Source: Parvibaculum indicum (GTDB lineage: Bacteria > Pseudomonadota > Alphaproteobacteria > Parvibaculales > Parvibaculaceae). Taken from it: a stretch of DNA of 64,000 nt. The notes below the pieces were generated by a model that was not told where the DNA came from, searched no databases, and was given only the letters and a program-made list of their open reading frames with translations. Shown in pieces: positions 1 to 64,000 of the stretch; the stretch's first letter is position 1, and each line of letters starts with the position of its first letter. A program made the position numbers and the translations under genes. The stretch lies in assembly GCF_011762095.1 (NCBI RefSeq), contig NZ_JAASQO010000003.1, forward strand, positions 248,001 through 312,000. Reading direction: 5' to 3'.

Positions 1-1271
1 TCTTCGGCGTAGCGCTCCTGCAGCTCCTTCATCTTGGGCTGCAGCATCTTCATCTTGCTCATCACCACATAGGAACGGTTGGCAAGCGGGAAGAAGGCGA
101 GTTTTACGAGCACGGTCACGATCAGGATCGCGACGCCGAAATTGCCCACGATGTTGGCGAAGAAGTGCAGCGCCTGGAACATCGGCTTGGTCAGGAACCA
201 GAACCAGCCCCAGTCGATCATCAGGTCGAACTTGTAGACGCCCTGGTCACGATAGCCGTCGACCACGTTCACCACCTTGGCGCCCGCGAAGAGCTTGTTG
301 GTGATGGTCTGCGTGGCCGAGGCGGGAATGGTGACGGCGTCATAGCGGAAATCGGCCTGGTAGATTTCCTTGGCCGGGTCCGGCGCCTCGCTGAAACGCG
401 CATCGAAGCTGCGCCCCTTCTGGGGGATCAGCGCGGCGGCCCAGTATTTGTCGGTGATGCCGAGCCAGCCGTCATTCGCCTTGTAGCTCTGGGCCGGTTC
501 GTCCTTCACGTCGCCATAATCGACTTCCAGAAGGCCTTCGCTGTCGAGGGCCCCGATCAGGCCTTCATGCAGAATGTAGATCTTGTGGCCGCTGGGCTGG
601 CCGTTGCGCGAGATGAGGCCGTAGGGATAAAGCGTCACGGGCGCGCCCGTCTTGTTGTCCACGCTGTCCTTGACGGTGAACATGTAGTTCTCGTCGAGCG
701 AGATCTCGCGATGGAAGACGAGGCCCTGACCATTGTCCCAGACGAGATCGACGGGCGTGGTGGGTGTCAGCGTGTCATTGCCCTCGACCGTCCACAGGGT
801 CTTCGCACCGGGGGTGGCGATGCCGGAATTCGGCGGGGCGATCCAGCCGAATTCGGAGAAATAGGGGTGTTTGGTTCCCACCGGCGAGAACAGCCGGACC
901 TCCGGGCTGTCGTCGGCGATGGTCTCGTGATAGTTGCGCAATTTCAGGTCGTCGAAGCGCACGCCGCTCAGCGAAATCGAGCCGTCGAGCCTGTCGGAGC
1001 TGACATCGATGCGCGGCCCCTGGGCGGTAACGGTTTCCGCGCTCAGACCGGACGTGGCAGGCGTGCGCGGTGCGCTGCCGTCGATCGCGGGTGGGCGGGC
1101 ATGTCCGTCGCTCTGCGAGCCGGCATCGCTTTGCTGGGTCTGCGCAGCCTGCTGGGCGGCCTTCTGGGCCTTTTCGGCTTCCATCTTCGGATTGATGAAG
1201 AAGTACTGCCATCCGACGAAAACGAGCACCGAAAGCGCGATCGCGATGATGAAATTGCGGTTGTCACCCAT
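1..1271 (-). CDS. yidC: Membrane protein insertase YidC (3' end outside window)
   Basis: Inserts and folds proteins in the inner membrane, with or without SecYEG. The visible 423 residues start MGDNRNFIIAIALSVLVFVG, an N-terminal membrane anchor, followed by an Ala/Gln-rich linker, the large periplasmic beta domain (about residues 60-340) and the start of the conserved insertase core. That core begins near DWGWFWFLTKPMFQALHFF and continues through ANIVGNFGVAILIVTVLVK. The last membrane helices and the stop lie beyond base 1. It starts 12 bases after rnpA stops, in the usual rpmH-rnpA-yidC order, so it is probably cotranscribed from the rpmH promoter. No yidD separates it from rnpA. Confidence 0.96.
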   Translation of the reverse strand, partial: MGDNRNFIIAIALSVLVFVGWQYFFINPKMEAEKAQKAAQQAAQTQQSDAGSQSDGHARPPAIDGSAPRTPATSGLSAETVTAQGPRIDVSSDRLDGSISLSGVRFDDLKLRNYHETIADDSPEVRLFSPVGTKHPYFSEFGWIAPPNSGIATPGAKTLWTVEGNDTLTPTTPVDLVWDNGQGLVFHREISLDENYMFTVKDSVDNKTGAPVTLYPYGLISRNGQPSGHKIYILHEGLIGALDSEGLLEVDYGDVKDEPAQSYKANDGWLGITDKYWAAALIPQKGRSFDARFSEAPDPAKEIYQADFRYDAVTIPASATQTITNKLFAGAKVVNVVDGYRDQGVYKFDLMIDWGWFWFLTKPMFQALHFFANIVGNFGVAILIVTVLVKLAFFPLANRSYVVMSKMKMLQPKMKELQERYAE

Positions 1272-1283
1272 ACGGCAGGCTTC

Positions 1284-1688
1284 CTACTTTTCCACGTTTT
1301 TGGCTGGGCGCTGTTTGTCCGCCTTGCCGCCTTGCGGCGATACGGAGCGGCGCGCCGAATGGACGCGGGCAAGCGCCACGCGCAAATCCTCCAGAAGGTC
1401 GGGCCAGGCACGCGTCAGCGTTCCCGTCCGGCCTATCAGGACGTAGTCGTAACCGGGTTTTCCAAGGGAAGGAAGGATTTCGGCAGCTGCCGCGCGCAAT
1501 CGTCGCTTTGCCCGGTTGCGCGTCACGGCTGTGCCCACCTTCTTGGTCACTGTGTAGCCGACCCGAAGCGGGTCGGCGTCGCTGCGCTTATGCGCCTGCA
1601 GGACAAGCCCCGGCGCGGCCCATTTGCGGCCTCTCGCGACAGTCAGAAACTCGCGGCGGCGTCTGAGACGGTCCATCATGGCGTCCAT
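1284..1688 (-). CDS. rnpA: Ribonuclease P protein component
   Basis: Protein subunit of RNase P, which supports the RNA subunit in removing 5' leaders from pre-tRNAs. About 134 residues, the usual size. The family pattern is clear: RLRRRREFLTVARGRKWA at the N-terminus and the basic RNR motif in TKKVGTAVTRNRAKRRLR, which binds the RNA. The ATG at 1688 is chosen because GAAGG precedes it at suitable distance; ATGs at 1679 and 1676 are possible alternatives. It lies 61 bases downstream of rpmH and 12 bases upstream of yidC, as expected for this housekeeping operon. The Lys/Arg-rich C-terminal tail is unremarkable. Confidence 0.95.
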   Translation of the reverse strand: MDAMMDRLRRRREFLTVARGRKWAAPGLVLQAHKRSDADPLRVGYTVTKKVGTAVTRNRAKRRLRAAAAEILPSLGKPGYDYVLIGRTGTLTRAWPDLLEDLRVALARVHSARRSVSPQGGKADKQRPAKNVEK

Positions 1689-1749
1689 GGGCGCCTTCGG
1701 AGAGGAAATCCCCTGAAATGGCGCAACGACGCTCGTCACCGCAGTCGGT

Positions 1750-1884
1750 TCAAGCGGAAAGCCGCTTGCGCCCCTTTGCGCGACGGGCGGCCAGCACCTT
1801 GCGGCCGCCGATCGTGGCCTTGCGCGCACGGAAACCGTGACGGCGCTTGCGGACGAGCTTGCTCGGTTGATAAGTGCGTTTCAC
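1750..1884 (-). CDS. rpmH: 50S ribosomal protein L34
   Basis: Small basic protein of the large ribosomal subunit. The 44-residue product begins (M)[19 protein letters not shown], contains [20 protein letters not shown] and ends RLSA, matching L34 along its whole length. Translation starts at GTG (complement of CAC at 1882-1884); no ATG is available at the family N-terminus. It heads the rpmH-rnpA-yidC operon, with a strong promoter about 190 bases upstream. Confidence 0.96.
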
Positions 1885-2072
1885 GTTTCTTCTCCGGCAT
1901 ATCTGACGGAAACCCCCGAAAAAAGGGTTCCCCGGGGCCGCCGCGGCCGGTCCCGAAATCGGAGCCGGCGCTGTCGTCCCCGTCAGACGGTAGGGCCGTC
2001 ATCGGGTCTTGAGATGGGCCATGAACAACAAGAGCCGCAGGCGGTTGCCGCCAAACGGCTGGTTGGCGCGGT

Positions 2073-2101
2073 GTATAAGCGAAACAGGGGGCGGAAGTCA
2101 A
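2073..2101 (-). promoter_or_regulatory. Sigma-70-type promoter of rpmH-rnpA-yidC
   Basis: On the minus strand TTGACT (2096-2101), a spacer of exactly 17 bases and TTATAC (2073-2078) make a good sigma-70 promoter. It predicts a leader of about 185 bases before the rpmH GTG. I see no ORF or obvious riboswitch in the leader, nor any gene in the remaining bases up to 2305. Confidence 0.65.
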
Positions 2102-2305
2102 CGCCGGAGCGCCCGCCCGCCCGCGTTCAAGCACTATGAACTCCTCTCACATTCAGGTGAAGGGGCCTTCGCAACGGCCGATTTCCCGCTACCTTCTGGC
2201 GATGGACAGACACGGATCGGTTCAGGCTCCGAAAGTTCCTGAAATGTTCTTTGGGCTGTCCGGCCTTCGCATTGCTCTCCCGAGACCCTCAAAAGCGAGA
2301 AATCC

Positions 2306-3124
2306 ATGGTATCTCCGCCCGATCCGGTTCTGTCAGCGCCGGCAGAGTCAGCGCCGGCAAAGCCCCGCGCGGTCTGGCGGCGGCTCCTGCCGCTTGCCGT
2401 CCTGGTAGCGCTTGTCGCACTCGCCTTCTGGTCGGGCCTCGACGAGTATTTCTCGCTGCGCCAGGTGGCGGAGAACCGGGCGGCCCTGACAGGCTTCGTG
2501 CGCGACAATTTCCTGCTGGCGGCCCTGGCCTATACCGTCATCTATATTGTCGTGACAGCGCTCTCGCTGCCGGCGGGCGCGCTTTTGACCATTACGGGCG
2601 GCTTTCTCTTCGGCCCCGTCATAGGGGGAACGGCTACCGTCGTCGGGGCAACGATCGGGGCAACCATCATCTATCTGATCGCCAGAACCTCTCTGGGCGA
2701 GCCGCTCGCGGCCCGGGCAGGGCCGTGGCTTTCGAAGCTGCGGAAGGGCTTTCAGGAAGATGCCATGTCCTACCTGCTCTTCCTGCGCCTGGTGCCTGCC
2801 TTTCCCTTTGCCGTGGTCAATCTGGTTCCGGCCGTTCTGGGCGTTCCACTGCGCACTTACGTACTGGCCACGTTTTTCGGCATAATCCCCGGCACCTTCG
2901 CCTTTGCTTGGCTGGGGGCGGGGCTCGATTCCATCATCGAGGTCCAGCAGGAGGCCTATCGCGAATGCGTGGCCACGCAAGGGGCAGGGGCGGCATGCCG
3001 CTTTGAACTCGACCCCGGGGCCTTGCTGACCAATGAGATCGTCATCGCCTTTGCCGCGCTGGGCGTGGTGGCGTTGATCCCGCCGCTTCTCCGCCGCTGG
3101 CGGAACCGCGGCGCCGCCGAGTAG
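2306..3124 (+). CDS. TVP38/TMEM64 (DedA-like SNARE-associated) membrane protein
   Basis: Integral inner-membrane protein of the TVP38/TMEM64 family, distant relatives of DedA proteins; the molecular role of bacterial members is unsettled (lipid or ion transport is proposed). The 272-residue product has an N-terminal helix (LLPLAVLVALVALAFWSG), then the family core: LPAGALLTITGGFLFGP (about 85-105), a Gly/Ala-rich helix with GATIGATIIYLIAR, and RLVPAFPFAVVNLVPAVLG (about 155-175). A final helix precedes a basic tail, WRNRGAAE. Only 8 bases separate it from the FAD oxidoreductase, so the two are almost certainly cotranscribed. The pair, sometimes fused, recurs in bacteria. Ribosome binding at this start is weak. 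Confidence 0.85.
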   Translation: MVSPPDPVLSAPAESAPAKPRAVWRRLLPLAVLVALVALAFWSGLDEYFSLRQVAENRAALTGFVRDNFLLAALAYTVIYIVVTALSLPAGALLTITGGFLFGPVIGGTATVVGATIGATIIYLIARTSLGEPLAARAGPWLSKLRKGFQEDAMSYLLFLRLVPAFPFAVVNLVPAVLGVPLRTYVLATFFGIIPGTFAFAWLGAGLDSIIEVQQEAYRECVATQGAGAACRFELDPGALLTNEIVIAFAALGVVALIPPLLRRWRNRGAAE

Positions 3125-3132
3125 GAGCCGGA

Positions 3133-4566
3133 ATGGAAAGAATAAAAGCCGATATTTGCGTCATAGGCGCCGGGTCCGCCGGGCTTTCCGTCGCCGCCGG
3201 CGCCGCCCAGATGGGCGCGCGCACCGTGCTGGTGGAAAAGGCGGTGAGAAACGGCGCCATGGGCGGCGATTGCCTTCATACGGGCTGCGTGCCGTCCAAG
3301 GCGCTGCTGGCGGCCGCTGGTCATGCACAGACGATGCGTTCGGGGGATGCGTTCGGCGTGGCCGCGGCGCAGCCTGCCATCGATTTCGCCCGCGTCCACG
3401 ACCATGTGCAGGGGGTGATCGCTTCCATTGCGCCGATGGACTCCGTGGCGCGTTTCGAGGGCCTCGGCGTCACCGTCATCCAGGACCATGCCCGCTTTAC
3501 CGGCGAGCGGCTGCTCGTGGCGGGGTACAGGGAAATACAGGCCCGGCGCTTCGTGATTGCCACGGGCTCGCGCGCCGCCATGCCGCCCATTCCCGGCCTG
3601 GCGGAAACGCCCGTCTATACCAACGAAACCATTTTCGATCTGACCGAGTGTCCGAAACACCTCATCGTCATCGGCGGCGGGCCCATCGGCATGGAAATGG
3701 CGCAGGCGCATCGCCGGCTGGGCGCCGAGGTGACGGTGATCGAAGGTGCGAGCGTGCTGGGCCGCGACGATCCGGAACTTGCCGCGATCGTCGCCGATAA
3801 TTTGCGCCGGGAAGGCGTGACGCTGATCGAAGAGGCCAGGGTCTTGCGCGTCTCCGGCGGCGCGGGCTCGGTCGATGTCGCCTATTCCTGCGACGGCAGG
3901 GAGACGTCGGTCTCCGGCTCGCATCTTTTGGTTGCGACCGGCCGCACGCCGAATGTGGAGGACATGGGGCTTGAGGAGGCGGGCGTGGACTACACCCCGC
4001 GCGGAATCACCGTCGACGACAGGCTTAGGACTACCAACAAGAAGATTTTCGCCATCGGCGATGTGGCCGGCGGACCGCAATTCACCCATGTGGCTGGCTA
4101 TCACGCCGGGCTCGTCATCCGGAACGCGCTTTTTCGCGTGCCCGCCCGTGTCGATCATTCGGCGATCCCCCATGTGACCTATACCGATCCCGAACTCGCC
4201 CATGTCGGTGAAACCGAGGCAGAAGCACGCAAGCATCATTCGAAAATCAGCGCCCTTCGCTGGCATCTGGCAGAGAACGACCGGGCCCAGGCCGACAGGC
4301 GAACCGAGGGGGCGATCAAGATCGTCATCGACGGCCATGCCCGCGTTCTCGGCGCGACCATTGTGGGACCCCATGCAGGTGAACTCATCCTGCCATGGGT
4401 GATGGCCATGCAGCAGGGGCTGAAGCTCTCCGCGATGGCAGGCTATGTGGTTCCCTATCCGACCTATTCGGAAATCACCAAGCGCGTGGCCGGCTCCTAC
4501 TATACCTCCACCTTGTTCGGGCCCAGAACGAAGGCGCTGGTCCGCTTCCTTTCCTGGTTCGGCTGA
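3133..4566 (+). CDS. FAD-dependent pyridine nucleotide-disulfide oxidoreductase (MerA/Lpd-like)
   Basis: Class I flavoprotein disulfide reductase, 477 residues. It shows the N-terminal FAD Rossmann motif (GAGSAGLSVAAGA), the redox-active pair Cys47/Cys52 in GGDCLHTGCVPSK, the NAD(P)H-binding motif VIGGGPIGMEMAQ, the FAD-binding KKIFAIGDVAGG and the C-terminal dimerisation domain. It resembles mercuric reductases and dihydrolipoamide dehydrogenases, but lacks both an N-terminal HMA domain and the C-terminal Cys-Cys of true MerA. No lipoate enzyme genes are nearby. The partner is the TVP38 protein just upstream; the substrate is unknown. GGAGCCGG precedes the ATG. Confidence 0.85.
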   Translation: MERIKADICVIGAGSAGLSVAAGAAQMGARTVLVEKAVRNGAMGGDCLHTGCVPSKALLAAAGHAQTMRSGDAFGVAAAQPAIDFARVHDHVQGVIASIAPMDSVARFEGLGVTVIQDHARFTGERLLVAGYREIQARRFVIATGSRAAMPPIPGLAETPVYTNETIFDLTECPKHLIVIGGGPIGMEMAQAHRRLGAEVTVIEGASVLGRDDPELAAIVADNLRREGVTLIEEARVLRVSGGAGSVDVAYSCDGRETSVSGSHLLVATGRTPNVEDMGLEEAGVDYTPRGITVDDRLRTTNKKIFAIGDVAGGPQFTHVAGYHAGLVIRNALFRVPARVDHSAIPHVTYTDPELAHVGETEAEARKHHSKISALRWHLAENDRAQADRRTEGAIKIVIDGHARVLGATIVGPHAGELILPWVMAMQQGLKLSAMAGYVVPYPTYSEITKRVAGSYYTSTLFGPRTKALVRFLSWFG

Positions 4567-4640
4567 TTCCGTCCCGGCGCCGTTTGCGTATACGATAAGA
4601 ACGTAGGCGCGGCGGTGCAGGTCATGATCGAGGGAACGGA

Positions 4641-6167
4641 ATGAAGGCCAGGGCGGGAAAGGACGAAGGCGGCAAGCCCGGCGCCCTGCGTCATGTCGCC
4701 GGGCCGGTATTGCGCCCGCTGCGCGCCAGTCTCTCCTTCCGGCTTCTGGTGATGACGGTGCTTTTCGTCATGCTGGCCGAAGTGCTGATCTTCGTCCCGT
4801 CCATTGCCAATTTCCGCAAGACATGGCTCGACCAGCGCGCCTCCGCCGCGCAGATCGCCTCTCTCTCGCTGGAAGCGACCCCCGACAACATGGTGTCGCC
4901 GGAGCTGCGCGAGGAACTTCTGCGCAATGCCCAGATATTCCTCGTGGTGCTGCACCGGACCGATGCGCGCAAGCTCCTGTTGAGCGAAAGCATGCCGCCA
5001 AAGGTCGATGCCTATTACGACCTTCAAAAGGCAACGCCCTTTTCGCTGGTGGTGGATGCTTTTGGAACATTGCTGGCGAAGGACGGGCGTACCATTCGTG
5101 TGATGAGCAAGCCGAACTATGCGGCCGGCGAGTCGATCGAAATCGTTCTGGACGAGACGCCGCTGCGGATTGCCATGCTTCACTATGGTGCGAATATCTT
5201 TTGGTTGTCCCTCGTGATTTCCGTCATCACCGCCGGGCTTGTCTATCTCGCGCTGCATGTTCTAATGGTGCGGCCCATGCGCCGGATTACACATCATATG
5301 GTCTCGTTTCGTCAGAACCCGGAGGATGCACGCCGCGTTATCCTGCCCTCCGGCCGTCTGGATGAAATCGGTGTGGCCGAGCGCGAACTCGCGGCCATGC
5401 AGTCCGAAATCCGCGCGACCCTCAATCAGAAGGCGCGCCTGGCCGCGCTGGGCGGCGCGGTGAGCAAGATCAATCACGACCTGCGCAATATTCTCGCGAG
5501 CGTGCAGCTTATCTCCGACCGTCTCGGCGCGGTCGACGACCCGACGGTGCAGAAACTGGCGCCGCGTCTTTTTTCATCCATCGACCGTGCGATCCAGCTT
5601 TGCACCGAAACGCTCAAATTCGGCCGCGCCAAGGAAGAGCTGCCACAGCGACAGCGTGTCCGCCTCGCGTCCTTCGCAAACGAGATCGCAGAGGCCGCGA
5701 TTCCCGAAAAGCTCGCGATCGGCTGGATCGATCGCGTCCCGGACGATCTGGAGGTCGATGCCGATCCCGACCAGCTTTTCCGCGTATTGCTGAACCTCGT
5801 GCGCAATGCGACGCAGGCGCTGGGCGAATGCGGACGCGCCGATGGTGAAATCCGGCTCGCCGCCCGGCGCTGCAAGGATCATGTGCATATCTATCTGTCG
5901 GACAACGGACCCGGCCTGCCGGAAAAGGCGAGGGAGCATCTTTTCGAGCCCTTTTCGGGCAGTGCGCGGGCGGGTGGCAGCGGTCTGGGCCTTGCCATTG
6001 CCGATGAGCTGGTGCGCGCTCATGGAGGGCATATCGACCTCGTGAAGTCGGACGCCTCCGGTACCGTCTTCCGCATCTGTATCCCCGATGGTGGCGGGTC
6101 GGATGTGGAGTGCGAGAAGGCGGAAGAGATCTGCGAGATGGAAGCCGACGGGACGGTGCGAACGTGA
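4641..6167 (+). CDS. Membrane sensor histidine kinase (HAMP, HisKA, HATPase)
   Basis: Inner-membrane sensor kinase, 508 residues. The first membrane helix is near residues 33-56 (LLVMTVLFVMLAEVLIFVP), then a periplasmic sensor of about 125 residues and a second helix near 183-205. A HAMP linker follows (VRPMRRITHHM). The dimerisation helix carries the phospho-acceptor His279 in NHDLRN. The ATPase domain has the N box (NLVRNATQAL), G1 (DNGPGLP) and G2 (GSGLGLAI). No response regulator is adjacent. Its stop overlaps the GTG of otsB, which ties it translationally to the trehalose genes. GAGGGAACGGA precedes the ATG. The signal is unknown; a link to osmotic or desiccation stress is inference from context. 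Confidence 0.9.
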   Translation: MKARAGKDEGGKPGALRHVAGPVLRPLRASLSFRLLVMTVLFVMLAEVLIFVPSIANFRKTWLDQRASAAQIASLSLEATPDNMVSPELREELLRNAQIFLVVLHRTDARKLLLSESMPPKVDAYYDLQKATPFSLVVDAFGTLLAKDGRTIRVMSKPNYAAGESIEIVLDETPLRIAMLHYGANIFWLSLVISVITAGLVYLALHVLMVRPMRRITHHMVSFRQNPEDARRVILPSGRLDEIGVAERELAAMQSEIRATLNQKARLAALGGAVSKINHDLRNILASVQLISDRLGAVDDPTVQKLAPRLFSSIDRAIQLCTETLKFGRAKEELPQRQRVRLASFANEIAEAAIPEKLAIGWIDRVPDDLEVDADPDQLFRVLLNLVRNATQALGECGRADGEIRLAARRCKDHVHIYLSDNGPGLPEKAREHLFEPFSGSARAGGSGLGLAIADELVRAHGGHIDLVKSDASGTVFRICIPDGGGSDVECEKAEEICEMEADGTVRT

Positions 6168-6904
6168 ACGATATCGATCTGCCTGTGCCGTCCCACGACT
6201 GGGCGCTCTTTCTCGATTTCGACGGTACGCTGACCGAGCTTGCACCGCATCCTGACGCCGTGCGCATCGATCCTGACCTGCCGGGACTTCTGGAGGCGAT
6301 CTTTTTGGAGCTCGACGGAGCGCTCGCCGTCGTCTCCGGCCGCACGCTTGCCGAGCTTGACCGTCATCTGGGGGTCCGCTTGCCTGCCGCGGGCGTCCAT
6401 GGGCTGGAACTGCGCGAGCGCCCCGGCGCCACCGTTCACCCGCCCGCGGAGGCGCTGCTTGTTGCGCGGCTCAAGGCGCGCCTTGCCGGTTTCGTCGCCG
6501 CCGACGATCGCCTCCTGCTGGAGGAAAAGCCGGGCGCGCTGGCGCTGCATTTTCGCCAGGCGCCCGACAGGGCAGCCGATTGCGCGCGCCTGATGGCGGA
6601 GGCGACGGCCGACCTCGATGGTATCCATGTGCTGAAGGGCAAAATGGTGCTGGAGGCAAAGCCCGCGCGTGTGAACAAGGGTCATGCCATAGAAACCATG
6701 ATGAAGGAGCCGCCCTTTTCGGGGCGCGTACCCGTTTTTGCGGGCGACGACACGACGGATGAAGACGGATTCCGTATCGTCAACGCGCTGGGCGGCATAT
6801 CGATCAAGATCGCCGATGGCGATACGCTCGCCCGCTACCGGATGGATGATGTCCGGGGCTTCATAAACTGGTTGAAGCATGTAGCATCCGTATTGTCGCC
6901 TTAG
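6164..6904 (+). CDS. otsB: Trehalose-6-phosphate phosphatase
   Basis: Dephosphorylates trehalose 6-phosphate to trehalose. It is a HAD-superfamily enzyme of 246 residues: motif I LFLDFDGTLTEL near the N-terminus, with the nucleophilic Asp and general acid-base Asp; motif II VVSGRTLAEL; and the C-terminal acidic motif FAGDDTTDEDGF that binds Mg2+. The start is taken as the GTG at 6164, which overlaps the kinase stop (GTGA). Starting at 6110 instead would add 18 residues with no family match. It is followed 36 bases later by the GH15 gene and then otsA, so synthase and phosphatase share one operon. Confidence 0.94.
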   Translation: MNDIDLPVPSHDWALFLDFDGTLTELAPHPDAVRIDPDLPGLLEAIFLELDGALAVVSGRTLAELDRHLGVRLPAAGVHGLELRERPGATVHPPAEALLVARLKARLAGFVAADDRLLLEEKPGALALHFRQAPDRAADCARLMAEATADLDGIHVLKGKMVLEAKPARVNKGHAIETMMKEPPFSGRVPVFAGDDTTDEDGFRIVNALGGISIKIADGDTLARYRMDDVRGFINWLKHVASVLSP

Positions 6905-6940
6905 GGCGTCGTTCTGTATCTGTGTTTCCAGGAGGATCTC

Positions 6941-8737
6941 TTGTCGTCGCTCGATCTCGGTGTCATCGGAAATGGCAGCTTTGGTGCATTGATCGACGAG
7001 GAGGGCCGGATCGTCTGGTGCTGTCTGCCTCGCTTCGACGGCGATCCCGTCTTTCACGATCTCCTGAACGGCAAGCAGGAAGGCGATAATGAGGGGGACA
7101 GGGGGTTTTGGGAGATCTCCCTGGTCGGCCAGAAAAGCGTCACCCGGGAATATCGCACCAACACCGCGATCCTCGTCACCACTATCTCCGACGACCATGG
7201 CAATGCGATAGAGATCACCGACTTCGCGCCGCGTTTCGCCACGCGTGGCCGCATGTTCCAGCCCATGTCGCTGGTCCGCCGTGTGCGGCCCGTCAGCGGT
7301 ACGCCGCGCATCAAGGTCCGGCTCCGTCCCGGCTTCAACTACGGCAAGATCGCACCCACGGTGACGCGCGGCTCCAACCATGCGCGTTTCATGCATTCCG
7401 GTCTCGTTCTGCGCCTCACCACCAACGCGCCGATCACCTATGTGCTGGACGAAACTTCTTTCCAGCTCAAGACGCCAGTGAGCTTCATTCTCGGTCCGGA
7501 CGAAACCCTTTCCGACGGCATAGAAGAAACCGCGCGGAAATTCGAAGAGGACACGGAGACCTATTGGCGCCAATGGGTGCGCCGCCTGGCGCTGCCGCTG
7601 GAATGGCAGCAGGCCGTCATCCGAGCCGCGATCACGCTGAAACTTTGTTGTTATGAGGAAACCGGCGCCATCGTCGCGGCCATGACGACGAGCATTCCGG
7701 AAGCTGCCGATAGCGGGCGCAACTGGGATTATCGTTTCTGCTGGCTGCGCGACGCTTTCTTCGTGATCCGCGCGCTGAACTCGCTCGCCGAAGTCGAAAC
7801 CATGGAGAATTATCTCCGCTATCTCGGCAATGTGGTCGGTGGCGCCGAAGACGGCCACTTGCAGCCCGTCTTCGGGATCGGCCTCGAAACGGACCTGACC
7901 GAGCATATCGTGGATACGCTGCCAGGCTATCGGGGCATGGGGCCGGTACGCCGCGGCAATCAGGCCTATGAGCATCTGCAGCACGACGTCTATGGCAATG
8001 TCGTGCTTGCCGCCGCGCAGAGTTTTTTCGACGATCGTCTGCTGCGTCCGGGCAGCCTTGCGGAGTTCGAGGCCTATGAAAAGGTCGGCGAGCGGGCCTA
8101 TGCGATGCACAATGTGCCTGACGCCGGCATGTGGGAACTCAGAACGCGGGCGCGCACCCATACCTCGTCGAGCCTGATGTGCTGGGCGGCCTGCGACCGG
8201 CTTGCGCGGATCGCCGCGCATATGGGGCTCGAAGACCGTGCAACCCATTGGCGCGGTCTTGCCGACGAAATCCATCGGACGATCTGCACCCGCGCCTGGA
8301 GCGAGGAAAAAGGCGCCTTCGTGGAAAGTTTCGAGGGCGAAGCACTCGACGCCGGCCTCTTGCTGATGGCCGAGGTGAATTTCATCAGCCCGGACGACAA
8401 GCGTTTTGTCGGTACGCTGGAGGCCATCGAGAAGTCGCTCCGGCGTGGTAATCATATGTTCCGATATGCCAGCGCAGACGATTTCGGTATGCCGCAAAAT
8501 GCCTTCAATATCTGCACTTTCTGGTACATCGACGCGCTTGCCCGCGTGGGCCGGACGGACGAGGCCCGCGAAATTTTCGAAAGCATTTTGTCCTGCCGCA
8601 ATTCGCTGGGATTGCTTTCGGAGGATACAGATCCGGCAACCGGCGAGCTGTGGGGTAATTATCCCCAGACCTATTCTTTGGTCGGCATCATCAATGCCGC
8701 CATGCGGCTGAGCCGGAAATGGGAGGAAGAGGTATGA
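6941..8737 (+). CDS. Glycoside hydrolase family 15 protein (glucoamylase/trehalase-like)
   Basis: Cytosolic inverting alpha-glucosidase family, 598 residues, no signal peptide. Family 15 features are the N-terminal beta-sandwich beginning LGVIGNGSFGALIDEEGRIV, with WCCLPRFDGDPVF, and the (alpha/alpha)6 domain with the signature GRNWDYRFCWLRDAFF (about residue 263). The late GELWGNYPQTYSLVG precedes the final helix. Family 15 includes glucoamylases and the bacterial/archaeal trehalases; sequence alone does not choose between them. Its place between otsB and otsA and upstream of glk favours trehalose or maltodextrin hydrolysis to glucose. The start is TTG with a strong GGAGG at 6931-6935; the stop overlaps the otsA ATG. 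Confidence 0.9.
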   Translation: MSSLDLGVIGNGSFGALIDEEGRIVWCCLPRFDGDPVFHDLLNGKQEGDNEGDRGFWEISLVGQKSVTREYRTNTAILVTTISDDHGNAIEITDFAPRFATRGRMFQPMSLVRRVRPVSGTPRIKVRLRPGFNYGKIAPTVTRGSNHARFMHSGLVLRLTTNAPITYVLDETSFQLKTPVSFILGPDETLSDGIEETARKFEEDTETYWRQWVRRLALPLEWQQAVIRAAITLKLCCYEETGAIVAAMTTSIPEAADSGRNWDYRFCWLRDAFFVIRALNSLAEVETMENYLRYLGNVVGGAEDGHLQPVFGIGLETDLTEHIVDTLPGYRGMGPVRRGNQAYEHLQHDVYGNVVLAAAQSFFDDRLLRPGSLAEFEAYEKVGERAYAMHNVPDAGMWELRTRARTHTSSSLMCWAACDRLARIAAHMGLEDRATHWRGLADEIHRTICTRAWSEEKGAFVESFEGEALDAGLLLMAEVNFISPDDKRFVGTLEAIEKSLRRGNHMFRYASADDFGMPQNAFNICTFWYIDALARVGRTDEAREIFESILSCRNSLGLLSEDTDPATGELWGNYPQTYSLVGIINAAMRLSRKWEEEV

Positions 8738-10131
8738 GCCGGCTTGTCATCGTCTCCAACCGCGTCGGCCCGGTGCGCGATGCGGCGCGGGCGGGTGGCC
8801 TTGCCGTGGCGCTGGTGGATGCGCTGCGGGCCCGTGGCGGCCTCTGGTACGGATGGAGCGGCGACACCAACAATCAGAGCGCCGGCGTCAAGGTCGAACA
8901 GGCCGGAGCCTTGCAGTTGGCCACGGCCGATCTCACCGAAGACGAATATGACGATTATTACAACGGCTTCGCCAATCGCTGCCTCTGGCCGCTCTTTCAC
9001 TACCGCATAGACCTCACCGCCTTCGACCGCCGCTACTATGAAGGCTATCGGCGGGTGAATGCGAAATTTGCCAGCGGCCTCTTTCCCTTGCTGCGCGAAG
9101 ACGACACGATCTGGGTGCACGACTATCACTTCCTTGCCTTCGGCAACGAACTGCGCCAGATGGGGGCGGAACAGGCCATCGGCTTTTTCCTGCACATCCC
9201 GTTTCCCTCGCCCGAAGTGCTCGCCACGCTGCCGAACCATGATGCGCTGGTGCGCGGGCTCTTTGCCTATGACGTGCTGGGCTTCCAGACCTCGCGCGAT
9301 CTGGAACGCTTCTGCGATTTTGTGGTGCGCGAGGCGGGAGGGCATGTCGAGGGCGACCGGGTGACCTGTTTCGGCCGGACCATCATTGCACGCGCCTTTC
9401 CCATCGGCATCGATACGGACGGTTTCGCGAAGATGGCGGCAGATTCGGAGGATGCGCGCCGTCAGTACGAAAAGGCGGTGCGGGGTCTGCGCGGCCGCGC
9501 CCAGATGATCGGCGTGGACCGTCTCGACTATACGAAGGGATTGCCCGAACGCTTCCAGGCCTTCGAGCGGTTGCTGGACGATTATCCCGATGCCCGCGGC
9601 GAACTGGTCTATCTCCAGATTGCGCCCACATCGCGCGGCGACGTGCAGGCCTATCGGGAAATGCGCCAGGAACTGGAAGGGCTTTCCGGGCATATCAACG
9701 GGCAATATGGCGAATTCGACTGGACGCCGCTGCGCTATATCAATCGCGCCTTTGCGCGCCGCTCGCTCGCGGGCCTTTACCGGGCCAGCAAGATCGGCCT
9801 GATCACGCCGCTGCGCGACGGTATGAACCTCGTCGCCAAGGAATATGTGGCCGCGCAAAACCCGGAAAATCCGGGCGTCCTCATCCTTTCGCGGTTCGCG
9901 GGTGCCATCTATCAGATGCCGGAGGCGATTGCCGTCAATCCTTACGACATCAAGGAAGTGGCCGACGCTATTCAGAATGCGCGCTATATGAGCCTCGAAG
10001 AGCGCAAGGAGAGATTCCAGGCACTGTTCGACGGCTTGCAGCGGGACGACGTCGCCTATTGGCGCGACAGCTTTCTCGCCACGCTGGAACATGAGGCGCC
10101 GATGCACAGAAATGCGGAACGGCCTTCATGA
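8734..10131 (+). CDS. otsA: Trehalose-6-phosphate synthase
   Basis: GT20 glycosyltransferase that joins UDP-glucose (or another NDP-glucose) and glucose 6-phosphate to form trehalose 6-phosphate. The 465 residues begin MSRLVIVSNRVGPV, the usual family start. They include WVHDYHFLAFGNELR, the sugar-nucleotide region VDRLDYTKGLPERFQAFERL and the substrate loop LRDGMNLVAKEYVAAQ. The ATG at 8734 overlaps the GH15 stop (ATGA) and is preceded by GGGAGGAAGA; a start at 8719 would add five non-homologous residues. The stop overlaps the glk start in the same way, so the three genes are translationally coupled. Confidence 0.95.
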   Translation: MSRLVIVSNRVGPVRDAARAGGLAVALVDALRARGGLWYGWSGDTNNQSAGVKVEQAGALQLATADLTEDEYDDYYNGFANRCLWPLFHYRIDLTAFDRRYYEGYRRVNAKFASGLFPLLREDDTIWVHDYHFLAFGNELRQMGAEQAIGFFLHIPFPSPEVLATLPNHDALVRGLFAYDVLGFQTSRDLERFCDFVVREAGGHVEGDRVTCFGRTIIARAFPIGIDTDGFAKMAADSEDARRQYEKAVRGLRGRAQMIGVDRLDYTKGLPERFQAFERLLDDYPDARGELVYLQIAPTSRGDVQAYREMRQELEGLSGHINGQYGEFDWTPLRYINRAFARRSLAGLYRASKIGLITPLRDGMNLVAKEYVAAQNPENPGVLILSRFAGAIYQMPEAIAVNPYDIKEVADAIQNARYMSLEERKERFQALFDGLQRDDVAYWRDSFLATLEHEAPMHRNAERPS

Positions 10132-11120
10132 AGCGCTATCTGCTGGGAGACATAGGCGGCACCAACGCCCGCTTTGCGCTCGCCGAGGAGGGCGACGGCC
10201 AGTCGCTTGCCCTGCGGCACAAGGCGAGTTTTGCCACCGCCGACTACCGCTCCCTGGAAGATGCGCTGTCACGTTTCCTGTCCGACATCCAGGGGCCGGC
10301 GCTGGACGCAGCCGCTATTTGCGCAGCAGGGCCCCTCTTGTCGGATGGGGAGACGGCCCGTATCCGCATGACGAATTGTCCCTGGGATATTTCGAGCGAC
10401 GCGATTGAGAGGGTCAGCGGCTGCGCCCATCCGCGCCTGATCAACGATTTCACCGCGCTGGCGCTCGCCGTCCCTGAACTGCCGGTTGAGGCGCTGCACG
10501 CGGTGGGCGGCGGCGTGGCGGAAGCGGGGCGGCCTGTCGCGGTGCTGGGCGCGGGCACCGGGCTCGGCGTCGCCTCGCTGGTGCATGACGGCACACGCTA
10601 TATCCCCGTGCCCGGTGAGGGCGGCCATGTCGACCTTCCGGCAACGGATGAATTCGAGATCGAGATATTGCGCCGCTTCATGGCCCGCTTCGGCCGGGTT
10701 TCCGTCGAGCGCGTTCTGTCGGGGCCGGGCCTTGTTTCCCTGTATGAGGTGCTGGGCGAACTGCGCCGCCGCCCGGTCGAAGTGGGGCTGACGCCGGAAG
10801 ATGTGGCGGCCCGCGCCGGAGACGGCTCATGCCCGCTCTGCGGCGAGGCGGTATCCTTTTTTTGCGGCTGGCTCGGTTCGGTCGCGGGCAATCTCGCGCT
10901 GACGCTCTGGGCGAGCGGCGGCGTCTATATCGGTGGCGGGATCGTGCCCGGCTGGGTCGGGTCGGGCAGCGGACTGTTCGACGAAGCGCAGTTCCGCCGC
11001 CGTTTCGAGGCAAAGGGCCGTTTCGCGGAGCATCTGGCCCGCTTCCCCGTCCATGTCATTCTGGCGGAGGAGCCGGCCTTCTTCGGCCTCGCCGCCGCCG
11101 CGCGGGAGGCGGCACGCTAG
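10128..11120 (+). CDS. glk: Glucokinase (Glk family)
   Basis: ATP-dependent phosphorylation of glucose to glucose 6-phosphate. The 330-residue product has the phosphate-1 motif GDIGGTNARFALAEE at its N-terminus, the catalytic loop NDFTALALAVP, the ATP-site motif LGAGTGLGVASLV, the glucose-binding PGEGGHVDL and a late YIGGGIVPGW. This is the Glk (bacterial glucokinase) type rather than ROK. It overlaps otsA by 4 bases (ATGA). In this cassette it can feed glucose freed by the GH15 enzyme back to glucose 6-phosphate, the acceptor for OtsA. Its 3' end overlaps the convergent ggt stop at a CTAG. Confidence 0.93.
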   Translation: MKRYLLGDIGGTNARFALAEEGDGQSLALRHKASFATADYRSLEDALSRFLSDIQGPALDAAAICAAGPLLSDGETARIRMTNCPWDISSDAIERVSGCAHPRLINDFTALALAVPELPVEALHAVGGGVAEAGRPVAVLGAGTGLGVASLVHDGTRYIPVPGEGGHVDLPATDEFEIEILRRFMARFGRVSVERVLSGPGLVSLYEVLGELRRRPVEVGLTPEDVAARAGDGSCPLCGEAVSFFCGWLGSVAGNLALTLWASGGVYIGGGIVPGWVGSGSGLFDEAQFRRRFEAKGRFAEHLARFPVHVILAEEPAFFGLAAAAREAAR

Positions 11121-12868
11121 CGCGTGCCGCTCACCACATTGCCGTCGCGGCGCGGATCCGCGCCTCCATTGTAGGAGCCGTCCGGCATCACCAGAATGCC
11201 GTGTAGACCGCTCATCATCCGTTCGACCTTTACCTCGTGGCCGAGCTGCTCGAATTCGGGGATCTTCTGTTCGAGCGCCGTGTTCTTCTCGATTTCCAAC
11301 GGGCCGTTCCGGTCCATGAAATGCGGCAGGCCGATGGCCGCGGGCACATCCATGTTCCAGTCCAGCATGGCGATGAGCGACTGGTTCACATAGTTGATGA
11401 TTCTGGAACCGCCGGGCGAGCCGATGGCGGCATGGAAGCCGCCGTCCTCGTCGAAAACGATTACCGGGTCCATGGAAGAGCGCGGCCTTTTGCCCGGCGC
11501 CACGGCATTTGCCACAGGCTTGCCGTCACGTTCCGGCAGGAAGGAAAAATCGGTCAGTTGATTGTTGAGGATCATGCCGCCCGCCATCAGGTGAGACCCG
11601 AACGGTCCTTCCACCGAGGTCGTCATCGACACCACATTGCCGTCCGGGTCGACGATGCTGAAATGGCTGGTAGACGGCTGGGACATATCGGCATTGGCGC
11701 CCCGGTTATCGGCGTGCTCTTCGCCAGGATTGCCCGGCGCGGCTTTGCCCATGGAGAGGCTTGCATCGATCAGGGCCGCCCGTGCGGCGAGATATTCCGG
11801 GTCGAGCATCGCGTCCACCGGCACGTCCACAAAATCCGGGTCGCCGATATACTGGTCTCGGTCGGCATAGGCGAGCGCTTCGGCCTCGGCGATGAAATGC
11901 ATCGACGTCACGGTCATCGCGCCCATGCCCTTCAGGTCGAAACTCTCGAGAATGCCGAGCGTCTGCAGCGTGGTGAGCCCGCCGGATGTGGGCGGCGGCA
12001 TGGTGCAGATGCGATAGATGCGATAGGGGCGGCAAAGCGCGGCACGCTCTTTCGCCTGATAGTTTTCCAGATCGGTAAGCGACAGCGTACCGGGTCTCGC
12101 AGGTGCATTTTGCACCGCATCGACGATTGCCTGCGCCACATCTCCTTCATAGAACCCATCCGGCCCCTTCTCCGCGATTTCGCGCAGCGTTCGTGCATAG
12201 GCCGGGTTCTTGATGATCTCGCCCGCCCTGTAGGGAACCTTCTTGTCATCCGGGCCGGTCTTGTAGAAATAGTCGCCCGCCACCGGCATGTCCTTCAGCA
12301 CCGGGTCCCATTCCAGCCATTCCTGCAGCTTGGGCTGAACCTCGAAACCGTTTTCGGCCAGACGGATGGCAGGTTCGAAAAGATCGCTCCAGGGCAATGC
12401 GCCGTGCTTTTGATGCGCGAGCCACAGCATCTTGACGACGCCCGGCACGCCGACCGAGCGTCCGCTCACCACGGCATCGCGGAAACCGAGCGGTTGTCCA
12501 TCGTCATCGAGGAAGAGCTTCGACGTCGCGCCCGCCGGTGCCGTCTCTCGCCCGTCATAGGCCAGCACCTTGTCCGCCGCCTCGTCGAAATAGACCATGA
12601 AGGCGCCGCCGCCGAGGCCGGAACTTTCCGGCTCCACCAGCGTCAGCACCGCCTGAACGGCGATGGCCGCGTCGATGGCATTGCCGCCCTTCTTGATGAT
12701 TTCCTGCGCAGCCGCCGTCGCATCGGGGTTGGCAGCGGCGATCATATAGGGGCCCGAAGAGGGCCCGGCCGCGATTTCCGGACCATGGCTGCCGAGCTGC
12801 CAGGAAATGCCGCCGATAATGAGGAGCAGCGCGGCGAAAATCACCGGGACCGTTCTCGAGTTATGCAT
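11117..12868 (-). CDS. ggt: Gamma-glutamyltransferase
   Basis: Periplasmic N-terminal nucleophile hydrolase that cleaves or transfers the gamma-glutamyl group of glutathione. Of 583 residues, the first 25 form a signal sequence or anchor (VPVIFAALLLIIGGISW). The large-subunit start shows GNAIDAAIAVQAVLTLVEP and SSGLGGGAFMVYFD. Thr400 in QPSTSHFS is the expected autoprocessing site and nucleophile. The small subunit has VSMTTSVEGPFGS and the late IGSPGGSRIINYV. Length and order fit the family. It is convergent with glk and divergent from the P1 peptidase gene; no operon partner. Confidence 0.95.
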   Translation of the reverse strand: MHNSRTVPVIFAALLLIIGGISWQLGSHGPEIAAGPSSGPYMIAAANPDATAAAQEIIKKGGNAIDAAIAVQAVLTLVEPESSGLGGGAFMVYFDEAADKVLAYDGRETAPAGATSKLFLDDDGQPLGFRDAVVSGRSVGVPGVVKMLWLAHQKHGALPWSDLFEPAIRLAENGFEVQPKLQEWLEWDPVLKDMPVAGDYFYKTGPDDKKVPYRAGEIIKNPAYARTLREIAEKGPDGFYEGDVAQAIVDAVQNAPARPGTLSLTDLENYQAKERAALCRPYRIYRICTMPPPTSGGLTTLQTLGILESFDLKGMGAMTVTSMHFIAEAEALAYADRDQYIGDPDFVDVPVDAMLDPEYLAARAALIDASLSMGKAAPGNPGEEHADNRGANADMSQPSTSHFSIVDPDGNVVSMTTSVEGPFGSHLMAGGMILNNQLTDFSFLPERDGKPVANAVAPGKRPRSSMDPVIVFDEDGGFHAAIGSPGGSRIINYVNQSLIAMLDWNMDVPAAIGLPHFMDRNGPLEIEKNTALEQKIPEFEQLGHEVKVERMMSGLHGILVMPDGSYNGGADPRRDGNVVSGTR

Positions 12869-12965
12869 GGGCTCGCGCCTCCCCCTGAATTTATGTGCCG
12901 GGTATTGCTATGCTCTTGCCAGTCTAGCCGCTCACGCTCGCGGCGTCTGCCAACAGGAGTTTTAC

Positions 12966-14027
12966 ATGGCCGAAGCGCGGATTACGCCGGGACCCCGCAA
13001 TCTGATTACGGATGTAGCTGGGCTTTCCATCGGCAATGCGCAAGATGCGTGCGCGCGCACCGGCGTGACCGTGTTGTTGCCGGACGAGCCGGGCATCGCT
13101 GCCATGGATGTGCGCGGCGGCGGACCTGGCACGCGCGAAAGCGATGCGCTGGATCCAAGGCATTTGCTGGAAGGCCGCGTCGATGCGTTGGTACTGTCGG
13201 GTGGGTCGGTCTACGGGCTCGATGCGCCTTCAGGCGTCACGCATTGGCTGGGAAGGCAGGGGCGCGGTTTCGCCTTTCCGGGGCTTTCCGTCACAGCGCC
13301 CATCGTTCCCGGCGCAATCCTCTTCGATCTCGCCAATGGCGGCGAGAAATACTGGGCCGCACAGGGGGCGCACGGCGTCGTGCAGGAACCGCCCTATCGC
13401 GCGCTGGGCTATGAGGCCTGTGAGGCGGCGGGTGCGGATTTCGCGCTCGGCAATGCGGGGGCGGGGTTCGGCGCGCAGGCCGGGCGCTACAAGGGCGGGC
13501 TCGGCTCCGCTTCCGCCGTGACGCCGGACGGCATCACCGTCGGTGCGCTCGTCGCGGTGAATGCGGTCGGCTCGCCCGTCATCCCCGGCACGGACTGTTT
13601 CTGGGCCGCGCCCTTCGAGCTCGATGGCGAATTCGGCGGCAGGCGCTGGGACGGGCAGGCTTCCCCCGCAGCCTGCGACCCGCTGGAAGGCTCCAAACTT
13701 GCAGCCGGGCCCCGCGAAAACACCACCATCGCCATCGTTGCGACCGATGCGACGCTCGATGCGACGGCGATGCACCGCATCGCCGTAATGGCGCATGACG
13801 GCTTCGCCCGCGCGCTCCGCCCTGTTCATGCGCCGGTGGACGGCGATGCCGTTTTCGCGCTTTCGACGGGCCGGAAACCGCTGGAGGCGGAGGCGCGGAC
13901 GCTCGACATCACCCGGCTGGGCGCCATCGCGGCCGATTGCACGGCCCGCGCCATCGCCAGAGGCGTTTTCGAGGCGGAAACGCTGGGGGCTATCCTCTCA
14001 TGGGCTGACCGCCACGGGGGGCGGTAG
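12966..14027 (+). CDS. P1 family (S58, DmpA-like) peptidase
   Basis: N-terminal nucleophile aminopeptidase family typified by DmpA and the beta-peptidyl aminopeptidases, 353 residues. Visible features are the start PGPRNLITDVAGLSIGNA, the region RGGGPGTRESDAL, GGSVYGLDAPSGV and the probable autocleavage site in ENTTIAIVATDA. There Thr253, after Asn252, is the likely nucleophile; DmpA itself uses Ser, so the assignment is by position. AGGAG at 12955-12959 fixes the ATG at 12966. Monocistronic; divergent from ggt. Substrate unknown. Confidence 0.9.
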   Translation: MAEARITPGPRNLITDVAGLSIGNAQDACARTGVTVLLPDEPGIAAMDVRGGGPGTRESDALDPRHLLEGRVDALVLSGGSVYGLDAPSGVTHWLGRQGRGFAFPGLSVTAPIVPGAILFDLANGGEKYWAAQGAHGVVQEPPYRALGYEACEAAGADFALGNAGAGFGAQAGRYKGGLGSASAVTPDGITVGALVAVNAVGSPVIPGTDCFWAAPFELDGEFGGRRWDGQASPAACDPLEGSKLAAGPRENTTIAIVATDATLDATAMHRIAVMAHDGFARALRPVHAPVDGDAVFALSTGRKPLEAEARTLDITRLGAIAADCTARAIARGVFEAETLGAILSWADRHGGR

Positions 14028-14067
14028 GCGGGAGGAGGGCCCAGGGCAGGTCCCCGGCGATGGGCAC

Positions 14068-14096
14068 TTGCGTTCGGGCGCATGACGCTTTATGAG
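14068..14096 (+). promoter_or_regulatory. Probable promoter of tRNA-Arg
   Basis: TTGCGT (14068-14073), a 17-base spacer and TATGAG (14091-14096) lie about 60 bases upstream of the tRNA. No other gene starts here on the plus strand. Confidence 0.45.
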
Positions 14097-14156
14097 TACG
14101 CGCCTCGCCCGACGGTGCCCGCGCTTTTCAGCCGTTTTTGCCCGTCAGGTCAGGTT

Positions 14157-14233
14157 GCGCCGGTAGCTCAGCTGGATAGAGCACCAGACTACGAATCTGG
14201 GGGTCGGGAGTTCGAATCTTCCCCGGCGCGCCA
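14157..14233 (+). tRNA. tRNA-Arg (anticodon ACG)
   Basis: A 77-base cloverleaf folds by eye. The acceptor stem GCGCCGG pairs with CCGGCGC; the D arm is in GGTAGCTCAGCTGGATAGAGC. The anticodon stem CCAGA/TCTGG encloses loop CTACGAA (anticodon ACG, read as ICG after deamination), and the T loop is GTTCGAATC. The discriminator is G, and the CCA is encoded. It reads CGN arginine codons. A lower-GC gene lies directly downstream, but I found no copy of the tRNA 3' end and no integrase. Confidence 0.96.
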
Positions 14234-14297
14234 TCCCTTCATCGCCATGCAAACAACGCCTCCAGTGCGTCAGGGACATTTGTTCTGCCGAGCGGCA

Positions 14298-17200
14298 TTA
14301 AATGCCGGTTTGGTGAGCCGACGACAGCGTCTCCCGCAGCGATGCCTGGAAGCGTTCGACCGAATAATCCTCCGAGATGCGTCGCAACGCATTGCGCCGG
14401 ACCCGGTTCCAGAGGGCTTCATCCTTATAAAGCCGGTAGACGGCGTCGGCGAAGGCCTGTGGCGTGTCGGCGACCAGAATCTCCTCTTCGTCACGCCAGC
14501 CAAGTTGCGAGGCAAGCACGGAGGTGGCGACGACCGGAACGCCGCTGGCGGCGGCATGATGAACCTTGAGGGGGATCCCGGCGGCGAAACGTGTCGGCGC
14601 GACGAAGACCCGGGCCTGGTTGAACAGAGAATAAAGGTCGTCGACCGGGCCGAGAAGCTCTATGCCGTCGGTCTCGAGTGCCCGAATACTCGCGGCGCCG
14701 CTATGCCCCGCAACCTTGAGCGAAGCATCGCTTTCCGGTGAAAGCGCCAGAAGCGGCATCACGTTTTCGGCGTACCACGTCAGGCTGTCGACATTGGGCG
14801 AATCTTCCTCCTCAAGGCGGCCCAGGAAGACAATGTCCTTGCGCAGGGCAAACGCCGCGGGCGTCGGGCCGGTGTCGAGCGCGTAGCCGATGACATGAGT
14901 TGGTTTTCCGGTCGCGTGCCGGAAAACCTCTGCCTCCTTTTCCGTCACCGCGGTTATCTGGTCGGCTGTTTCGGCCAGGGCCAATTCCCGGGATTTGTCA
15001 TGTTTGGCCTTGGCGGCCAGTGCCTTGTCGCCGAGTATCTCGGCCTTTATCGCGGTACGCGAGGAGAAGAGCGCCTCGGCGTCGTATGTGACTTTCGTTC
15101 CCTCAAACAGGTCGGGGCGCTGCCGGTAGACCTCCGACAGCGCCTCCATGTTGTGGGGGCGGCTGATAAAGATATGCTGATAATAGCCTTTCCGCTCCTC
15201 GAGGAATTGCTCGAGGCCGGCTGGGCCCCAACCCATTGCGACCTCGACGCCTTCGGGCACGCCGGACCGGGCAACCCTCCAGTCTTCGTATGGAACTATG
15301 GAGGGAAAGAATGTCACGAAGTATCCCTCTTCAACCATAAGGCGCAAAATGCTGTTGGATCGGGGAAGGCCTGCGCCGAGCGACACAATCGGAATGCGGT
15401 CTTCGATATAGAGGATCCGTTCGCAGTCGCCGCGCATCCTCGCCAGAAGGGGGGTGGTTGCAAGAGGAGACAAATGATTGCGCAGTTGGCTTGAATGTTT
15501 CCTCAGAAACTTTTGCCGATTGATCTTCTGAAGTTCGATCGCTCGCTCGGTGTTTTCGGATGACCCGAACTCGAAATGGTCGATCACCGCGCGCGGTTCG
15601 AAAATGACTTTCATTCCGGCGTGACGGATGCGCATGCATAGGTCCGTTTCCTCATAATACGCTGGAGCGAAATCCGGATCGAAGCCGCCAAGCCGCTGGA
15701 AAACACCTTCCCGGATCAAAAGAAACGCGCCGGAGCAGTAGTCGACTTCACGGCGGAAATTATAGGCGCCGTCTGACGGGTCGTCGCCACGGCCATATCC
15801 AAGGCAGTCGCCGTCGGCCCAGATAATGCTGCCGGCCTCCTGCAACGTGCCGTCGGGCAATATGATCGGGCCGCCCACGGCGCCGACATCGCCATCTGCC
15901 TCCATGGCCTCGACCGCCGCGGCGATCGAACCGGGCCTTACGACGGCATCGTTGTTGAGCAACAGCACATGGCCGCTTCTTACCGCTTCAAGGCCGCGAT
16001 TAACGGCTTTCAGAAATCCGATATTCTTGTCATGTGAAATCAGCCGCACATTGTCGATGCGCTCCAGGAGTTCGGACGTGCGATCTGTCGAGGCATTGTC
16101 GATCAGAATGACTTCGAACGGGAGATCGGTTTCGGCCTCGAGAGAACGTAGGCAGCGCAAGGTAAGCCCGGCCTGATTCCACAGAACCAGAATGATCGAA
16201 ACGCGCGGTTCGTCCGCATGGGAAAAGCGGATACGGGCATTCGAGGCGAGAAACACGGCAAGGTCTCGGTCGACATCCGCACGAACCTCGGCTTTCAGCG
16301 CATCCATTGATCTAACGGATGCCTCGGAACCTGTAACGTCGTCGGCGCCCCTGAATGGCGTTGCGAGCGCGTCGAGACGTCGATCCAGTTGCGAGCGTTT
16401 CGGGTTGACTTTGGCCGCCGATTCTCCGAAACGACGTTTCGTCCTGCCCGGCAGCGGCCAACCGTCTTTCGACAAGGTTCGCAGCAGACGATACTTCAGA
16501 AGCTGACGGAGCGCGGAGAGGGGGCGTTTGCGGGTCATGCGCAAACTCTGTTCGAACTCGCGCGCAAGCTCGAATGCTTCGCCGGCGCGCGCTTCGCTGG
16601 CACTCAACCGGAACCGCAGATGCATTCTCTCGTCACGGAGATAGCCGATCTCCCGGTTCAGTTTTCCGATTTCCGTGTCCTGCAAACTCCGAAGGCCTTT
16701 CCCGAGCGCGATCTGGGAACGCAAGCGCGTCGTTTCGGCGCGAAGGGCGCTGAGCTCGCTTCCTCTCTCTGCGGAAAGGTCGCATTGAGCCTTTTCCTCT
16801 CGAGCCGACATCCTCTCCAGAAAAGGCTGCGCGTCGTCCAGCCCTGTCATCGCCGTCGGATCGGACGGATTGAAACGCAGCCGCATCAGCAAGTCCGCGA
16901 CGTCGTCGATCCGGGCCGCCGTTTCCTCGTCCACGCCCTCGAACGGCGTATCCCCGAGATGGTGCTGAAGGCGCGGCGACAGAAATTCCTCGATCTTGTC
17001 GGCATATGTGTCGTTTCCATCGGCTGGCGGGAGAGAGAACGCGGTACGCATCCGCTGGACCTGCGGACGCCAATCCCGGATCAAATCCTCGTATGAGAAA
17101 AAGGCGCGGCGATGACCCCGGGTCGCGACCTCCGCATCCAGGTGATGGCGCATCCAGAGCAGGCCGGCTTGTTCGGGCGGGGTTTTGTTGCGCGCGGCAA

Positions 17201-17642
17201 GGGAGGCCGCCACGGCACGCGGATCCCTTAGCGAGTGGAGAAACGCCGCTTCGTATCCAAGGCGGTCCAGTGCCTCCACATAGAGCGGAACGAATCGCGA
17301 AATACGAGGATCCTTGAGCACGATCGTTTCGGCATCGCCATATTCCGACTGGATCGCCGCGGCGATCAGCTTCACCAGATCGGGGCCATACTCGGCCAGG
17401 CGGTCTTCCGCGTTGAATGCACGCCAGTCGTCCCAGGCGCTGCCGCATGCTGCAAGAAGTACGTCATTGAGTCCGACAATAATTTCGGATTCCCAGAACC
17501 CGCGTTCATTGTCGTCCTGGGGCGGCATCAAGGTTTTTGGGGCCGCGGCACCGGACAAATTCAGGAGCCGTGAAAACGCACTCGTGCCCGAACGATGCGT
17601 ACCAAGAACGAGAATGCAGGTTTTGCTCATCTTCCGACTCAT
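14298..17642 (-). CDS. Three-module sulfotransferase / GT2 / GT4 glycosyltransferase protein
   Basis: About 1114 residues with three catalytic-looking modules. Residues about 1-300 resemble P-loop sulfotransferases: LVLGTHRSGTSAFSRL (PAPS 5'-phosphosulfate loop) and FLHSLRDPRAVAASLA. A coiled-coil stretch with heptads of Leu, Arg and Glu follows (about 320-400). From about 480 a GT2 domain has VSIILVLWNQAG, IDNAST and the metal-site-like LLNNDAVV, ending in YYEETDLCMRIRHAG. From about 740 a GT4-like domain has FLGRLEEEDSPNVDSL and PLKVHHAAASGVPVVATS. It probably decorates a surface polysaccharide or glycoprotein. Two 60-base samples counted by hand are 50% and 43% GC, below the window's usual level. 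No Shine-Dalgarno decides the start; ATGs at 17654 and 17630 are alternatives. Confidence 0.82.
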   Translation of the reverse strand: MSRKMSKTCILVLGTHRSGTSAFSRLLNLSGAAAPKTLMPPQDDNERGFWESEIIVGLNDVLLAACGSAWDDWRAFNAEDRLAEYGPDLVKLIAAAIQSEYGDAETIVLKDPRISRFVPLYVEALDRLGYEAAFLHSLRDPRAVAASLAARNKTPPEQAGLLWMRHHLDAEVATRGHRRAFFSYEDLIRDWRPQVQRMRTAFSLPPADGNDTYADKIEEFLSPRLQHHLGDTPFEGVDEETAARIDDVADLLMRLRFNPSDPTAMTGLDDAQPFLERMSAREEKAQCDLSAERGSELSALRAETTRLRSQIALGKGLRSLQDTEIGKLNREIGYLRDERMHLRFRLSASEARAGEAFELAREFEQSLRMTRKRPLSALRQLLKYRLLRTLSKDGWPLPGRTKRRFGESAAKVNPKRSQLDRRLDALATPFRGADDVTGSEASVRSMDALKAEVRADVDRDLAVFLASNARIRFSHADEPRVSIILVLWNQAGLTLRCLRSLEAETDLPFEVILIDNASTDRTSELLERIDNVRLISHDKNIGFLKAVNRGLEAVRSGHVLLLNNDAVVRPGSIAAAVEAMEADGDVGAVGGPIILPDGTLQEAGSIIWADGDCLGYGRGDDPSDGAYNFRREVDYCSGAFLLIREGVFQRLGGFDPDFAPAYYEETDLCMRIRHAGMKVIFEPRAVIDHFEFGSSENTERAIELQKINRQKFLRKHSSQLRNHLSPLATTPLLARMRGDCERILYIEDRIPIVSLGAGLPRSNSILRLMVEEGYFVTFFPSIVPYEDWRVARSGVPEGVEVAMGWGPAGLEQFLEERKGYYQHIFISRPHNMEALSEVYRQRPDLFEGTKVTYDAEALFSSRTAIKAEILGDKALAAKAKHDKSRELALAETADQITAVTEKEAEVFRHATGKPTHVIGYALDTGPTPAAFALRKDIVFLGRLEEEDSPNVDSLTWYAENVMPLLALSPESDASLKVAGHSGAASIRALETDGIELLGPVDDLYSLFNQARVFVAPTRFAAGIPLKVHHAAASGVPVVATSVLASQLGWRDEEEILVADTPQAFADAVYRLYKDEALWNRVRRNALRRISEDYSVERFQASLRETLSSAHQTGI

Positions 17643-17860
17643 TATCCACGTCATATAGATAAGGCGACATGCCAGGTCGGGATAGTGATTTGGCCGTTGT
17701 CGGAGGTCGAGACCTGTTATTTTTGAATGAATTTCGCAATCTTTGTCGCATGCGGCATGCATCAACCCGTCCAGAGCGGATGCGTCTCCCTGCTGTCAAT
17801 CTTTCGGGAAGCCTCTCATGAGGATCCGAATGGCACCGATCGACAGACGGGGCCGTTCAT

Positions 17861-18892
17861 TTACCTCTCCACGAACAACGCCTCGCAGCCCGTGCCGGCC
17901 AGGATCGTATCCACTGCCTCGCGGTCGGCGGCGCTCAGCGCCGCATGTTTTTCCCTGAGCCATGCAAGGCATTTTCCCTGATAGGGGAAAGGCTGCTGGA
18001 CCCATTCGCGGCCGTCGACTTCCGTGCGGACTTCGTCGTCGTCATTCATCAGCGCTTTGGCATTGGCGAGCATGACGGGGGCATAGACGCGGCCGACCTC
18101 ATTGAGGAGGCTTTTGATTGTTTCGGGGATTGCACCTCGGTCGATCCAGTCTTCTTCCTTCGGGTCGACGCCGGATGAATCTTCCACGATATCGACCCAG
18201 GCGAAGACTCGCGGCGCGCGCCTGAGCGTTTCGTCCATCGGCGTCGGGTCGAAATGGGTAAGCTGGGTCAGCTGTCCGTAAAAGCCGAAATCGGACGCGC
18301 CGGGCCGTCTGCCCATCAGGTAAGGCGCGGTTTCAAGATGCGCTTTCAGCGCGTCGAGAATGCGCAGATAGCTCGCCTCGATCACCGGGGCGGTCACATC
18401 GTTGGAACCGACGACATAAAGCCGCTTGATCTGCCGGTCGGCGAAAACCCCGCCCATCTTTAGCGCTTCTTCTTCCGTTTGGGTGACGTTCCGCCAGCGG
18501 GGCAGGATCGCCGCCGCGCGGTCGATATCCGGCTTGTAGTGCCAGCGATAGTGGAACATCGCCTTGGTAAGCCATTCATCGGCGAAATCTTCCAGCAGAT
18601 AGTCGAGAAACTCGATCACGGGATCGGCCGGCACGATCTTGCGGTCGGAAAACGCCGCCTCGAAGCGGCGGATGAGCGGCGTGGAATCCACCACGGCCTC
18701 CATCTCGCCCTTGTCATTCGGCAGATAGAATGTCGGCAGCAATTGTACTTTCGGCTTGGGCAGGCCGAGCGCCGCGGGCGCATCGCCGATCAGGAAACGA
18801 TAGGGGATCAGCCGGTAACGCAGCACCGCCAGCATCTTCCGCGTATAGGGCGAGCCGGGCGCGCCGCTAAGCAGAACGGGTCTTGCCGTCAT
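17861..18892 (-). CDS. Glutathione S-transferase family protein
   Basis: 343 residues. The N-terminal thioredoxin-like domain has LLSGAPGSPYTRKMLAVLRY; the Ser before Pro-Tyr sits where GSTs place the glutathione-activating residue. VDSTPLIRRFEAAF corresponds to the conserved glutathione-binding turn. An alpha-helical C-terminal domain with GRRPGASDFGFYGQL follows. The protein is longer than classical GSTs (about 200-230), with extra helical sequence between the domains. GGGGAGGAAG fixes the ATG at 18892; the open frame continues upstream without homology. It is divergent from the membrane DUF1330-like gene, and the shared promoter region holds two similar palindromes. Substrate unknown. Confidence 0.8.
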   Translation of the reverse strand: MTARPVLLSGAPGSPYTRKMLAVLRYRLIPYRFLIGDAPAALGLPKPKVQLLPTFYLPNDKGEMEAVVDSTPLIRRFEAAFSDRKIVPADPVIEFLDYLLEDFADEWLTKAMFHYRWHYKPDIDRAAAILPRWRNVTQTEEEALKMGGVFADRQIKRLYVVGSNDVTAPVIEASYLRILDALKAHLETAPYLMGRRPGASDFGFYGQLTQLTHFDPTPMDETLRRAPRVFAWVDIVEDSSGVDPKEEDWIDRGAIPETIKSLLNEVGRVYAPVMLANAKALMNDDDEVRTEVDGREWVQQPFPYQGKCLAWLREKHAALSAADREAVDTILAGTGCEALFVER

Positions 18893-18919
18893 TGTCGTCT
18901 TCCTCCCCGTTTCTTCTTC

Positions 18920-18936
18920 TGGCACGAAGCGTGTCA
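18920..18936. promoter_or_regulatory. Operator-like palindrome, copy 1 (GST side)
   Basis: TGGCAC, 5 bases, GTGTCA: an imperfect dyad 28 bases upstream of the GST start. A second dyad of the same design lies 65 bases away at 18985. The likely ligand is the TetR protein encoded at 20774-21415, by proximity only. Confidence 0.4.
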
Positions 18937-18984
18937 CCAAGCGCGACACGGCGTCAAGCTTTGCCGGAAGCCGGCTTGAGAAAA

Positions 18985-19001
18985 TAGCACCATAAGTGCC
19001 A
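18985..19001. promoter_or_regulatory. Operator-like palindrome, copy 2, abutting a TATAAT
   Basis: TAGCAC, 5 bases, GTGCCA, sharing the scheme TNGCAC-N5-GTGNCA with copy 1. It directly precedes a perfect TATAAT (19003-19008) that would start transcription about 15 bases before the 19031 ATG. A repressor here would block RNA polymerase. The -35 element is poor. Confidence 0.45.
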
Positions 19002-19030
19002 ATATAATGAAAATGCCGGGGGAGGACGGG

Positions 19031-19672
19031 ATGGAGACGTTTTGGGGGCAGGGATTCTGGGTATGGCTCGTAGCGCTGGCGCTTTATGCGCTCTTCCTCG
19101 CCTGGTATCGGAACTGGCGTGGGAAGCTGACGCCGCCTGAGGTCGAGCGCTACATCTCGGAGGCGGTTAAGGCCCAGGACGGCAACCTCGATGATTTCTC
19201 CGCTATCCGACAATTTCTCGAAGAAGATGACGGACGCGAATTCGTCATGGCCAATCTGGTCAAGGTGGCGTCCGGCAAGGTGCCGGACCCTGTAACCGGT
19301 GAGCCGGCGCCGGGCCCTGCGCTGCTTCGTCGTTACACTGGGCCGTTCATGCGTGCGCTTTTTGTCCGGGGCGGTCATCCGGCGCTCGTCGCACGCAAGG
19401 TGGGCGGTTATGTCGATGCATGGAACGTGGCGCCCGATCCCGGCTGGACGATGGCAGGCTTCATGCGCTACCGCAGCCGCCGCGACATGATGGAACTGGT
19501 GATCGATCCGCGTTTCCGCGATATGCATGCCTTCAAGATCGCGGCGCTCCCGGAAACCTTTTCCTTTCCGGCGCAACCGGTGATCCGGATCTACCTCGCA
19601 CCGTTCGTCTGGGTGCCGATGTGGCTTGCGTTATGCGCCGCGCTGGCACAGCTTGCTATCCTGCTGGTCTGA
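19031..19672 (+). CDS. Membrane protein with a DUF1330-like central domain
   Basis: 213 residues, no named family that I recognise. A helix at about 5-23 (FWVWLVALALYALFLAWY) and a C-terminal helix (VWVPMWLALCAALAQLAILLV) flank a soluble domain. That domain resembles DUF1330-type dimeric alpha-beta barrels: MANLVKV at the first strand, a Gly-rich middle (RKVGGYVDAW) and RYRSRRDMMELVIDPRF followed by HAFKIAALPET. Compare RYPSRKAFLEMTSEADY in the DUF1330 protein at 52811. The start at 19031 is fixed by GGGGGAGGAC; an ATG at 19007 is too far upstream. It is 15 bases ahead of the DUF2855 gene, hence cotranscribed. Function unknown. Confidence 0.7.
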   Translation: METFWGQGFWVWLVALALYALFLAWYRNWRGKLTPPEVERYISEAVKAQDGNLDDFSAIRQFLEEDDGREFVMANLVKVASGKVPDPVTGEPAPGPALLRRYTGPFMRALFVRGGHPALVARKVGGYVDAWNVAPDPGWTMAGFMRYRSRRDMMELVIDPRFRDMHAFKIAALPETFSFPAQPVIRIYLAPFVWVPMWLALCAALAQLAILLV

Positions 19673-19687
19673 GAGAGGGAGGACATC

Positions 19688-20767
19688 ATGATCGTGGAGC
19701 TGGACGTGAAGCGTGCCGCTATCGACGAATGCCGTGTGATCGCACGGCAGGAGCGGGCGCTGGAAGAGGGCGAGATCGAAGTCGCTGTGCGCAAATTCGC
19801 ACTGACCGCCAACAACATCACCTATGCGCTCACCGGCGACATGATCGGCTACTGGAAGTTTTTTCCCACGGAAGGCGAATGGGGCATCGTGCCCGTCTGG
19901 GGCTTCGGCGAGGTCGTGGCGTCACGCTGCGACGGCGTGCCGGAAGGAACCGAGATCTGGGGCTTCCTGCCCATGGCCTCAAGCGTGGTGATGCGCCCGG
20001 GGCAGGTCGCCGGGCATGGCTTCACGGATGAGGCGCCGCACCGCAAGGACCTGCCGCCGGTCTATAACCGCTACACCGTCACCAATGACGATCCCGCGGC
20101 GCTGAAGGCGCTGGCGGATGCGCGCTGCGTGTTCTTCCCGCTCTTCACCACTTCCTATCTCATCTACGACTATCTGATGGACAATGACTGGTTCGGCGCG
20201 AAGCAGGTCGTCATCGGTTCCGCCTCGTCGAAGACCGGCGCGGGCCTTGCCAATATGCTGGCGACGCATGCCAAAGGCAGCATTCGCGTAACCGGCCTCA
20301 CATCGCCGCGCAACAGGGCCTTTGTGGAAAGTCTCGGCACCTATGACGAGGTCCGCCTCTATGACGACATCGCCGGGCTCGATGCCTCCGTGCCGAGCAT
20401 TTATGTGGACATGTCGGGCGACGGAAAGGTTCTCGCCGCGCTGCATCGTCATTTCGGGGACAATATCAAGGCGAGCTGCGGCGTCGGGGCGACCCATTGG
20501 CAGGCCCCGCGCGATGCCGGCGAGCTGCCCGGCGCAAAGCCCGAATTCTTCTTCGCGCCCGCCCAGATCCAGAAGCGCGACAATGAATGGGGGCCGGGCG
20601 CGGCGATGCGTCGCGCGCAGGATGAGTGCGCGCGCATGGCCGGGGAGATGGAGCCGCATCTGAAAATCGAGCATGGCACAGGCGCGGAAGCGGTGAAGGC
20701 GGCTTATCTGTCCATGGCGCGCGGCGAAACGGCGCCGGACCGGGGCATCATGTTGTCCTTCGGCTGA
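19688..20767 (+). CDS. DUF2855 family protein
   Basis: 359 residues. The layout recalls medium-chain dehydrogenases without the zinc sites: an N-terminal GroES-like part (LTANNITYALTGDMIGYWKFFP, of which the first half is diagnostic) and a Rossmann-like part with VVIGSASSKTGAGLANML. DUF2855 proteins have no established reaction. GAGGGAGGAC gives a good ribosome site. It is cotranscribed with the membrane DUF1330-like gene and convergent with the TetR gene six bases away. An NAD(P)H-linked oxidoreductase is plausible but unproven. Confidence 0.8.
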   Translation: MIVELDVKRAAIDECRVIARQERALEEGEIEVAVRKFALTANNITYALTGDMIGYWKFFPTEGEWGIVPVWGFGEVVASRCDGVPEGTEIWGFLPMASSVVMRPGQVAGHGFTDEAPHRKDLPPVYNRYTVTNDDPAALKALADARCVFFPLFTTSYLIYDYLMDNDWFGAKQVVIGSASSKTGAGLANMLATHAKGSIRVTGLTSPRNRAFVESLGTYDEVRLYDDIAGLDASVPSIYVDMSGDGKVLAALHRHFGDNIKASCGVGATHWQAPRDAGELPGAKPEFFFAPAQIQKRDNEWGPGAAMRRAQDECARMAGEMEPHLKIEHGTGAEAVKAAYLSMARGETAPDRGIMLSFG

Positions 20768-20773
20768 GCCGCG

Positions 20774-21415
20774 TCAGGGGCGCGGCACGAGGGCTCCGGC
20801 CATATGCTTCATCGCCGCCCGCGCCGCCTTGGGCGAGAGGCTCTGGTCGTGGCGCAGCCTCTGCCACATCTCCATGCTGAGCGCGGCATCCAGCGCCTCG
20901 AAGGTCCGGCTGCCCGGCGCCATCTTCTTCGGCAGGACGTCGGCGAGCATCTGCCGCGTCATCCGGGCGAGCTGGGCATGGTCTTCCTGCAGGAAAGGCG
21001 AAAGATGGCGTTGCGTGTCGGCGGCCGTCTTGAAGGGCAGGATTTCCTCGAAAATCTTGGCGCGGCGCTCGATCATTGCGTCCAGCCTGTCACGCCAGCT
21101 CCGGCCCTCCAGCGGCGCGCGGAAGACCGGTTCGATCCGCCCCATCATCACCTGGTGGATTTCCCGATACACCGTTTCCATGTCGGAAAAGAGCCGGAAG
21201 ACCGTGCGCCGTCCGACGCCGGCCTTGACCGCCACGGCCTCGGCGCTGGGCGAGACTTCGCCCGCCCTCGTCAAATCCATCATGGCTTCGATGATACGCT
21301 GTCGGGATGTGTCGGCCCGTCGCCGGCGGCCATCGGGGTTTTCCGGCGGGCTTTCGGCGGCGGTTGCGCCGGGGCGGGAACGGGAAGCGGATATCTGGCT
21401 GGTCATGACGGTCAC
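20774..21415 (-). CDS. TetR/AcrR family transcriptional regulator
   Basis: 213 residues. After a disordered, basic N-terminus of about 35 residues, the helix-turn-helix domain runs through RQRIIEAMMDLTRAG and AVAVKAGVGRRTVFRLFSD. The C-terminal ligand/dimerisation domain is family-specific. An internal ATG at 21406 is an alternative start; neither has a clear Shine-Dalgarno. It is convergent with the DUF2855 gene and divergent from exbB. The paired palindromes at 18920 and 18985 are candidate binding sites. Ligand unknown. Confidence 0.85.
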   Translation of the reverse strand: MTVMTSQISASRSRPGATAAESPPENPDGRRRRADTSRQRIIEAMMDLTRAGEVSPSAEAVAVKAGVGRRTVFRLFSDMETVYREIHQVMMGRIEPVFRAPLEGRSWRDRLDAMIERRAKIFEEILPFKTAADTQRHLSPFLQEDHAQLARMTRQMLADVLPKKMAPGSRTFEALDAALSMEMWQRLRHDQSLSPKAARAAMKHMAGALVPRP

Positions 21416-21494
21416 AGACTAGCGTCTTATGCCCGCTTACTATAGGGCGATGCCGCCTGGCCGGCCGATGGCGATGGATCGATTTTGTCGGCAT

Positions 21495-21523
21495 TGCAAA
21501 TGACTATCAATATACGGTATAGC
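21495..21523 (+). promoter_or_regulatory. exbB promoter overlapped by a Fur-box-like sequence
   Basis: TTGCAA (21495-21500), exactly 17 bases and TATAGC (21518-21523) form a promoter for the exbB-exbD-exbD-tonB operon. The 19 bases 21496-21514 match the classical Fur box GATAATGATAATCATTATC at 13 of 19 positions by direct alignment. Binding would cover the spacer and -35, giving iron repression. The rest of the 21416-21673 gap shows nothing else. Confidence 0.5.
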
Positions 21524-21673
21524 AAGCCGGAAGCGGGCAAGCGGCCCGGGTGCGGCCTTACGCACGGATTGGCCGGTTTGAATTAAAGGCTATTGTGACG
21601 GCACCATGAGCCGGCGCCGGCAATCCGCAGCCGGCCCCGCAAGATGTGTCGGAGTTGATTGAAAGGAAGGTCG

Positions 21674-22444
21674 ATGGAACCCCAGACTGATGCCGCCGCG
21701 ACGGGAAGCGCCGCGCCGCAGGCCGGGACGGCCGTCACGGGCGATATGCCATCGGCGGCGGTCACCGCCACGACCGAACAGGCAACCGGTCCCGCCGCCG
21801 AAATGAGCGCATTGGTAGGCGCGGGCGGCCCGGTGCTGATGATCATCATCGTCATGTCGGTCGTCGCCACGGCCTTCATCCTCGCCAAGATGTGGCAGTT
21901 CCGCCGTGTAAGCGAGGGCGGGGCCCGCAAGACCAAGCGTATTCTGGGCGATGCCGCCAATCGCAAGGACGCCGCCGACCGACTTTCTCGTATGAAGGAC
22001 CCGGTGGCGCGCGTCGCGGCCGTCGCCCTTTCCGGCGTTCCGCAGGAACGCGCCTGGCGCGAGGCGGAAGAGACGATCGAGCCTTACCGCTCCCATATGC
22101 GTCTGCTGGAAGTGATCGCCGCGCTGGCCCCTCTGCTGGGCCTGCTCGGCACGGTGCTCGGCATGATCGATGCGTTCCAGGCGCTGGGCGCCGCTCAGGG
22201 GCGCGCCGATCCGCACATCCTGTCGAACGGTATCTGGGAAGCGCTGCTGACCACGGCCGCGGGCCTTGCCCTCGCCATTCCGGCGACCGCTTTCGTCAAC
22301 TGGTTCGATCGTCGCATCGAGCGCATGACCTTCCATATGGAAACCGTGCTCTCGCGTCTTTTCGACAACGGGTCCGCCATGCATCTGCTGGAAGGAGACG
22401 AGCATGAGTCTCGCAGCCTCGCGACGCCTCGCGCGGCCGAGTAA
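21674..22444 (+). CDS. exbB: TonB-system proton channel protein ExbB (MotA/TolQ/ExbB family)
   Basis: Inner-membrane subunit of the proton-driven motor that energises TonB. 256 residues: an Ala/Thr-rich N-terminal region, a first membrane helix (VLMIIIVMSVVATAFILAKM), a cytoplasmic loop, then two helices around the family signature EVIAALAPLLGLLGTVLGMI and AAGLALAIPATAFVNWF. Conserved Thr residues in the latter helices face the proton path in this family. The ATG at 21674 has GAAAGGAAGG upstream. The 3' end overlaps the first exbD by 41 bases. Confidence 0.92.
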   Translation: MEPQTDAAATGSAAPQAGTAVTGDMPSAAVTATTEQATGPAAEMSALVGAGGPVLMIIIVMSVVATAFILAKMWQFRRVSEGGARKTKRILGDAANRKDAADRLSRMKDPVARVAAVALSGVPQERAWREAEETIEPYRSHMRLLEVIAALAPLLGLLGTVLGMIDAFQALGAAQGRADPHILSNGIWEALLTTAAGLALAIPATAFVNWFDRRIERMTFHMETVLSRLFDNGSAMHLLEGDEHESRSLATPRAAE

Positions 22445-22820
22445 CAGCAGCCACGCGCGGATCAGCCTGACACCGCTGATCGACGTCATCTTCATTCTCC
22501 TGATCTTCTTCATGCTGGCTTCGCGTCTGTCGGCCTGGCACGACATCGACATTGCCATCGCGAGCGATAGCGGCACCCCGCAACAGGTGACGGGCGATCT
22601 GCATCGCGTGAGCCTGCTTGGCGATGGCGGCATGCTGCTGGATGGCGAAGCGCTGAACGCGGATATGCTGGCCGCCCGGCTCGCATCGCTGCCGAAAGAC
22701 GCTCGCCTCATCGTGGACCCCGCGGCAGGCGTGCGGCTCGAAAGGGCGATCGGCGTACTCGACATGGCGGGCAAGGCGGGTATTGCCGCCTCTCTGGTGG
22801 CGGATGAGGGCAAGTCATGA
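22404..22820 (+). CDS. exbD: Biopolymer transport protein ExbD/TolR (first copy)
   Basis: 138 residues. A short cytoplasmic N-terminus leads to a single membrane helix carrying the essential Asp: ISLTPLIDVIFILLIFFML. A periplasmic domain follows. It pairs with ExbB to form the motor complex. It overlaps exbB by 41 bases and the second exbD by 4 bases (ATGA). Two different exbD genes in a row are common in alphaproteobacterial and xanthomonad TonB loci. Confidence 0.92.
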   Translation: MSLAASRRLARPSNSSHARISLTPLIDVIFILLIFFMLASRLSAWHDIDIAIASDSGTPQQVTGDLHRVSLLGDGGMLLDGEALNADMLAARLASLPKDARLIVDPAAGVRLERAIGVLDMAGKAGIAASLVADEGKS

Positions 22821-23203
22821 AGCTCACGCGCCGCAGACGGCTGGCGGAGACGGAATCCGTCGTGCCGCTCATCAATATCGTCTTCCTGCTCCTCATCTTC
22901 TTCATGGTGGCGGGTGAGCTTGCCGCGCCGACGCCCTTCCCGCTGGACCCGCCGAAATCCTCCAGCGACCTGGCTTCGGAAAAGCGGGAGGCGGAGCTTT
23001 TCGTGAGCGAGGACGGCAAGCTCTCGTTCAACGGGGCGGATGTGACGGAAGAGACGCTTGCCGATGCGTTGGGGGCAATACCGCCCGAGCAGGTCCGCGT
23101 GGCGGCCGACGGCAAGGCGGAAGCCCGGCTGATCGGACGGTTGCTCGCCGGGCTTAGGGAAGCGGGTGTGAAGCGCGCATTTCTCGTGACGGTGAAGAAT
23201 TAG
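22817..23203 (+). CDS. Biopolymer transport protein ExbD/TolR (second copy)
   Basis: 128 residues. The membrane helix reads VVPLINIVFLLLIFFMVAGE. The position of the usual proton-carrying Asp (LIDVIF in the first copy) is Asn here (LINIVF), so this subunit may not carry protons itself and may be structural. The periplasmic part has the ExbD beta-alpha pattern, ending VKRAFLVTVKN. It starts inside the stop of the first copy. The Asp to Asn change is seen directly; the consequence is inference. Confidence 0.9.
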   Translation: MKLTRRRRLAETESVVPLINIVFLLLIFFMVAGELAAPTPFPLDPPKSSSDLASEKREAELFVSEDGKLSFNGADVTEETLADALGAIPPEQVRVAADGKAEARLIGRLLAGLREAGVKRAFLVTVKN

Positions 23204-23211
23204 GGCCGGAC

Positions 23212-24012
23212 ATGACGCTGACGCGCAATGAAATCGTGGCTTTTGTCGTCGCGGCTGTTTTCCTGCACTTTGCCGGATTTTACTGGGCGTTCTGGGGACG
23301 TCCTCCGTCGCCCGGCGCGGTGGCGACGGGCAGTGGCGGCCTCATGATCGAACTGGCCGGCCAGACCGGCACGGGCGGCGCGCAGCTTGGCGAGCAGCTC
23401 GAACCGGAACCCGAGCCGGAACCGGTGGAAGAGGTCGCGCCAGAGCCCGAGCCCGAACCGGTCGTAAAACCCACCCCGAAGCCGGAACCGGTCCCGAAAG
23501 CAAAACCCAAGCCCAAGCCGAAACCCGAGCCCAAACCGAAGCCCAAGCCCAAGCCCAAGCCGCAAAAACCGGTGGAAAAGAAGGAGGCCCCCAAGAAGGC
23601 GGCGGCGCCTGACCGTCGTTCCGGCACCGCCGACGCGGTGAAGGCTGACAAGGTCGGCAAACCGGGCATTGCAACGCAGGGTAAGGCCGGGGCCGGGCAG
23701 CATGCGGGCGGAGGTGCGCCCGGCGCGCGGGCCGACTATCGTTCGCTCATTATCGCGCGGCTGGCCCGCGAGAAGCGCTATCCGATGCGGGCAAGGATGC
23801 GCGGTATCGAGGGAACGGCGCTGCTCCGCCTGGTGATCTCGCCGGAGGGTACCGTGCTCTCCTCGGAGCTGGAAAAGTCCACCGGCAGCAGCCTGCTCGA
23901 CAAGGAGATCGATCGGATGGTGGAGCGTGCGACCCCTCTGCCGCCCTTTCCGCAAAACATGGCGCCCAAGCCGCTCACCTTGCGCATTCCGGTCGAGTTC
24001 GAACTCCACTAG
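23212..24012 (+). CDS. tonB: Energy transducer TonB
   Basis: 266 residues. One N-terminal membrane helix (IVAFVVAAVFLHFAGFYWAF) leads to a long periplasmic spacer of Glu-Pro then Lys-Pro repeats (about residues 64-125). The C-terminal TonB domain begins IIARLAREKRYP, with GTALLRLVISPEGTV. It transmits proton-motive force from ExbBD to outer-membrane receptors. Acidic EP repeats followed by basic KP repeats are typical. No TonB-dependent receptor lies in the window, so this may serve distant receptors. GGGCCGGAC precedes the ATG, 8 bases after exbD. Confidence 0.93.
   Translation: MTLTRNEIVAFVVAAVFLHFAGFYWAFWGRPPSPGAVATGSGGLMIELAGQTGTGGAQLGEQLEPEPEPEPVEEVAPEPEPEPVVKPTPKPEPVPKAKPKPKPKPEPKPKPKPKPKPQKPVEKKEAPKKAAAPDRRSGTADAVKADKVGKPGIATQGKAGAGQHAGGGAPGARADYRSLIIARLAREKRYPMRARMRGIEGTALLRLVISPEGTVLSSELEKSTGSSLLDKEIDRMVERATPLPPFPQNMAPKPLTLRIPVEFELH
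23484..23575 (+). repeat. Short tandem repeats encoding Lys-Pro/Glu-Pro spacer of TonB
   Basis: Runs of near-identical hexamers (AAGCCC/AAACCC/AAGCCG types) encode the KP/EP spacer inside tonB. Such a tract can change length by slippage, which would alter the reach of TonB across the periplasm. Confidence 0.6.
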
Positions 24013-24158
24013 GGCACGCATCTCGCCATATTTCCCTTGCGTCAACTGTGGCTGACACGGTGCCGTTTCAATTTGCCGGTGAAATCCTCGGTCCGCGATG
24101 CTAGGAAAACGCTCATAAGAAAACCGGCCGAAGCCGGCACGAAAAGGGCAGGCGAGGA

Positions 24159-24764
24159 ATGAAACTCTATCACTGCAAGGGCGCGCGCTCGCTGCGCCCG
24201 CTCTGGACGCTGGAGGAAATGGGTCTCGACTACGAACTCGAGACCATGCCCTTCCCGCCACGCTTTCTGCGCGAGGGCTATACCGACATCAATCCGGTCG
24301 GCACCGTGCCCTATTTCGTGGATGGCGAAACGGAGATGACGGAATCGGCGGGCATTGCCCAGTATCTGGTGGATGTCTACGGGCCGACCGATCTCGCGCT
24401 GACACCGGGCGACAGGGAATATGGCGCCTGGCTCAACTGGATCCATCGCAGCGACGCCACGCTGACGTTCCCGCAGACCATCGTGCTCCGCTACACGCAG
24501 CTCGAGCCGGAAGAGCGGCGCCTGAAACAGGCGGCGGACGACTACACGCAATGGTTCTTCGCGCGCCTACGCACCGTCGAGGCCGCGCTGGACGGTCACG
24601 ACTATCTTTGCGCGGATCGTTTCACCGTCGCGGATATATGCGTCGGCTTTTCGCTCTACCTAGCAGACACGCTTGGTTTCAAGGGCGGCTTCAAGCCCAA
24701 CACGGCAGCCTATTACGAGCGGCTCTGCGCGCGGCCCGCTTTCCAGCGTTCGATCGAATTGTAG
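24159..24764 (+). CDS. Glutathione S-transferase
   Basis: 201 residues, classical GST size. The N-terminal thioredoxin fold has KLYHCKGARSLRPLWTLEEM, with Ser in the catalytic region, NPVGTVPYFVDGE (cis-Pro loop) and TESAGIAQYLVD (glutathione-binding Ser). The helical C-terminal domain carries the N-capping motif DRFTVADICVGF. It precedes two acyl-CoA dehydrogenase genes by 11 bases and is probably in one operon. A role in detoxifying or isomerising an intermediate of the same pathway is inference. Confidence 0.88.
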   Translation: MKLYHCKGARSLRPLWTLEEMGLDYELETMPFPPRFLREGYTDINPVGTVPYFVDGETEMTESAGIAQYLVDVYGPTDLALTPGDREYGAWLNWIHRSDATLTFPQTIVLRYTQLEPEERRLKQAADDYTQWFFARLRTVEAALDGHDYLCADRFTVADICVGFSLYLADTLGFKGGFKPNTAAYYERLCARPAFQRSIEL

Positions 24765-24775
24765 GGAACGAGAAA

Positions 24776-25984
24776 ATGTCCGATGTGAGTCAGAAGGAAC
24801 TGGACGAGTTCCGCGCCGGCGCGCGGGCCTGGTTTGCCGAAAACGTGCCGTCCGAGCCGGATTTCATGCTGCCGCTGACCTTCATGGAAGTCGGTACGCA
24901 GGAACAGTTCGACTTCCTGCGCGACTGGCAGCGCAAATGCTACGAGGCGGGCTATCTCGGCGCCGCCTGGCCGAAGGAATATGGCGGCGGCGGACTGGCA
25001 CAGGCCTTTCAGGATGTGGCGACGCAGGAAATGCACCGCGCGGGCGGCCCCATCATGCTCAATGCCATCGGTATCAACTGGGCCGGGCCGCTCATTCTCG
25101 ACATGGGATCGGAGGAACAGCGCAAGGCCTATATCAAGGGCATTCTGAGCGCGGAGGACATCTGGTGTCAGGGCTTCTCCGAGCCCGACCACGGCTCCGA
25201 CCTCGGCAATGCGCAGACCCGCGCCGTCCGCGATGGCGACGACTATGTCATCAACGGCTCGAAGATCTGGACGACGCAGGGCAACTACGCGAAATACATG
25301 ATCCTGCTCGCCCGCACCGATCCCGATGCGCCGCGCAAATATGACGGCCTGAGCTTCTTCCTCGCGCCGATGACGGTGCCCGGCGTCGAAACCGTGCCGA
25401 TCAAGAAGCTCACCGGCGAATACGGCTTCACGCAGACCTTCTTCACCGATGCCCGTATCCCGGCAACCTCGCTCATTGGCGGCGAGGGTAAGGGCTGGGC
25501 GGTCGCCATGCGCACGCTCGAATATGAACGCGGCGCGCGCGGCGGTCAGGCGGGCGGCTATGTCACCGTCTATCCGGATGTCGGCGAGGTGGTGGAGCTG
25601 GCCAAGCGCGCCTTGCGCAACGGCCATCCGGCCTGCGAGGACCCGATCATCCGCGACAAGCTCGTGAAGCTGCTGGCGACCTATCGCGGACTTCAGCTCA
25701 ACGGCAAGCGCTCGCGCATCGCGCCGCTGGTGCAGGACAAGCCGATGTCCCTGCCGCTTTCCTCCAAGCTGATCGCGACGGAGTTCTATCGCGAGATCAA
25801 TCAGCTTGCGATGGCCATGCAGGGGCCGCGCGGCGCCTATTATGTCGGCGAGCCGGAAGCCTATGACGAAGGCATCTGGCAGCGCTCCTATCTCAATGCC
25901 TTCTCCGGCACGATCGGTGGCGGCACCAGCCAGATCCAGCACAACATTATCGGCGAGCATGTGCTCGGCCTGCCGAAAAGCTGA
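24776..25984 (+). CDS. Acyl-CoA dehydrogenase family protein
   Basis: Flavoprotein that introduces an alpha,beta double bond into an acyl-CoA. 402 residues: N-terminal helical domain with LGAAWPKEYGGGG, middle beta domain with GFSEPDHGSDLGNAQT and the FAD-site ITG-like INGSKIWTTQGNYAKY, C-terminal helical domain with GTIGGGTSQIQHNIIGEHV. The ATG at 24776 follows AGGGAACGAG. A second dehydrogenase gene follows after 16 bases. Such adjacent unequal pairs can form heterotetramers, as known in steroid degradation; that is only a possibility here. Confidence 0.88.
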   Translation: MSDVSQKELDEFRAGARAWFAENVPSEPDFMLPLTFMEVGTQEQFDFLRDWQRKCYEAGYLGAAWPKEYGGGGLAQAFQDVATQEMHRAGGPIMLNAIGINWAGPLILDMGSEEQRKAYIKGILSAEDIWCQGFSEPDHGSDLGNAQTRAVRDGDDYVINGSKIWTTQGNYAKYMILLARTDPDAPRKYDGLSFFLAPMTVPGVETVPIKKLTGEYGFTQTFFTDARIPATSLIGGEGKGWAVAMRTLEYERGARGGQAGGYVTVYPDVGEVVELAKRALRNGHPACEDPIIRDKLVKLLATYRGLQLNGKRSRIAPLVQDKPMSLPLSSKLIATEFYREINQLAMAMQGPRGAYYVGEPEAYDEGIWQRSYLNAFSGTIGGGTSQIQHNIIGEHVLGLPKS

Positions 25985-26000
25985 GGGCGAGGAAACGACA

Positions 26001-27122
26001 ATGGAACGAAACGTCACGCTCACATTCAGTGAAGAACAGGCCGAACTTCTGGAGGTCGCGCAGAATTTCTGCCGCGACAAGTCGCCCGTCCCGACCGTCC
26101 GCAAGCTGATCGAGGATGATCTGGGTTATGACCCCGCTGTCTGGGAAGAAATGGTCGCGCTGGGCTGGCTCGGCATCGCCGTGCCGGAAGAGTTCGGCGG
26201 CGTCGGCCTTTCCATGGCCGAAGTCGTGCCGGTGGTGGAGCAGATGAGCCGCCGCCTGATGGGTGGGCCTTTCGTGCCGGCGACGCTCGCCGCGCAGGCG
26301 CTCATCGCGGGCGGTACGGAAAAGCAGAAATCGGCGATCCTGCCGGAAATCTGTGCGGGCAAGGTGGCAACGCTGGCGCTCACCGAGCCGCATGCCGACT
26401 GGAACCTCACCCACATTGAGGCGAAGGCGGTCGAAGAGGGCGGCAAGCTGAAGCTCTCCGGCACGAAGATTTTCGTGGTCGATGCGGCAAGCGCGGAATG
26501 GATCGTCGCATCGGTGTCGAAGGACGGGGCACCCGCCCTCGTCATCATCGAGAAGTCGACCCTGCCTGAGGGCGCGCTGCGCCGCGAGGTGGTGGCCGAT
26601 GAAACGCGCCGGTCCTTCCGGCTGGAACTCGACGGTGTGACCGTGCCCGCCGACGCGCTGCTCGATGTATCGCGCGCGAAGGAAACGCTCGATCATATCG
26701 ACCTCGCAGCCTCGCTCCTCCTGTCGGCGGAAGCCTGCGGCGCGGCGGCGAGCTGTGTCGATTACACGGTCGAGTATCTCCAGACGCGCAAGCAGTTCGG
26801 CAAGCTGATCGGCTCCTACCAGTCGCTGAAACATCCGACGGTCGATGCGCTGGTCGCCTATGAGATGGCCCGCTCGCACCTTTACAATGCGGCCTGCACG
26901 TTCGGCCAGCAGGGCGAGGGCGAGATCGCGGTGCGCATGGCGAAGTCGGAAGCCTCCGACGCGCTTTCATTCGCCGCCGACCGCGCCATCCAGTTCCATG
27001 GCGGTTTCGGTTTTACCTATGAATGCGATGCGCAGCTTTATCGCCGCCGCAGCATGTGGTGCGAATATCTGCATGGCGACGGGCCCTATCAAAGGGCGAA
27101 GCTCGCCGATCTGCTGTTCTGA
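26001..27122 (+). CDS. Acyl-CoA dehydrogenase family protein (second of pair)
   Basis: 373 residues, a shorter and more divergent family member. N-terminal part with LGWLGIAVPEEFGGVGLSM; middle domain with ALTEPHADWNL, where the usual Asp-Trp-Ser region is altered; C-terminal part with YLQTRKQFGKLIGSYQSLKH and AIQFHGGFGFTYECDAQLY. GGGCGAGGAAACGAC precedes the ATG. As the second subunit of a pair it may supply only part of a shared active site. A good terminator follows at once. Confidence 0.87.
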   Translation: MERNVTLTFSEEQAELLEVAQNFCRDKSPVPTVRKLIEDDLGYDPAVWEEMVALGWLGIAVPEEFGGVGLSMAEVVPVVEQMSRRLMGGPFVPATLAAQALIAGGTEKQKSAILPEICAGKVATLALTEPHADWNLTHIEAKAVEEGGKLKLSGTKIFVVDAASAEWIVASVSKDGAPALVIIEKSTLPEGALRREVVADETRRSFRLELDGVTVPADALLDVSRAKETLDHIDLAASLLLSAEACGAAASCVDYTVEYLQTRKQFGKLIGSYQSLKHPTVDALVAYEMARSHLYNAACTFGQQGEGEIAVRMAKSEASDALSFAADRAIQFHGGFGFTYECDAQLYRRRSMWCEYLHGDGPYQRAKLADLLF

Positions 27123-27126
27123 GGAA

Positions 27127-27171
27127 AAACGGCGCTCTGGATCGCAAAGGTCTCAGGCGCCGTTTCTTTCC
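27127..27171 (+). terminator. Intrinsic terminator after the GST-acyl-CoA dehydrogenase operon
   Basis: AAACGGCGC (27127-27135) pairs with GCGCCGTTT (27157-27165), followed by a T-rich stretch. It overlaps the last codons of the convergent TetR gene. Confidence 0.65.
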
Positions 27172-27809
27172 GTCAGGCAACCGTTCATGAACGTGTCGAG
27201 TACGACATTGGTGTAGTGGCGTCGCAGATCGTCGCTGATCTCGTCCACGCCATAGACATATTTCAGGTTCGCTTGGTTGACGAAAATCTGCTCGCAGGCG
27301 CCCAGGGCCGCGAAATAGAACAGCATCGGATCTTCCACACGCATCAACCCGGCGGCCTGCGCCTCCCGGATGAGTCCGGTCGCGGCGCGGGCAAGGGGTG
27401 CGGCAAAGAATTCCGCAATTTCCTTGGACGCTTCCGTCGAGGCATCGCGCATCAGCGAATGCAGTAGCCGGTTCAGATAGGGATAGCGGAAGAAGGTCCA
27501 GATGACGCCGGCCAGATGCCGCTGGAATTTTTCCACGGGATCGATGTCGAGGGCGAGCAGCCTGTCGAGTTGTGCGAGCGCCTCTGTCGCGTTGCGCTTG
27601 GCAAGCGCCAGCAATAGCCCTTCCTTGCCCCCGAAATAATAGCTGACCAGCGCCACATTCACTTCCGCGCGCGCCGCTATTTCGGCGAGAGGAACGTCGA
27701 TGGTCTCACGTTCGGTCATCAGGGCGCTGGCCGCGTCCAGAAGCTGGTCGCGCGCCGCGGGCCGGGCCGGAGCCGCCTTGATTTTCGCTTTCGCCTGCGG
27801 CTCCACCAT
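27153..27809 (-). CDS. TetR/AcrR family transcriptional regulator
   Basis: 218 residues. A Lys/Ala-rich start is followed by the DNA-binding domain: ARDQLLDAASALMTER, then PLAEIAARAEVNVALVSYYFGGKEGL. The C-terminal domain resembles CerR/PsrA-type TetR proteins that sense acyl-CoAs or fatty acids (inference from composition and context). AAGGAGGG fixes the start. Two tandem palindromes lie 29-64 bases upstream, between it and the thiolase side, and are the likely operators for autoregulation and control of the rightward genes. Confidence 0.88.
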   Translation of the reverse strand: MVEPQAKAKIKAAPARPAARDQLLDAASALMTERETIDVPLAEIAARAEVNVALVSYYFGGKEGLLLALAKRNATEALAQLDRLLALDIDPVEKFQRHLAGVIWTFFRYPYLNRLLHSLMRDASTEASKEIAEFFAAPLARAATGLIREAQAAGLMRVEDPMLFYFAALGACEQIFVNQANLKYVYGVDEISDDLRRHYTNVVLDTFMNGCLTERNGA

Positions 27810-27837
27810 CCCTCCTTGCGTTTCCGTTTTTTTGGAT

Positions 27838-27873
27838 TTAAATACGCATTTAAGAAATTAAATACGCCTTTAA
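27838..27873. promoter_or_regulatory. Tandem palindromic operators of the TetR regulator
   Basis: Site 1 (27838-27853) is TTAAAT-ACGC-ATTTAA, a perfect 6+6 dyad. Site 2 (27858-27873) is TTAAAT-ACGC-CTTTAA with one mismatch. Centres are 20 bases apart, two helical turns, on the same DNA face. AT-rich islands like these stand out in this GC-rich sequence. Confidence 0.65.
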
Positions 27874-27917
27874 GAGGGCCCGCGCAAGACGGGTGATGAG
27901 GTTTAGGGAGGACGGGG

Positions 27918-28046
27918 ATGAAGGTTACCGCAGCGGTGGTGCGCTCGGCTGAAAATGATTTCTCTATCGAAGAAACCGATCTCGACGAACCGCGCGCCGA
28001 TGGGGGCTGGTGCGCTAAGGTCGTGCACACCATGGACCGGCGGTAA
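27918..28046 (+). pseudogene. Remnant of a zinc-type (aryl-)alcohol dehydrogenase N-terminus
   Basis: A 42-codon frame with a strong GGGAGGACGGGG ribosome site begins MKVTAAVVRSAENDFSIEE and continues TDLDEPRAD. This matches the start of NAD-dependent aryl-alcohol dehydrogenases (MxxxAAVVR...F.IE...L.EPR.D). The match then breaks: a shifted frame reads CTG GTG CGC (the expected LVR) followed by TAA, and GTCGTGCACACCATGGAC recalls the conserved VV...CHTD region. The other roughly 320 residues are absent. I read this as a frameshifted gene that also lost most of its body, with its promoter and start intact. A functional leader peptide is less likely. Confidence 0.65.
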
Positions 28047-28097
28047 AACCGAAATCCGGAAAAACGAAACGAAAAAACGAAACAGGGAGAAACGTGA

Positions 28098-29339
28098 ATG
28101 TCTGACGCATATATCATCGACGCATGCCGCACGCCGCGCGGCATCGGCAAGGTGGGCAAGGGCTCGCTCGCACATCTTCATCCGCAGCATCTGGCCCGCA
28201 CCGTGCTGGCGGCCATCGCCGAGCGCAACGATCTGAACACCGCCGACGTCGAAGACGTGATCTGGGGTACTTCGTCCCAGCGCGGCGCGCAGGGCGGCGA
28301 TATGGGCCGCATGGCCGCGCTTGATGCGGGCTATGACATCACGGCGTCGGGCGTCACGCTCGACCGTTTCTGCGGATCGGGCATCACCACGGTGAACCTC
28401 GCCGCCGCGCAGGTCATGTCCGGCATGGAAGATCTCGTCATTGCGGGCGGTACCGAGATGATGAGCTACACGGCCGCCACCGCCGATCCCAAGACCCCGC
28501 CCATGATGGATGCGGGCAATCTGCACCTGCGCAAGCTGCACCCGCAGTCCCAGCAGGGCGTTTGCGCCGATGCGATCGCGACGCTGGAAGGCATCGACCG
28601 CCAGGCGGTGGACGAACTCGCGCTCACCTCGCAGCAGCGCGCCGCCAAGGCCATCGAGGAAGGCCGTTTCGATAAGTCGCTGGTCACCGTCTACAATGAC
28701 GACGGTTCGGTCGCCCTCGACCATGAGGAATTCCCGCGCCCCCAGACGACCATGGAAGGCCTCGCTGGCCTGAAGCCGTCCTTCACCGCCTGGACCGGTA
28801 TTCCGGTGGACGAGCAGGGCACCACTTACGGCTCGCTCATCCAGCAGGTCTATCCGCAGATCAAGGAGTTCAACCACATCCACCATGCCGGTAACTCCTC
28901 CGGCGTCGTGGACGGTGCGGCCGCGATCCTCGTCGCCTCGAAGAACTACGCGGACAAGAACGGCCTGAAGCCGCGCGCCCGCATCGTCGCGACCGCCAAT
29001 ATGGGCGATTGCCCGACGCTGATGCTGAACGCTCCGGTGCCCGCCGCGAAGAAGGTGCTGGAGAAGGCCGGTCTCACCACGGACGATATCGACCTTTGGG
29101 AGATCAACGAGGCCTTTGCCGTGGTAGCAGAGAAATTCATCCGCGATCTCAAGCTCGACCGCGAAAAGGTGAATGTGAATGGCGGCGCCTGCGCCCTCGG
29201 CCATCCGATCGGCGCGACCGGCTCCATTCTCATCGGCACGGTGCTCGACGAGCTCGAGCGCCGCGATCTGAAGCGCGGCCTGGTGACCATGTGCGCCGCC
29301 GGCGGCATGGCCCCGGCCATCATCATCGAACGCGTGTAA
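28098..29339 (+). CDS. Acetyl-CoA C-acyltransferase (thiolase)
   Basis: Thiolytic cleavage (beta-oxidation) or Claisen condensation of acyl-CoAs. 413 residues with Cys92 in DRFCGSGITT as the acyl-enzyme nucleophile, the NEAF motif, His in GGACALGHPIGATG and the second catalytic Cys in TMCAAGGMAPA. The set is complete, so it should be active. AGGGAGAAACG precedes the ATG. It lies downstream of the TetR-controlled promoter and the alcohol dehydrogenase remnant, and upstream of a MerR gene and an aldehyde dehydrogenase. That suggests fatty acid or alcohol degradation rather than PHA synthesis, though phaC is 3.4 kb away. Confidence 0.93.
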   Translation: MSDAYIIDACRTPRGIGKVGKGSLAHLHPQHLARTVLAAIAERNDLNTADVEDVIWGTSSQRGAQGGDMGRMAALDAGYDITASGVTLDRFCGSGITTVNLAAAQVMSGMEDLVIAGGTEMMSYTAATADPKTPPMMDAGNLHLRKLHPQSQQGVCADAIATLEGIDRQAVDELALTSQQRAAKAIEEGRFDKSLVTVYNDDGSVALDHEEFPRPQTTMEGLAGLKPSFTAWTGIPVDEQGTTYGSLIQQVYPQIKEFNHIHHAGNSSGVVDGAAAILVASKNYADKNGLKPRARIVATANMGDCPTLMLNAPVPAAKKVLEKAGLTTDDIDLWEINEAFAVVAEKFIRDLKLDREKVNVNGGACALGHPIGATGSILIGTVLDELERRDLKRGLVTMCAAGGMAPAIIIERV

Positions 29340-29350
29340 CACGCCGGAAG

Positions 29351-29380
29351 CCGGCGGGCGGGAATTCGCCCGTCCGCCGG
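29351..29380 (+). terminator. Strong GC hairpin after the thiolase gene
   Basis: CCGGCGGGCGGG and CCCGTCCGCCGG form a long stem around AATTCG, directly after the thiolase stop. No T-run follows, so it may act as an mRNA-stabilising hairpin rather than a full terminator. Confidence 0.45.
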
Positions 29381-29424
29381 TCCGGTGCAAACGTCGAATA
29401 AGTAATCGAAAGGCTTGACCCGAT

Positions 29425-29850
29425 ATGACCTACTCGATCACGGAACTCGCCAACGAATTCGAAATCACCCCCCGCGCTCTGCGGTTCTACGAAGAAAAGG
29501 GCCTGCTGACCCCGGCCCGCGACGGCCAGACGCGTATCTATTCCCACAAGGACCGCGCTCGCCTGCAGCTCATTCTGAGCGGTCGGAGCGTCGGTCTGAC
29601 CTTGCGCGAAATCGGCGACATTTTCGATCTTTACCAGGCCGATGGCGATTGCGAGGAGCAATACAAGCTGGCCATTTCGCTCTTCCGCCGCCGCATGAAG
29701 GTCGTGCAGGAGCAGCGTGCGATGGTGGATCGGCAGATCGAGCGCCTGCACGATATCTGCAGCGATCTCGAGCAGAAGCTGGAAGCGACACACGAAACGC
29801 CTGCCCGCCGCGCGGCGAACAACGAAGTTCACGCCCCGGCCATGTCGTAA
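29425..29850 (+). CDS. MerR family transcriptional regulator (LiuR-like)
   Basis: 141 residues. The N-terminal winged helix begins YSITELANEFEITPRALRFY, with EEKGLLTPARDGQTRIYSHKD. A long coiled-coil (about 85-125, MKVVQEQRAMVDRQIERLH) follows and a short tail. No metal-binding Cys pattern; a single Cys at GDCEE and another at DICSD do not fit. It resembles the LiuR-type MerR proteins that control branched-chain amino acid and fatty acid catabolism in proteobacteria, consistent with its neighbours. Confidence 0.85.
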   Translation: MTYSITELANEFEITPRALRFYEEKGLLTPARDGQTRIYSHKDRARLQLILSGRSVGLTLREIGDIFDLYQADGDCEEQYKLAISLFRRRMKVVQEQRAMVDRQIERLHDICSDLEQKLEATHETPARRAANNEVHAPAMS

Positions 29851-29944
29851 CGACGCCTGTCGCAGGGCGGCAGGGAAGGCTGTATGGTTTTCGCGATAAC
29901 AGCTCCCGGCAGAGGAGCGCAAAAGGCATATGGGAGACACCGAA

Positions 29945-31348
29945 ATGAGTGAATTCAAGCTGCTGATCGGCGGCAAGCTGGTCGATGGAGCGAAATTCTC
30001 GCCCGTCCTCAATCCGGCGACCGAGGAAAGCGTGACCGATTGCCCGCGCGGGTCCGAAGGCCAGTTGAACGAAGCCGTGGCGGCTGCCAAGGCGGCGTTC
30101 CCCGGCTGGTCCGCAACCCCGATCGACGAACGCAAGAAGGTGGTCAACGCCATCGCCGATGCGATCGAGGCCAATGCCGACGATCTCGCCCGTATCCTGA
30201 CGCAGGAACAGGGCAAGCCCATCGGCGACGCCACGATGGAAGTTTACGGCACGGCCGCTTTCTTCCGATATTTCACCTCGCTCGACCTGCCGGTAAAGGT
30301 GATCGAAGACAGCGAAGGCAAATATGTCGAGGCGCATCGCCGTCCGCTCGGTGTCATCGGCGCCATCGTGCCGTGGAACTTCCCGATGATCCTGATGGCG
30401 TTCAAGCTGCCGCCGGCCCTGATCTCGGGCAACACGGTGGTGCTGAAGCCCGCGCCCACGACGCCGCTCACCTCGCTGAAGCTCGGCGAACTCATCAAGG
30501 ACATCGTGCCCGCGGGCGTGGTGAATATTATCGCCGACGAGAACGATCTCGGCGCGCCGCTCACCGCCCACCCCGATGTGCGCAAGATTTCCTTCACCGG
30601 CTCCACCGCGACCGGCTCGAAGGTGATGGAAGGGGCCGCTGGCCTCCTGAAGCGCATCACGCTGGAACTCGGCGGCAACGACGCCGGTATCGTGCTCGGC
30701 AATGTCGATCCGAAGGAAGCCGCGCCGAAGCTCTTCCAGAGTGCCTTCCAGAATTCCGGTCAGGTCTGCATCGCCATGAAGCGGCTCTATGTGCACGACT
30801 CGATCTATGACGAGATGTGCGACGAGCTCGCCAACATCGCCAATAACACCATCGTCGGTGACGGTCTGGAGCAGGGCACCCAGCTCGGGCCGCTCCAGAA
30901 CAAGATGCAGTACGAGAAGGTCTGGGACCTCATCGAGGACGCCCGCAAGAGCGGCAAGATCATTGCCGGTGGCGAGAAGGTGGAAGGCAAGGGCTACTTC
31001 ATCCGCCCGACCATCGTCCGCGATATCGAGGACGGCTCCCGTCTCGTCGATGAAGAGCAGTTCGGTCCGGTCCTGCCGGTGATCCGTTATTCGGATGCGG
31101 ACGATGCGGTGTCCCGCGCCAACGCCTCCGATTACGGGCTCGGCGGTTCGATCTGGTCGTCCAGTAACGACGACGCCTACGATCTCGCGCTGAAGATGGA
31201 AAGCGGCTCGGTCTGGATCAACAAGCATGCCGATCTCGCGCCGAATATTCCCTTTGGCGGCGCGCGTTTCTCCGGTCTCGGCACCGAGCTTGGCGAAGAG
31301 GGCCTGCTGGAGTTCACCCAGCTCAAGGTCATCAACATGGCCCGCTGA
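29945..31348 (+). CDS. NAD(P)-dependent aldehyde dehydrogenase
   Basis: Oxidises an aldehyde to the acid. 467 residues with the cofactor region IVPWNFPMILMAFKLPPAL and ISFTGSTATGSKVM, the catalytic base Glu241 in LELGGNDAG, and nucleophile Cys275 in NSGQVCIAMKRLY. All catalytic elements are present. The ATG at 29945 follows GGGAGACACC; an in-frame ATG at 29930 is an alternative. It lies 94 bases after the MerR gene and ends at a long hairpin. It fits downstream of an alcohol dehydrogenase, of which only a remnant survives here. Substrate unknown. Confidence 0.92.
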   Translation: MSEFKLLIGGKLVDGAKFSPVLNPATEESVTDCPRGSEGQLNEAVAAAKAAFPGWSATPIDERKKVVNAIADAIEANADDLARILTQEQGKPIGDATMEVYGTAAFFRYFTSLDLPVKVIEDSEGKYVEAHRRPLGVIGAIVPWNFPMILMAFKLPPALISGNTVVLKPAPTTPLTSLKLGELIKDIVPAGVVNIIADENDLGAPLTAHPDVRKISFTGSTATGSKVMEGAAGLLKRITLELGGNDAGIVLGNVDPKEAAPKLFQSAFQNSGQVCIAMKRLYVHDSIYDEMCDELANIANNTIVGDGLEQGTQLGPLQNKMQYEKVWDLIEDARKSGKIIAGGEKVEGKGYFIRPTIVRDIEDGSRLVDEEQFGPVLPVIRYSDADDAVSRANASDYGLGGSIWSSSNDDAYDLALKMESGSVWINKHADLAPNIPFGGARFSGLGTELGEEGLLEFTQLKVINMAR

Positions 31349-31369
31349 GCGATTGCGTTCTGAGACGGC

Positions 31370-31417
31370 GAATGAAATGGCGGTTCCGGTTCATATCCGG
31401 GACCGCCTCTTTCATTC
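31370..31417 (+). terminator. Long hairpin terminator after the aldehyde dehydrogenase
   Basis: GAATGAAA (31370-31377) and TTTCATTC (31410-31417) flank an inner stem GGCGGTTCCGG/CCGGGACCGCC around a 7-base loop. Pairing is nearly continuous over 19 base pairs. The A/T-flanked design could terminate both strands. Confidence 0.6.
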
Positions 31418-31497
31418 CTGAACACCGGCCAGGCGCGCATCGCGCGGCCATTTCGTATTAGATGACATCCGAAAAATAACACCCGGGAGAAGACACC

Positions 31498-32475
31498 ATG
31501 AAGACCCGTATCACCGAACTCTTCGGTATCCAGCACCCGATCGTCCAGGGCGGCATGCATTTCGTCGGCCTTGCCGAAATGGCGGCGGCGGTTTCGAATG
31601 CCGGCGGGCTCGGCATCATTACGGGCCTTACCCAGCCGACGCCGGAAGACCTCGCGAAGGAAATCGCGAAGTGCAACGACATGACCGACAAGCCCTTCGG
31701 CGTGAACCTTACCTTCCTGCCGGGCTTCGCCAACCCGCCCTATCCGGAATATATCGACGCCATCATTCAGGGTGGCGTGAAGGTCGTTGAGACGGCGGGT
31801 CGCAGCCCCGAGCAGTACATGCCGGCACTGAAGGAAGGCGGCATCAAGGTCATCCATAAATGCACTTCGGTGCGCCATTCGCTCAAGGCGGAAAAGATCG
31901 GCTGCGACGCGGTGAGCGTGGACGGCTTCGAATGCGGCGGCCATCCGGGCGAGGACGACATTCCGAACATGATCCTGCTGCCCCGCGCGGCGGAAGAGCT
32001 GAAGATTCCCTTCGTCGCTTCCGGCGGCATGGGCACGGCTTCGCAGCTCGTGGCCGCTCTGGCGCTGGGCGCGGACGGCATCAACATGGGCACGCGCTTC
32101 ATCGCAACGAAGGAAGCGCCGGTGCATGAGAATGTGAAGCAGGCGCTCATCGCGGCGAGCGAACTCGATACTCGCCTCATCATGCGCCCGTTGCGCAATA
32201 CCGAGCGCGTGCTGGCCAATGAAGCGGTCGAAAAGATCGTGGAGATCGAGCGTGAAAAGGGCGCGGCGACCACCATCGATGACATCAAGGAGCTTGTCGG
32301 CGGCGTCTATCCGCGCGTCATGCAGAAGGGCGAGATGGATGCCGGCGCCTGGAGCTGCGGCATGGTCGCAGGTCTCATCCACGACATCCCGACCTGCAAG
32401 GACCTTATCGACGGTATGATGAAGGACGCGAACGAGATCATCCGCAAGCGGCTGGATGCGTTCGCCGCCGCCTGA
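31498..32475 (+). CDS. Nitronate monooxygenase / enoyl reductase II-like FMN protein
   Basis: TIM-barrel flavoprotein, 325 residues. KTRITELFGIQHPIVQGGMH at the N-terminus, FGVNLTFLP, VIHKCTSVRHSLKAE, GFECGGHPGEDD and the FMN phosphate site VASGGMGTASQLVAALALGADGINMG (read in two parts) are typical of the 2-nitropropane dioxygenase family. The HPGEDD region is common in members next to fatty-acid genes whose substrates are unknown. It is bounded by terminators on both sides and so is its own transcription unit. CCCGGGAGAAGAC precedes the ATG. Confidence 0.88.
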   Translation: MKTRITELFGIQHPIVQGGMHFVGLAEMAAAVSNAGGLGIITGLTQPTPEDLAKEIAKCNDMTDKPFGVNLTFLPGFANPPYPEYIDAIIQGGVKVVETAGRSPEQYMPALKEGGIKVIHKCTSVRHSLKAEKIGCDAVSVDGFECGGHPGEDDIPNMILLPRAAEELKIPFVASGGMGTASQLVAALALGADGINMGTRFIATKEAPVHENVKQALIAASELDTRLIMRPLRNTERVLANEAVEKIVEIEREKGAATTIDDIKELVGGVYPRVMQKGEMDAGAWSCGMVAGLIHDIPTCKDLIDGMMKDANEIIRKRLDAFAAA

Positions 32476-32505
32476 TAGAGGCTTTCCGTAACATTTCGAG
32501 GCAGC

Positions 32506-32540
32506 GGCCCGGACGGCTTACCGTCCGGGCCTTTTTCTTT
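32506..32540 (+). terminator. Intrinsic terminator
   Basis: GGCCCGGACGG (32506-32516), loop CTTA, CCGTCCGGGCC (32521-32531), then TTTTTCTTT. An 11-base-pair perfect stem and T-run, 30 bases after the nitronate monooxygenase stop. Confidence 0.9.
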
Positions 32541-32702
32541 GGCAAAGACATGGCGTTTTCGCGCAGAACGGGCGCGAGATGCTTTCATCTGATGATGACA
32601 ATCGCCGGATAGAGTGTTGATACTGCTCAATGCGCTCTGCCCCGCGATGGGCAATGCTGCCCGTTGCGCCTGTTTGAAGGACCTGTCCGAAGGAGTTGCG
32701 TT

Positions 32703-34730
32703 ATGGCCGGTGAAGCCCCCTCGTCCAAATCTCGCTCGAAACAGCGCGGAAAATCGCCCAAGCTCGAGGCGAACAAGGCCGCCGCCGGCCGGAAGACGTC
32801 TCCCGCGAACGACAGGGAAAACGGCGGGGGAAAGGGAGAAGTGGAAAACCCCTTCCTGGATTTTGCCGGGAAATGGCACGACGCCTGGGCCAATGGCATG
32901 AACGACCTGCTGGAGCGGCAGCGCGGCCTGAACCCGTTTCTGAACAACAGGCATCCGGAACGGGTAAAGCCGCAAGAGGAAGGTTGCCCGCCCACCGATG
33001 TGGAACCCGCCGCCAAGCTGACCAGCGTCGACCGGCTGATCCATGTCATGCTGGGGCAGGCCATGGGCGGCGTTTCGCCCGCCTCGCTCGGCCTCGCCTG
33101 GATGGACTGGAGCGCGCACCTGGCCATGTCGCCGGGCAAGCAGGCGCATCTGATGGAAAAGGCGCAGCGCAAACTTGCCCGTCTCGCCCTGCGCCAGATG
33201 AAATCGCTGCGCAAGAGCGAGCCGCAGCCGCCCTGCATCCAGCCCTTGCCGCATGACCGTCGCTTCGACGACCCTGCCTGGCGCGAACCGCCTTTCGACA
33301 GCCTCTATCAGAGCTTCCTGCTCATGCAGCAATGGTGGCACAACGCCACCACCGATGTGCGCGGCGCCTCGAAACATTCTCTCGACATGATGAACTTCAT
33401 GTCGCGCCAGGTGCTCGACATGTACTCGCCCTCCAATAATCTTCTGACCAATCCGGAATTGTTGAAGACCACGATGGAGGAGGGCGGCGATAATCTCTGG
33501 CGCGGTTTCCTCAACGCGGTGGAAGACTGGGAGCGCACCAGCGCGGGCCATCCGCCGGTCGGCGCGGAAAACTACAGGCCCGGCAAGACGGTTGCGATCA
33601 CCGAGGGCGAAGTCGTCTATCGCAACCGGCTGATCGAACTCATCCAGTACAAGCCGACGACGGAAAAGGTCGGCGCCGAGCCGGTGCTGATCGTACCGGC
33701 CTGGATCATGAAATATTACATCCTCGACCTCGAGCCGCAGAACTCGCTGGTGAAATATCTGGTGGACCGGGGCCATACCGTTTTCATGATCTCCTGGAAA
33801 AATCCGACCGCCGAGGATCGCGACCTCTCCATGGACGATTATCTCGATTTCGGGATCATGAAGGCGGTGAAAGCTGTCGAGGCGATCATGCCGGACAGGA
33901 AAATAGACGCCGTGGGGTATTGTCTCGGTGGAACGCTGCTTTCCATCGCGGCGGCCTATATGGGCCGCAATGGCGACGGGCCGCTTAATTCGGTCACGCT
34001 GTTTGCCGCCCAGACCGATTTCAGTGAAGCGGGCGAACTCAAGCTCTTCATCGACGACAGCCAGCTTACCTTCCTCGACGACCTGATGTGGGATCAGGGC
34101 TATCTCGACACCAAGCAGATGGCGGGCGCCTTCCATATGCTGCGCTCGCAGGACCTCATCTGGTCGCGGCTGGTGCATGAAAACCTGATGGGCGAGCGCG
34201 CGCCGATGAACGCGCTCATGGCGTGGAACGCCGATGCGACGCGCATGCCCTATCACATGCATTCCGAATATCTGCGGCACATGTTCCTGAACAACGATCT
34301 CTTCGAAGGCCGTTACGAGGCCTTCGGCCACCATGTGTCGCTGTCGGATATTCGCGCGCCGCTTTTCGTCGTCTCCACCGAGACGGATCACGTCGCGCCG
34401 TGGAAGTCGGTCTACAAGATCAACCTCGTCGCTGATGTGCCCATTACCTTCGTCCTGACCTCGGGCGGGCATAATGCGGGCATCGTGTCCGAGCCCGGCC
34501 ATCCGCATCGCCATTTCCGGATTTCGACGCGGGAAGCCTCGCAGCGTTATCTCTCACCGGAAAGCTGGCTGGAGCGTACCCCGGTCAACGAGGGCTCATG
34601 GTGGCCCGGCTGGGTGGATTGGCTGGACGCCCTGTCCAGCGGCCGGACGGAGCCGCCCTCCATGGGGCTCGAAGGCACGGACTATGCGCCCATCACGCCC
34701 GCCCCCGGCCATTACGTACTCCAGACCTGA
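32703..34730 (+). CDS. phaC: Class I poly(3-hydroxyalkanoate) synthase
   Basis: Polymerises hydroxyacyl-CoA into PHA granules. 675 residues: a Lys-rich extension of about 60 residues, the N-terminal PhaC domain (about 95-300) and the alpha/beta-hydrolase catalytic domain. The nucleophile is Cys407 in the lipase-box-like GYCLGGTLL; Asp in STETDHVAPW and His in SGGHNAGIV complete the triad. The extension makes it longer than the roughly 590-residue type enzymes. AAGGAGTTGCG precedes the ATG. No phaE or phaR is adjacent, supporting class I. An in-frame upstream ATG at 32664 lacks a ribosome site. Confidence 0.94.
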   Translation: MAGEAPSSKSRSKQRGKSPKLEANKAAAGRKTSPANDRENGGGKGEVENPFLDFAGKWHDAWANGMNDLLERQRGLNPFLNNRHPERVKPQEEGCPPTDVEPAAKLTSVDRLIHVMLGQAMGGVSPASLGLAWMDWSAHLAMSPGKQAHLMEKAQRKLARLALRQMKSLRKSEPQPPCIQPLPHDRRFDDPAWREPPFDSLYQSFLLMQQWWHNATTDVRGASKHSLDMMNFMSRQVLDMYSPSNNLLTNPELLKTTMEEGGDNLWRGFLNAVEDWERTSAGHPPVGAENYRPGKTVAITEGEVVYRNRLIELIQYKPTTEKVGAEPVLIVPAWIMKYYILDLEPQNSLVKYLVDRGHTVFMISWKNPTAEDRDLSMDDYLDFGIMKAVKAVEAIMPDRKIDAVGYCLGGTLLSIAAAYMGRNGDGPLNSVTLFAAQTDFSEAGELKLFIDDSQLTFLDDLMWDQGYLDTKQMAGAFHMLRSQDLIWSRLVHENLMGERAPMNALMAWNADATRMPYHMHSEYLRHMFLNNDLFEGRYEAFGHHVSLSDIRAPLFVVSTETDHVAPWKSVYKINLVADVPITFVLTSGGHNAGIVSEPGHPHRHFRISTREASQRYLSPESWLERTPVNEGSWWPGWVDWLDALSSGRTEPPSMGLEGTDYAPITPAPGHYVLQT

Positions 34731-34831
34731 GGACCGGTTCGGTTTCTCCTAGCGGAATCGGACGTTCCGGCGCTTTCCCGGCCTCTCCCTCGCGGCTACT
34801 CTGCGGCGAAACAAACAAGGGAGGCTGCCCC

Positions 34832-36730
34832 ATGACCGGGCCCAAAGACGCCACGAAAGCCACGTGCGAGGCGCATGAGAAGCTGAAGGGCGGACTGCCG
34901 CCGGCCTCCGAGCAGGATTTCGAGGACGCAAAGCGCGGCTTCATCGCGACGATCCCGGACGCGAAAGTGCTGAACGAGGCGGGCAACCCCGTTTGGGATA
35001 TGGGCCAGTTCGCCTTCGAAGCCGACGGATGCGAGTGCCCCGACACGGTGAACCCGAGCCTTTGGCGTCAGGCGCAGCTCAATTCCATCCACGGTCTCTT
35101 CGAGGTCGTGCCGGGCATCTATCAGGTGCGCAATTTCGACCTGTCGAACATCACCTTTATCGAAGGCGAAACGGGCTACATCGTCATCGACCCGCTGATC
35201 TCGGCGGAACCCGCCGCGGCCGCGCTGAAGCTGATGCGCGAGCAGCGTGGCGACAAGCCCGTCACCGCCGTCATCTATACGCATAGCCATGTCGACCATT
35301 ATGGCGGTGTGCGCGGCGTAATCTCCGACAAGGACATCGAGAACGGCCTGATGATCGTCGCGCCGGAAGGCTTTCTCGAAGCCGCGGTGAGCGAGAACGT
35401 GCTGGCGGGCAATGCCATGGGCCGCCGCGCGACCTATATGTATGGCGCGCTCCTGCCGCGCAATGCGAAGGGGCATGTCGACGCCGGTCTCGGCAAGACC
35501 GTTTCCATGGGATCGGTTTCCATCGTGCCGCCGACGAAAAGCATTTGCGAGACGGGCGAGAAGCTCGTCATCGACGGCGTGGAAATCGTCTTCCAGGTGA
35601 CGCCCGATACCGAAGCGCCCTCGGAGATGAATTTTTATTTCCCGCAGTTCAAGGCGCTCTGCATGGCGGAGAACTGCTCTTGCCACATGCATAATATCTA
35701 CACGCCGCGCGGCGCGCAGGTGCGCGACGCCAAGGCGTGGAGCTACTACATTAACGAAGCGATCGACCTGTTCGCGGGTGACACGGATGTGCTCTTTGCC
35801 TCGCATCACTGGCCGCGCTGGGGCAAGGAGCGTTCGATCGACTTCCTGAAGAAGCAGCGCGACATGTACAAATATGTGCATGACCAGACGCTGCGACTTG
35901 CCAATCACGGGCTGACGCCGGTCGAGATCGCCGAAGAGATTCAACTCCCGCCGACACTCGCCGCCGAGTGGTACACGCGCGGCTATTACGGCACGCTCAA
36001 TCACAATGCCAAGGCCGTCTATCAGCGCTATCTCGGCTGGTTCGACGGTAACCCCGCAAACCTGCACAAGCATCCGCCGGTAGAAGCGGGCAAGCGCTAT
36101 GTGGAGGTGATGGGCGGTGCCGACGCCGTGCTCGCCGCGGGCCGAAAGGCGTATGAGGCGGGGGACTATCGCTGGGTCGCGGAACTGGTGAACCATCTCG
36201 TCTTCGCCGACCCGTCGAACGAAGATGCCCGCCGATTGCAGGCCGATGCGCTGGAGCAGCTCGGCTATCAGGCAGAGTCCGGTCCCTGGCGTGCCTTCTA
36301 CCTGACGGGCGCGATGGAGCTTCGCAATCCGCGTGCGCCGTCCGCTGCGCCGCGCCCGGGCGGTGCGGGCACCATTCTCGCCCTGCCGCCGGACCAGCTT
36401 CTCGATTCCATGTCGGTCCGCTTGAACGGCATGCGCGCAGGCGCGCGCGAGATCGCGCTCAACCTGCATTTCACCGATACCGGTGAGCGCTTCCTGCTCT
36501 CGCTTGAAAATGCCGTGCTGCACCATCTTCCCGACAGGGAGAGCGCGGATGCGGCGGCGAAGGTGACGCTGACGCAGGGGGCGCTGGCGCAAATCCTGGT
36601 CGGTCAGACCACCGCGCGCCGGCAGATCGAGGAAGGAAACATCGGCATCGAAGGCGACAAATCCGCTTTCATCGAACTCATGGAACTGCTCGATCTCTTC
36701 GATTTCTGGTTCGAGATCGTGATGCCCTGA
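34832..36730 (+). CDS. Alkylsulfatase, metallo-beta-lactamase fold (SdsA1/YjcS type)
   Basis: Hydrolyses alkyl sulfate esters to alcohols. 632 residues: the metallo-beta-lactamase domain carries His151 and His153 with Asp155-His156 in YTHSHVDHYGGVRG. Further zinc ligands are likely in AENCSCHMHN and FASHHWPRWG. A helical dimerisation domain (LANHGLTPVEIAEEI) and a C-terminal SCP2-like domain (from about 530) follow. No signal peptide is visible (MTGPKDATKATCEAHE), whereas Pseudomonas SdsA1 is secreted, so this one appears cytoplasmic. AAGGGAGGCTGCCCC sets the start. Neighbouring phaC, dehydrogenases and thiolase could use the released alcohol carbon. Confidence 0.9.
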   Translation: MTGPKDATKATCEAHEKLKGGLPPASEQDFEDAKRGFIATIPDAKVLNEAGNPVWDMGQFAFEADGCECPDTVNPSLWRQAQLNSIHGLFEVVPGIYQVRNFDLSNITFIEGETGYIVIDPLISAEPAAAALKLMREQRGDKPVTAVIYTHSHVDHYGGVRGVISDKDIENGLMIVAPEGFLEAAVSENVLAGNAMGRRATYMYGALLPRNAKGHVDAGLGKTVSMGSVSIVPPTKSICETGEKLVIDGVEIVFQVTPDTEAPSEMNFYFPQFKALCMAENCSCHMHNIYTPRGAQVRDAKAWSYYINEAIDLFAGDTDVLFASHHWPRWGKERSIDFLKKQRDMYKYVHDQTLRLANHGLTPVEIAEEIQLPPTLAAEWYTRGYYGTLNHNAKAVYQRYLGWFDGNPANLHKHPPVEAGKRYVEVMGGADAVLAAGRKAYEAGDYRWVAELVNHLVFADPSNEDARRLQADALEQLGYQAESGPWRAFYLTGAMELRNPRAPSAAPRPGGAGTILALPPDQLLDSMSVRLNGMRAGAREIALNLHFTDTGERFLLSLENAVLHHLPDRESADAAAKVTLTQGALAQILVGQTTARRQIEEGNIGIEGDKSAFIELMELLDLFDFWFEIVMP

Positions 36731-36838
36731 CCGGGGAAATGATTTCCGCCCTTCTGCCCGCGGCGTGGACCTGTCATAAATTCCGGCACGAAACCAATTG
36801 CCGATGACAGACCACGCCGCAAGGCAAGGGAGGAAACC

Positions 36839-37858
36839 ATGTCAGACAAGAACCGTCAGTTTCGCCTGAAATCGCGCCCCACGGGCCGCATCGAAACCGG
36901 CCATTTCGATTTCGTCGAGGAAGCGCTGCCGGAGATTTCCGATGGCGAAGCGCTGGTGCGCACGCTCTATCTGAGCCTCGATCCCACGAACCGCATCTGG
37001 ATGAGCGACATGGACCAGTACATGCCGCCCGTCGGGATCGGCGAGGTCATGCGCGGCGGCGGCATCGGCCAGGTCGTGAAGTCGAAATCCGCCCGCTATC
37101 CGGAAGGCGCCATCGTCAGTGGCATCACCGGCTGGCAGGACTACTGCATCGCCGATGAAGGCGAACGCGCCATGAGCGTGCTGCCCGAAGGCCTGCCGGT
37201 CGATCTGCCGGTCATGCTGGGCGCCTGCGGCATGACGGGGCTCACCGCCTATTTCGGGCTCCTCGAACTGGGCAAGCCCGAGCCCGGCAACACTGTGCTC
37301 GTCTCCGCCGCCGCGGGTGCCGTTGGGTCCGTCGTCGGGCAGATCGCGAAGATCAAGGGCTGCCGCGCCGTCGGCATCGCGGGCGGCAAGGAGAAGTGTG
37401 CCCACATCGTCGAGGAACTCGGTTTCGACGCGGCGGTCGACTACAAGGCATCGGACTGGCGCGAACAGCTCGTCGCGGCGACGCCCGATGGCGTCGATGT
37501 GAATTTCGAGAATGTCGGCGGTGAGATCATGGAAGCCGTGATGACCCGCATGAACCTCTTCAGCCGCATGCCGCTTTGCGGAATGATCTCCGGCTACAAC
37601 ACGGGCGATCCAGCCATGCGCGCGGATTATTCGCCCATCCTGATGCGCCGCATCACCGTGCGCGGCTTCATCGTCATCGACTTCATGGAGAAGTTCGCCG
37701 AAGGCACCATGCAGCTCGCGCAATGGGTGGCGGAAGGCAAGCTCAAGCACCGCGAAACCATCGTGGACGGCCTCGAAAAGGCGCCGACCGCCGTCAACAT
37801 GCTGTTCGACGGCACCAATGTCGGCAAGCTCGTCGTCAAGGTCGCCGACAAGGCGTAA
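36839..37858 (+). CDS. NADP-dependent medium-chain (PTGR/leukotriene B4-type) oxidoreductase
   Basis: Zinc-free medium-chain dehydrogenase, 339 residues, of the group that includes prostaglandin reductase and CurA (reduction of alpha,beta-unsaturated carbonyls). The N-terminal GroES-like domain has LYLSLDPTNRIWMSD; the Rossmann motif is VLVSAAAGAVGSVVGQIAK; the late RGFIVIDFMEKF is typical. AAGGGAGGAAACC precedes the ATG. A terminator follows and overlaps the end of the convergent PAS gene. The substrate is unknown. Confidence 0.9.
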   Translation: MSDKNRQFRLKSRPTGRIETGHFDFVEEALPEISDGEALVRTLYLSLDPTNRIWMSDMDQYMPPVGIGEVMRGGGIGQVVKSKSARYPEGAIVSGITGWQDYCIADEGERAMSVLPEGLPVDLPVMLGACGMTGLTAYFGLLELGKPEPGNTVLVSAAAGAVGSVVGQIAKIKGCRAVGIAGGKEKCAHIVEELGFDAAVDYKASDWREQLVAATPDGVDVNFENVGGEIMEAVMTRMNLFSRMPLCGMISGYNTGDPAMRADYSPILMRRITVRGFIVIDFMEKFAEGTMQLAQWVAEGKLKHRETIVDGLEKAPTAVNMLFDGTNVGKLVVKVADKA

Positions 37859-37867
37859 GGAACGGAG

Positions 37868-37897
37868 CCCGGCGTCTTGTTAGAGGCGTCGGGTTTT
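37868..37897 (+). terminator. Intrinsic terminator of the oxidoreductase gene
   Basis: CCCGGCGTC (37868-37876) pairs with GGCGTCGGG (37885-37893), with two G-T wobbles, then TTTT. It overlaps the stop region of the convergent PAS gene. Confidence 0.55.
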
Positions 37898-38674
37898 CCC
37901 CGTATTGGCGCGCAGATGGGCGCAATAGGTCATGCGGCCATGCGCTTCCACCTTGGTGATGGTCGCATCGACCGGAAATTCCTCGCCATCCTTGCGCAGG
38001 CCCGTCACCGGCCCGCGCTCGCTCATCCAGCGCGAGGCGGTCTTGCCGCGCCCGAAGGCGGCGATATCCGCGGCATGGCCCGGACGGAAGCGCTGCGGCA
38101 GCAGCATGTCGAGCGGCTGGCCCAGCACTTCGTCGGCGCGATAGCCGAACATCTTCTCCGCCTTGAGGTTGAAGAAGGTGATGTTGCGATCCGCATCGAT
38201 GATGACGATGCCGTCTTCCGCGATCTGCAGGATGCGGGAGAAGAGAAGATGCTTCTCCTTGAAATCGATCATCTCCTGCCGCGCCACACTGTTGTCGCGC
38301 ACGGTGATGAAAAAGCGTTCCGCGCCGCCGAGATCGGCTTTCACCACGCGTACATCCACCGGCATTTCATGCCCGTCCTTGCGCCGTCCGGTGAGGTTCA
38401 GGAAGCGTGATTGCTCATGCTCGCTTTCGCCGGCCCAGCGGGTAAGCCATTTCATCGGCTCCGCGCGCTGGCCTGCCTGTTGCGGCACAAGGATCGTGAT
38501 GCTTTTGCCCACGACCTCGCTTGCCTCATAGCGCAAAAGCTTTTCAAGCGCCGGATTGACATAGGTGATCTCGCCCTGGGGCGTCGAAACGATGATCGCT
38601 TCGGGCACATTTTCGACCAATGTCCGGAAGAAGCCTTCCGTTTGCGCATCATTATCTGAAGATGGCCCGCTCAT
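37880..38674 (-). CDS. Two-PAS-domain sensory protein without output domain
   Basis: 264 residues made of two PAS domains: first about 12-130 (LVENVPEAIIVSTPQGEITY, NPALEKLLRYEASEVVGKS), second about 142-258 (ILQIAEDGIVIIDADRNITF, KAEKMFGYRADEVLGQP). Each ends in a PAC-like beta segment (RRKDGHEMPVDVRV; LRKDGEEFPVDATI). No kinase, GGDEF or HTH part follows, so it must signal by protein contact if at all. GGAGGAA precedes the ATG. It lies downstream of the diiron protein on the same strand, but a strong hairpin separates them. Confidence 0.85.
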   Translation of the reverse strand: MSGPSSDNDAQTEGFFRTLVENVPEAIIVSTPQGEITYVNPALEKLLRYEASEVVGKSITILVPQQAGQRAEPMKWLTRWAGESEHEQSRFLNLTGRRKDGHEMPVDVRVVKADLGGAERFFITVRDNSVARQEMIDFKEKHLLFSRILQIAEDGIVIIDADRNITFFNLKAEKMFGYRADEVLGQPLDMLLPQRFRPGHAADIAAFGRGKTASRWMSERGPVTGLRKDGEEFPVDATITKVEAHGRMTYCAHLRANTGKTRRL

Positions 38675-38700
38675 TTCGTTCCTCCGAAAACCGTTCCCGG

Positions 38701-38744
38701 CAAAAGCGCCGGTGGCAGGGCCTGGATGCGCGCCCTGCCACCGG
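38701..38744 (-). terminator. Strong intrinsic terminator after the diiron gene
   Basis: CCGGTGGCAGGGC (38709-38721) and GCCCTGCCACCGG (38732-38744) form a perfect 13-base-pair stem with a 10-base loop. On the minus strand it is followed by CGCTTTTG. It ends the ferredoxin-diiron unit before the PAS gene. Confidence 0.75.
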
Positions 38745-38750
38745 GCTCCC

Positions 38751-39857
38751 CTATTCGGCCGCCGCGACCTCGCCCGTCGGGTGGCCGCCTTCCATTGCCT
38801 GAAGAACGCGCTGGTCCTCGGCGATGGGAATGCCCGCTTCCTCGTATTTCTTGCGGATGGTCGGCGTCAGCAGGCCGACACGCGCCAGCGCGGGCATCAT
38901 CAGGTCTTCAAGCGCATGGACCTGTCCGGGCGGAAGCGCCTGGGTGATGCCGGCTTCCTGGGCTTCCTTGAGGCCCTTGAAGAAGTCGTCCGCGTCGATA
39001 TTGCTGTTCTCCAGTACCTGCATGAAGCCGGGATCGACCTTGTTGGCGATCGTGCCCGCCGTCTGCGCCTGCACGAGGATGTTGACCGCGCCGAAGGCGA
39101 ACTCGGCGAGATCTTCCAGCTCGTCCTCCGGCAGCTCCTTGAAGACCGGACCGAGGAACACATGGCCGAAGGAGACGTGGCGGGATTCGTCGCGCATCAC
39201 GTTGAAGGTCAGCTTCTTCAGGAGCGGGCAGGTGGTGGACCGGTACATGTTGTTGAAGGCGCCGAGCGCGAGGCCCTCCACGATCATGTTCATCCCGATC
39301 ATGACCTTCTCGTAGCGGTCGGACTGAAGCGTCGCGTCGATGAGCTGCTTCAGCCAGGGCGACATGGGATAGACCATGGCGATCTTGTCGCAATATTTCG
39401 AATAGACCTCGACATGGCGGGCCTCGTCCATGGTCTGCGTCGCGGCATAGAGCTTCGCGCCTTCATCCGGCACGGAATGCGTCACGCAGGCCGCCGTCAT
39501 CAGCGCGCCCTGTTCGCCATGCAGGAACTGCGAGAGAAGCTGCGCCGTCGAATGCGCGGTAAAGGTTTCCTGCTGCGATTTCGACAGCTTCTTGAAGAAG
39601 GGCATCTGGTGATAGATGTCCGACCGGTCGTTCACCAGCGGCTTGGAGGGATCGACTTCCGTATCCCAGGGCAGCAGTTCGTCGCTGTCCCACTGGTTCT
39701 GCTTCGCCCGGTTGTAGAGATCCTCGACCTTGTCTTCGGAGAACATGTATTTGAACGTCCATGCGATATCCATGGGGTTCTTGTAGATGTCGTCCGGCGT
39801 CATGCTGACGCGCCAGTCGCCCTTGGTGACGACTTCATGCTCCTGGGTTGTGCTCAT
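38751..39857 (-). CDS. Ferritin-like diiron protein (putative oxygenase)
   Basis: 368 residues, mostly helical. Carboxylate-bridged diiron ligands appear as FLHGEQGALM (Glu), TMDEARHVEVYSKY (Glu-X2-His), NMIVEGLALGAFN (Glu) and NVMRDESRHVSFGHVF (Glu-X2-His), the two EX2H pairs of ferritin-like oxygenases and R2 proteins. The exact subfamily is not one I can name; AurF-like N-oxygenases and R2-like oxidases are relatives. AGGAGAAGG fixes the start at 39857. It lies 85 bases after a putidaredoxin-type ferredoxin gene, which makes an electron-fed oxygenase likely. The substrate may be an alkyl chain given the neighbours (inference). Confidence 0.8.
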   Translation of the reverse strand: MSTTQEHEVVTKGDWRVSMTPDDIYKNPMDIAWTFKYMFSEDKVEDLYNRAKQNQWDSDELLPWDTEVDPSKPLVNDRSDIYHQMPFFKKLSKSQQETFTAHSTAQLLSQFLHGEQGALMTAACVTHSVPDEGAKLYAATQTMDEARHVEVYSKYCDKIAMVYPMSPWLKQLIDATLQSDRYEKVMIGMNMIVEGLALGAFNNMYRSTTCPLLKKLTFNVMRDESRHVSFGHVFLGPVFKELPEDELEDLAEFAFGAVNILVQAQTAGTIANKVDPGFMQVLENSNIDADDFFKGLKEAQEAGITQALPPGQVHALEDLMMPALARVGLLTPTIRKKYEEAGIPIAEDQRVLQAMEGGHPTGEVAAAE

Positions 39858-39942
39858 CGTCCTTCTCCTGGTTGGCCGCATTCAGCGGTGTTGTTCTCGG
39901 GACGGATGTTTCCCCGTCCTCTTTCTTTTCAACGCACGGAAT

Positions 39943-40263
39943 TCAGTACTGACGGGCAGGTGTTTTCACCACGAGTCCGTCGAGCGTGTCGTCAACCTTG
40001 ATCTGGCAGGAAAGCCGGCTGTTGTCGGCGACGTCGAAAGCGAAATCCAGCATGTCGCGTTCGAGTTCTTCCATGGGGGGCAGCTTCTCGAACCAGCCAT
40101 CCTCCACATAGACATGGCAGGTGGCACAGGCGCAGGCCCCGCCGCAATCGCCGTCGATACCCGGAATGGTGTAGCGCAGTGCGCCCTCCATCACGGTGAG
40201 CCCGTTGGGGACGTCCACGTCATGCTCGGTCCCGTTGAACTCGATATATTTGATCTTCGCCAT
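39943..40263 (-). CDS. 2Fe-2S ferredoxin, putidaredoxin/adrenodoxin type
   Basis: 106 residues. Cluster ligands Cys40, Cys46, Cys49 and Cys86 follow the C-X5-C-X2-C...C spacing of adrenodoxin/putidaredoxin. Two further Cys (44 and an Ala-flanked neighbour within CGGACACATC) are not ligands. MPPMEELE-like acidic sequence ([14 protein letters not shown]) is the partner-docking helix. Such ferredoxins feed P450s and other oxygenases; the diiron protein is the obvious partner. No ferredoxin reductase gene is in the window. The upstream promoter is at 40341-40368. Confidence 0.92.
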
Positions 40264-40340
40264 CGTCCCGATTTCTCTTCCGGTCTCCGCCGTGGTCGGT
40301 TGTTCTTGTTTCGGGCGAATACCCACAAAAAGAGTAATGC

Positions 40341-40368
40341 TATTTAGGCGGCGAGAAGAATGCGGCAA
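40341..40368 (-). promoter_or_regulatory. Probable promoter of the ferredoxin-diiron operon
   Basis: Minus strand TTGCCG (40363-40368), 16 bases, TAAATA (40341-40346), about 78 bases upstream of the ferredoxin ATG. A 22-base palindrome lies 64 bases further upstream. Confidence 0.45.
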
Positions 40369-40431
40369 ACTGTCCGGGCCATGCTGCGCTGCATGATGGA
40401 TGCGCCGTTCCGCCATGTCTGAAAATGATCC

Positions 40432-40453
40432 AATGTAAGGCGGCACTTACATT
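40432..40453. promoter_or_regulatory. 22-base palindromic operator between ferredoxin and S8 protease genes
   Basis: AATGTAAG, six bases (GCGGCA), CTTACATT: a perfect 8+8 dyad in the 283-base divergent region. Its position upstream of the minus-strand -35 suits an activator for the ferredoxin operon; it could equally control the protease gene. I recognise no regulator with this site. The rest of the region is featureless. Confidence 0.6.
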
Positions 40454-40546
40454 TCCGACACATTGCGACGAATGGCGGCACAACCCGGTTGCCATGGCGG
40501 TTAGGTTTTCTCCGGTGGTCCGAGCTGATGAAACGGAGAAAATTCG

Positions 40547-42859
40547 ATGGGTGACGACTGCCGGACAAAACTTCCTTCCCGCCGTCCTGGGAGGGATGTC
40601 CGCTTCCTTGCTTTGCTTGCCGCCGGGTCCGCCCTTGCCCTTTCCGGCTGCGGTGGAGGCGGTGGCGGGGGCGATGCGCCGCCATCTCCATCGCCCTCTC
40701 CGACGCCGTCGCCGATTTTCGATCCGCTCGTGGACATCCCCTCGCCCGTCGTGCGAACGCCGGTCGTGCCCATCCGGACGGTGGAATACGACAACTCGAC
40801 CTATCTCGACGGCATTCATGCCGACGGCGCCTATGCGTTGGGCGCCACAGGCAATGGCATCAATATCGCGATCATCGACGATGGCATTTCCGAAACGAGT
40901 CCGGAGCTTTCGGGCCGTGTGCGCGAGTATATCGACACGACGGGCTCTTATCCGTCCGGCGGACTTGCCGAGCACGGAACGTCGGTTGCCTCCATCGCCG
41001 CCGCGGTGCGCGACGGAACCGGCATTCACGGGGTCGCGTTCAACTCCTACCTCTATGACATCAACGTCTTCACCAAAGCGGCGTCAGGCGACGTTTCGGC
41101 CACCGACGCGGATATCGGCGAGGCACTGAACATCGTCGCGGGCAACAATCCCGCCTACAGTTCCGTGAATGCGCGCATCGCCAATATGAGCCTGGCCGGA
41201 GACGGCAGCTTTTCGTCGTTCACGCTTGGCGCCATGCGATCGGTCGCGGCGGCCGACAGGGTGATGGTCATTTCAGCCGGCAATGACGGCAATGCGCAGC
41301 CGGCGCCAACGGCGCGGGCCGTGACCGACCCGAATATCGGCCCTTCCATGTTGATCGTCGGCGCGGTTGACGACACCGGTACGATCACCGGTTTTTCCAA
41401 TCGTGCGGGAAGCTATGGGGAGTATTTCGTCGTGGCGCCGGGCCAGCGGCTCATCACGGCTGCGCCGGATGGTGGATATGTCTTCTTCTCCGGCACCAGC
41501 GCCGCGACGCCGGTGGTCAGCGGCGCATTGGCCGTGCTGGCCAACGCCTATCCTTTCCTGACCGGGCCGCAGCTTGTCGCGCTGATCAAGCAGACGGCGG
41601 ACGATCTCGGCGCGCCCGGGGTCGATGCGGTTTACGGCTCCGGCCTCGTCAATCTCACCACGGCGATGAACCCCGTCGCCCCCCTGGTCATGACGGTGGG
41701 CAACACGGTGTACGCCCTTACCGCGCCGCTATCCGCGGCGACGATTGCCACGGGCAGCGTGCTGGGTGGCTTCAAGGGCGGCAACACCATCCTGCTCGAT
41801 GCCTATCGCCGCGCCTATACCGTGCCGCTCGACACCTTCACCGCGCGCCGGGCGAGCCTTTTCGACGGCTTCACTGGCATAGACGGTCGCGCATCCGGCG
41901 TGGGGATCGCGACCCTGCTCGACAACTGGTATCCGGAGAAGGGCGCTTCGCTCGCCTTTGGCAGCGGCGTGGCGGCGCGTCATGTGTCGGCAGCCCATGC
42001 CGTCGCGCTGTCCGGCAACACCTTCGCCATGTCCATGCGCCATGCGGGTGTGGCGAGCCTGGTGGCGATGTCGGGGCTGGAACCTGCCGCGGGCAATGGC
42101 CGGTCTCTGTTCCTCTCCACAGGCGCCGCCGCGACGCCGCAAGGGGCGTTTTTCGACGAGGGTGTGTCCGGTGTCGCGCTGGGCTGGCGTCGCGACGGCC
42201 TGCGCATGACGGCGAGTTACGCGGCTGGGCGCAATATCCGTGGACAGAGCGATCTTATGCAGTCCTCCATGGCGGTGAAGACGGGACCGGTCGAATGGGG
42301 GCTGTCGGGCAGCCTGCTGAACGAGGATGGCAGCCTGCTGGGCGCCTTTGGCCAGGGTGCCTTCGCGGGCGCGGGCGGCCGCACCGGATTTGCGACGGCG
42401 AGTTTCCGCTACGAGGCCGGCGCCGACTGGTCGTTCGCGGCAACCTATACGCGCGCGCGCCTCGAGGAGGGGACGCTCGGCAACGGCCTGGCATTGCGCA
42501 ATGTCGAGGGCGATGCCATGTCCGTGACCCTGTCCGGCCCGGCGGGCTGGCGCGAGGGCGACAGGCTCGGTTTTCGCATGGCACAGCCCCTGCGCGCCGA
42601 AAAGGCGACGGCCAATGTCTGGCTTCCGGTCGGCCGCGACATGGCGGGCAATATCCTCCGGCGTCATCAGGCGGTCGGCATGGAGCCGGACGGACGGGAG
42701 CTGGATTTCGAACTGGCCTATGCGACCCCCTTGCCGGAAATCGTCTGGGGAAGAGCAGCCTTCTTGACGCTTAACGGCTTTGCCGCGCTGCAACCGGATC
42801 ATGTGGCCTCGGCAGGCCCCGCCTATGGGATGGCGGCCCAGTTCACCTTCCGCTGGTAG
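40547..42859 (+). CDS. S8 serine protease lipoprotein with autotransporter-like C-terminus
   Basis: 770 residues. A lipoprotein signal (LALLAAGSALALSGC, lipidated Cys35) leads to seven Gly and a Pro/Ser linker (PPSPSPSPTPSP). The subtilisin domain has catalytic Asp111 (IAIIDDGIS), His143 (EHGTSVASI) and Ser318 (FSGTSAATPVVSG). After about residue 390 comes a roughly 380-residue region of alternating beta strands ending in FTFRW, consistent with an outer-membrane beta-barrel. It resembles SphB1/NalP-type lipoprotein autotransporters, which process other surface proteins. The substrate is unknown. The ATG is preceded by a weak GGAGAAAATTC. Confidence 0.87.
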   Translation: MGDDCRTKLPSRRPGRDVRFLALLAAGSALALSGCGGGGGGGDAPPSPSPSPTPSPIFDPLVDIPSPVVRTPVVPIRTVEYDNSTYLDGIHADGAYALGATGNGINIAIIDDGISETSPELSGRVREYIDTTGSYPSGGLAEHGTSVASIAAAVRDGTGIHGVAFNSYLYDINVFTKAASGDVSATDADIGEALNIVAGNNPAYSSVNARIANMSLAGDGSFSSFTLGAMRSVAAADRVMVISAGNDGNAQPAPTARAVTDPNIGPSMLIVGAVDDTGTITGFSNRAGSYGEYFVVAPGQRLITAAPDGGYVFFSGTSAATPVVSGALAVLANAYPFLTGPQLVALIKQTADDLGAPGVDAVYGSGLVNLTTAMNPVAPLVMTVGNTVYALTAPLSAATIATGSVLGGFKGGNTILLDAYRRAYTVPLDTFTARRASLFDGFTGIDGRASGVGIATLLDNWYPEKGASLAFGSGVAARHVSAAHAVALSGNTFAMSMRHAGVASLVAMSGLEPAAGNGRSLFLSTGAAATPQGAFFDEGVSGVALGWRRDGLRMTASYAAGRNIRGQSDLMQSSMAVKTGPVEWGLSGSLLNEDGSLLGAFGQGAFAGAGGRTGFATASFRYEAGADWSFAATYTRARLEEGTLGNGLALRNVEGDAMSVTLSGPAGWREGDRLGFRMAQPLRAEKATANVWLPVGRDMAGNILRRHQAVGMEPDGRELDFELAYATPLPEIVWGRAAFLTLNGFAALQPDHVASAGPAYGMAAQFTFRW

Positions 42860-43049
42860 AATTTGCCGTGCAGGGAAGGAGAGTGTGGCGCGGCTGCCAT
42901 AGCCATTCGGAAAGCGTTAAGGATGAATCCCGCCCCTGCGCCTGCCTCACATTGGCTGGGTGCGAAACCGCCGTCTCGCGTTATAGTGGTGTCTGTCATA
43001 TCCGTGGCGCAGTCCGCGCCGGTGGTGTTGAAGCTAGGGAGAACCCGTT

Positions 43050-43451
43050 ATGGCGCAGAATTTCTCTATCGCGGCGAATCTGAACGACGGACGGACGAGG
43101 AAAGGGCTTCTGGCCGCGTCCGCTGCGACGGTGTCCGCTTTTTTGCTCGCCGTGACGATTGCCGCGCCATCCGTGGCGCAGGAAAAGGAAACCGCGCCCA
43201 ACGGGGACACCGTCTACAAGGTCACCGACGAGCCCGATACGCCGCCCGTCAACTATCGCTCCGAGCAGGATCCGAAATACGACACGAAAGAGCAGCATGA
43301 CGCGGAGATGTATGCCGAGCAGTACGAGAAAGAGCGCCGCAAGAAGCAGCAGGACGATAAAGAGCAGCTGGAGCGCATTCTCGACTTTTCCGGCGGCGGA
43401 ACCGAGCCGAACAGCGTGAACCCGTCGGGCGATTCGATGGGCCGCTACTGA
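43050..43451 (+). CDS. Small exported hydrophilic protein, function unknown
   Basis: 133 residues. A basic start (NLNDGRTRKG) and hydrophobic stretch (LLAASAATVSAFLLAVTIAA) end at PSVAQEKE, a Sec signal peptide with cleavage likely after SVAQ or PSVA. The mature part of about 90 residues is highly charged, with a helix rich in Glu, Lys, Gln and Tyr (EMYAEQYEKERRKKQQ), and ends in DSMGRY. AGGGAGAACCC precedes the ATG. It is convergent with tamB, 22 bases apart. No family recognised; the 190 bases upstream hold only its presumed promoter. Confidence 0.75.
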   Translation: MAQNFSIAANLNDGRTRKGLLAASAATVSAFLLAVTIAAPSVAQEKETAPNGDTVYKVTDEPDTPPVNYRSEQDPKYDTKEQHDAEMYAEQYEKERRKKQQDDKEQLERILDFSGGGTEPNSVNPSGDSMGRY

Positions 43452-43473
43452 CCGGGCGTCCGTCGCGGGCGGC

Positions 43474-46400
43474 TCAGTAGTCCCATTTCCAGTTGACGCC
43501 CGCGCCGCCGCTGGCGTCCTGTCCCACCGATGTCTCGACGCTGATATTGTCCGTCACGTCGATCTCGACCTTGACCGAGGAATCGCTGGCCAGCGCCCCC
43601 TGCTCGACGCCGACATAGATCCCCTTGTCGATATATTTGCCCGCCGATACCGTCGTCTGGCCGGATGCGCCCTGGTTCACGCGCAACACGTCGAGCCCGA
43701 GCTGTTGCTGGATCTGGCCGAGCAGGTTCAATCCGCCGCCGCCTGTGACCCCTGAAAGTTCCGCCGCCGTCGCCGCGAGCTGCGCCGCCTCGAAAGCGGA
43801 CAATTCGCCGACCTGCTTGTCGAAGAGGATGCGCGAAATGATTTCGTCCTCCGGCAGTCCGGACGGCGAAGAGAGTTCGATTTCGGGGTCGGACGCCTGT
43901 CCCGTCACGCCGATCGTCGCCTCGAAATCGTTTCGCTCATAGCCGAGCGCGACATCGATGGTCGGATTGGGCGGATTGCGTCCATAGAATGTGATGGCGC
44001 CCTTCTTCAGCGTGAAGGTCTTGCCCGCGAAATCCAGCGTGCCGCGCAGACTGGTCAGCGTGCCCGAAATCAGAGGGGCATCGGCCGTGCCGGTCACGTG
44101 CAGCGATCCCGTCCACAAGGCATTGATACCGCGCCCCGTCACCAGCGCTGGTTGGCCGATTTCCACCGTCAGATCCAGCGCCGTGGGAACGGGCGCCTCT
44201 TCTTCCTCGCGCTGGACGATTCCCGCGGGCGCATTGATTTCCGTCACTTTGATTTCCGGTACGCTGCCCGGCAGGCTTTGCGGAATGCGGTATTGCGCAA
44301 GGTCGGTGGTGAGCTTGCCGCTGACGGACAAGGGGGCGTCGGGCGCGGGCGGCAGCGATGTCGCTTCGATGGCGAGGTCGCCGCTGACGGCGGCATCCGC
44401 TTCGGCTTGCCGGACCAGATGCGCCTTGTCGAATTCCAGCTTCACCAGAAGAGGCGTTTCTGCGTCTTCGCCGAGAGCAAGCTCGCCCTCCGCCGTCATG
44501 CGGCCCTGGCCGCCATCATTGGCATCCAGCCGGAACGTGAAGGCGCGGCTGTTCTGCGCTTCCATATGGAAGGTCATGTCGCGCAGCACCGTGCCCGTCG
44601 AAATGTTCTCGAACCGCCCATCCGTGATGTCCACCGTCCCGTTGACGAGCGGCGCGGATATGTCGCCGTCGAGCGTCAGCAGAATGTCGGTGTCGCCGTC
44701 GATCTTCTGCCCGTCGAGATCGGCAAGCGCGGCGAGGGATCCAAGCGGCCCCTTCCAGGTGAGTTTTCCCGAGACCGGTCCTTTTTCCGGCAGCATCGGG
44801 AAGGCGCCTTGCGGATCGCGGATGAGCGGCAGCGTCGCATCGAGTTCGAACGGTTCGATCGACACGCCCTTGGCCCGGGCCGACAGGGTGAAGCTGCGGC
44901 CGGCCCATTTCCCGTCGAGCAAGGCGTCGAAAGCGGGACGTTCTTCCAGATTGGCTTCCGGTACGCGCACCTGTTCGAAGGTGAGCGCGACCTGTGCCGA
45001 CGATTTGCCGCTGTCGAGCATTATCGTCCCCCCGGCGGAACCGCGCGCCACATCGACCGGCAGGACGGGCGTCAGCAATTCGAGCGGGGCATTGTCGAGC
45101 GTCGCATCGAGGCGCGCCGCGCGGGACCGCAATTCCATCTGCGCGGTGACCGAACCTTTCCCCTCGGTGCTGTCGGTATCCAGCGACAGCTCGTTCGTCT
45201 CGATGGCCGTACCCAGCTTGATCGTGAAAGGCTGCGTGAGATGCAGCTCCGCGGCCCCCACGACATAGTCGAGCGCGTCGAGCGAGACCTGGTCGCCCGT
45301 ATAGGTGCCGTTGACGAGGAAGCTGACGCCGGCGGGCGTCAGCTGTTCGCGTTCGCCCTTCACCGAAACATCGAAAGCGATGTCGTCGAGCGGTCCCCCG
45401 GCCGTTGCGCCGAATTCGCTGAAGCGCGTATTGCCCGCGCCGCCCGAACGGCTCTTCATCACCACGTCGAGCGACGGATCGCCTGTCAGATCGTCCGCGC
45501 GGAAGGCGAATTCGGCCTTTTCGAGCGTCAACCGGTCGGTGATGTCGGCTGTCAGCCTGGGAACGAGGATATAGGCCGTGGCGTTCTGCTTGCCGTTCCG
45601 CGTATCCAGTGAGAAATCGACATCCGCCTGCCCGTCCACCGGCAGTCCTGCCAGCGCGGCGAGCGGCGCGAGCGCAAGGTTCTCGCCGGTCAGCGACCCC
45701 GAGGCGAGCCCTTCTGGATCGACGCTCAGACTTCCCTTCAGCGGCGCGCCCAGAATGGAGGCGTTGATCGGAGCGAGTTTCGCACCGCCTTTTTCGGGCA
45801 GGACCAGCGTCGTATCCAGGCTGATCTGGCCGTCCCCGCCGGTCAGGCGGAAGGCGATGGGGCCTTGCGAGCCTCCGGCGCTTCCGTCTTCTTCGTTTCG
45901 CTGGTCGATTTTCGCTGTGAGCCTTGCGAGCTTCGCATCGAGACCGGCCAGCATGCCTTTTTGAAGTTTTGCGTCGAGCGAGAGTTGCGGCGCGTCGGTC
46001 GTGCCGCCCAATCTTGTCTGGGCGGTAAGGTGGCCGCGCGTGTCAGCGCTGCCGAGCACTTTGCCCGCATCGGGCATCTCCAGCACGGCGTCGCCTTTCA
46101 GCGCGCCGGCTGCCGTCAGGGCACCTCCGCCCGTCAGCGTGAAGCTTGCGGAACGGGCTTCCACATTCGAGGCCGCATAGCCGCCTTTGCCGTCCATGGA
46201 AAGCGCCGCCGCGGCGGTGAAGCCCGGCGACAACAGCCCGTCCAGCATCGGGTCTCCCGTGGAAATCTTTTCGCCCGCGAGCGAAAGCTGCGCATTGGCC
46301 GCGCCGTCCGGATCGAGCGTCAGCGGTGCAATGTCGATTTTCAGCTGTCCGGCGAGCGGCTGCCCCGCCAGATCGCCGACCGGTTTGAGGTCGTTGAGCG

Positions 46401-47694
46401 CGCCATGCGCTTCGCCATCGACGCTCAGTCCGTCGGCAAGCCCGACCTGGCCGGCAAAGCTCAGCCGGTTATCTCGACCGGCAAGAGAGAGCTCCTCGAT
46501 ATCGGCCTGCATCTCGTCCATATCGGCCCTGGCCGCGAGGTGCCAGTCCATGACATCGAGAAGTCCGTTCCCGTCAGCGCCCGCCAGCCTGTCGAGCCCC
46601 CGGACCGTGCCCGCACCTCTTATATCGGCTGCGTTCCCCGTTGCCGCGCCGTCGGTTTCGATATCGCCCGTCAATACAAGGGCGCCTGCCTTCGCCTCGA
46701 TGTTCCGCAGGGTGAGATGCCGGGCGCCGTCCCAGCCGATGCGGAGGCCCGCCTGTGCGTCTTCGGCGCCGACCGGCTCCAGCGCATCGGCGATCAGGCG
46801 GCCTTTCGCATCGAACGACAGCGTGATGTCGAGTTCACCGTCGGTAAGGCCATGCGCGGCGAGCCGGGCGTCGATCACGCGTCCCGCCGTCACCGACATT
46901 TCGCCCGTCATCGCGCCTTCGCGCATCGTGCCGCTTGCCTTTGCCGTCACGCCGGCAAAGCGTTCGTCTTCCGTCAGCGCGGCGAGGAAGCCGGGCGTCG
47001 CGGAAGAGCCGTCGGCCATGTCGAGCGTCAGTTCGCCCCGGCCGCTTCCCTCATCATGCGCGACATGCGCCACGATATGTCCGGGTATATTGTCCGTCCG
47101 CTCGGCCCGCAGATCGAGGTCGATATCCCCGCCGTTCCAGTCGAGACCGCCACCGGCGTCGAAGCGTATAGCGGCGCCGGCAAGCGGCTTGCCCAGCCTC
47201 GCATCGTCGAGCCTCAGCGCGTCGATCCGGATGGCGACCGGCAGAGACGGCAGACGCGGCAGGGTAAAGGGGGCATCGCTCGCGGGTTCTTCCGCGGGCG
47301 TTTCGCTTTCCGGCGCCCGGGCGACATCGAGCCCGCTGATCGTCAGCGAAACGATATGGACCTCGCCGGACCAGAGCGCCAGCGGCCGCCACTCGATGGA
47401 TGCATGGGGAAGGGTAAGCCAGCTTCCCTTTTCATCCCGCAGCGAGACATTTTCGAGAATGAGCGTCGAAGGCCATTCGCCGGCGATATCCTCGACGGAG
47501 AGCGCCACGCCCGCGCTGTTGGCCTGCGCCAGCCCGACATCGAGCAGCGCCTGCCGCACGGGCCGGATATTGAGAAGCGCGACGGCAAGGACCACCAGCA
47601 ACAGCACGATCCCGACAAGGCCGAGCGCCACCGCGCCGGCCCGCCGCAGCAGGCGGGTCGTCATCTTGCGCCGTTGTGCCTCCGCCTGTGCCAT
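43474..47694 (-). CDS. tamB: Translocation and assembly module subunit TamB
   Basis: Large inner-membrane-anchored AsmA-like protein that bridges to TamA; proposed to assist outer-membrane protein insertion and phospholipid transport. 1406 residues: N-terminal membrane helix (AVALGLVGIVLLLVVLAVALL), a very long repetitive beta-rich region with a hydrophobic groove pattern, and the conserved C-terminal domain with GKTFTLKKGAITFYGRN, SGLPEDEIISRILFDK and the terminal beta strands ending WKWDY. Its ATG overlaps the tamA stop by one base (TGATG), so the pair is coupled. The frame is open further upstream but that part lies inside tamA and has no homology. Confidence 0.94.
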   Translation of the reverse strand: MAQAEAQRRKMTTRLLRRAGAVALGLVGIVLLLVVLAVALLNIRPVRQALLDVGLAQANSAGVALSVEDIAGEWPSTLILENVSLRDEKGSWLTLPHASIEWRPLALWSGEVHIVSLTISGLDVARAPESETPAEEPASDAPFTLPRLPSLPVAIRIDALRLDDARLGKPLAGAAIRFDAGGGLDWNGGDIDLDLRAERTDNIPGHIVAHVAHDEGSGRGELTLDMADGSSATPGFLAALTEDERFAGVTAKASGTMREGAMTGEMSVTAGRVIDARLAAHGLTDGELDITLSFDAKGRLIADALEPVGAEDAQAGLRIGWDGARHLTLRNIEAKAGALVLTGDIETDGAATGNAADIRGAGTVRGLDRLAGADGNGLLDVMDWHLAARADMDEMQADIEELSLAGRDNRLSFAGQVGLADGLSVDGEAHGALNDLKPVGDLAGQPLAGQLKIDIAPLTLDPDGAANAQLSLAGEKISTGDPMLDGLLSPGFTAAAALSMDGKGGYAASNVEARSASFTLTGGGALTAAGALKGDAVLEMPDAGKVLGSADTRGHLTAQTRLGGTTDAPQLSLDAKLQKGMLAGLDAKLARLTAKIDQRNEEDGSAGGSQGPIAFRLTGGDGQISLDTTLVLPEKGGAKLAPINASILGAPLKGSLSVDPEGLASGSLTGENLALAPLAALAGLPVDGQADVDFSLDTRNGKQNATAYILVPRLTADITDRLTLEKAEFAFRADDLTGDPSLDVVMKSRSGGAGNTRFSEFGATAGGPLDDIAFDVSVKGEREQLTPAGVSFLVNGTYTGDQVSLDALDYVVGAAELHLTQPFTIKLGTAIETNELSLDTDSTEGKGSVTAQMELRSRAARLDATLDNAPLELLTPVLPVDVARGSAGGTIMLDSGKSSAQVALTFEQVRVPEANLEERPAFDALLDGKWAGRSFTLSARAKGVSIEPFELDATLPLIRDPQGAFPMLPEKGPVSGKLTWKGPLGSLAALADLDGQKIDGDTDILLTLDGDISAPLVNGTVDITDGRFENISTGTVLRDMTFHMEAQNSRAFTFRLDANDGGQGRMTAEGELALGEDAETPLLVKLEFDKAHLVRQAEADAAVSGDLAIEATSLPPAPDAPLSVSGKLTTDLAQYRIPQSLPGSVPEIKVTEINAPAGIVQREEEEAPVPTALDLTVEIGQPALVTGRGINALWTGSLHVTGTADAPLISGTLTSLRGTLDFAGKTFTLKKGAITFYGRNPPNPTIDVALGYERNDFEATIGVTGQASDPEIELSSPSGLPEDEIISRILFDKQVGELSAFEAAQLAATAAELSGVTGGGGLNLLGQIQQQLGLDVLRVNQGASGQTTVSAGKYIDKGIYVGVEQGALASDSSVKVEIDVTDNISVETSVGQDASGGAGVNWKWDY

Positions 47695-49637
47695 CAGAAT
47701 GCCTGTCCCAGCGAAACATAGATCTGGAAACGATCGTCGACGCCGTCGCGCCGGTCCAGCGGCACGGCAACGTCGAAACGTACCGGCCCGACAGGCGTGT
47801 AGTAGCGAAAGCCCAGTCCCGCGCCCCATTTGAGCGGCTTGCCGAATGAGGGCGTGAGGCCGGAATAGGCATTGCCGCCGTCGAGAAAGGCAACCGTGCC
47901 GATGGATTCCGTTACCCGCAGCCGCGCTTCGAAATTGGCTTCGAGCACCGAACGCCCGCCGACCGGGTCGTTGTCGCTGTCGAGCGGGCCCAGCAACTGG
48001 TAGCCATAGCCCCGCACTGAGCCGCCCCCGCCCGCATAGAAGCGCGTGGAACCCGGCACATCGTCGGTCTCGGACGCGAGCAGCGAGCCCGCCCGCCCGC
48101 GCGCGGCGAGCGTCACCCAAGGCGCGCCGTCGTCTCTCTTGCCGAAGCTGAAATAGGTCGAGCCGATACCTTCCAGCCGCGTGAACGCGGTCGCCTTTTG
48201 ATTGGCGCGGCCGAAATAGGGCGTCGCCCGCACGGTGGCGCGTATCCCCTCGGTCGGGTCGAGCAGGTTGTTGCTGCCGTCATAGCTCAGCGCGGCGGGA
48301 ATGCCGACGAGCTGGTAGCGATTGTTGCCGCGCGAATCCGCCGTGCGGACCAGCTCGAATGTGACGCCGAGGCTTGCCTTGATATTGTCCGTCAGGGGAC
48401 GGACGAGACCGACGCCCGATTTGATGCGGTTTTCGTTGTAGGCATCCGAGCGTTCATGCGCGATTTCGAAATTCGCGGTCAGGGTCTGGTCCTGTCGCAG
48501 GAAACGGGGCTTGTTGAAATCGGCGGTCGCGGATTGTTCCGTCTGCGAGATGTTGAGGCCCAGCGTCAGCTTCTCGCCTCGTCCCAGCAGGTTGCGATGT
48601 TCCCAGGATGCCTTTGCCCCCGGCCCGGTAGAGGTCGTGTAGTTCGCGCCGAGCCGCACCGTGCGGGCGTCGCTTTCCTTGAGCGTCAGGTCTTGCGGCA
48701 ATTCGTTCCCGTCGACCGTCTGTCCGCTATCCAGCGCCACCTGGTCGAAGAGCCCCGTCTTGCGTAGCGCGTTCAGCGATTTGTCCACTTCGCTGCGGTC
48801 GTAGGCCTTGCCCTCCTCGAAGGTGATGAAGGAGCGCACATAATCGTCGCGAACGCGGCCCTCATTGGAAATGGCCAGCAGGCCGAAAAGCATGGGCTCG
48901 CCCGCCTTGATGGAAAGCGTGACGGTGGCCGTATGCGCCGCGAGATCGACGATCACCTTGCGGTCGGCGAGTTCCGCATCCGGGTGACCGTGATTGTTGA
49001 GCCAGGTGATCGTCTCGTTGGTGAGATCGATGATGCGCTGCGCCTTCGCCGCCCGCTCGGGTTTCAGCCCGAAAAATGCGCCGTCCGGCGGCAGCTCGCT
49101 TTCGTCTTCCGGATGGTCGGCATAGACGATGTCGAAGCTTTCGATCATCGTCCGCTCGCCCAGATCGACGTCGAAGACCACCTTGTAAGCGCCACCGGTT
49201 TCCTGCCGGATGGAGGAGGAAATGCGGCCGCTGTAATAAGCCTCCGAACGCAGCACGCGGTCGATCCGCTTTTCGTCCTCGGCCGCCCGCCGGCGAAGCT
49301 GGGCGAGTGTCGGCACGGGCGTGCCGGTCTTGCCCGTCTGGACGGCGTCTTCCATCAGCTTCTGCAGATAATCGGGAATGCGCGGGCCGCGGACCTCGGT
49401 GGAGAAATCGAGGCTGCGCTCGTCGGCGGTCGCGGCGGCTTCCTCTTCCGGCTGGGGGGAGGCGGGCGGGCTTTCGATATGGCCGGGATCGGCTTCTTCC
49501 TCGGTGGCCGGCGCGGCAAAGGCGCTTGTCAGCGCAACCGCCAGGGCGGCCGCCGAAATGCCCGAAAGCGCGCGCAGCCGGCCCTTTTGCCATGCTGCGC
49601 GCCCGCCACCGGGCTGCCACCGCGCCTTGCGGATCAT
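47694..49637 (-). CDS. tamA: Outer-membrane assembly protein TamA (BamA/Omp85 family)
   Basis: 647 residues. A signal peptide (LSGISAAALAVALTSAFAAP) precedes an acidic Pro/Glu-rich linker, POTRA domains (about 90-330, with FFGLKPERAAKAQ and SFITFEEGKAYDRSEVDK) and a C-terminal 16-strand beta-barrel. The barrel shows GNNRYQLVGIPAALSYD, the loop-6 motif VRGYGYQLLG (VRGF/Y type) and a final strand RFQIYVSLGQAF ending in Phe. It forms the TAM complex with TamB encoded directly downstream. The region 49638-49805 upstream has no gene. Confidence 0.94.
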   Translation of the reverse strand: MIRKARWQPGGGRAAWQKGRLRALSGISAAALAVALTSAFAAPATEEEADPGHIESPPASPQPEEEAAATADERSLDFSTEVRGPRIPDYLQKLMEDAVQTGKTGTPVPTLAQLRRRAAEDEKRIDRVLRSEAYYSGRISSSIRQETGGAYKVVFDVDLGERTMIESFDIVYADHPEDESELPPDGAFFGLKPERAAKAQRIIDLTNETITWLNNHGHPDAELADRKVIVDLAAHTATVTLSIKAGEPMLFGLLAISNEGRVRDDYVRSFITFEEGKAYDRSEVDKSLNALRKTGLFDQVALDSGQTVDGNELPQDLTLKESDARTVRLGANYTTSTGPGAKASWEHRNLLGRGEKLTLGLNISQTEQSATADFNKPRFLRQDQTLTANFEIAHERSDAYNENRIKSGVGLVRPLTDNIKASLGVTFELVRTADSRGNNRYQLVGIPAALSYDGSNNLLDPTEGIRATVRATPYFGRANQKATAFTRLEGIGSTYFSFGKRDDGAPWVTLAARGRAGSLLASETDDVPGSTRFYAGGGGSVRGYGYQLLGPLDSDNDPVGGRSVLEANFEARLRVTESIGTVAFLDGGNAYSGLTPSFGKPLKWGAGLGFRYYTPVGPVRFDVAVPLDRRDGVDDRFQIYVSLGQAF

Positions 49638-49805
49638 TCGTCACTCGCTCCAGACAGGGCCACGCTCCAGACAGAGCGGAAACCCCGGATATACCGGCTC
49701 TGACGGCCGGTTCAACCTAAGACGTCGTATTATGCACGAGGCCGCGCCTGTGCGGCCATGCTCCTGCCCCGGGATGACTGGCATTCAGCCATTTTCTCGT
49801 CAACC

Positions 49806-49836
49806 TTGACCTTCCAGTTGCTGGAAGCATTACGTT
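49806..49836 (+). promoter_or_regulatory. CueR-type (MerR family) copper-responsive promoter
   Basis: TTGACC (49806-49811), a 19-base spacer and TACGTT (49831-49836). The spacer holds the dyad CTTCCAG-TTG-CTGGAAG. This is the overlong-spacer layout of E. coli copA, recognised by CueR/HmrR regulators. No such regulator gene is in the window. Confidence 0.75.
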
Positions 49837-49874
49837 CCGGGATGAAAACCGGACCTCCCTGCGGGAAAGAGACC

Positions 49875-52067
49875 ATGAGCGAACAGGAAAGCTGCTGCCA
49901 CCATCATGATCATTGCCATGGCGGCGGGGACAAGACGCCCCCGCCGGTGATTCCCGGCGCGCAATATACCTGCCCCATGCATCCCGAGATCGTTCAGGAT
50001 GGCCCCGGCACTTGTCCGAAATGCGGCATGGCGCTGGAGCCCATGACGGTGACGCGCGATGCCGAGCCGAATGAAGAGCTGATCGACATGACGCGGCGCT
50101 TCTGGGTAGGCCTTGCCCTGGCGCTGCCGGTCTTCGTGCTGGAAATGGGCGGTCATTTGTTTCACACGGATTTCGGCCTTTCCCCGGTTGTGAGCGGCTG
50201 GGTCCAGTTCGCGCTGGCGACACCCGTCGTGCTCTGGGCGGGCGCGCCGTTCTTCCAGCGCGGCTGGTCCTCGGTGGTGACGAACAATCTCAACATGTTC
50301 ACGCTCATCGCGATGGGCACGGGCGCCGCTTATGCCTATTCGGTGGTGGCGATCTTCTTCCCCCATATTTTCCCCACCGCCTTCCGCAACGAGGACGGCA
50401 CGGTGCCGGTCTATTTCGAGGCCTCCGCCGTCATCATCGTGCTCGTGCTGCTGGGGCAGGTGCTGGAACTCAGGGCGCGCGACCGCACCAGCGAGGCGCT
50501 GCGCGCGCTGCTCGACCTTGCGCCGCGCACCGCCCGGCGCCTGACCGAGAGCGGCGACGACGAGGAAGTGGATCTCGGCGAGGTCGAGAAGGGCGACCGC
50601 CTGCGCGTGCGCCCGGGCGAAAGCGTGCCCGTCGACGGCGTGGTGATCGACGGCCGCAGCTCGGTCGACGAGTCCATGATCACCGGCGAAAGCGTTCCGG
50701 TCGAAAAAGCCGAGGACGACAATGTCATCGGCGGTACGCTCAACGGCACCGGCACCTTCGTCATGCGGGCCGAGCAGGTCGGCATGGAAACCATGCTCTC
50801 GCGCATCGTGAACATGGTGGCGGAGGCGCAGCGCAGCTCCGCGCCCATTCAGGGCCTCGCCGACAAGGTGGCGGGCTATTTCGTTCCCGCCGTGATCGCC
50901 GTTGCGGTCATCGCCTTCATCGTCTGGTCTTTTGCCGGACCGAGCCCCGCTTTCGGCTATGCGCTGGTCGCCGCCGTCTCCGTTCTCATCATTGCCTGCC
51001 CCTGCGCGCTGGGGCTTGCCACGCCCATGTCGCTGATGGTCGGCATGGGACGCGGCGCCAATCTCGGTGTGCTGATCCGCAACGGCGATGCGCTGGAACT
51101 GATGGAGAAGGTCGACACGCTGGTCGTGGACAAGACGGGTACGCTGACCGAAGGCAAACCGCGGGTGACCTCGGTGGAACCGGCGGACGGCGTGAGCGAG
51201 GACGACCTCCTGCGTCTGGCTGCGAGCCTCGAGCGCGGCAGCGAACATCCGCTCGCCGACGCCATCATGGAAGCCGCGAAGGAGCGGGGATTGTCGCTGG
51301 CCGATGCGCAGGATTTCGATGCGCCGTCGGGCAAGGGCGTTACCGGCACGGTGGACGGTCGCAAGCTGGCGCTGGGCAACCGGCACCTGCTGGACGATCT
51401 GGGCATCGCGGCGGACAAGCTTTCCGCCCGGGCCGACGAGCTGCGGGACAAGGGCGCCACCGTGATGTTCGTCACGATGGACGGCGCGCTGGCGGGGCTC
51501 CTCGCCGTTGCCGACCCGATCAAGAAGACGACGCCGGATGCGATTGCGCGCCTGCGTGAGGACGGCATGCGTATCGTCATGCTGACCGGCGACAATGAAC
51601 GCACGGCGCGCGCCATTGCCGGCGAACTCGGCATCGACGAGGTGGAGGCGGAAATCCTGCCCGATCAGAAATCGGAGGCGGTGAAGCGGCTGCAGGGCGA
51701 GGGCCGCGTGGTCGCCATGGCGGGCGACGGCGTCAACGATGCCCCGGCGCTCGCTGTGGCCGATGTCGGCATCGCCATGGGCACGGGCACCGACATCGCC
51801 ATGGAAAGCGCGGGCGTGACACTGGTGAAAGGCGATTTGATGGGGATTGCGCGTGCGCGCGAACTCTCCCGCGCAACGATGAAGAACATTCGCCAGAACC
51901 TGTTCTTCGCCTTCATCTACAACGCGGCGGGTGTGCCCATCGCGGCGGGCGTTCTCTATCCCGTTTTCGGTCTCCTTCTGAGCCCGATCTTCGCGGCGGC
52001 GGCGATGTCCCTTTCCTCCGTCTCCGTAATCGGCAATGCTTTGCGCCTGCGCGGGCTCAAACTGTGA
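49875..52067 (+). CDS. copA: Copper-exporting P1B-type ATPase
   Basis: Exports Cu+ from the cytoplasm, driven by ATP. 730 residues. Instead of HMA domains the N-terminus has a His/Cys-rich stretch (CCHHHDHCH) and a heavy-metal-binding motif [20 protein letters not shown]. Membrane helices follow; the metal-site motif is Cys375-Pro-Cys377 in [11 protein letters not shown]. The phosphorylated Asp419 is in [11 protein letters not shown], with SEHPLADAI and [17 protein letters not shown] marks Cu+/Ag+ pumps. The ATG at 49875 is used because the CueR-type promoter would start RNA near 49843, too close to the in-frame ATG at 49842. Confidence 0.94.
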
Positions 52068-52079
52068 GCTCGTTCCCAT

Positions 52080-52100
52080 TGACCGTTATAATGGGGGTCA
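52080..52100. promoter_or_regulatory. Operator and promoter of the TetR gene at 52114
   Basis: TGACC, 11 bases, GGTCA form a dyad with a perfect TATAAT (52087-52092) inside it. Alternatively TTGACC (52079-52084), 17 bases and TAGTCT (52102-52107) would start RNA at about the ATG itself, giving a leaderless message. Either way a repressor bound here would shut off the gene. No clear Shine-Dalgarno precedes the ATG. Confidence 0.45.
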
Positions 52101-52113
52101 TTAGTCTCGCCTC

Positions 52114-52836
52114 ATGTCCGGGACCAGGAGTAAAGCGGGAAACCGCAGCAGCGACACGCGCGAGAGGTTGATCGTCGCCGCCGAGCAATTGTTCGGCGAG
52201 CGCGGCATCCATGCCGTGACGCTGAAGGAAATCAACGCGGCGGCGGGGCAGCGCAATGAATCCGCGCTGCATTATCACTTCGGATCGAAAAAGGCGCTGA
52301 TCGAGGCGATCCTGCGTCAGCGCGCCGATGTGCTGGATGCCCGCCGCTCGCAATTGCTCGACGATCTGGCGGCGAGCGGCGAAAAGCCCGATCTCCGCGA
52401 GGTCGTGAAGATCTCCTTCCAGCCGATCTTCGAACTGCTGCATACGAGGGACGGTGTACGCTTTGCCCGTTTCGTGGCGCAGGTGCTGGGCGATCCGCAA
52501 TTCGATTTGCCCCGCATGACGGTCTGGGGGCGCTATGACGGCCTGACCCGGGTCAATATTCTGCTGGCCGATTATCTGAACGACCTGCCGCCGGATGTCG
52601 CCGAACAGCGCCAGCGTTTCATGCTGGAGATGGCGATCAGCGCGCTCGCCATCTGGACGCGTCGTCACGATGCGCTGAAGGATGTCGCGGCGCGCGAATT
52701 CTTCACGGCGAATCTCGTCGACGGCCTGCTCGGCATGCTGACGGCGCCCGTCTCGGCGGAAACCGAGGCCGCATTGACGCCGGCTGTGAAATCCAGGGGG
52801 AGGAAAACCGATGAGCGAAAAGCTCGAGCCGACTGA
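52114..52836 (+). CDS. TetR/AcrR family transcriptional regulator
   Basis: 240 residues. The helix-turn-helix domain is RERLIVAAEQLFGERG and LKEINAAAGQRNESALHYHFGSKKAL, where the recognition helix has the insert GQRNESA. The C-terminal domain of about 150 residues senses an unknown ligand; TetR proteins of this size near acyl-CoA genes often sense lipids or aromatics. Its 3' end overlaps the DUF1330 gene by 26 bases, so the regulator and that gene are one unit. Confidence 0.88.
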   Translation: MSGTRSKAGNRSSDTRERLIVAAEQLFGERGIHAVTLKEINAAAGQRNESALHYHFGSKKALIEAILRQRADVLDARRSQLLDDLAASGEKPDLREVVKISFQPIFELLHTRDGVRFARFVAQVLGDPQFDLPRMTVWGRYDGLTRVNILLADYLNDLPPDVAEQRQRFMLEMAISALAIWTRRHDALKDVAAREFFTANLVDGLLGMLTAPVSAETEAALTPAVKSRGRKTDERKARAD

Positions 52837-53230
52837 GGCGCAGCTCGATGCGCTGATGAAGGCCGACCAGACGACGCCCATCGTCATGGTCAATCTGCTG
52901 AAGTTCCGCGACAAGGCCGTTTATGAAGATGGCCGCGACGCAGGCGGCATCGGCGGTGCGGAAGCCTACGGGCTCTACGGCCAGGTTGCGCAGAAGAAGA
53001 TCAAATCCGTCGGCGGCAGCATCCTCTGGCAGTCTCCGCGCGAGCAGCTCGTCGTCGGCACAGAGAAGGACGACTGGGACGCGGTGGTGCTGGTGCGCTA
53101 TCCCTCCCGCAAGGCCTTCCTCGAAATGACCTCCGAAGCCGACTACCGCGAAGCGCTACCCCATCGCACCGCCGGACTGGAACGCACCGCGCTCATCCAG
53201 TGCATGGATACCGGCGCTCTCGGCGTCTAG
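52811..53230 (+). CDS. DUF1330 domain protein
   Basis: 139 residues, a dimeric alpha-beta barrel of the DUF1330 type: first strand PIVMVNLLKFRDKA, middle GLYGQVAQKKIKSVGGSI, then VLVRYPSRKAFLEMTSEADY and HRTAGLERT. Members are related in fold to ABM monooxygenases and EthD proteins, without known reaction. GGGGAGGAAAACC inside the tetR end sets the start. Its stop overlaps the convergent hydrolase gene by 4 bases. Confidence 0.87.
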   Translation: MSEKLEPTEAQLDALMKADQTTPIVMVNLLKFRDKAVYEDGRDAGGIGGAEAYGLYGQVAQKKIKSVGGSILWQSPREQLVVGTEKDDWDAVVLVRYPSRKAFLEMTSEADYREALPHRTAGLERTALIQCMDTGALGV

Positions 53231-54105
53231 TCCTTCAGAAAATCCCGCGTCACGCTCAGGAACTCGTCCAGCTTGTCATGCTGGACCCAGTGGCCTGCAC
53301 CCTCGATATTCACGACCTCTGCATTCTGGAAATGCTTCGCGCGACCGTCCTTCACAGGGTCGCTTGCCCAGCTTTCCGTGCCGCGAATGAGCAGCGTCGG
53401 GCAGGTGATGCGCGACCAGAGATAGGTCGTGGTTTCCTCGTCGAAACCTGTCGGCGGAAAGACGCGCACGTAATTGTCGAACTTCCAGCTATAGGTGCCG
53501 TCTTCGTTCTGGTGCACGCCGTGAATGGTGAGGTGCCGCGCGCGCTCCGGCGAGAGATGCGGGTTCTCGTCCTGCATGCGCTTATAGGCTTCCTCGATGC
53601 TGGCATAGCGGCGCGGCTGGCGGCCGGAGAGCTTGCGCGTTTCGTCGATCCAGTTGCGGATACGCTGGTCCGTCGTCACGTCCTTGCCCTTTTCGAGCAT
53701 TTTGGGCGAGGGGCCGAGCCCTTCGATGACGACAAGCTTCTTCACGTTTTCCGGATAAAGTCCCGTATAGCGCAGCGCCACTGCGCCGCCCATGGAATGC
53801 GCGACGATGGTCAGCGGCGCGAGGTCTTTCTGATGGATGAGCTGCGCAATGTCATAGACATAGTCGTTCATCTGATAGGTGCTGCCCAGCATCCAGTCGC
53901 TGTCGCCATGGCCGCGCAGATCCGGCGCGATGATGTGGTAGTCGTTGCGCAGCGCCTGCGCCGTCCAGTCCCAGTTACGGCAATGGTCGCGCCCGCCATG
54001 GATCATCAGCATGGGCGAGGCGTTTTCATTTCCCCAGTCGACATAGTGGAGCCGCAGGCGTTGCGAAAAATAGATGTGGGAGGCGGGGCCGATCCGTTCT
54101 TCCAT
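53227..54105 (-). CDS. Alpha/beta hydrolase
   Basis: 292 residues. The oxyanion-hole motif MLMIHGGRDHCRNWD, strand DLRGHGDSDW, nucleophile Ser104 in VAHSMGGAVAL and His in EGAGHWVQHDKLDEF form the expected fold and triad. Size and layout resemble epoxide hydrolases, meta-cleavage product hydrolases and esterases; the sequence does not choose. GGAGAG precedes the ATG. It lies 14 bases downstream of the frameshifted ABM gene and is the last gene of the minus-strand cluster that begins at 55890. Confidence 0.9.
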   Translation of the reverse strand: MEERIGPASHIYFSQRLRLHYVDWGNENASPMLMIHGGRDHCRNWDWTAQALRNDYHIIAPDLRGHGDSDWMLGSTYQMNDYVYDIAQLIHQKDLAPLTIVAHSMGGAVALRYTGLYPENVKKLVVIEGLGPSPKMLEKGKDVTTDQRIRNWIDETRKLSGRQPRRYASIEEAYKRMQDENPHLSPERARHLTIHGVHQNEDGTYSWKFDNYVRVFPPTGFDEETTTYLWSRITCPTLLIRGTESWASDPVKDGRAKHFQNAEVVNIEGAGHWVQHDKLDEFLSVTRDFLKD

Positions 54106-54119
54106 CGGGAGTGTCTCTC

Positions 54120-54424
54120 CTAGCCGCGAACCGGTCCGGCGGGACCGGCTTCGAATTTCTTCGTCTCTACCGAAAGAACCTCGATATCGGCCATCGCCTT
54201 GCCGAAGGCGGCCATGTGAGGCTGTTCGAAATGGGAGGTCAATGCTGCCTCATCTTCCCATTCCTCGTAAATGCGGAAGAGGCCGGGCGTTTCGATGTCT
54301 TCGTAGAAGCCATAGGCGATGCAGCCCGGCTCTTCGCGCGTCTCGCGCGCCATGGTGCGGCGATGCCGGCTGCCTTCTCGCGGCTTGCCTCGGCGATCCT
54401 GAATGTGCCCGTCACGACGATCAT
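54120..54424 (-). pseudogene. Antibiotic-biosynthesis-monooxygenase (ABM) domain gene, frameshifted
   Basis: The start MIVVTGTFRIAEASREKAAG (strong AAGGAGG site) and the end beginning TMARETREEPGCIAYGF, continuing FRIYEEWEDEAALTSHFEQP, together make one ABM monooxygenase of 101 residues. They lie in different frames. The span is 305 bases; one extra base near 54358-54362 would give 306 and join them cleanly (…AGIA-A-TMARE…). Both halves are well conserved, so the shift is recent or a sequencing error. Intact members are small cofactor-free oxygenases or unrelated dimeric barrels. Confidence 0.8.
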
Positions 54425-54490
54425 TCTGCCTCCTTGCCCGGCTTGTGACGGGCTGTGTGCAGTGTCGGAGACCGGCCTGTCGAATGCCGG

Positions 54491-55021
54491 TTATTTTTCC
54501 GAAATGTACCGCCACACGCCATAAAGCGCGAGCCCCAGCATGATGTGGACGGCAAGCACCGGAGGCCAGCCGAAGAGATAGATGATGTCGTTGGCAAGGC
54601 CGGGCTTGAAGGGGCCGCCGCCAAAGGCAAGGCCGCGCGTGCCGAAAATCGCATTGAAGACGGCAGGCACGGTGAAAAGCCAAGCCGTAATCGGCGCCGA
54701 CCAGAAGAACCAGGTGAACAGTCTCGGCGTCAGACGCATGAATTGTCCGCCGATCCCGAAAGCCATCAGCATCAGCCCCTGCGTGATCGCTTCCATATGG
54801 GCCATGCGCCAGGCTCTCGAATCGTCCGGTAGGGAAACCGGAATGTCGATCGGAAGCGGCCAGAGGACGATCCGGCCCAGCAGGGCGAAAAACCAGATCC
54901 AGCCGATGACGATCGCCAGCGCGAGGAGCGCGACGCCATTGAAGAACAGGAGGCCGCGCATGCGTTCTGTCATCGTCGCGGCGGTGGAGTGCAGGGAAGG
55001 GGCCATCTTCATTCTTCTCAT
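54491..55021 (-). CDS. Four-helix membrane protein resembling styrene-oxide isomerase (StyC)
   Basis: About 176 residues with four hydrophobic segments: GVALLALAIVIGWIWFFALL, AITQGLMLMAFGIGG, FFWSAPITAWLFTVPAVF and VLAVHIMLGLALYGVW. The layout follows StyC of Pseudomonas: a polar loop ending AWRMAH (StyC ARAH), a second helix, then NAIFGTRGLAFGGGPFKPG against StyC's SPNRGLTFGPNQFGPG. His75 matches the StyC heme-ligand His; the Asn six residues later in StyC is Gln81 here. This comparison is from memory, so the call is tentative. The ATG overlaps the upstream stop (ATGA); 55012 is an alternative start. Confidence 0.6.
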   Translation of the reverse strand: MRRMKMAPSLHSTAATMTERMRGLLFFNGVALLALAIVIGWIWFFALLGRIVLWPLPIDIPVSLPDDSRAWRMAHMEAITQGLMLMAFGIGGQFMRLTPRLFTWFFWSAPITAWLFTVPAVFNAIFGTRGLAFGGGPFKPGLANDIIYLFGWPPVLAVHIMLGLALYGVWRYISEK

Positions 55022-55890
55022 AAGCCACGCGGCACGGGCGCGGGCCGCCGAAGCTGATCCGTGTCGAGCCGTCCCGCGGCATCTTGATCGGCCGAAAAAA
55101 GCGCTGCCCACGCCAATGCCCAATCCGGATCGGGCACCCGTCTGGGGGTGTATCCGGGAACGAGAATGCGCAGGAGCCTGGGTGTCAGCTTGCGGAAGAT
55201 GCGCAGCAGCAATCCGGCGAGGCGCAACCGCGATCTCAGGTCGTGCCAGAGCCCGTCTTCCCTGAGCAGGGTCCGGTATCCGTGCCGCGTCAGCAGAAAG
55301 ATATGTGTCATGGCGTAAAGGAAGCCATGGACGCGCCGGAAATAGCCGCCCGCCACATGGTCGAACACGTCATAGGCGACATTCTTGTGTTCGATTTCCT
55401 CCACGAAATGCCAGAGCACCAGCGAGGCGACGCCGCTTTCGCTTCCGCCGAACAGATAGTCGCGATCTTCGATGAGCATCTGGCCGATGGCGAGCGCCAT
55501 CGACTCGAACCCTTCCGCATAGGCGAGGTTGAAGGCGAGAGAATGCGTGGCTTCGATCTCCGCATAGGAGGCGTCGAGCTTTGCTTCCAGTGCGTCGACC
55601 GATGTGTAGCCACGGGCTTTCAGCTCGTCGTTGAATTTCCGGTGCTGCCGGAAATGCGTTGCCTCCTGCGCCACATAGGAGTCGATTTCCCGGTGCAGCG
55701 CGTCTTCGCGCACCAGCGGCCGGGCTTTTCGCATGGTGCGAATGAGATAGGGCTCCAGATAGGGCATGGCGAGCGAGGCCGCGTTGACGAGCTGCGAGAA
55801 CTCGGGCCGTTTGCGGTTCCAGTGGCCTTTCATGGCCGGTGGATAGGCAAAGCCCATCCGCCGGATTGTCATGCGCATTTCGGCGCTCAT
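55018..55890 (-). CDS. Predicted metal-dependent hydrolase, ferritin-like (PF10118 type)
   Basis: 290 residues, all-helical. Conserved Glu/His clusters: QEATHFRQHRKFND, EIEATHSLAF, WHFVEEIEHKNVAYDVF. These are typical of the PF10118 'metal-dependent hydrolase' family, probably a diiron or similar site; no reaction is established. The N-terminus MSAEMRMTIRRMGFAYPP is also family-like. GGGAGGGGAACG sets the start. First gene of the minus-strand cluster, divergent from a TetR gene with a palindromic operator between. Confidence 0.82.
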   Translation of the reverse strand: MSAEMRMTIRRMGFAYPPAMKGHWNRKRPEFSQLVNAASLAMPYLEPYLIRTMRKARPLVREDALHREIDSYVAQEATHFRQHRKFNDELKARGYTSVDALEAKLDASYAEIEATHSLAFNLAYAEGFESMALAIGQMLIEDRDYLFGGSESGVASLVLWHFVEEIEHKNVAYDVFDHVAGGYFRRVHGFLYAMTHIFLLTRHGYRTLLREDGLWHDLRSRLRLAGLLLRIFRKLTPRLLRILVPGYTPRRVPDPDWALAWAALFSADQDAAGRLDTDQLRRPAPVPRGL

Positions 55891-55917
55891 GTCGTTCCCC
55901 TCCCGCGGAATAGAGTA

Positions 55918-55937
55918 AATAGTCTAATTAGAGTATT
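55918..55937. promoter_or_regulatory. AT-rich palindromic operator between the PF10118-like gene and TetR
   Basis: AATAGTCTAATTAGAGTATT: perfect core TCTAATTAGA, outer arms matching with one mismatch pair. TAGAGTA also repeats directly at 55911 and 55929. It sits in the 109-base divergent region, so the TetR at 56000 probably represses both directions from here. Confidence 0.6.
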
Positions 55938-55999
55938 TGATCTAATTCGCCGGGGTGTCAAGCCTTGGAGCCGTCGCACACGGGTAGTATGAAAAGGGG

Positions 56000-56632
56000 A
56001 TGAGCAATCGCGAACGCATTCTGGAATTGAGCCTCAACCTCATGAACGAGGAGGGCGCGGCAGCCGGCACGACCACGCGTATCGCCGGGGAGCTGGGTAT
56101 CAGCCCCGGAAATCTCTACTACCACTTCAGGAACAGGGAAGAGATCGTCAGGGTTCTGTTCGATGAGCTGGACAGGGAGTTGCGCGCGGTGCTCGTCGAA
56201 GATGTCGGCCCGCCGATCTCGCCGGCGCGGTTCGCCGCCTTTTACCTGCGGAGTTTCGACCTCGCATGGCGCTACCGTTTCTTCTTCGGCGGCCTGCTGG
56301 GGCTTCTGCGCCGGGACGATGCGCTCGCCGCCCGCTACCGCGCCCTTCAGGACTGGGGCATCGGCGAACTGGAGCGGATCGCCGGCCAGATCGTGAAGGA
56401 CGGCAACATGACACGTCCGGGCGGGCGCGGCGGGTTGCGGTCCGTCGCGCTCAATACCTGGCTGATATGGATGAACTGGATCCGTTTTCTGCAGATATCC
56501 GGCAAGCGCACCATCGAACACGAAGACATGGCCGACGGCGCGAGCCAGCTATTCGACATACTGGCGCCCTATCTCGACCCCGCTTTCGAACGGTCGGCCC
56601 GCCGCGCGCTGGCTCGCGATCTGCCTCGCTAG
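56000..56632 (+). CDS. TetR/AcrR family transcriptional regulator
   Basis: 210 residues. The helix-turn-helix domain starts at once: NRERILELSLNLMNEEG, TRIAGELGISPGNLYYHFRNREEI. The C-terminal domain resembles the TetR_C group with AWRYRFFFGGLLGLL and LNTWLIWMNW, common in regulators next to PF10118 and lipid genes. GAAAAGGGG precedes the ATG. Divergent from the PF10118-StyC-like-ABM-hydrolase cluster and convergent with the SDR gene. Confidence 0.9.
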   Translation: MSNRERILELSLNLMNEEGAAAGTTTRIAGELGISPGNLYYHFRNREEIVRVLFDELDRELRAVLVEDVGPPISPARFAAFYLRSFDLAWRYRFFFGGLLGLLRRDDALAARYRALQDWGIGELERIAGQIVKDGNMTRPGGRGGLRSVALNTWLIWMNWIRFLQISGKRTIEHEDMADGASQLFDILAPYLDPAFERSARRALARDLPR

Positions 56633-56667
56633 CCCGCAACCCGTCCGGGCTTGGGTGGTTAGGGGGC

Positions 56668-57492
56668 TCAGATGTCTTCCAGCCCCATTTCCTTGCGGAA
56701 CATGAGCTTGCCATAGGACGCGGGCATCAGCCTCTGCATGCAATCGATGAGATGGGCGTCCAGGCCGATCAGGATGCGGCCCTTGTCTTTCCGGATGCCC
56801 TTGAGGATGACCTGCGCGGCGCGCTCCGGCGTGGTCCGGGCGATCTTGTCGAAGCCGGAAGCCGCTTCCTCCCGCGTGGTCGCCTGGGTGGACTGCAGGA
56901 AGCGCGCATTGCGCACGATATTGGTCTTGATGCCGCCGGGATGGACGCTGGAGACCTTGATGTCCGTGCGCTGAAGCTCGTGGCGCAGCGCCTCGGTGAA
57001 GCCCCGAATGGCGAACTTCGCCGAGTTGTAGGCCGCCTGGGAGGGAACGGAGATGATCCCGAAAATGCTCGACACATTCACGATGTGCCCCGCGCCCTTG
57101 GCCTGAAGCTGCGGCAGGAAGGCCTTGGTGCCGTAGACCATCCCCCAGAAGTCGATATTCATCACCCATTCGAAATCGTCGAAGGACAGTTCCTCCACCT
57201 TGGCGATTTGGGCGACGCCGGCATTGTTGATGACGATATCGGCGCCGCCATAGCTCGTTTCGATATCCTGTGCGAAGGCGAAAACGGCGTCCTTGTCGGC
57301 CACGTCCAGCAGATAGGTCGAGACCTTGCCGCCGGCCGCCTCGATCCGTTTGGCGGTCTCAGCCAGGCCTTCCCTGTCGAGATCCGAGGCGCAGACCGTG
57401 GCGCCTTCCCGGGCTAGGGCGATGGCGGTGGCGCGGCCGATCCCGCTCGCGGCGCCGGTAATGGTGGCGACTTTTCCGGCAATCTCCGTCAT
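56668..57492 (-). CDS. Short-chain dehydrogenase/reductase
   Basis: Classical SDR, 274 residues: cofactor motif TGAASGIGRA, NNAGVAQ, catalytic Ser in NVSSIFGI and Tyr-X3-Lys in QAAYNSAKFAIRGF. Asp at the end of the second strand (ASDLDREGL) suggests NAD(H) preference. The C-terminal part (RILIGLDAHLIDCMQRLMPASY) is like the SDRs found beside lipid and steroid genes. Divergent from the acyl-CoA dehydrogenase at 57646. The substrate, an alcohol or ketone, is unknown. Confidence 0.92.
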   Translation of the reverse strand: MTEIAGKVATITGAASGIGRATAIALAREGATVCASDLDREGLAETAKRIEAAGGKVSTYLLDVADKDAVFAFAQDIETSYGGADIVINNAGVAQIAKVEELSFDDFEWVMNIDFWGMVYGTKAFLPQLQAKGAGHIVNVSSIFGIISVPSQAAYNSAKFAIRGFTEALRHELQRTDIKVSSVHPGGIKTNIVRNARFLQSTQATTREEAASGFDKIARTTPERAAQVILKGIRKDKGRILIGLDAHLIDCMQRLMPASYGKLMFRKEMGLEDI

Positions 57493-57645
57493 GGACTATC
57501 CGTTCTCCTGCTGTGTTCAAACCGGCAGACACTAGGCGATTTCCCGGCCTTATTCACGTGGTTGCTTGTCTTTATGTGTTGCGGTTGGCCCCATCGGCCT
57601 TTCTCCCCCTAGAATGCCGCCCAACGACAAGGGGAGGAGGCGAAA

Positions 57646-58863
57646 ATGGACATCAAACCCATCGCCGGGCTCGACGACCGGATCAACGACATCAGGCTCA
57701 TGACGGCAAAGGTCGTGAATGAGGAGATCATCCCGGCCGAACCGGTTCTCTACAAGGGCGGCGACGAGGCCGAGGCCGTTCGTGCCGGTATCCGGGACAA
57801 GGTAAAGGAGCTCGGTCTCTGGGCGCCGCATCTGCCGGAGGAATATGGCGGCATGGGGATCGGCTTTCTGGCCCATGCCTATATGAACGAGGTCATGGCC
57901 TGGAGCCCCTTTTCCGCGCGGCTCTTCGGTGTGGTCGCGCCCAATTCCGGCAACCAGAAGATCCTGCTGAAATACGGCACACCCGAGCAGAAGAAGAAAT
58001 GGCTGGAGCCCCTCGTCGCGGGCGAGATCGAATCCTGCTTTTCGATGACCGAGCCGGACCAGCCCGGCTCCAACCCCTATGCCATCCAGACACGCGCGGT
58101 GAAGGACGGCGACCACTGGGTGATCGACGGCCATAAATGGTTCACCTCCAACGGCCGCCGCGCAGATATTGCCATCGTCATGTGCCGCACCGAGCAGGAT
58201 GACGGCAAGGGCGGCACCAGGGACAAGATGACCCAGATCATCGTGCCCATGGATACGCCCGGCGTGAACATTATCCGCTCCGTGCCGGTCTGGGGTCACA
58301 CCAATGGCGACCATTGTGAAATTCGGTACGAAAATGTCCGTGTACCGCTTGAAAACCAGCTCGGGCGGACCGGCACCGGCCATCAGGCCGCGCAGGACCG
58401 GCTGGGCGAGGGCCGCGTCTTTCACTGCATGAACTCGATCGGCCAGATGTGGCGGGCCTTCGATCTCATGTGCAAACGCGCGATGACGCGCGAGGTGCAT
58501 GGTGGCACGCTGGCGTCGAAGCAGTTCACGCAAGGCTTCATCGCCGACAGCTATATGGACATCCAGTCGGCCCGGCTGATGACGCTGCATTGCGCGCACC
58601 AGATGGAGGCGGGCGGCGATGCGCGTACGGATATTTCGGCGATCAAGGTCTTCGTGCCCGCCGCCTTCGAGCGCGTGGTGGACCGTGCCATCCAGGTACA
58701 TGGCGCATTGGGCGTCTCGGGCGACACGCCGCTTTCGGGCATGTATATGGGCGCGCGCACGCTTCGCCTCGCCGACGGGCCGGATGAAGTTCATCGTATT
58801 GTCATCGCGAAGAACGTCCTCAAATGCTATCAGGAAGGCGCGAGCTGGGATTTCGGGGCCTGA
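57646..58863 (+). CDS. Acyl-CoA dehydrogenase family protein
   Basis: 405 residues. N-terminal domain with LGLWAPHLPEEYGGMGIGF, middle domain with CFSMTEPDQPGSNPYAIQT and VIDGHKWFTSNGRRAD, C-terminal domain with AIQVHGALGVSGDTPLSGMY and a late GPDEVHRIVIAKNVL. In this subgroup the sequence before DEVH carries the arginine of the flavin-end loop (RLADGPDEVH). AAGGGGAGGAGG gives a strong start. Monocistronic in appearance; divergent from the SDR. The chain-length preference cannot be read from sequence. Confidence 0.9.
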   Translation: MDIKPIAGLDDRINDIRLMTAKVVNEEIIPAEPVLYKGGDEAEAVRAGIRDKVKELGLWAPHLPEEYGGMGIGFLAHAYMNEVMAWSPFSARLFGVVAPNSGNQKILLKYGTPEQKKKWLEPLVAGEIESCFSMTEPDQPGSNPYAIQTRAVKDGDHWVIDGHKWFTSNGRRADIAIVMCRTEQDDGKGGTRDKMTQIIVPMDTPGVNIIRSVPVWGHTNGDHCEIRYENVRVPLENQLGRTGTGHQAAQDRLGEGRVFHCMNSIGQMWRAFDLMCKRAMTREVHGGTLASKQFTQGFIADSYMDIQSARLMTLHCAHQMEAGGDARTDISAIKVFVPAAFERVVDRAIQVHGALGVSGDTPLSGMYMGARTLRLADGPDEVHRIVIAKNVLKCYQEGASWDFGA

Positions 58864-58941
58864 TGTTATGATGAATCACACGGTGATTCGCGGTCTGCCG
58901 ATGAAACCGTCCACGGACGAATTTGTGAGGATGAAAAGCCG

Positions 58942-60351
58942 GTGGTAGTGCCCCCGGATCAGGAAGAGCCCGGAAAGAGCTGGAGCGCGATGCGGCACCA
59001 TGTGACGCATTGGTCCGGGTCGCGGACCTATGTCGCCGCCGTCACCATCGTGTTCGGCCTGCTCTATCTCGGCGGGGCCATCCATGTCGCGGCGGCGCTC
59101 GCGGCATATGGCTTCATCCTCATCGTTGTGCTGGCGCGCGGTGCGATTGCCGGCGATAGCCGGCCCGTCCGGGTCTCGCGCGCCTCGGGCGAAAAACGCG
59201 CGACCCCGCTTGGCGGCGGTCCGTCGCTCACCATTCTCGACCGTCTGCCCGATCCGCTCATCGTGCTGGACGGGGCGGGGCGTGTCCTCTTGCGCAACAG
59301 CGCCGCGGAGCCGCTGGTCGTCAAACAGGCGGTCGGCAAGCATGTCGCGACCGTGCTGCGCAATGCGCCGCTCATTTCCTGCATCGAATCGGTACTCAAG
59401 GGCGGGCCGGCCTGCTCGGTCGAATACACGTTGCCCGTACCGGTCGAGCGCCACTTCAATGCCTTCGTCACCCCGATCGAGACCGAAGGCGAGGGCCCGG
59501 GGCCGAGGAAGAATTTTCTCGTCCTGGTGCTGCTTCACGATCTCACGGAAGCCAAGCGCGTCGAATCCATGCGCGTGGACTTCGTGGCCAATGCCAGCCA
59601 CGAGCTGAAAACGCCGCTGGCCTCGCTCTCCGGCTTCATCGACACGCTGAGCGGCCACGCCAAGGACGACCCGGACGCGCGCGAGAAATTCCTCGGGATC
59701 ATGAGCGATCAGGCGCAGCGCATGCGCCGCCTGATCGACGACCTGCTTTCTCTGTCGCGCATCGAACTGCGCGAGCATGTGCTGCCGGACCAGCTGGTGA
59801 ACCTGCAGGGCGTGGTGGAAGACGTGATGGATGCGCTGACGCCGATCGCGCGCGATTCGGGCGTGGAGCTTGTCGCCTCGGCCCCGGCCACCCTGCCGCC
59901 CGTCAGGGGGGAGCGCGACGAACTGGCCCAGATTATCCAGAATCTCGTCGATAATGCCCTGCGCTATGCCCAGTCGGGCAAGCGAATCGAAATCGGCCTG
60001 TCCCGGGAAACCCGGGGCAGCCGCGATGTCGTCCGCCTGGCCGTCCGGGATTTCGGGCCCGGCATCGCGCGCGAGCATATTCCGCGGCTGACCGAGCGTT
60101 TCTACCGCGTCGACGCGGCAACCTCGCGGGCCCGGGGCGGCACCGGCCTTGGCCTTGCCATCGTCAAGCATATCGTGAACCGGCATCAGGGCACGCTCGC
60201 CATCGAGAGCGAAATCGGCAAGGGAACGACCTTCGTCGTTCAGATTCCCGTGGCCGAGACCGGCCGGGGCGCCACAATCGGCCCCGCCGGGGAGACCGAC
60301 GACGCGGCGGCCCAAAATGACGCATCCGCGAGCGTCCGGGCCGCCCAATAG
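58942..60351 (+). CDS. phoR: Phosphate-regulon sensor histidine kinase PhoR
   Basis: 469 residues. A short N-terminus, a hydrophobic double segment (VAAVTIVFGLLYLGGAIHVA and AAYGFILIVVLARGA), a PAS domain (LDRLPDPLIVLDGAGRVLL), the HisKA helix with His220 in NASHELKTPLASLSGF, and the ATPase domain with NLVDNALRYAQ, VRDFGPGIA and GGTGLGLAI. Together with pstSCA directly downstream this is PhoR, which phosphorylates PhoB under phosphate limitation; phoB and phoU are not in the window. The start is GTG at 58942; GTG 58948 and ATG 58990 are alternatives. Confidence 0.9.
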   Translation: MVVPPDQEEPGKSWSAMRHHVTHWSGSRTYVAAVTIVFGLLYLGGAIHVAAALAAYGFILIVVLARGAIAGDSRPVRVSRASGEKRATPLGGGPSLTILDRLPDPLIVLDGAGRVLLRNSAAEPLVVKQAVGKHVATVLRNAPLISCIESVLKGGPACSVEYTLPVPVERHFNAFVTPIETEGEGPGPRKNFLVLVLLHDLTEAKRVESMRVDFVANASHELKTPLASLSGFIDTLSGHAKDDPDAREKFLGIMSDQAQRMRRLIDDLLSLSRIELREHVLPDQLVNLQGVVEDVMDALTPIARDSGVELVASAPATLPPVRGERDELAQIIQNLVDNALRYAQSGKRIEIGLSRETRGSRDVVRLAVRDFGPGIAREHIPRLTERFYRVDAATSRARGGTGLGLAIVKHIVNRHQGTLAIESEIGKGTTFVVQIPVAETGRGATIGPAGETDDAAAQNDASASVRAAQ

Positions 60352-60444
60352 CCTGATTTCATTGCCGGATTTTCAAATTATTTCATATTCGGATTCCCTC
60401 GAATCCCAGGGTTTCCTTGGGTTTCCGCCCTCACCTTCAAAAAA

Positions 60445-60470
60445 GTGTCACGTAAGCGTCGTAAACGCTT
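60445..60470 (+). promoter_or_regulatory. Candidate Pho box / dyad upstream of pstS
   Basis: GTGTCAC-GTAA-GCGTCGT (60445-60462) is a partial match to the PhoB repeat CTGTCAT-N4-CTGTCAT: five of seven in the first half, four of seven in the second. It overlaps a perfect dyad AAGCGT-N5-ACGCTT (60454-60470). Position, about 120 bases before pstS, is right. The rest of 60352-60580 contains no gene. Confidence 0.35.
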
Positions 60471-60580
60471 AGTCAGTCGCTTCTAGCGTCCGCTCCGCCT
60501 GAAGGTAAGAACAGCTGCGGCAAAGGGGGAAGCCGTTTCGGGGTGCCCCGTGTCCAGCTCTCACAGACTGGAGATTAATC

Positions 60581-61621
60581 GTGAAACTCAAGAATCTGAC
60601 GATGGCCGCGACCGTTGTCGTCGCCACTCTCGGCGTAGCGGGCGTTGCCCAGGCGCGCGACCAGGTTTCGATCGCCGGTTCGTCGACGGTGCTGCCCTAC
60701 GCCACGATCGTGGCCGAGCAGTTCGGTTCGGCGTTCCCGAACTTGAAGACCCCCGTCGTTGAATCCGGCGGCTCCTCCGCCGGCCTGAAGCAGTTCTGTC
60801 AGGGCATCGGCGAGGAATATATCGACGTTGCGAACGCCTCCCGCTCGATCAAGGACAAGGAAGTCGCCGCTTGCGCCGAAAACGGCGTGAAGGAAATCGT
60901 CCAGGTCAAGATCGGCTATGACGGCATCGTGTTCGCGTCCGACGTGAACGGTCCCTCTTTCGCTTTCGAGCCGAAGGACTGGTTCCTGGCCCTGTCCAAT
61001 GAAGTTCCGGTCGACGGCAAGATGGTCGCCAACCCGAACAAGACGTGGTCCGACGTGAACCCGGATTTCCCCGATTGGGAGATCAAGGCGTTCATCCCGG
61101 GCGAAAAGCACGGCACGCGTGAAGTGTTCGAAGACAAGGTGATCCTTGCCGGTTGCGAAGCCGCGGGCGGCTTCGACATCTACAAGGATGGTGGCATGGA
61201 CAAGAAGGCCGCCGAGAAGGCCTGCATCAAGCTGCGCACCGACGGCGCCTCCACCGACATCGACGGCGACTATACCGAAACGCTCGGCCGCCTGCAGTCG
61301 AACAAGGAAGCCATCGGCGTGTTCGGCCTCTCCTTCTACGAGAACAACACCGACAAGCTGAAGGTTGCCACGATGGGCGGCATCAACCCCTCCGTCGAGA
61401 CGATCGCCAAGGGTGAGTATCCGGTCTCCCGTCCGCTCTTCTTCTACGTGAAGAAGGCCCATGTCGGCGTGATCCCGGGCCTCAAGGAATATGCGACGTT
61501 CTTCATGAGCGACGCGATGGCCGGCCCCGACGGCCCGCTCGCCGAATACGGCCTCGTGCCGCTGCCGGCGAACGAACTGAAGGAAGTTCAGGAAACCGTG
61601 GCTGAAATGAAGCCGATGTAA
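60581..61621 (+). CDS. pstS: Periplasmic phosphate-binding protein PstS
   Basis: Binds phosphate in the periplasm and delivers it to PstCA. 346 residues: signal peptide (MAATVVVATLGVAGVAQA, cleavage before RDQV), then the phosphate-site motif AGSSTVLPYA and ESGGSSAGLKQFC, with IDVANASRSIKDKE later. This is the longer alphaproteobacterial form related to PstS of Sinorhizobium. The start is GTG with CTGGAG upstream. A strong hairpin follows its stop, likely allowing more PstS than permease to be made. Confidence 0.94.
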   Translation: MKLKNLTMAATVVVATLGVAGVAQARDQVSIAGSSTVLPYATIVAEQFGSAFPNLKTPVVESGGSSAGLKQFCQGIGEEYIDVANASRSIKDKEVAACAENGVKEIVQVKIGYDGIVFASDVNGPSFAFEPKDWFLALSNEVPVDGKMVANPNKTWSDVNPDFPDWEIKAFIPGEKHGTREVFEDKVILAGCEAAGGFDIYKDGGMDKKAAEKACIKLRTDGASTDIDGDYTETLGRLQSNKEAIGVFGLSFYENNTDKLKVATMGGINPSVETIAKGEYPVSRPLFFYVKKAHVGVIPGLKEYATFFMSDAMAGPDGPLAEYGLVPLPANELKEVQETVAEMKPM

Positions 61622-61636
61622 TCCTGGTTCTGCCAG

Positions 61637-61664
61637 GGAGCCGGTGCCCTCGGGCGCCGGCTCC
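61637..61664 (+). terminator. Hairpin between pstS and pstC (attenuator or mRNA-stabilising)
   Basis: GGAGCCGGTGCCC (61637-61649) pairs with GGGCGCCGGCTCC (61652-61664), one G-T wobble, almost no loop. A smaller hairpin follows near 61670-61688. No T-run, so partial termination or 3'-end protection of pstS mRNA is more likely than full termination. Confidence 0.6.
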
Positions 61665-61763
61665 TCCTCCGGCTTCCGCCGGAAGTCGTTAAGTCCAGTT
61701 GCGGCCCTTGCCTGTCGGCAGAGGCTCCGCGCCCCGCCGGGGCACCCTATGGGAAGAGCGGTA

Positions 61764-63224
61764 ATGACCACTCAGATGATTTTTCTGATCCTTCTGCTCG
61801 CAGGCGTTGCAGCCTTCTTCTACGGCCGTATGCGCGCCAGGGCGATGACGGTCGCCTCCGCGGAGAAGTTCCATTCCCGGCCCGGCCATCATGGCTTCTA
61901 CGTCACGATCTGGACCATGCTGCCGGCCTTTTTCCTGATCGTGCTCTGGCTGGTCGTGGCGCCGCTGGTCGTGCGCTGGGCGGTGACGAATTCCCTGCCC
62001 GAAGCGGCGACGGCCTCGGGCGAAAGCGTGTCCCTGATCATGACCACGGTCGAGCAGCTCTCCCGTGGCGTGACGCAGCTCGAGGAAGAGGATTTCGACC
62101 GGATCAGCTCCGGCGCGATGACGGTGCAGGAGGTCATGCGCTCCAAAGGTGTGCTGGTCGGGTCCGACGCCAAACCCTACATGCTGCAGGCGGCGATCCT
62201 CGATGAACGCCTGAGTGCCAACAGCCACCTCTTTCTGACGCTCTTTGCCGGGATCACGATGATCGGCGGGTTCCTGTACGGCCGGCGCGGCATCGCGCCC
62301 CGGGCACGGGCGCGCAACGCCGTCGAGCAGGTCATGACGCTCGGCCTCATCGCCGCGTCCACCGTCGCGATCCTCACCACGGCGGGCATCGTCCTGTCGG
62401 TGCTCTTCGAATCCATCGAATTCTTCCGGATGGTCCCGCCGGCCGACTTCTTCTTCGGGACCGTCTGGGATCCGCGCTTTTCCGCGCCGGGCCGCGTCGG
62501 CGGCAGCGACGGGCAGTTCGGTATCCTGCCGCTTCTCTGGGGTACGGCCTATATCTCGCTCGTGGCGCTCATGGTTGCCGTGCCGATCGGCCTCATGTCC
62601 GCGATCTACATGTCGGAATATGCCGGCAACAAGGTGCGCTCCATAGCCAAGCCGCTGCTGGAAATTCTGGCCGGCATCCCCACCATCGTTTACGGCTTCT
62701 TCGCGCTGGTGACATTCGGTCCCTTCCTGCGCGACGCGGGCGGCCTTGTCGGCTTCGACATCCAGGCCTCCTCGGTGCTGACGGCCGGCTTCGTGATGGG
62801 GATCATGATCATCCCCTTTGTGTCCTCGCTTTCCGACGACATTATCTCCGCCGTCCCGCAATCTCTACGCGAAGGGTCTTACGGTCTGGGCGCCACCCAG
62901 TCGGAGACCATCAAGCAGGTCATCATGCCCGCCGCGCTGCCCGGCGTCGTGGGGGCGGTGCTACTCGCCGCCTCGCGGGCCATCGGCGAAACCATGATCG
63001 TGGTGCTGGCGGCCGGTATCGCCGCCAATATCACGCTCAATCCCGGCGAGTCGGTGACGACCGTTACGGTCAAGATCGTCAGCCAGTTGACCGGCGACCT
63101 GGAGTTCAACAGCCCGCAAACGCTGGTGGCCTTTGCGCTGGGGCTCACGCTCTTCGTCGTCACCCTCGGCCTCAATGTCTTCGCACTTTACATCGTGCGC
63201 AAATATCGGGAGCAATATGAATGA
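61764..63224 (+). CDS. pstC: Phosphate ABC transporter permease PstC
   Basis: 486 residues. An N-terminal extension with two membrane helices (MIFLILLLAGVAAFFYGRMR; LPAFFLIVLWLVVAPLVV) and a soluble stretch of about 100 residues precedes the transporter domain. That domain has VPIGLMSAIYMSEYA, the coupling region LEILAGIPTIVYGFFAL and the EAA-like loop ALPGVVGAVLLAASRAIGET. The extension is usual in alphaproteobacterial PstC. The ATG at 61764 follows GGGAAGAGCGG; an ATG at 61749 is possible. The stop overlaps pstA (ATGA). Confidence 0.94.
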   Translation: MTTQMIFLILLLAGVAAFFYGRMRARAMTVASAEKFHSRPGHHGFYVTIWTMLPAFFLIVLWLVVAPLVVRWAVTNSLPEAATASGESVSLIMTTVEQLSRGVTQLEEEDFDRISSGAMTVQEVMRSKGVLVGSDAKPYMLQAAILDERLSANSHLFLTLFAGITMIGGFLYGRRGIAPRARARNAVEQVMTLGLIAASTVAILTTAGIVLSVLFESIEFFRMVPPADFFFGTVWDPRFSAPGRVGGSDGQFGILPLLWGTAYISLVALMVAVPIGLMSAIYMSEYAGNKVRSIAKPLLEILAGIPTIVYGFFALVTFGPFLRDAGGLVGFDIQASSVLTAGFVMGIMIIPFVSSLSDDIISAVPQSLREGSYGLGATQSETIKQVIMPAALPGVVGAVLLAASRAIGETMIVVLAAGIAANITLNPGESVTTVTVKIVSQLTGDLEFNSPQTLVAFALGLTLFVVTLGLNVFALYIVRKYREQYE

Positions 63225-64000
63225 CCGATCAGGTGCAGCGTATGGATGTTACGGCAGGGGGTCGTGTGGCCAAGTCCGAGAAGAGCAAACTGGTAAAGCG
63301 GCGCTACGCCGCGGAACGCCGGTTCCGTTTCTATGGCATGGCGGCAATCGGGACGGCGGTATTCTTCGTCTTCCTGCTGTTCGGCTCGATCGTCAATAAT
63401 GGCTGGTCTGCGTTTTTCCAGACCAAACTCGACCTGACGGTGCATTTCGACGAGTCCGTAATCGACAAATCCGGCCAGCGCGATCGCATGACGCTGCTGA
63501 CCGCGAACTACCGCAAACTCGCTCGTGAAGCATTGCTGGCCGAGCTTGGCGTCGATCCCGCCGACCGGCCGATGCGCCGCAAGGCCGAGGCGCTGCTGTC
63601 GCGCGGCGCCGCGATCCAGCTCCGCGATGTCGTGATGGACGACCCTTCCGTCATCGGCACCACGCAAAAGGTCGAGCTTCTGGCCAGCGGCAACGCGGAC
63701 GCGCTGATGAAGGGCGCCATCGACCGCGACGTGCCCGAAAGCCGGCGCCAGCTCGACAACCGGCAGGTGGCCTGGCTCGATGAGCTGAGGGCGAAGGATA
63801 TTCTCTCGCTGGCCTTCAATACCGGCCTGTTCACCTATGGCGCCTCCTCCCAGCCTGAAACGGCGGGTATCGGGGTGGCCGCCATCGGGTCCTTCTTCAT
63901 GATGCTGATCGTGGTTCTGCTGGCGGTCCCGCTCGGCGTCGCCGCCGCGCTCTATCTGGAGGAATTCGCCCCGCAGAACCGCTGGACGGATCTGATCGAG
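63221..64000 (+). CDS. pstA: Phosphate ABC transporter permease PstA (3' end outside window)
   Basis: 260 visible residues starting MTDQVQRMDVTAGGRVAKSE. A basic region (KRRYAAERRFRFYG) leads to a membrane helix (MAAIGTAVFFVFLLFGSIV) and a periplasmic domain of about 130 residues (DUF3333-like extension). The transporter domain begins with GIGVAAIGSFFMMLIVVLLA and VPLGVAAALYLEEFAP. It overlaps the pstC stop by 4 bases. The rest of the permease, and presumably pstB and phoU, lie beyond the window. Confidence 0.93.
   Translation, partial: MTDQVQRMDVTAGGRVAKSEKSKLVKRRYAAERRFRFYGMAAIGTAVFFVFLLFGSIVNNGWSAFFQTKLDLTVHFDESVIDKSGQRDRMTLLTANYRKLAREALLAELGVDPADRPMRRKAEALLSRGAAIQLRDVVMDDPSVIGTTQKVELLASGNADALMKGAIDRDVPESRRQLDNRQVAWLDELRAKDILSLAFNTGLFTYGASSQPETAGIGVAAIGSFFMMLIVVLLAVPLGVAAALYLEEFAPQNRWTDLIE

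Follow-up and report, generated by a model that had tools for sequence, protein, structure and literature searches.

A sulfotransferase-glycosyltransferase fusion gene at a variable tRNA-Arg site in Parvibaculum indicum and its candidate role in the synthesis of a sulfated surface polysaccharide

Genes and features at the locus

The window, i.e. the whole stretch of 64,000 nucleotides of Parvibaculum indicum DNA analyzed here, contains an open reading frame whose predicted product joins a sulfotransferase module, a helix-rich linker, a GT2 module, and a GT4-like module (Table 1). The preliminary description of this DNA had proposed three transferase modules in one polypeptide, which is borne out by the Pfam domains in the open 1114-aa frame. 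Downstream of the N-terminal sulfotransferase, Glycos_transf_2 matches residues 482-649 (80.3 bits) and Glyco_trans_1_4 matches residues 935-1074 (84.4 bits). The start ATG is located at 17642 and a further in-frame ATG at 17630. An AlphaFold model of the whole protein has a mean pLDDT of 84.2. The tRNA-Arg gene lies 64 bases from the 3' end of the fusion gene, as had been noted before, and is convergent with its stop codon. A scan for promoters and terminators found no signal exceeding chance. The gene on the far side of the locus (17861..18892) presumably is glutathione-transferase-like, judged by eye from its sequence.

Table 1. Coordinates of the features at the locus (positions in the window; residues of the fusion protein)
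Feature	Position	Strand	Basis or remark
Peptidase S58 gene, conserved, across the tRNA from the fusion gene	12969..14027	plus	
tRNA-Arg (acg), bounds the variable segment on one side	14157..14233	plus	
Segment without counterpart in the closest species (G015)	14239..17860		Locus comparison
Fusion protein (sulfotransferase-linker-GT2-GT4-like), 1114 aa	14298..17642	minus	Open frame, Pfam, model
GT-B, GT4-like module, residues 739-1110	14313..15428	minus	Pfam, motifs, fold match
GT2 (GT-A) module, residues 476-735	15438..16217	minus	Pfam, motifs, model
Helix-rich linker, residues 231-475	16218..16952	minus	Predicted helices, much of it modeled with low confidence
Sulfotransferase module, residues 5-230	16953..17630	minus	Pfam PF13469; conserved residues, 15-row alignment
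Far-side neighbor	17861..18892	minus	Same place in G015; no Pfam match at 1e-8

The base composition of the gene deviates from its surroundings. Its GC content is 60.1% vs 63.2% for the window, and 4 of 122 stretches of the same length are equally low. Among 41 ORFs of at least 200 aa, which were chosen by a simple script and included the fusion ORF from its furthest start, the fusion ORF has the lowest GC content and the second lowest GC3 (0.683; mean 0.792, SD 0.042). The 60-base samples from which a low GC content had first been deduced recount to 50%, 43.3%, and 71.7%, but these are extreme 60-mers and the shift over the whole gene is mild. Ten ORFs scanned between 6020 and 22444 contain no polysaccharide families except GT20, represented by a trehalose-phosphate-synthase-type gene at 8719; four of the ten lack a Pfam match at 1e-8.

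A variable site behind tRNA-Arg

No orthologue of the fusion protein was found in 26 congeners, 18 of which are at least 90% complete. The peptidase and tRNA-Arg genes are adjacent in all 19 congeners fetched, and in none of these, the closest species included, does the 3' side of the tRNA show DNA or protein similarity to the segment that carries the fusion gene (E 1e-3). In the closest species, about 465 nt of unrelated DNA lie between the same two neighbors. The comparison of this locus among relatives, which the preliminary description had suggested, thus found that the fusion gene is not at the site in most of them. There is good support for a variable site at which the fusion gene was recently gained (or lost), and the event may well have been the gain of a single accessory gene and not a loss. 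The fusion gene alone fills the segment, which contains no integrase, and the window holds no second exact copy of 12 bases or more of the tRNA end. The earlier proposal of horizontal acquisition is therefore upheld as far as variability of the gene within the genus at tRNA-Arg is concerned, but the case is weaker than first proposed, the GC shift being mild and neither an integrase nor a tRNA-end repeat marking an insertion.

Ten proteins encoded at the same place in congeners include two Fic proteins, a DNA methylase with an Mrr-type nuclease domain, and ParB- and TrwB-like proteins. This inventory is consistent with the possibility, which we regard with considerable doubt, that the fusion gene is cargo of a mobile or defense hot spot and alters the cell surface, for example by changing a phage receptor, its carrier element now being gone. 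However, four of the ten proteins look ordinary (an AsnC-type regulator, Lcl_C, a cupin, and a photolyase-related protein) and one is unmatched, neither integrase nor tRNA-end repeat occurs near the gene, and none of the 20 matching phage records reaches 80% of the protein. By the same coverage, a phage origin of the gene was rejected. Plasmid records matching the fusion protein number 435, and none covers 80% of it. A viral structure search listed mostly glycosyltransferases among its matches. The hot-spot explanation concerns how the gene arrived and is compatible with the functional interpretation preferred below.

Sulfotransferase and glycosyltransferase modules

With the whole protein as query, Sulfotransfer_3 (PF13469) matches residues 10-205 at 29.5 bits, above the curated cut-off of 27, and the score rises to 33.9 bits if the module is queried alone. 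The 5'-phosphosulfate P-loop (RxGTS type) reads LGTHRSGTSA, and its residues G14, R17, G19, T20, S21, and A22 are invariant in all 15 aligned rows including the window's protein. The same holds true for the KDPR motif (K110-x-P112-R113) and the predicted 3'-phosphate site (R139...S147). In the 3'-phosphate site for PAPS, an Arg and a Ser are spaced eight residues apart. Based on family score and motifs, the N-terminal module most likely is a PAPS-type sulfotransferase, with predicted use of PAPS. The same genome encodes an APS kinase domain within a 644-residue frame. Structural comparisons were less informative: a PDB-sequence profile search with the module retrieved sulfotransferases at E 0.1-0.6 only, and the domain folded alone without an alignment gave a poor model (pLDDT 40). 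The 50 fold matches listed are filled by the glycosyltransferase parts and contain no sulfotransferase, which is not evidence against the fold.

GT-A enzymes are characterized by an Asp in the nucleotide site, an NxD motif, and an ED-type base. In the GT2 module these motifs are intact (D515, N563-N564-D565, and E664-x-x-D667), and the metal and catalytic positions are conserved in 79-81 of 81 relatives. Residues 740-1114 of the model have a GT-B fold and align with sucrose-phosphate synthase (6kih_A; Z 31.5, rmsd 3.0, 347 aligned residues). The classical GT4 signature is EX7E. Because this motif is missing, the module is labeled "GT-B, GT4-like": both Glu are replaced (A1021, H1029), while R1018 and K1026 are retained. 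Thus, the module may have a weak or altered activity or serve a structural role. Among the 81 aligned relatives, the first Glu occurs in none and the second in 65. Catalytic residues missing from two modules would have spoken against the preliminary description, but only the GT4-like module departs from its motif.

The linker between the modules

Two long helices are predicted in the linker with low confidence, at residues 262-312 and 321-368. The coiled coil assumed before is better called a helical linker, in which heptad periodicity stands out only in the second helix: 2.5% of shuffles are equally strong for helix 321-368, compared to 62% for helix 262-312 and 28% for the entire linker. Six of the seven proteins with this architecture (see below) have a spacer of 212-267 residues separating the sulfotransferase from GT2. 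The seventh, from a Thiotrichales bacterium (L174), has a linker of 674 residues with coiled-coil-like sequence, and that of the Thiomargarita protein (L205) contains repeated ERDAQLA-like units. A heptad signal matched by less than 5% of shuffles was obtained for three of the seven linkers (L185, L201, and L213).

The same architecture in other bacteria

With a custom sulfotransferase profile, the order sulfotransferase-GT2-GT4 was detected in single ORFs of four phyla, comprising 6 of 81 related GT2-GT4 ORFs: Kiritimatiellota B12222 (L167), a Syntrophaceae member (L185), Verrucomicrobia (L213), Thiomargarita (L205), a gammaproteobacterium (L201), and the Thiotrichales bacterium. An architecture unique to the genome of P. 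indicum is thus ruled out. The first five share 28-36% identity with the window's protein over the alignment, and L174 shares 40% within its best segment. In Smithella, the sulfotransferase and GT2-GT4 modules are encoded by adjoining genes in the same order. The N-terminal module on the GT2-GT4 block varies and can be a GT2, methyltransferase, TPR/GT41, deacetylase, or sulfotransferase; according to Pfam, 21 of 68 relatives carry a GT2, six a methyltransferase, and four a sulfotransferase. The window's protein belongs to a widespread mix-and-match family of sugar-building proteins. An open frame of 25,156 residues seen in one genome (G134) results at least in part from base masking and is to that extent artificial (2,000 N within the fetched 11 kb).

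A single ancestral fusion, with all seven proteins in one clade, was rejected for the glycosyltransferase block (AU p 8e-71; the test used 45 of the 99 rows in the tree). A common clade of the window's protein, L167, and L174 was not rejected (p 0.08), and the remaining four as one clade were (p 0.0002). These split clades may mean that the N-terminal module was gained repeatedly, or that it was lost and replaced. The sister of the window's protein in this tree is from Actibacterium (L135). The sulfotransferase tree (33 rows) resolves too little for further conclusions, and L167, L213, and L185 sit on long branches in it.

Several relatives are located among polysaccharide genes. L174 adjoins genes for RmlD, an RmlB-like protein, an ABC ATPase with Wzt_C, and another sulfotransferase; the Actibacterium gene adjoins RgpF; rfbABCD is found near a Roseomonas relative (L226); and in Cereibacter, two stand-alone sulfotransferases on plasmids, among the nearest of this kind, lie close to polysaccharide-export or RgpF genes. 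For L201, L205, and L213, a single neighbor each was scanned and no clear polysaccharide gene was seen. The genome of P. indicum itself contains a rhamnan-type cluster on another contig (C5), separate from the fusion gene. The view that the fusion is a single-protein device that both builds and sulfates a glycan was overstated: self-sufficiency is not supported, because this genome has an APS kinase domain as well as the C5 cluster, and because some relatives reside among sugar-nucleotide and ABC-exporter genes.

Proposed function and comparison with known systems

The interpretation that we favor, at roughly even confidence, is that the protein catalyzes two glycosyl transfers and a single sulfation step in the synthesis of a sulfated surface polysaccharide, and that its gene was gained singly behind tRNA-Arg. 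Each catalytic activity is a prediction here, and so are the substrate, the compartment of the cell, and the joint action with the C5 cluster. The fusion gene would encode a cytoplasmic glycan-assembly protein, whose GT2 and GT4-like modules would add two sugars to a lipid-linked or growing polysaccharide. The N-terminal module would move sulfate from PAPS onto the glycan extended by the glycosyltransferase modules, and the linker would keep these parts together. The product most likely would be a sulfated, deoxyhexose-containing O-antigen or capsule. The genes for the exporter and the other enzymes would lie elsewhere in the genome, probably with the C5 cluster among them, a cluster that only its content connects with the fusion gene.

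Multi-transferase chains are known from WbbB-type polymerase-terminators, which carry several transferases per chain; their terminator is a Kdo transferase, in place of the sulfotransferase found here. WbdA/WbdD of E. coli O9a and Klebsiella O3/O5, an O-antigen polymerase and a chain-length regulator with a coiled-coil ruler and a methyl/phosphate module, likewise couple polymerization to a modifying module (PMC5320592, in the text available). In contrast, they are two proteins, and the likeness to the single sulfotransferase-bearing protein is one of organization. Bcs3, the capsule polymerase of H. influenzae b, also is a single-chain multi-enzyme machine for a surface polymer but has other transferase and phosphatase domains, and the word "sulfotransferase" is absent from the main text (PMC10299916). 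Clusters for sulfated polymers pair sulfotransferases with glycosyltransferases in Vibrio sp. KMM 8419 (PMC11641403), Cobetia marina (PMC11766843), and Synechocystis (xss; PMC8205485), and the former two also contain dTDP-rhamnose, PAPS, and ABC-export genes. Unlike in the window, the sulfotransferases of these clusters are listed as separate genes, and the available parts of the three papers mention no fusion. Among the literature matches listed, as far as their text was available and with subscription journals mostly outside the scope, no sulfotransferase-glycosyltransferase fusion was found.

Alternatively, and in our estimate rather unlikely, the protein could be a chain terminator and ruler, in which GT2-GT4 polymerizes and the sulfotransferase, spaced by the linker, adds sulfate to the chain at its non-reducing end and thereby halts elongation, as methyl or phosphate caps do for WbdA/WbdD. 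The linker length of 212-267 residues in six of the seven proteins, the long coiled-coil-like linker of L174, and the repeats in L205 would fit this function, as would the methyltransferases and sulfotransferases (by Pfam or custom profile) among the N-terminal modules. Wzt_C is a domain that reads chain caps, and its presence in the ABC ATPase beside L174 points in the same direction. A precedent is WbdD, which caps the polymer and, jointly with WbdA, determines how long it becomes (PMC5320592, in part). However, the window's linker has a weak heptad signal and a model of low confidence, three of the seven linkers have a signal matched by less than 5% of shuffles, the frequent N-terminal GT2 does not point to caps, and no Wzt_C match was found in the genome of P. 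indicum. A wider form of this idea, which is unlikely, would be a recurrent class of single-chain machines, assembled more than once, in which a GT2-GT4 polymerase, a helical ruler, and a sulfotransferase make and stop a polysaccharide and sulfate serves as terminal cap and chain-length signal instead of as decoration; the window's gene would then have been swapped in at a tRNA hot spot and would switch the serotype by itself.

There is also a small chance that the target is not a surface polysaccharide but, for example, a glycolipid or a flagellin glycan. The fusion gene stands alone, and PF13469 sulfotransferases are known from glycolipid and Nod-factor sulfation (PMC11625862, in part), but several relatives sit in polysaccharide clusters. 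A decaying or inactive fusion, to which the deviating EX7E motif could point, is very improbable given the open 1114-aa frame, the retained sulfotransferase and GT2 motifs, and the absence of the first Glu in 81 and of the second in 16 of the 81 relatives too.

Significance

Sulfotransferases of bacterial polysaccharides are described as little characterized (PMC11641403, in the text available). The preferred function in surface polysaccharide synthesis would add a case in which fusion of a sulfotransferase to two glycosyltransferases ties sulfate to a definite sugar-transfer step, and therefore the substrate and the order of reactions are testable with one purified protein. Moreover, the exchange of N-terminal modules on the GT2-GT4 block across phyla, as read from the sequences compared here, suggests that bacterial surface glycans may change via the swap of one gene.

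Domain architecture and recurrence of the fusion

The preliminary description had placed three transferase modules and a coiled coil in one chain. The modules were confirmed by Pfam matches in an intact ORF (see table), and in NCBIfam none of the best 25 of 31 families listed (E up to 1) reached its own cut-off. An AlphaFold model from 34 aligned sequences has a mean pLDDT of 84.2, high over most of the sulfotransferase and glycosyltransferase parts and low across much of residues 290-440, and its C-terminal part, residues 740-1114, resembles solved GT-B enzymes (best hit with Z 31.5 and rmsd 3.0 over 347 residues). The linker fits the description only in part: helices are predicted at residues 262-312 and 321-368, in a low-confidence region of the model, but the heptad periodicity is weak.

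Features of the fusion gene and other proteins of the same architecture
Feature	Location or lineage	Strand	Description	Basis
Fusion ORF	window 14298-17642	minus	1114 aa, reading frame intact	
Sulfotransferase domain	residues 10-205			Pfam
GT2 domain	residues 482-649			Pfam
GT4-type C-terminal domain	residues 935-1074			Pfam
L167	Kiritimatiellota		ST-GT2-GT4 in one ORF	own profiles
L185	Syntrophaceae		ST-GT2-GT4 in one ORF	own profiles
L213	Verrucomicrobia		ST-GT2-GT4 in one ORF	own profiles
L201	Gammaproteobacteria		ST-GT2-GT4 in one ORF	own profiles
L205	Thiomargarita		ST-GT2-GT4 in one ORF	own profiles
L174	Thiotrichales		ST-GT2-GT4 in one ORF	own profiles

Proteins with the GT2-GT4 part (about residues 450-1107) occur widely, at more than 80 loci; the 80 best were kept and contain 81 ORFs with the block. 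Our own profiles detected an N-terminal sulfotransferase module in six of the 81 besides the window's protein; none of 17 further GT2-GT4 ORFs carries one. Related arrangements include a 1529-aa ORF (L246) with sulfotransferase, GT2 and split GT4-type matches, proteins at four loci (L243, L244, L245, L224) that combine a sulfotransferase with at least two GT2 matches, and Smithella, where the sulfotransferase is a separate gene directly upstream of the GT2-GT4 gene and is preceded by two more. When N-terminal parts of at least 150 aa were scanned with Pfam at 1e-4 (n=68; best 25 of 44 families), they matched GT2 (21), TPR repeats (6), Methyltransf_24 (6), GT41 (4), Sulfotransfer_3 (4) and PIG-L (3). 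In the window's own genome, PF13469 is matched at seven places, the fusion gene included, and contig C20 encodes a 692-residue TPR-sulfotransferase protein (L253:10604-12682).

In the GT tree, the window's protein is sister to an Actibacterium protein (L135) that has no sulfotransferase (SH-aLRT 100), and a single clade of all seven fused proteins was rejected. The tree thus indicates that the architecture was arrived at more than once, or that the N-terminal module was repeatedly lost or replaced. The fusion is a variant among multi-module glycan assembly proteins and is not unique to this genome.

Contrary to a scenario in which two modules have lost their catalytic residues, the sulfotransferase and GT2 motifs are kept and the departure from EX7E is confined to the GT4-like module. 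All 15 aligned rows, among them the window's, share sulfotransferase residues G14, R17, G19-A22, K110, P112-R113, R139 and S147, and 79-81 of the 81 ORFs retain GT2 residues D515, N563, D565, E664, D667 and H689. In the GT4-like module, R1018 (80/81) and K1026 (81/81) are conserved. The first Glu of EX7E is replaced by A or G in all 81 ORFs; the second is Glu in 65, His in the window's protein and one other, and is also missing from all but one of the six other fused proteins.

The tRNA-Arg site and the origin of the gene

At the distance described, 64 nt from the gene, lies tRNA-Arg(acg), in convergent orientation. Searches of 26 congeners, 18 of which are at least 90% complete, and of the order's 39 other genomes gave no match over the whole fusion protein; for a few genomes, the scoring covered some of the initial candidates. 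A tRNA match was present in 19 of 22 congeners searched, and all 19 loci were retrieved. The S58 peptidase adjoins the tRNA in every one, and on its side the window is alignable over at least 400 nt with 18 of them. On the other side, neither window segment 14234-17860 (as DNA) nor the fusion protein (E 1e-3) has a match in the tRNA flanks retrieved from the 19 congeners (0.6-8.1 kb); presence of the gene at this site in most relatives, the outcome that would have spoken against an acquired gene, was not observed. In the closest species (G015; identity 92% for the peptidase, 89% for the far neighbour), homology stops on one side five bases beyond the tRNA, and about 465 nt of unrelated DNA separate the neighbours that flank the window's gene.

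The gene-side flanks also differ among groups of congeners. Ten proteins were scanned from eight flanks. One had no match; the others were two Fic proteins, a DNA methylase that also carries an Mrr-type nuclease domain, one ParB-like and one TrwB-like protein, an AsnC-type regulator, and Lcl_C, cupin and photolyase-related proteins. The methylase (L291:4576-6405) lies about 1.3 kb behind tRNA-Arg, and another congener (L295) has an ORF of equal start and length, the domain scan being that of L291. Because the 19 flanks lack similarity to the window segment and differ between congeners, the site behind tRNA-Arg is variable, and the fusion gene is its content in this genome.

The gene's composition is a mild signal. 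The 60-base samples behind the earlier claim of low GC were correct but extreme: the whole gene has 60.1% GC against 63.2%, with 4 of 122 windows of gene length as low, and its GC3 (0.683; mean 0.792, SD 0.042) is the second lowest of 41 ORFs of at least 200 aa. The lowest (0.677) belongs to an 825-residue ORF (window 6020-8497, minus) without a Pfam match at 1e-8 or a PDB relative at E 0.01. Horizontal acquisition at the tRNA, as first proposed, agrees with the variable site and with the gene's absence from the congener searches, but neither an integrase near the gene nor a repeat of the tRNA end was found. Gain is more likely than loss. The fusion gene is real, intact and accessory.

Genomic context and proposed function

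Several relatives lie among genes for surface polysaccharides or export. The Thiotrichales fusion (L174) is accompanied by a second sulfotransferase gene, by RmlD and RmlB-like genes and by an ABC ATPase carrying Wzt_C, the Kiritimatiellota fusion (L167) by ABC ATPases and a GT2, and the relative L226 by rfbABCD; the Actibacterium gene adjoins RgpF. For L201, L205 and L213, the one neighbour scanned each was uninformative. Two stand-alone Cereibacter sulfotransferases (45.5% and 41.7% identical) have ABC-export and sugar-transporter genes, or RgpF, in their vicinity. The window's genome encodes an APS kinase domain within a 644-residue frame, and a low-GC3 cluster (0.50-0.69) at the end of contig C5 (about 227-240 kb; L254:10277-19900 and L258) contains RmlA-, RmlB- and RmlC-like genes, as judged from Pfam families, two RgpF and a UDP-glucose-type dehydrogenase. 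A Wzt_C domain was not found in this genome. Beside the rhamnan-type cluster, a 900-residue ORF (L254:7219-9921) joins a GT2 to an ABC exporter part with membrane and ATPase domains.

The simplest reading is that the fusion protein would transfer two sugars and one sulfate onto a surface polysaccharide made jointly with a cluster like that on C5. On a bolder reading, the sulfate might cap the chain and so control its length. PMC5320592 describes such cap-and-ruler control for WbdD with WbdA. The likeness lies in the spacing and sequence of the linkers, taken together with the exchangeable modifying modules. WbbB offers a further comparison. Six of the seven fused proteins have 212-267 residues between sulfotransferase and GT2, and L174 has 674; the linker of L174, about 670 residues long (L174:6688-8709), is coiled-coil-like in sequence, and the Thiomargarita protein (L205) contains repeated ERDAQLA-like units. 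However, only three of the seven linkers pass a heptad test at 5%, and the window's is not among them; the comparison is no more than suggestive. For the fusion protein, the proposed transfer of sugars and sulfate is a testable mechanism.
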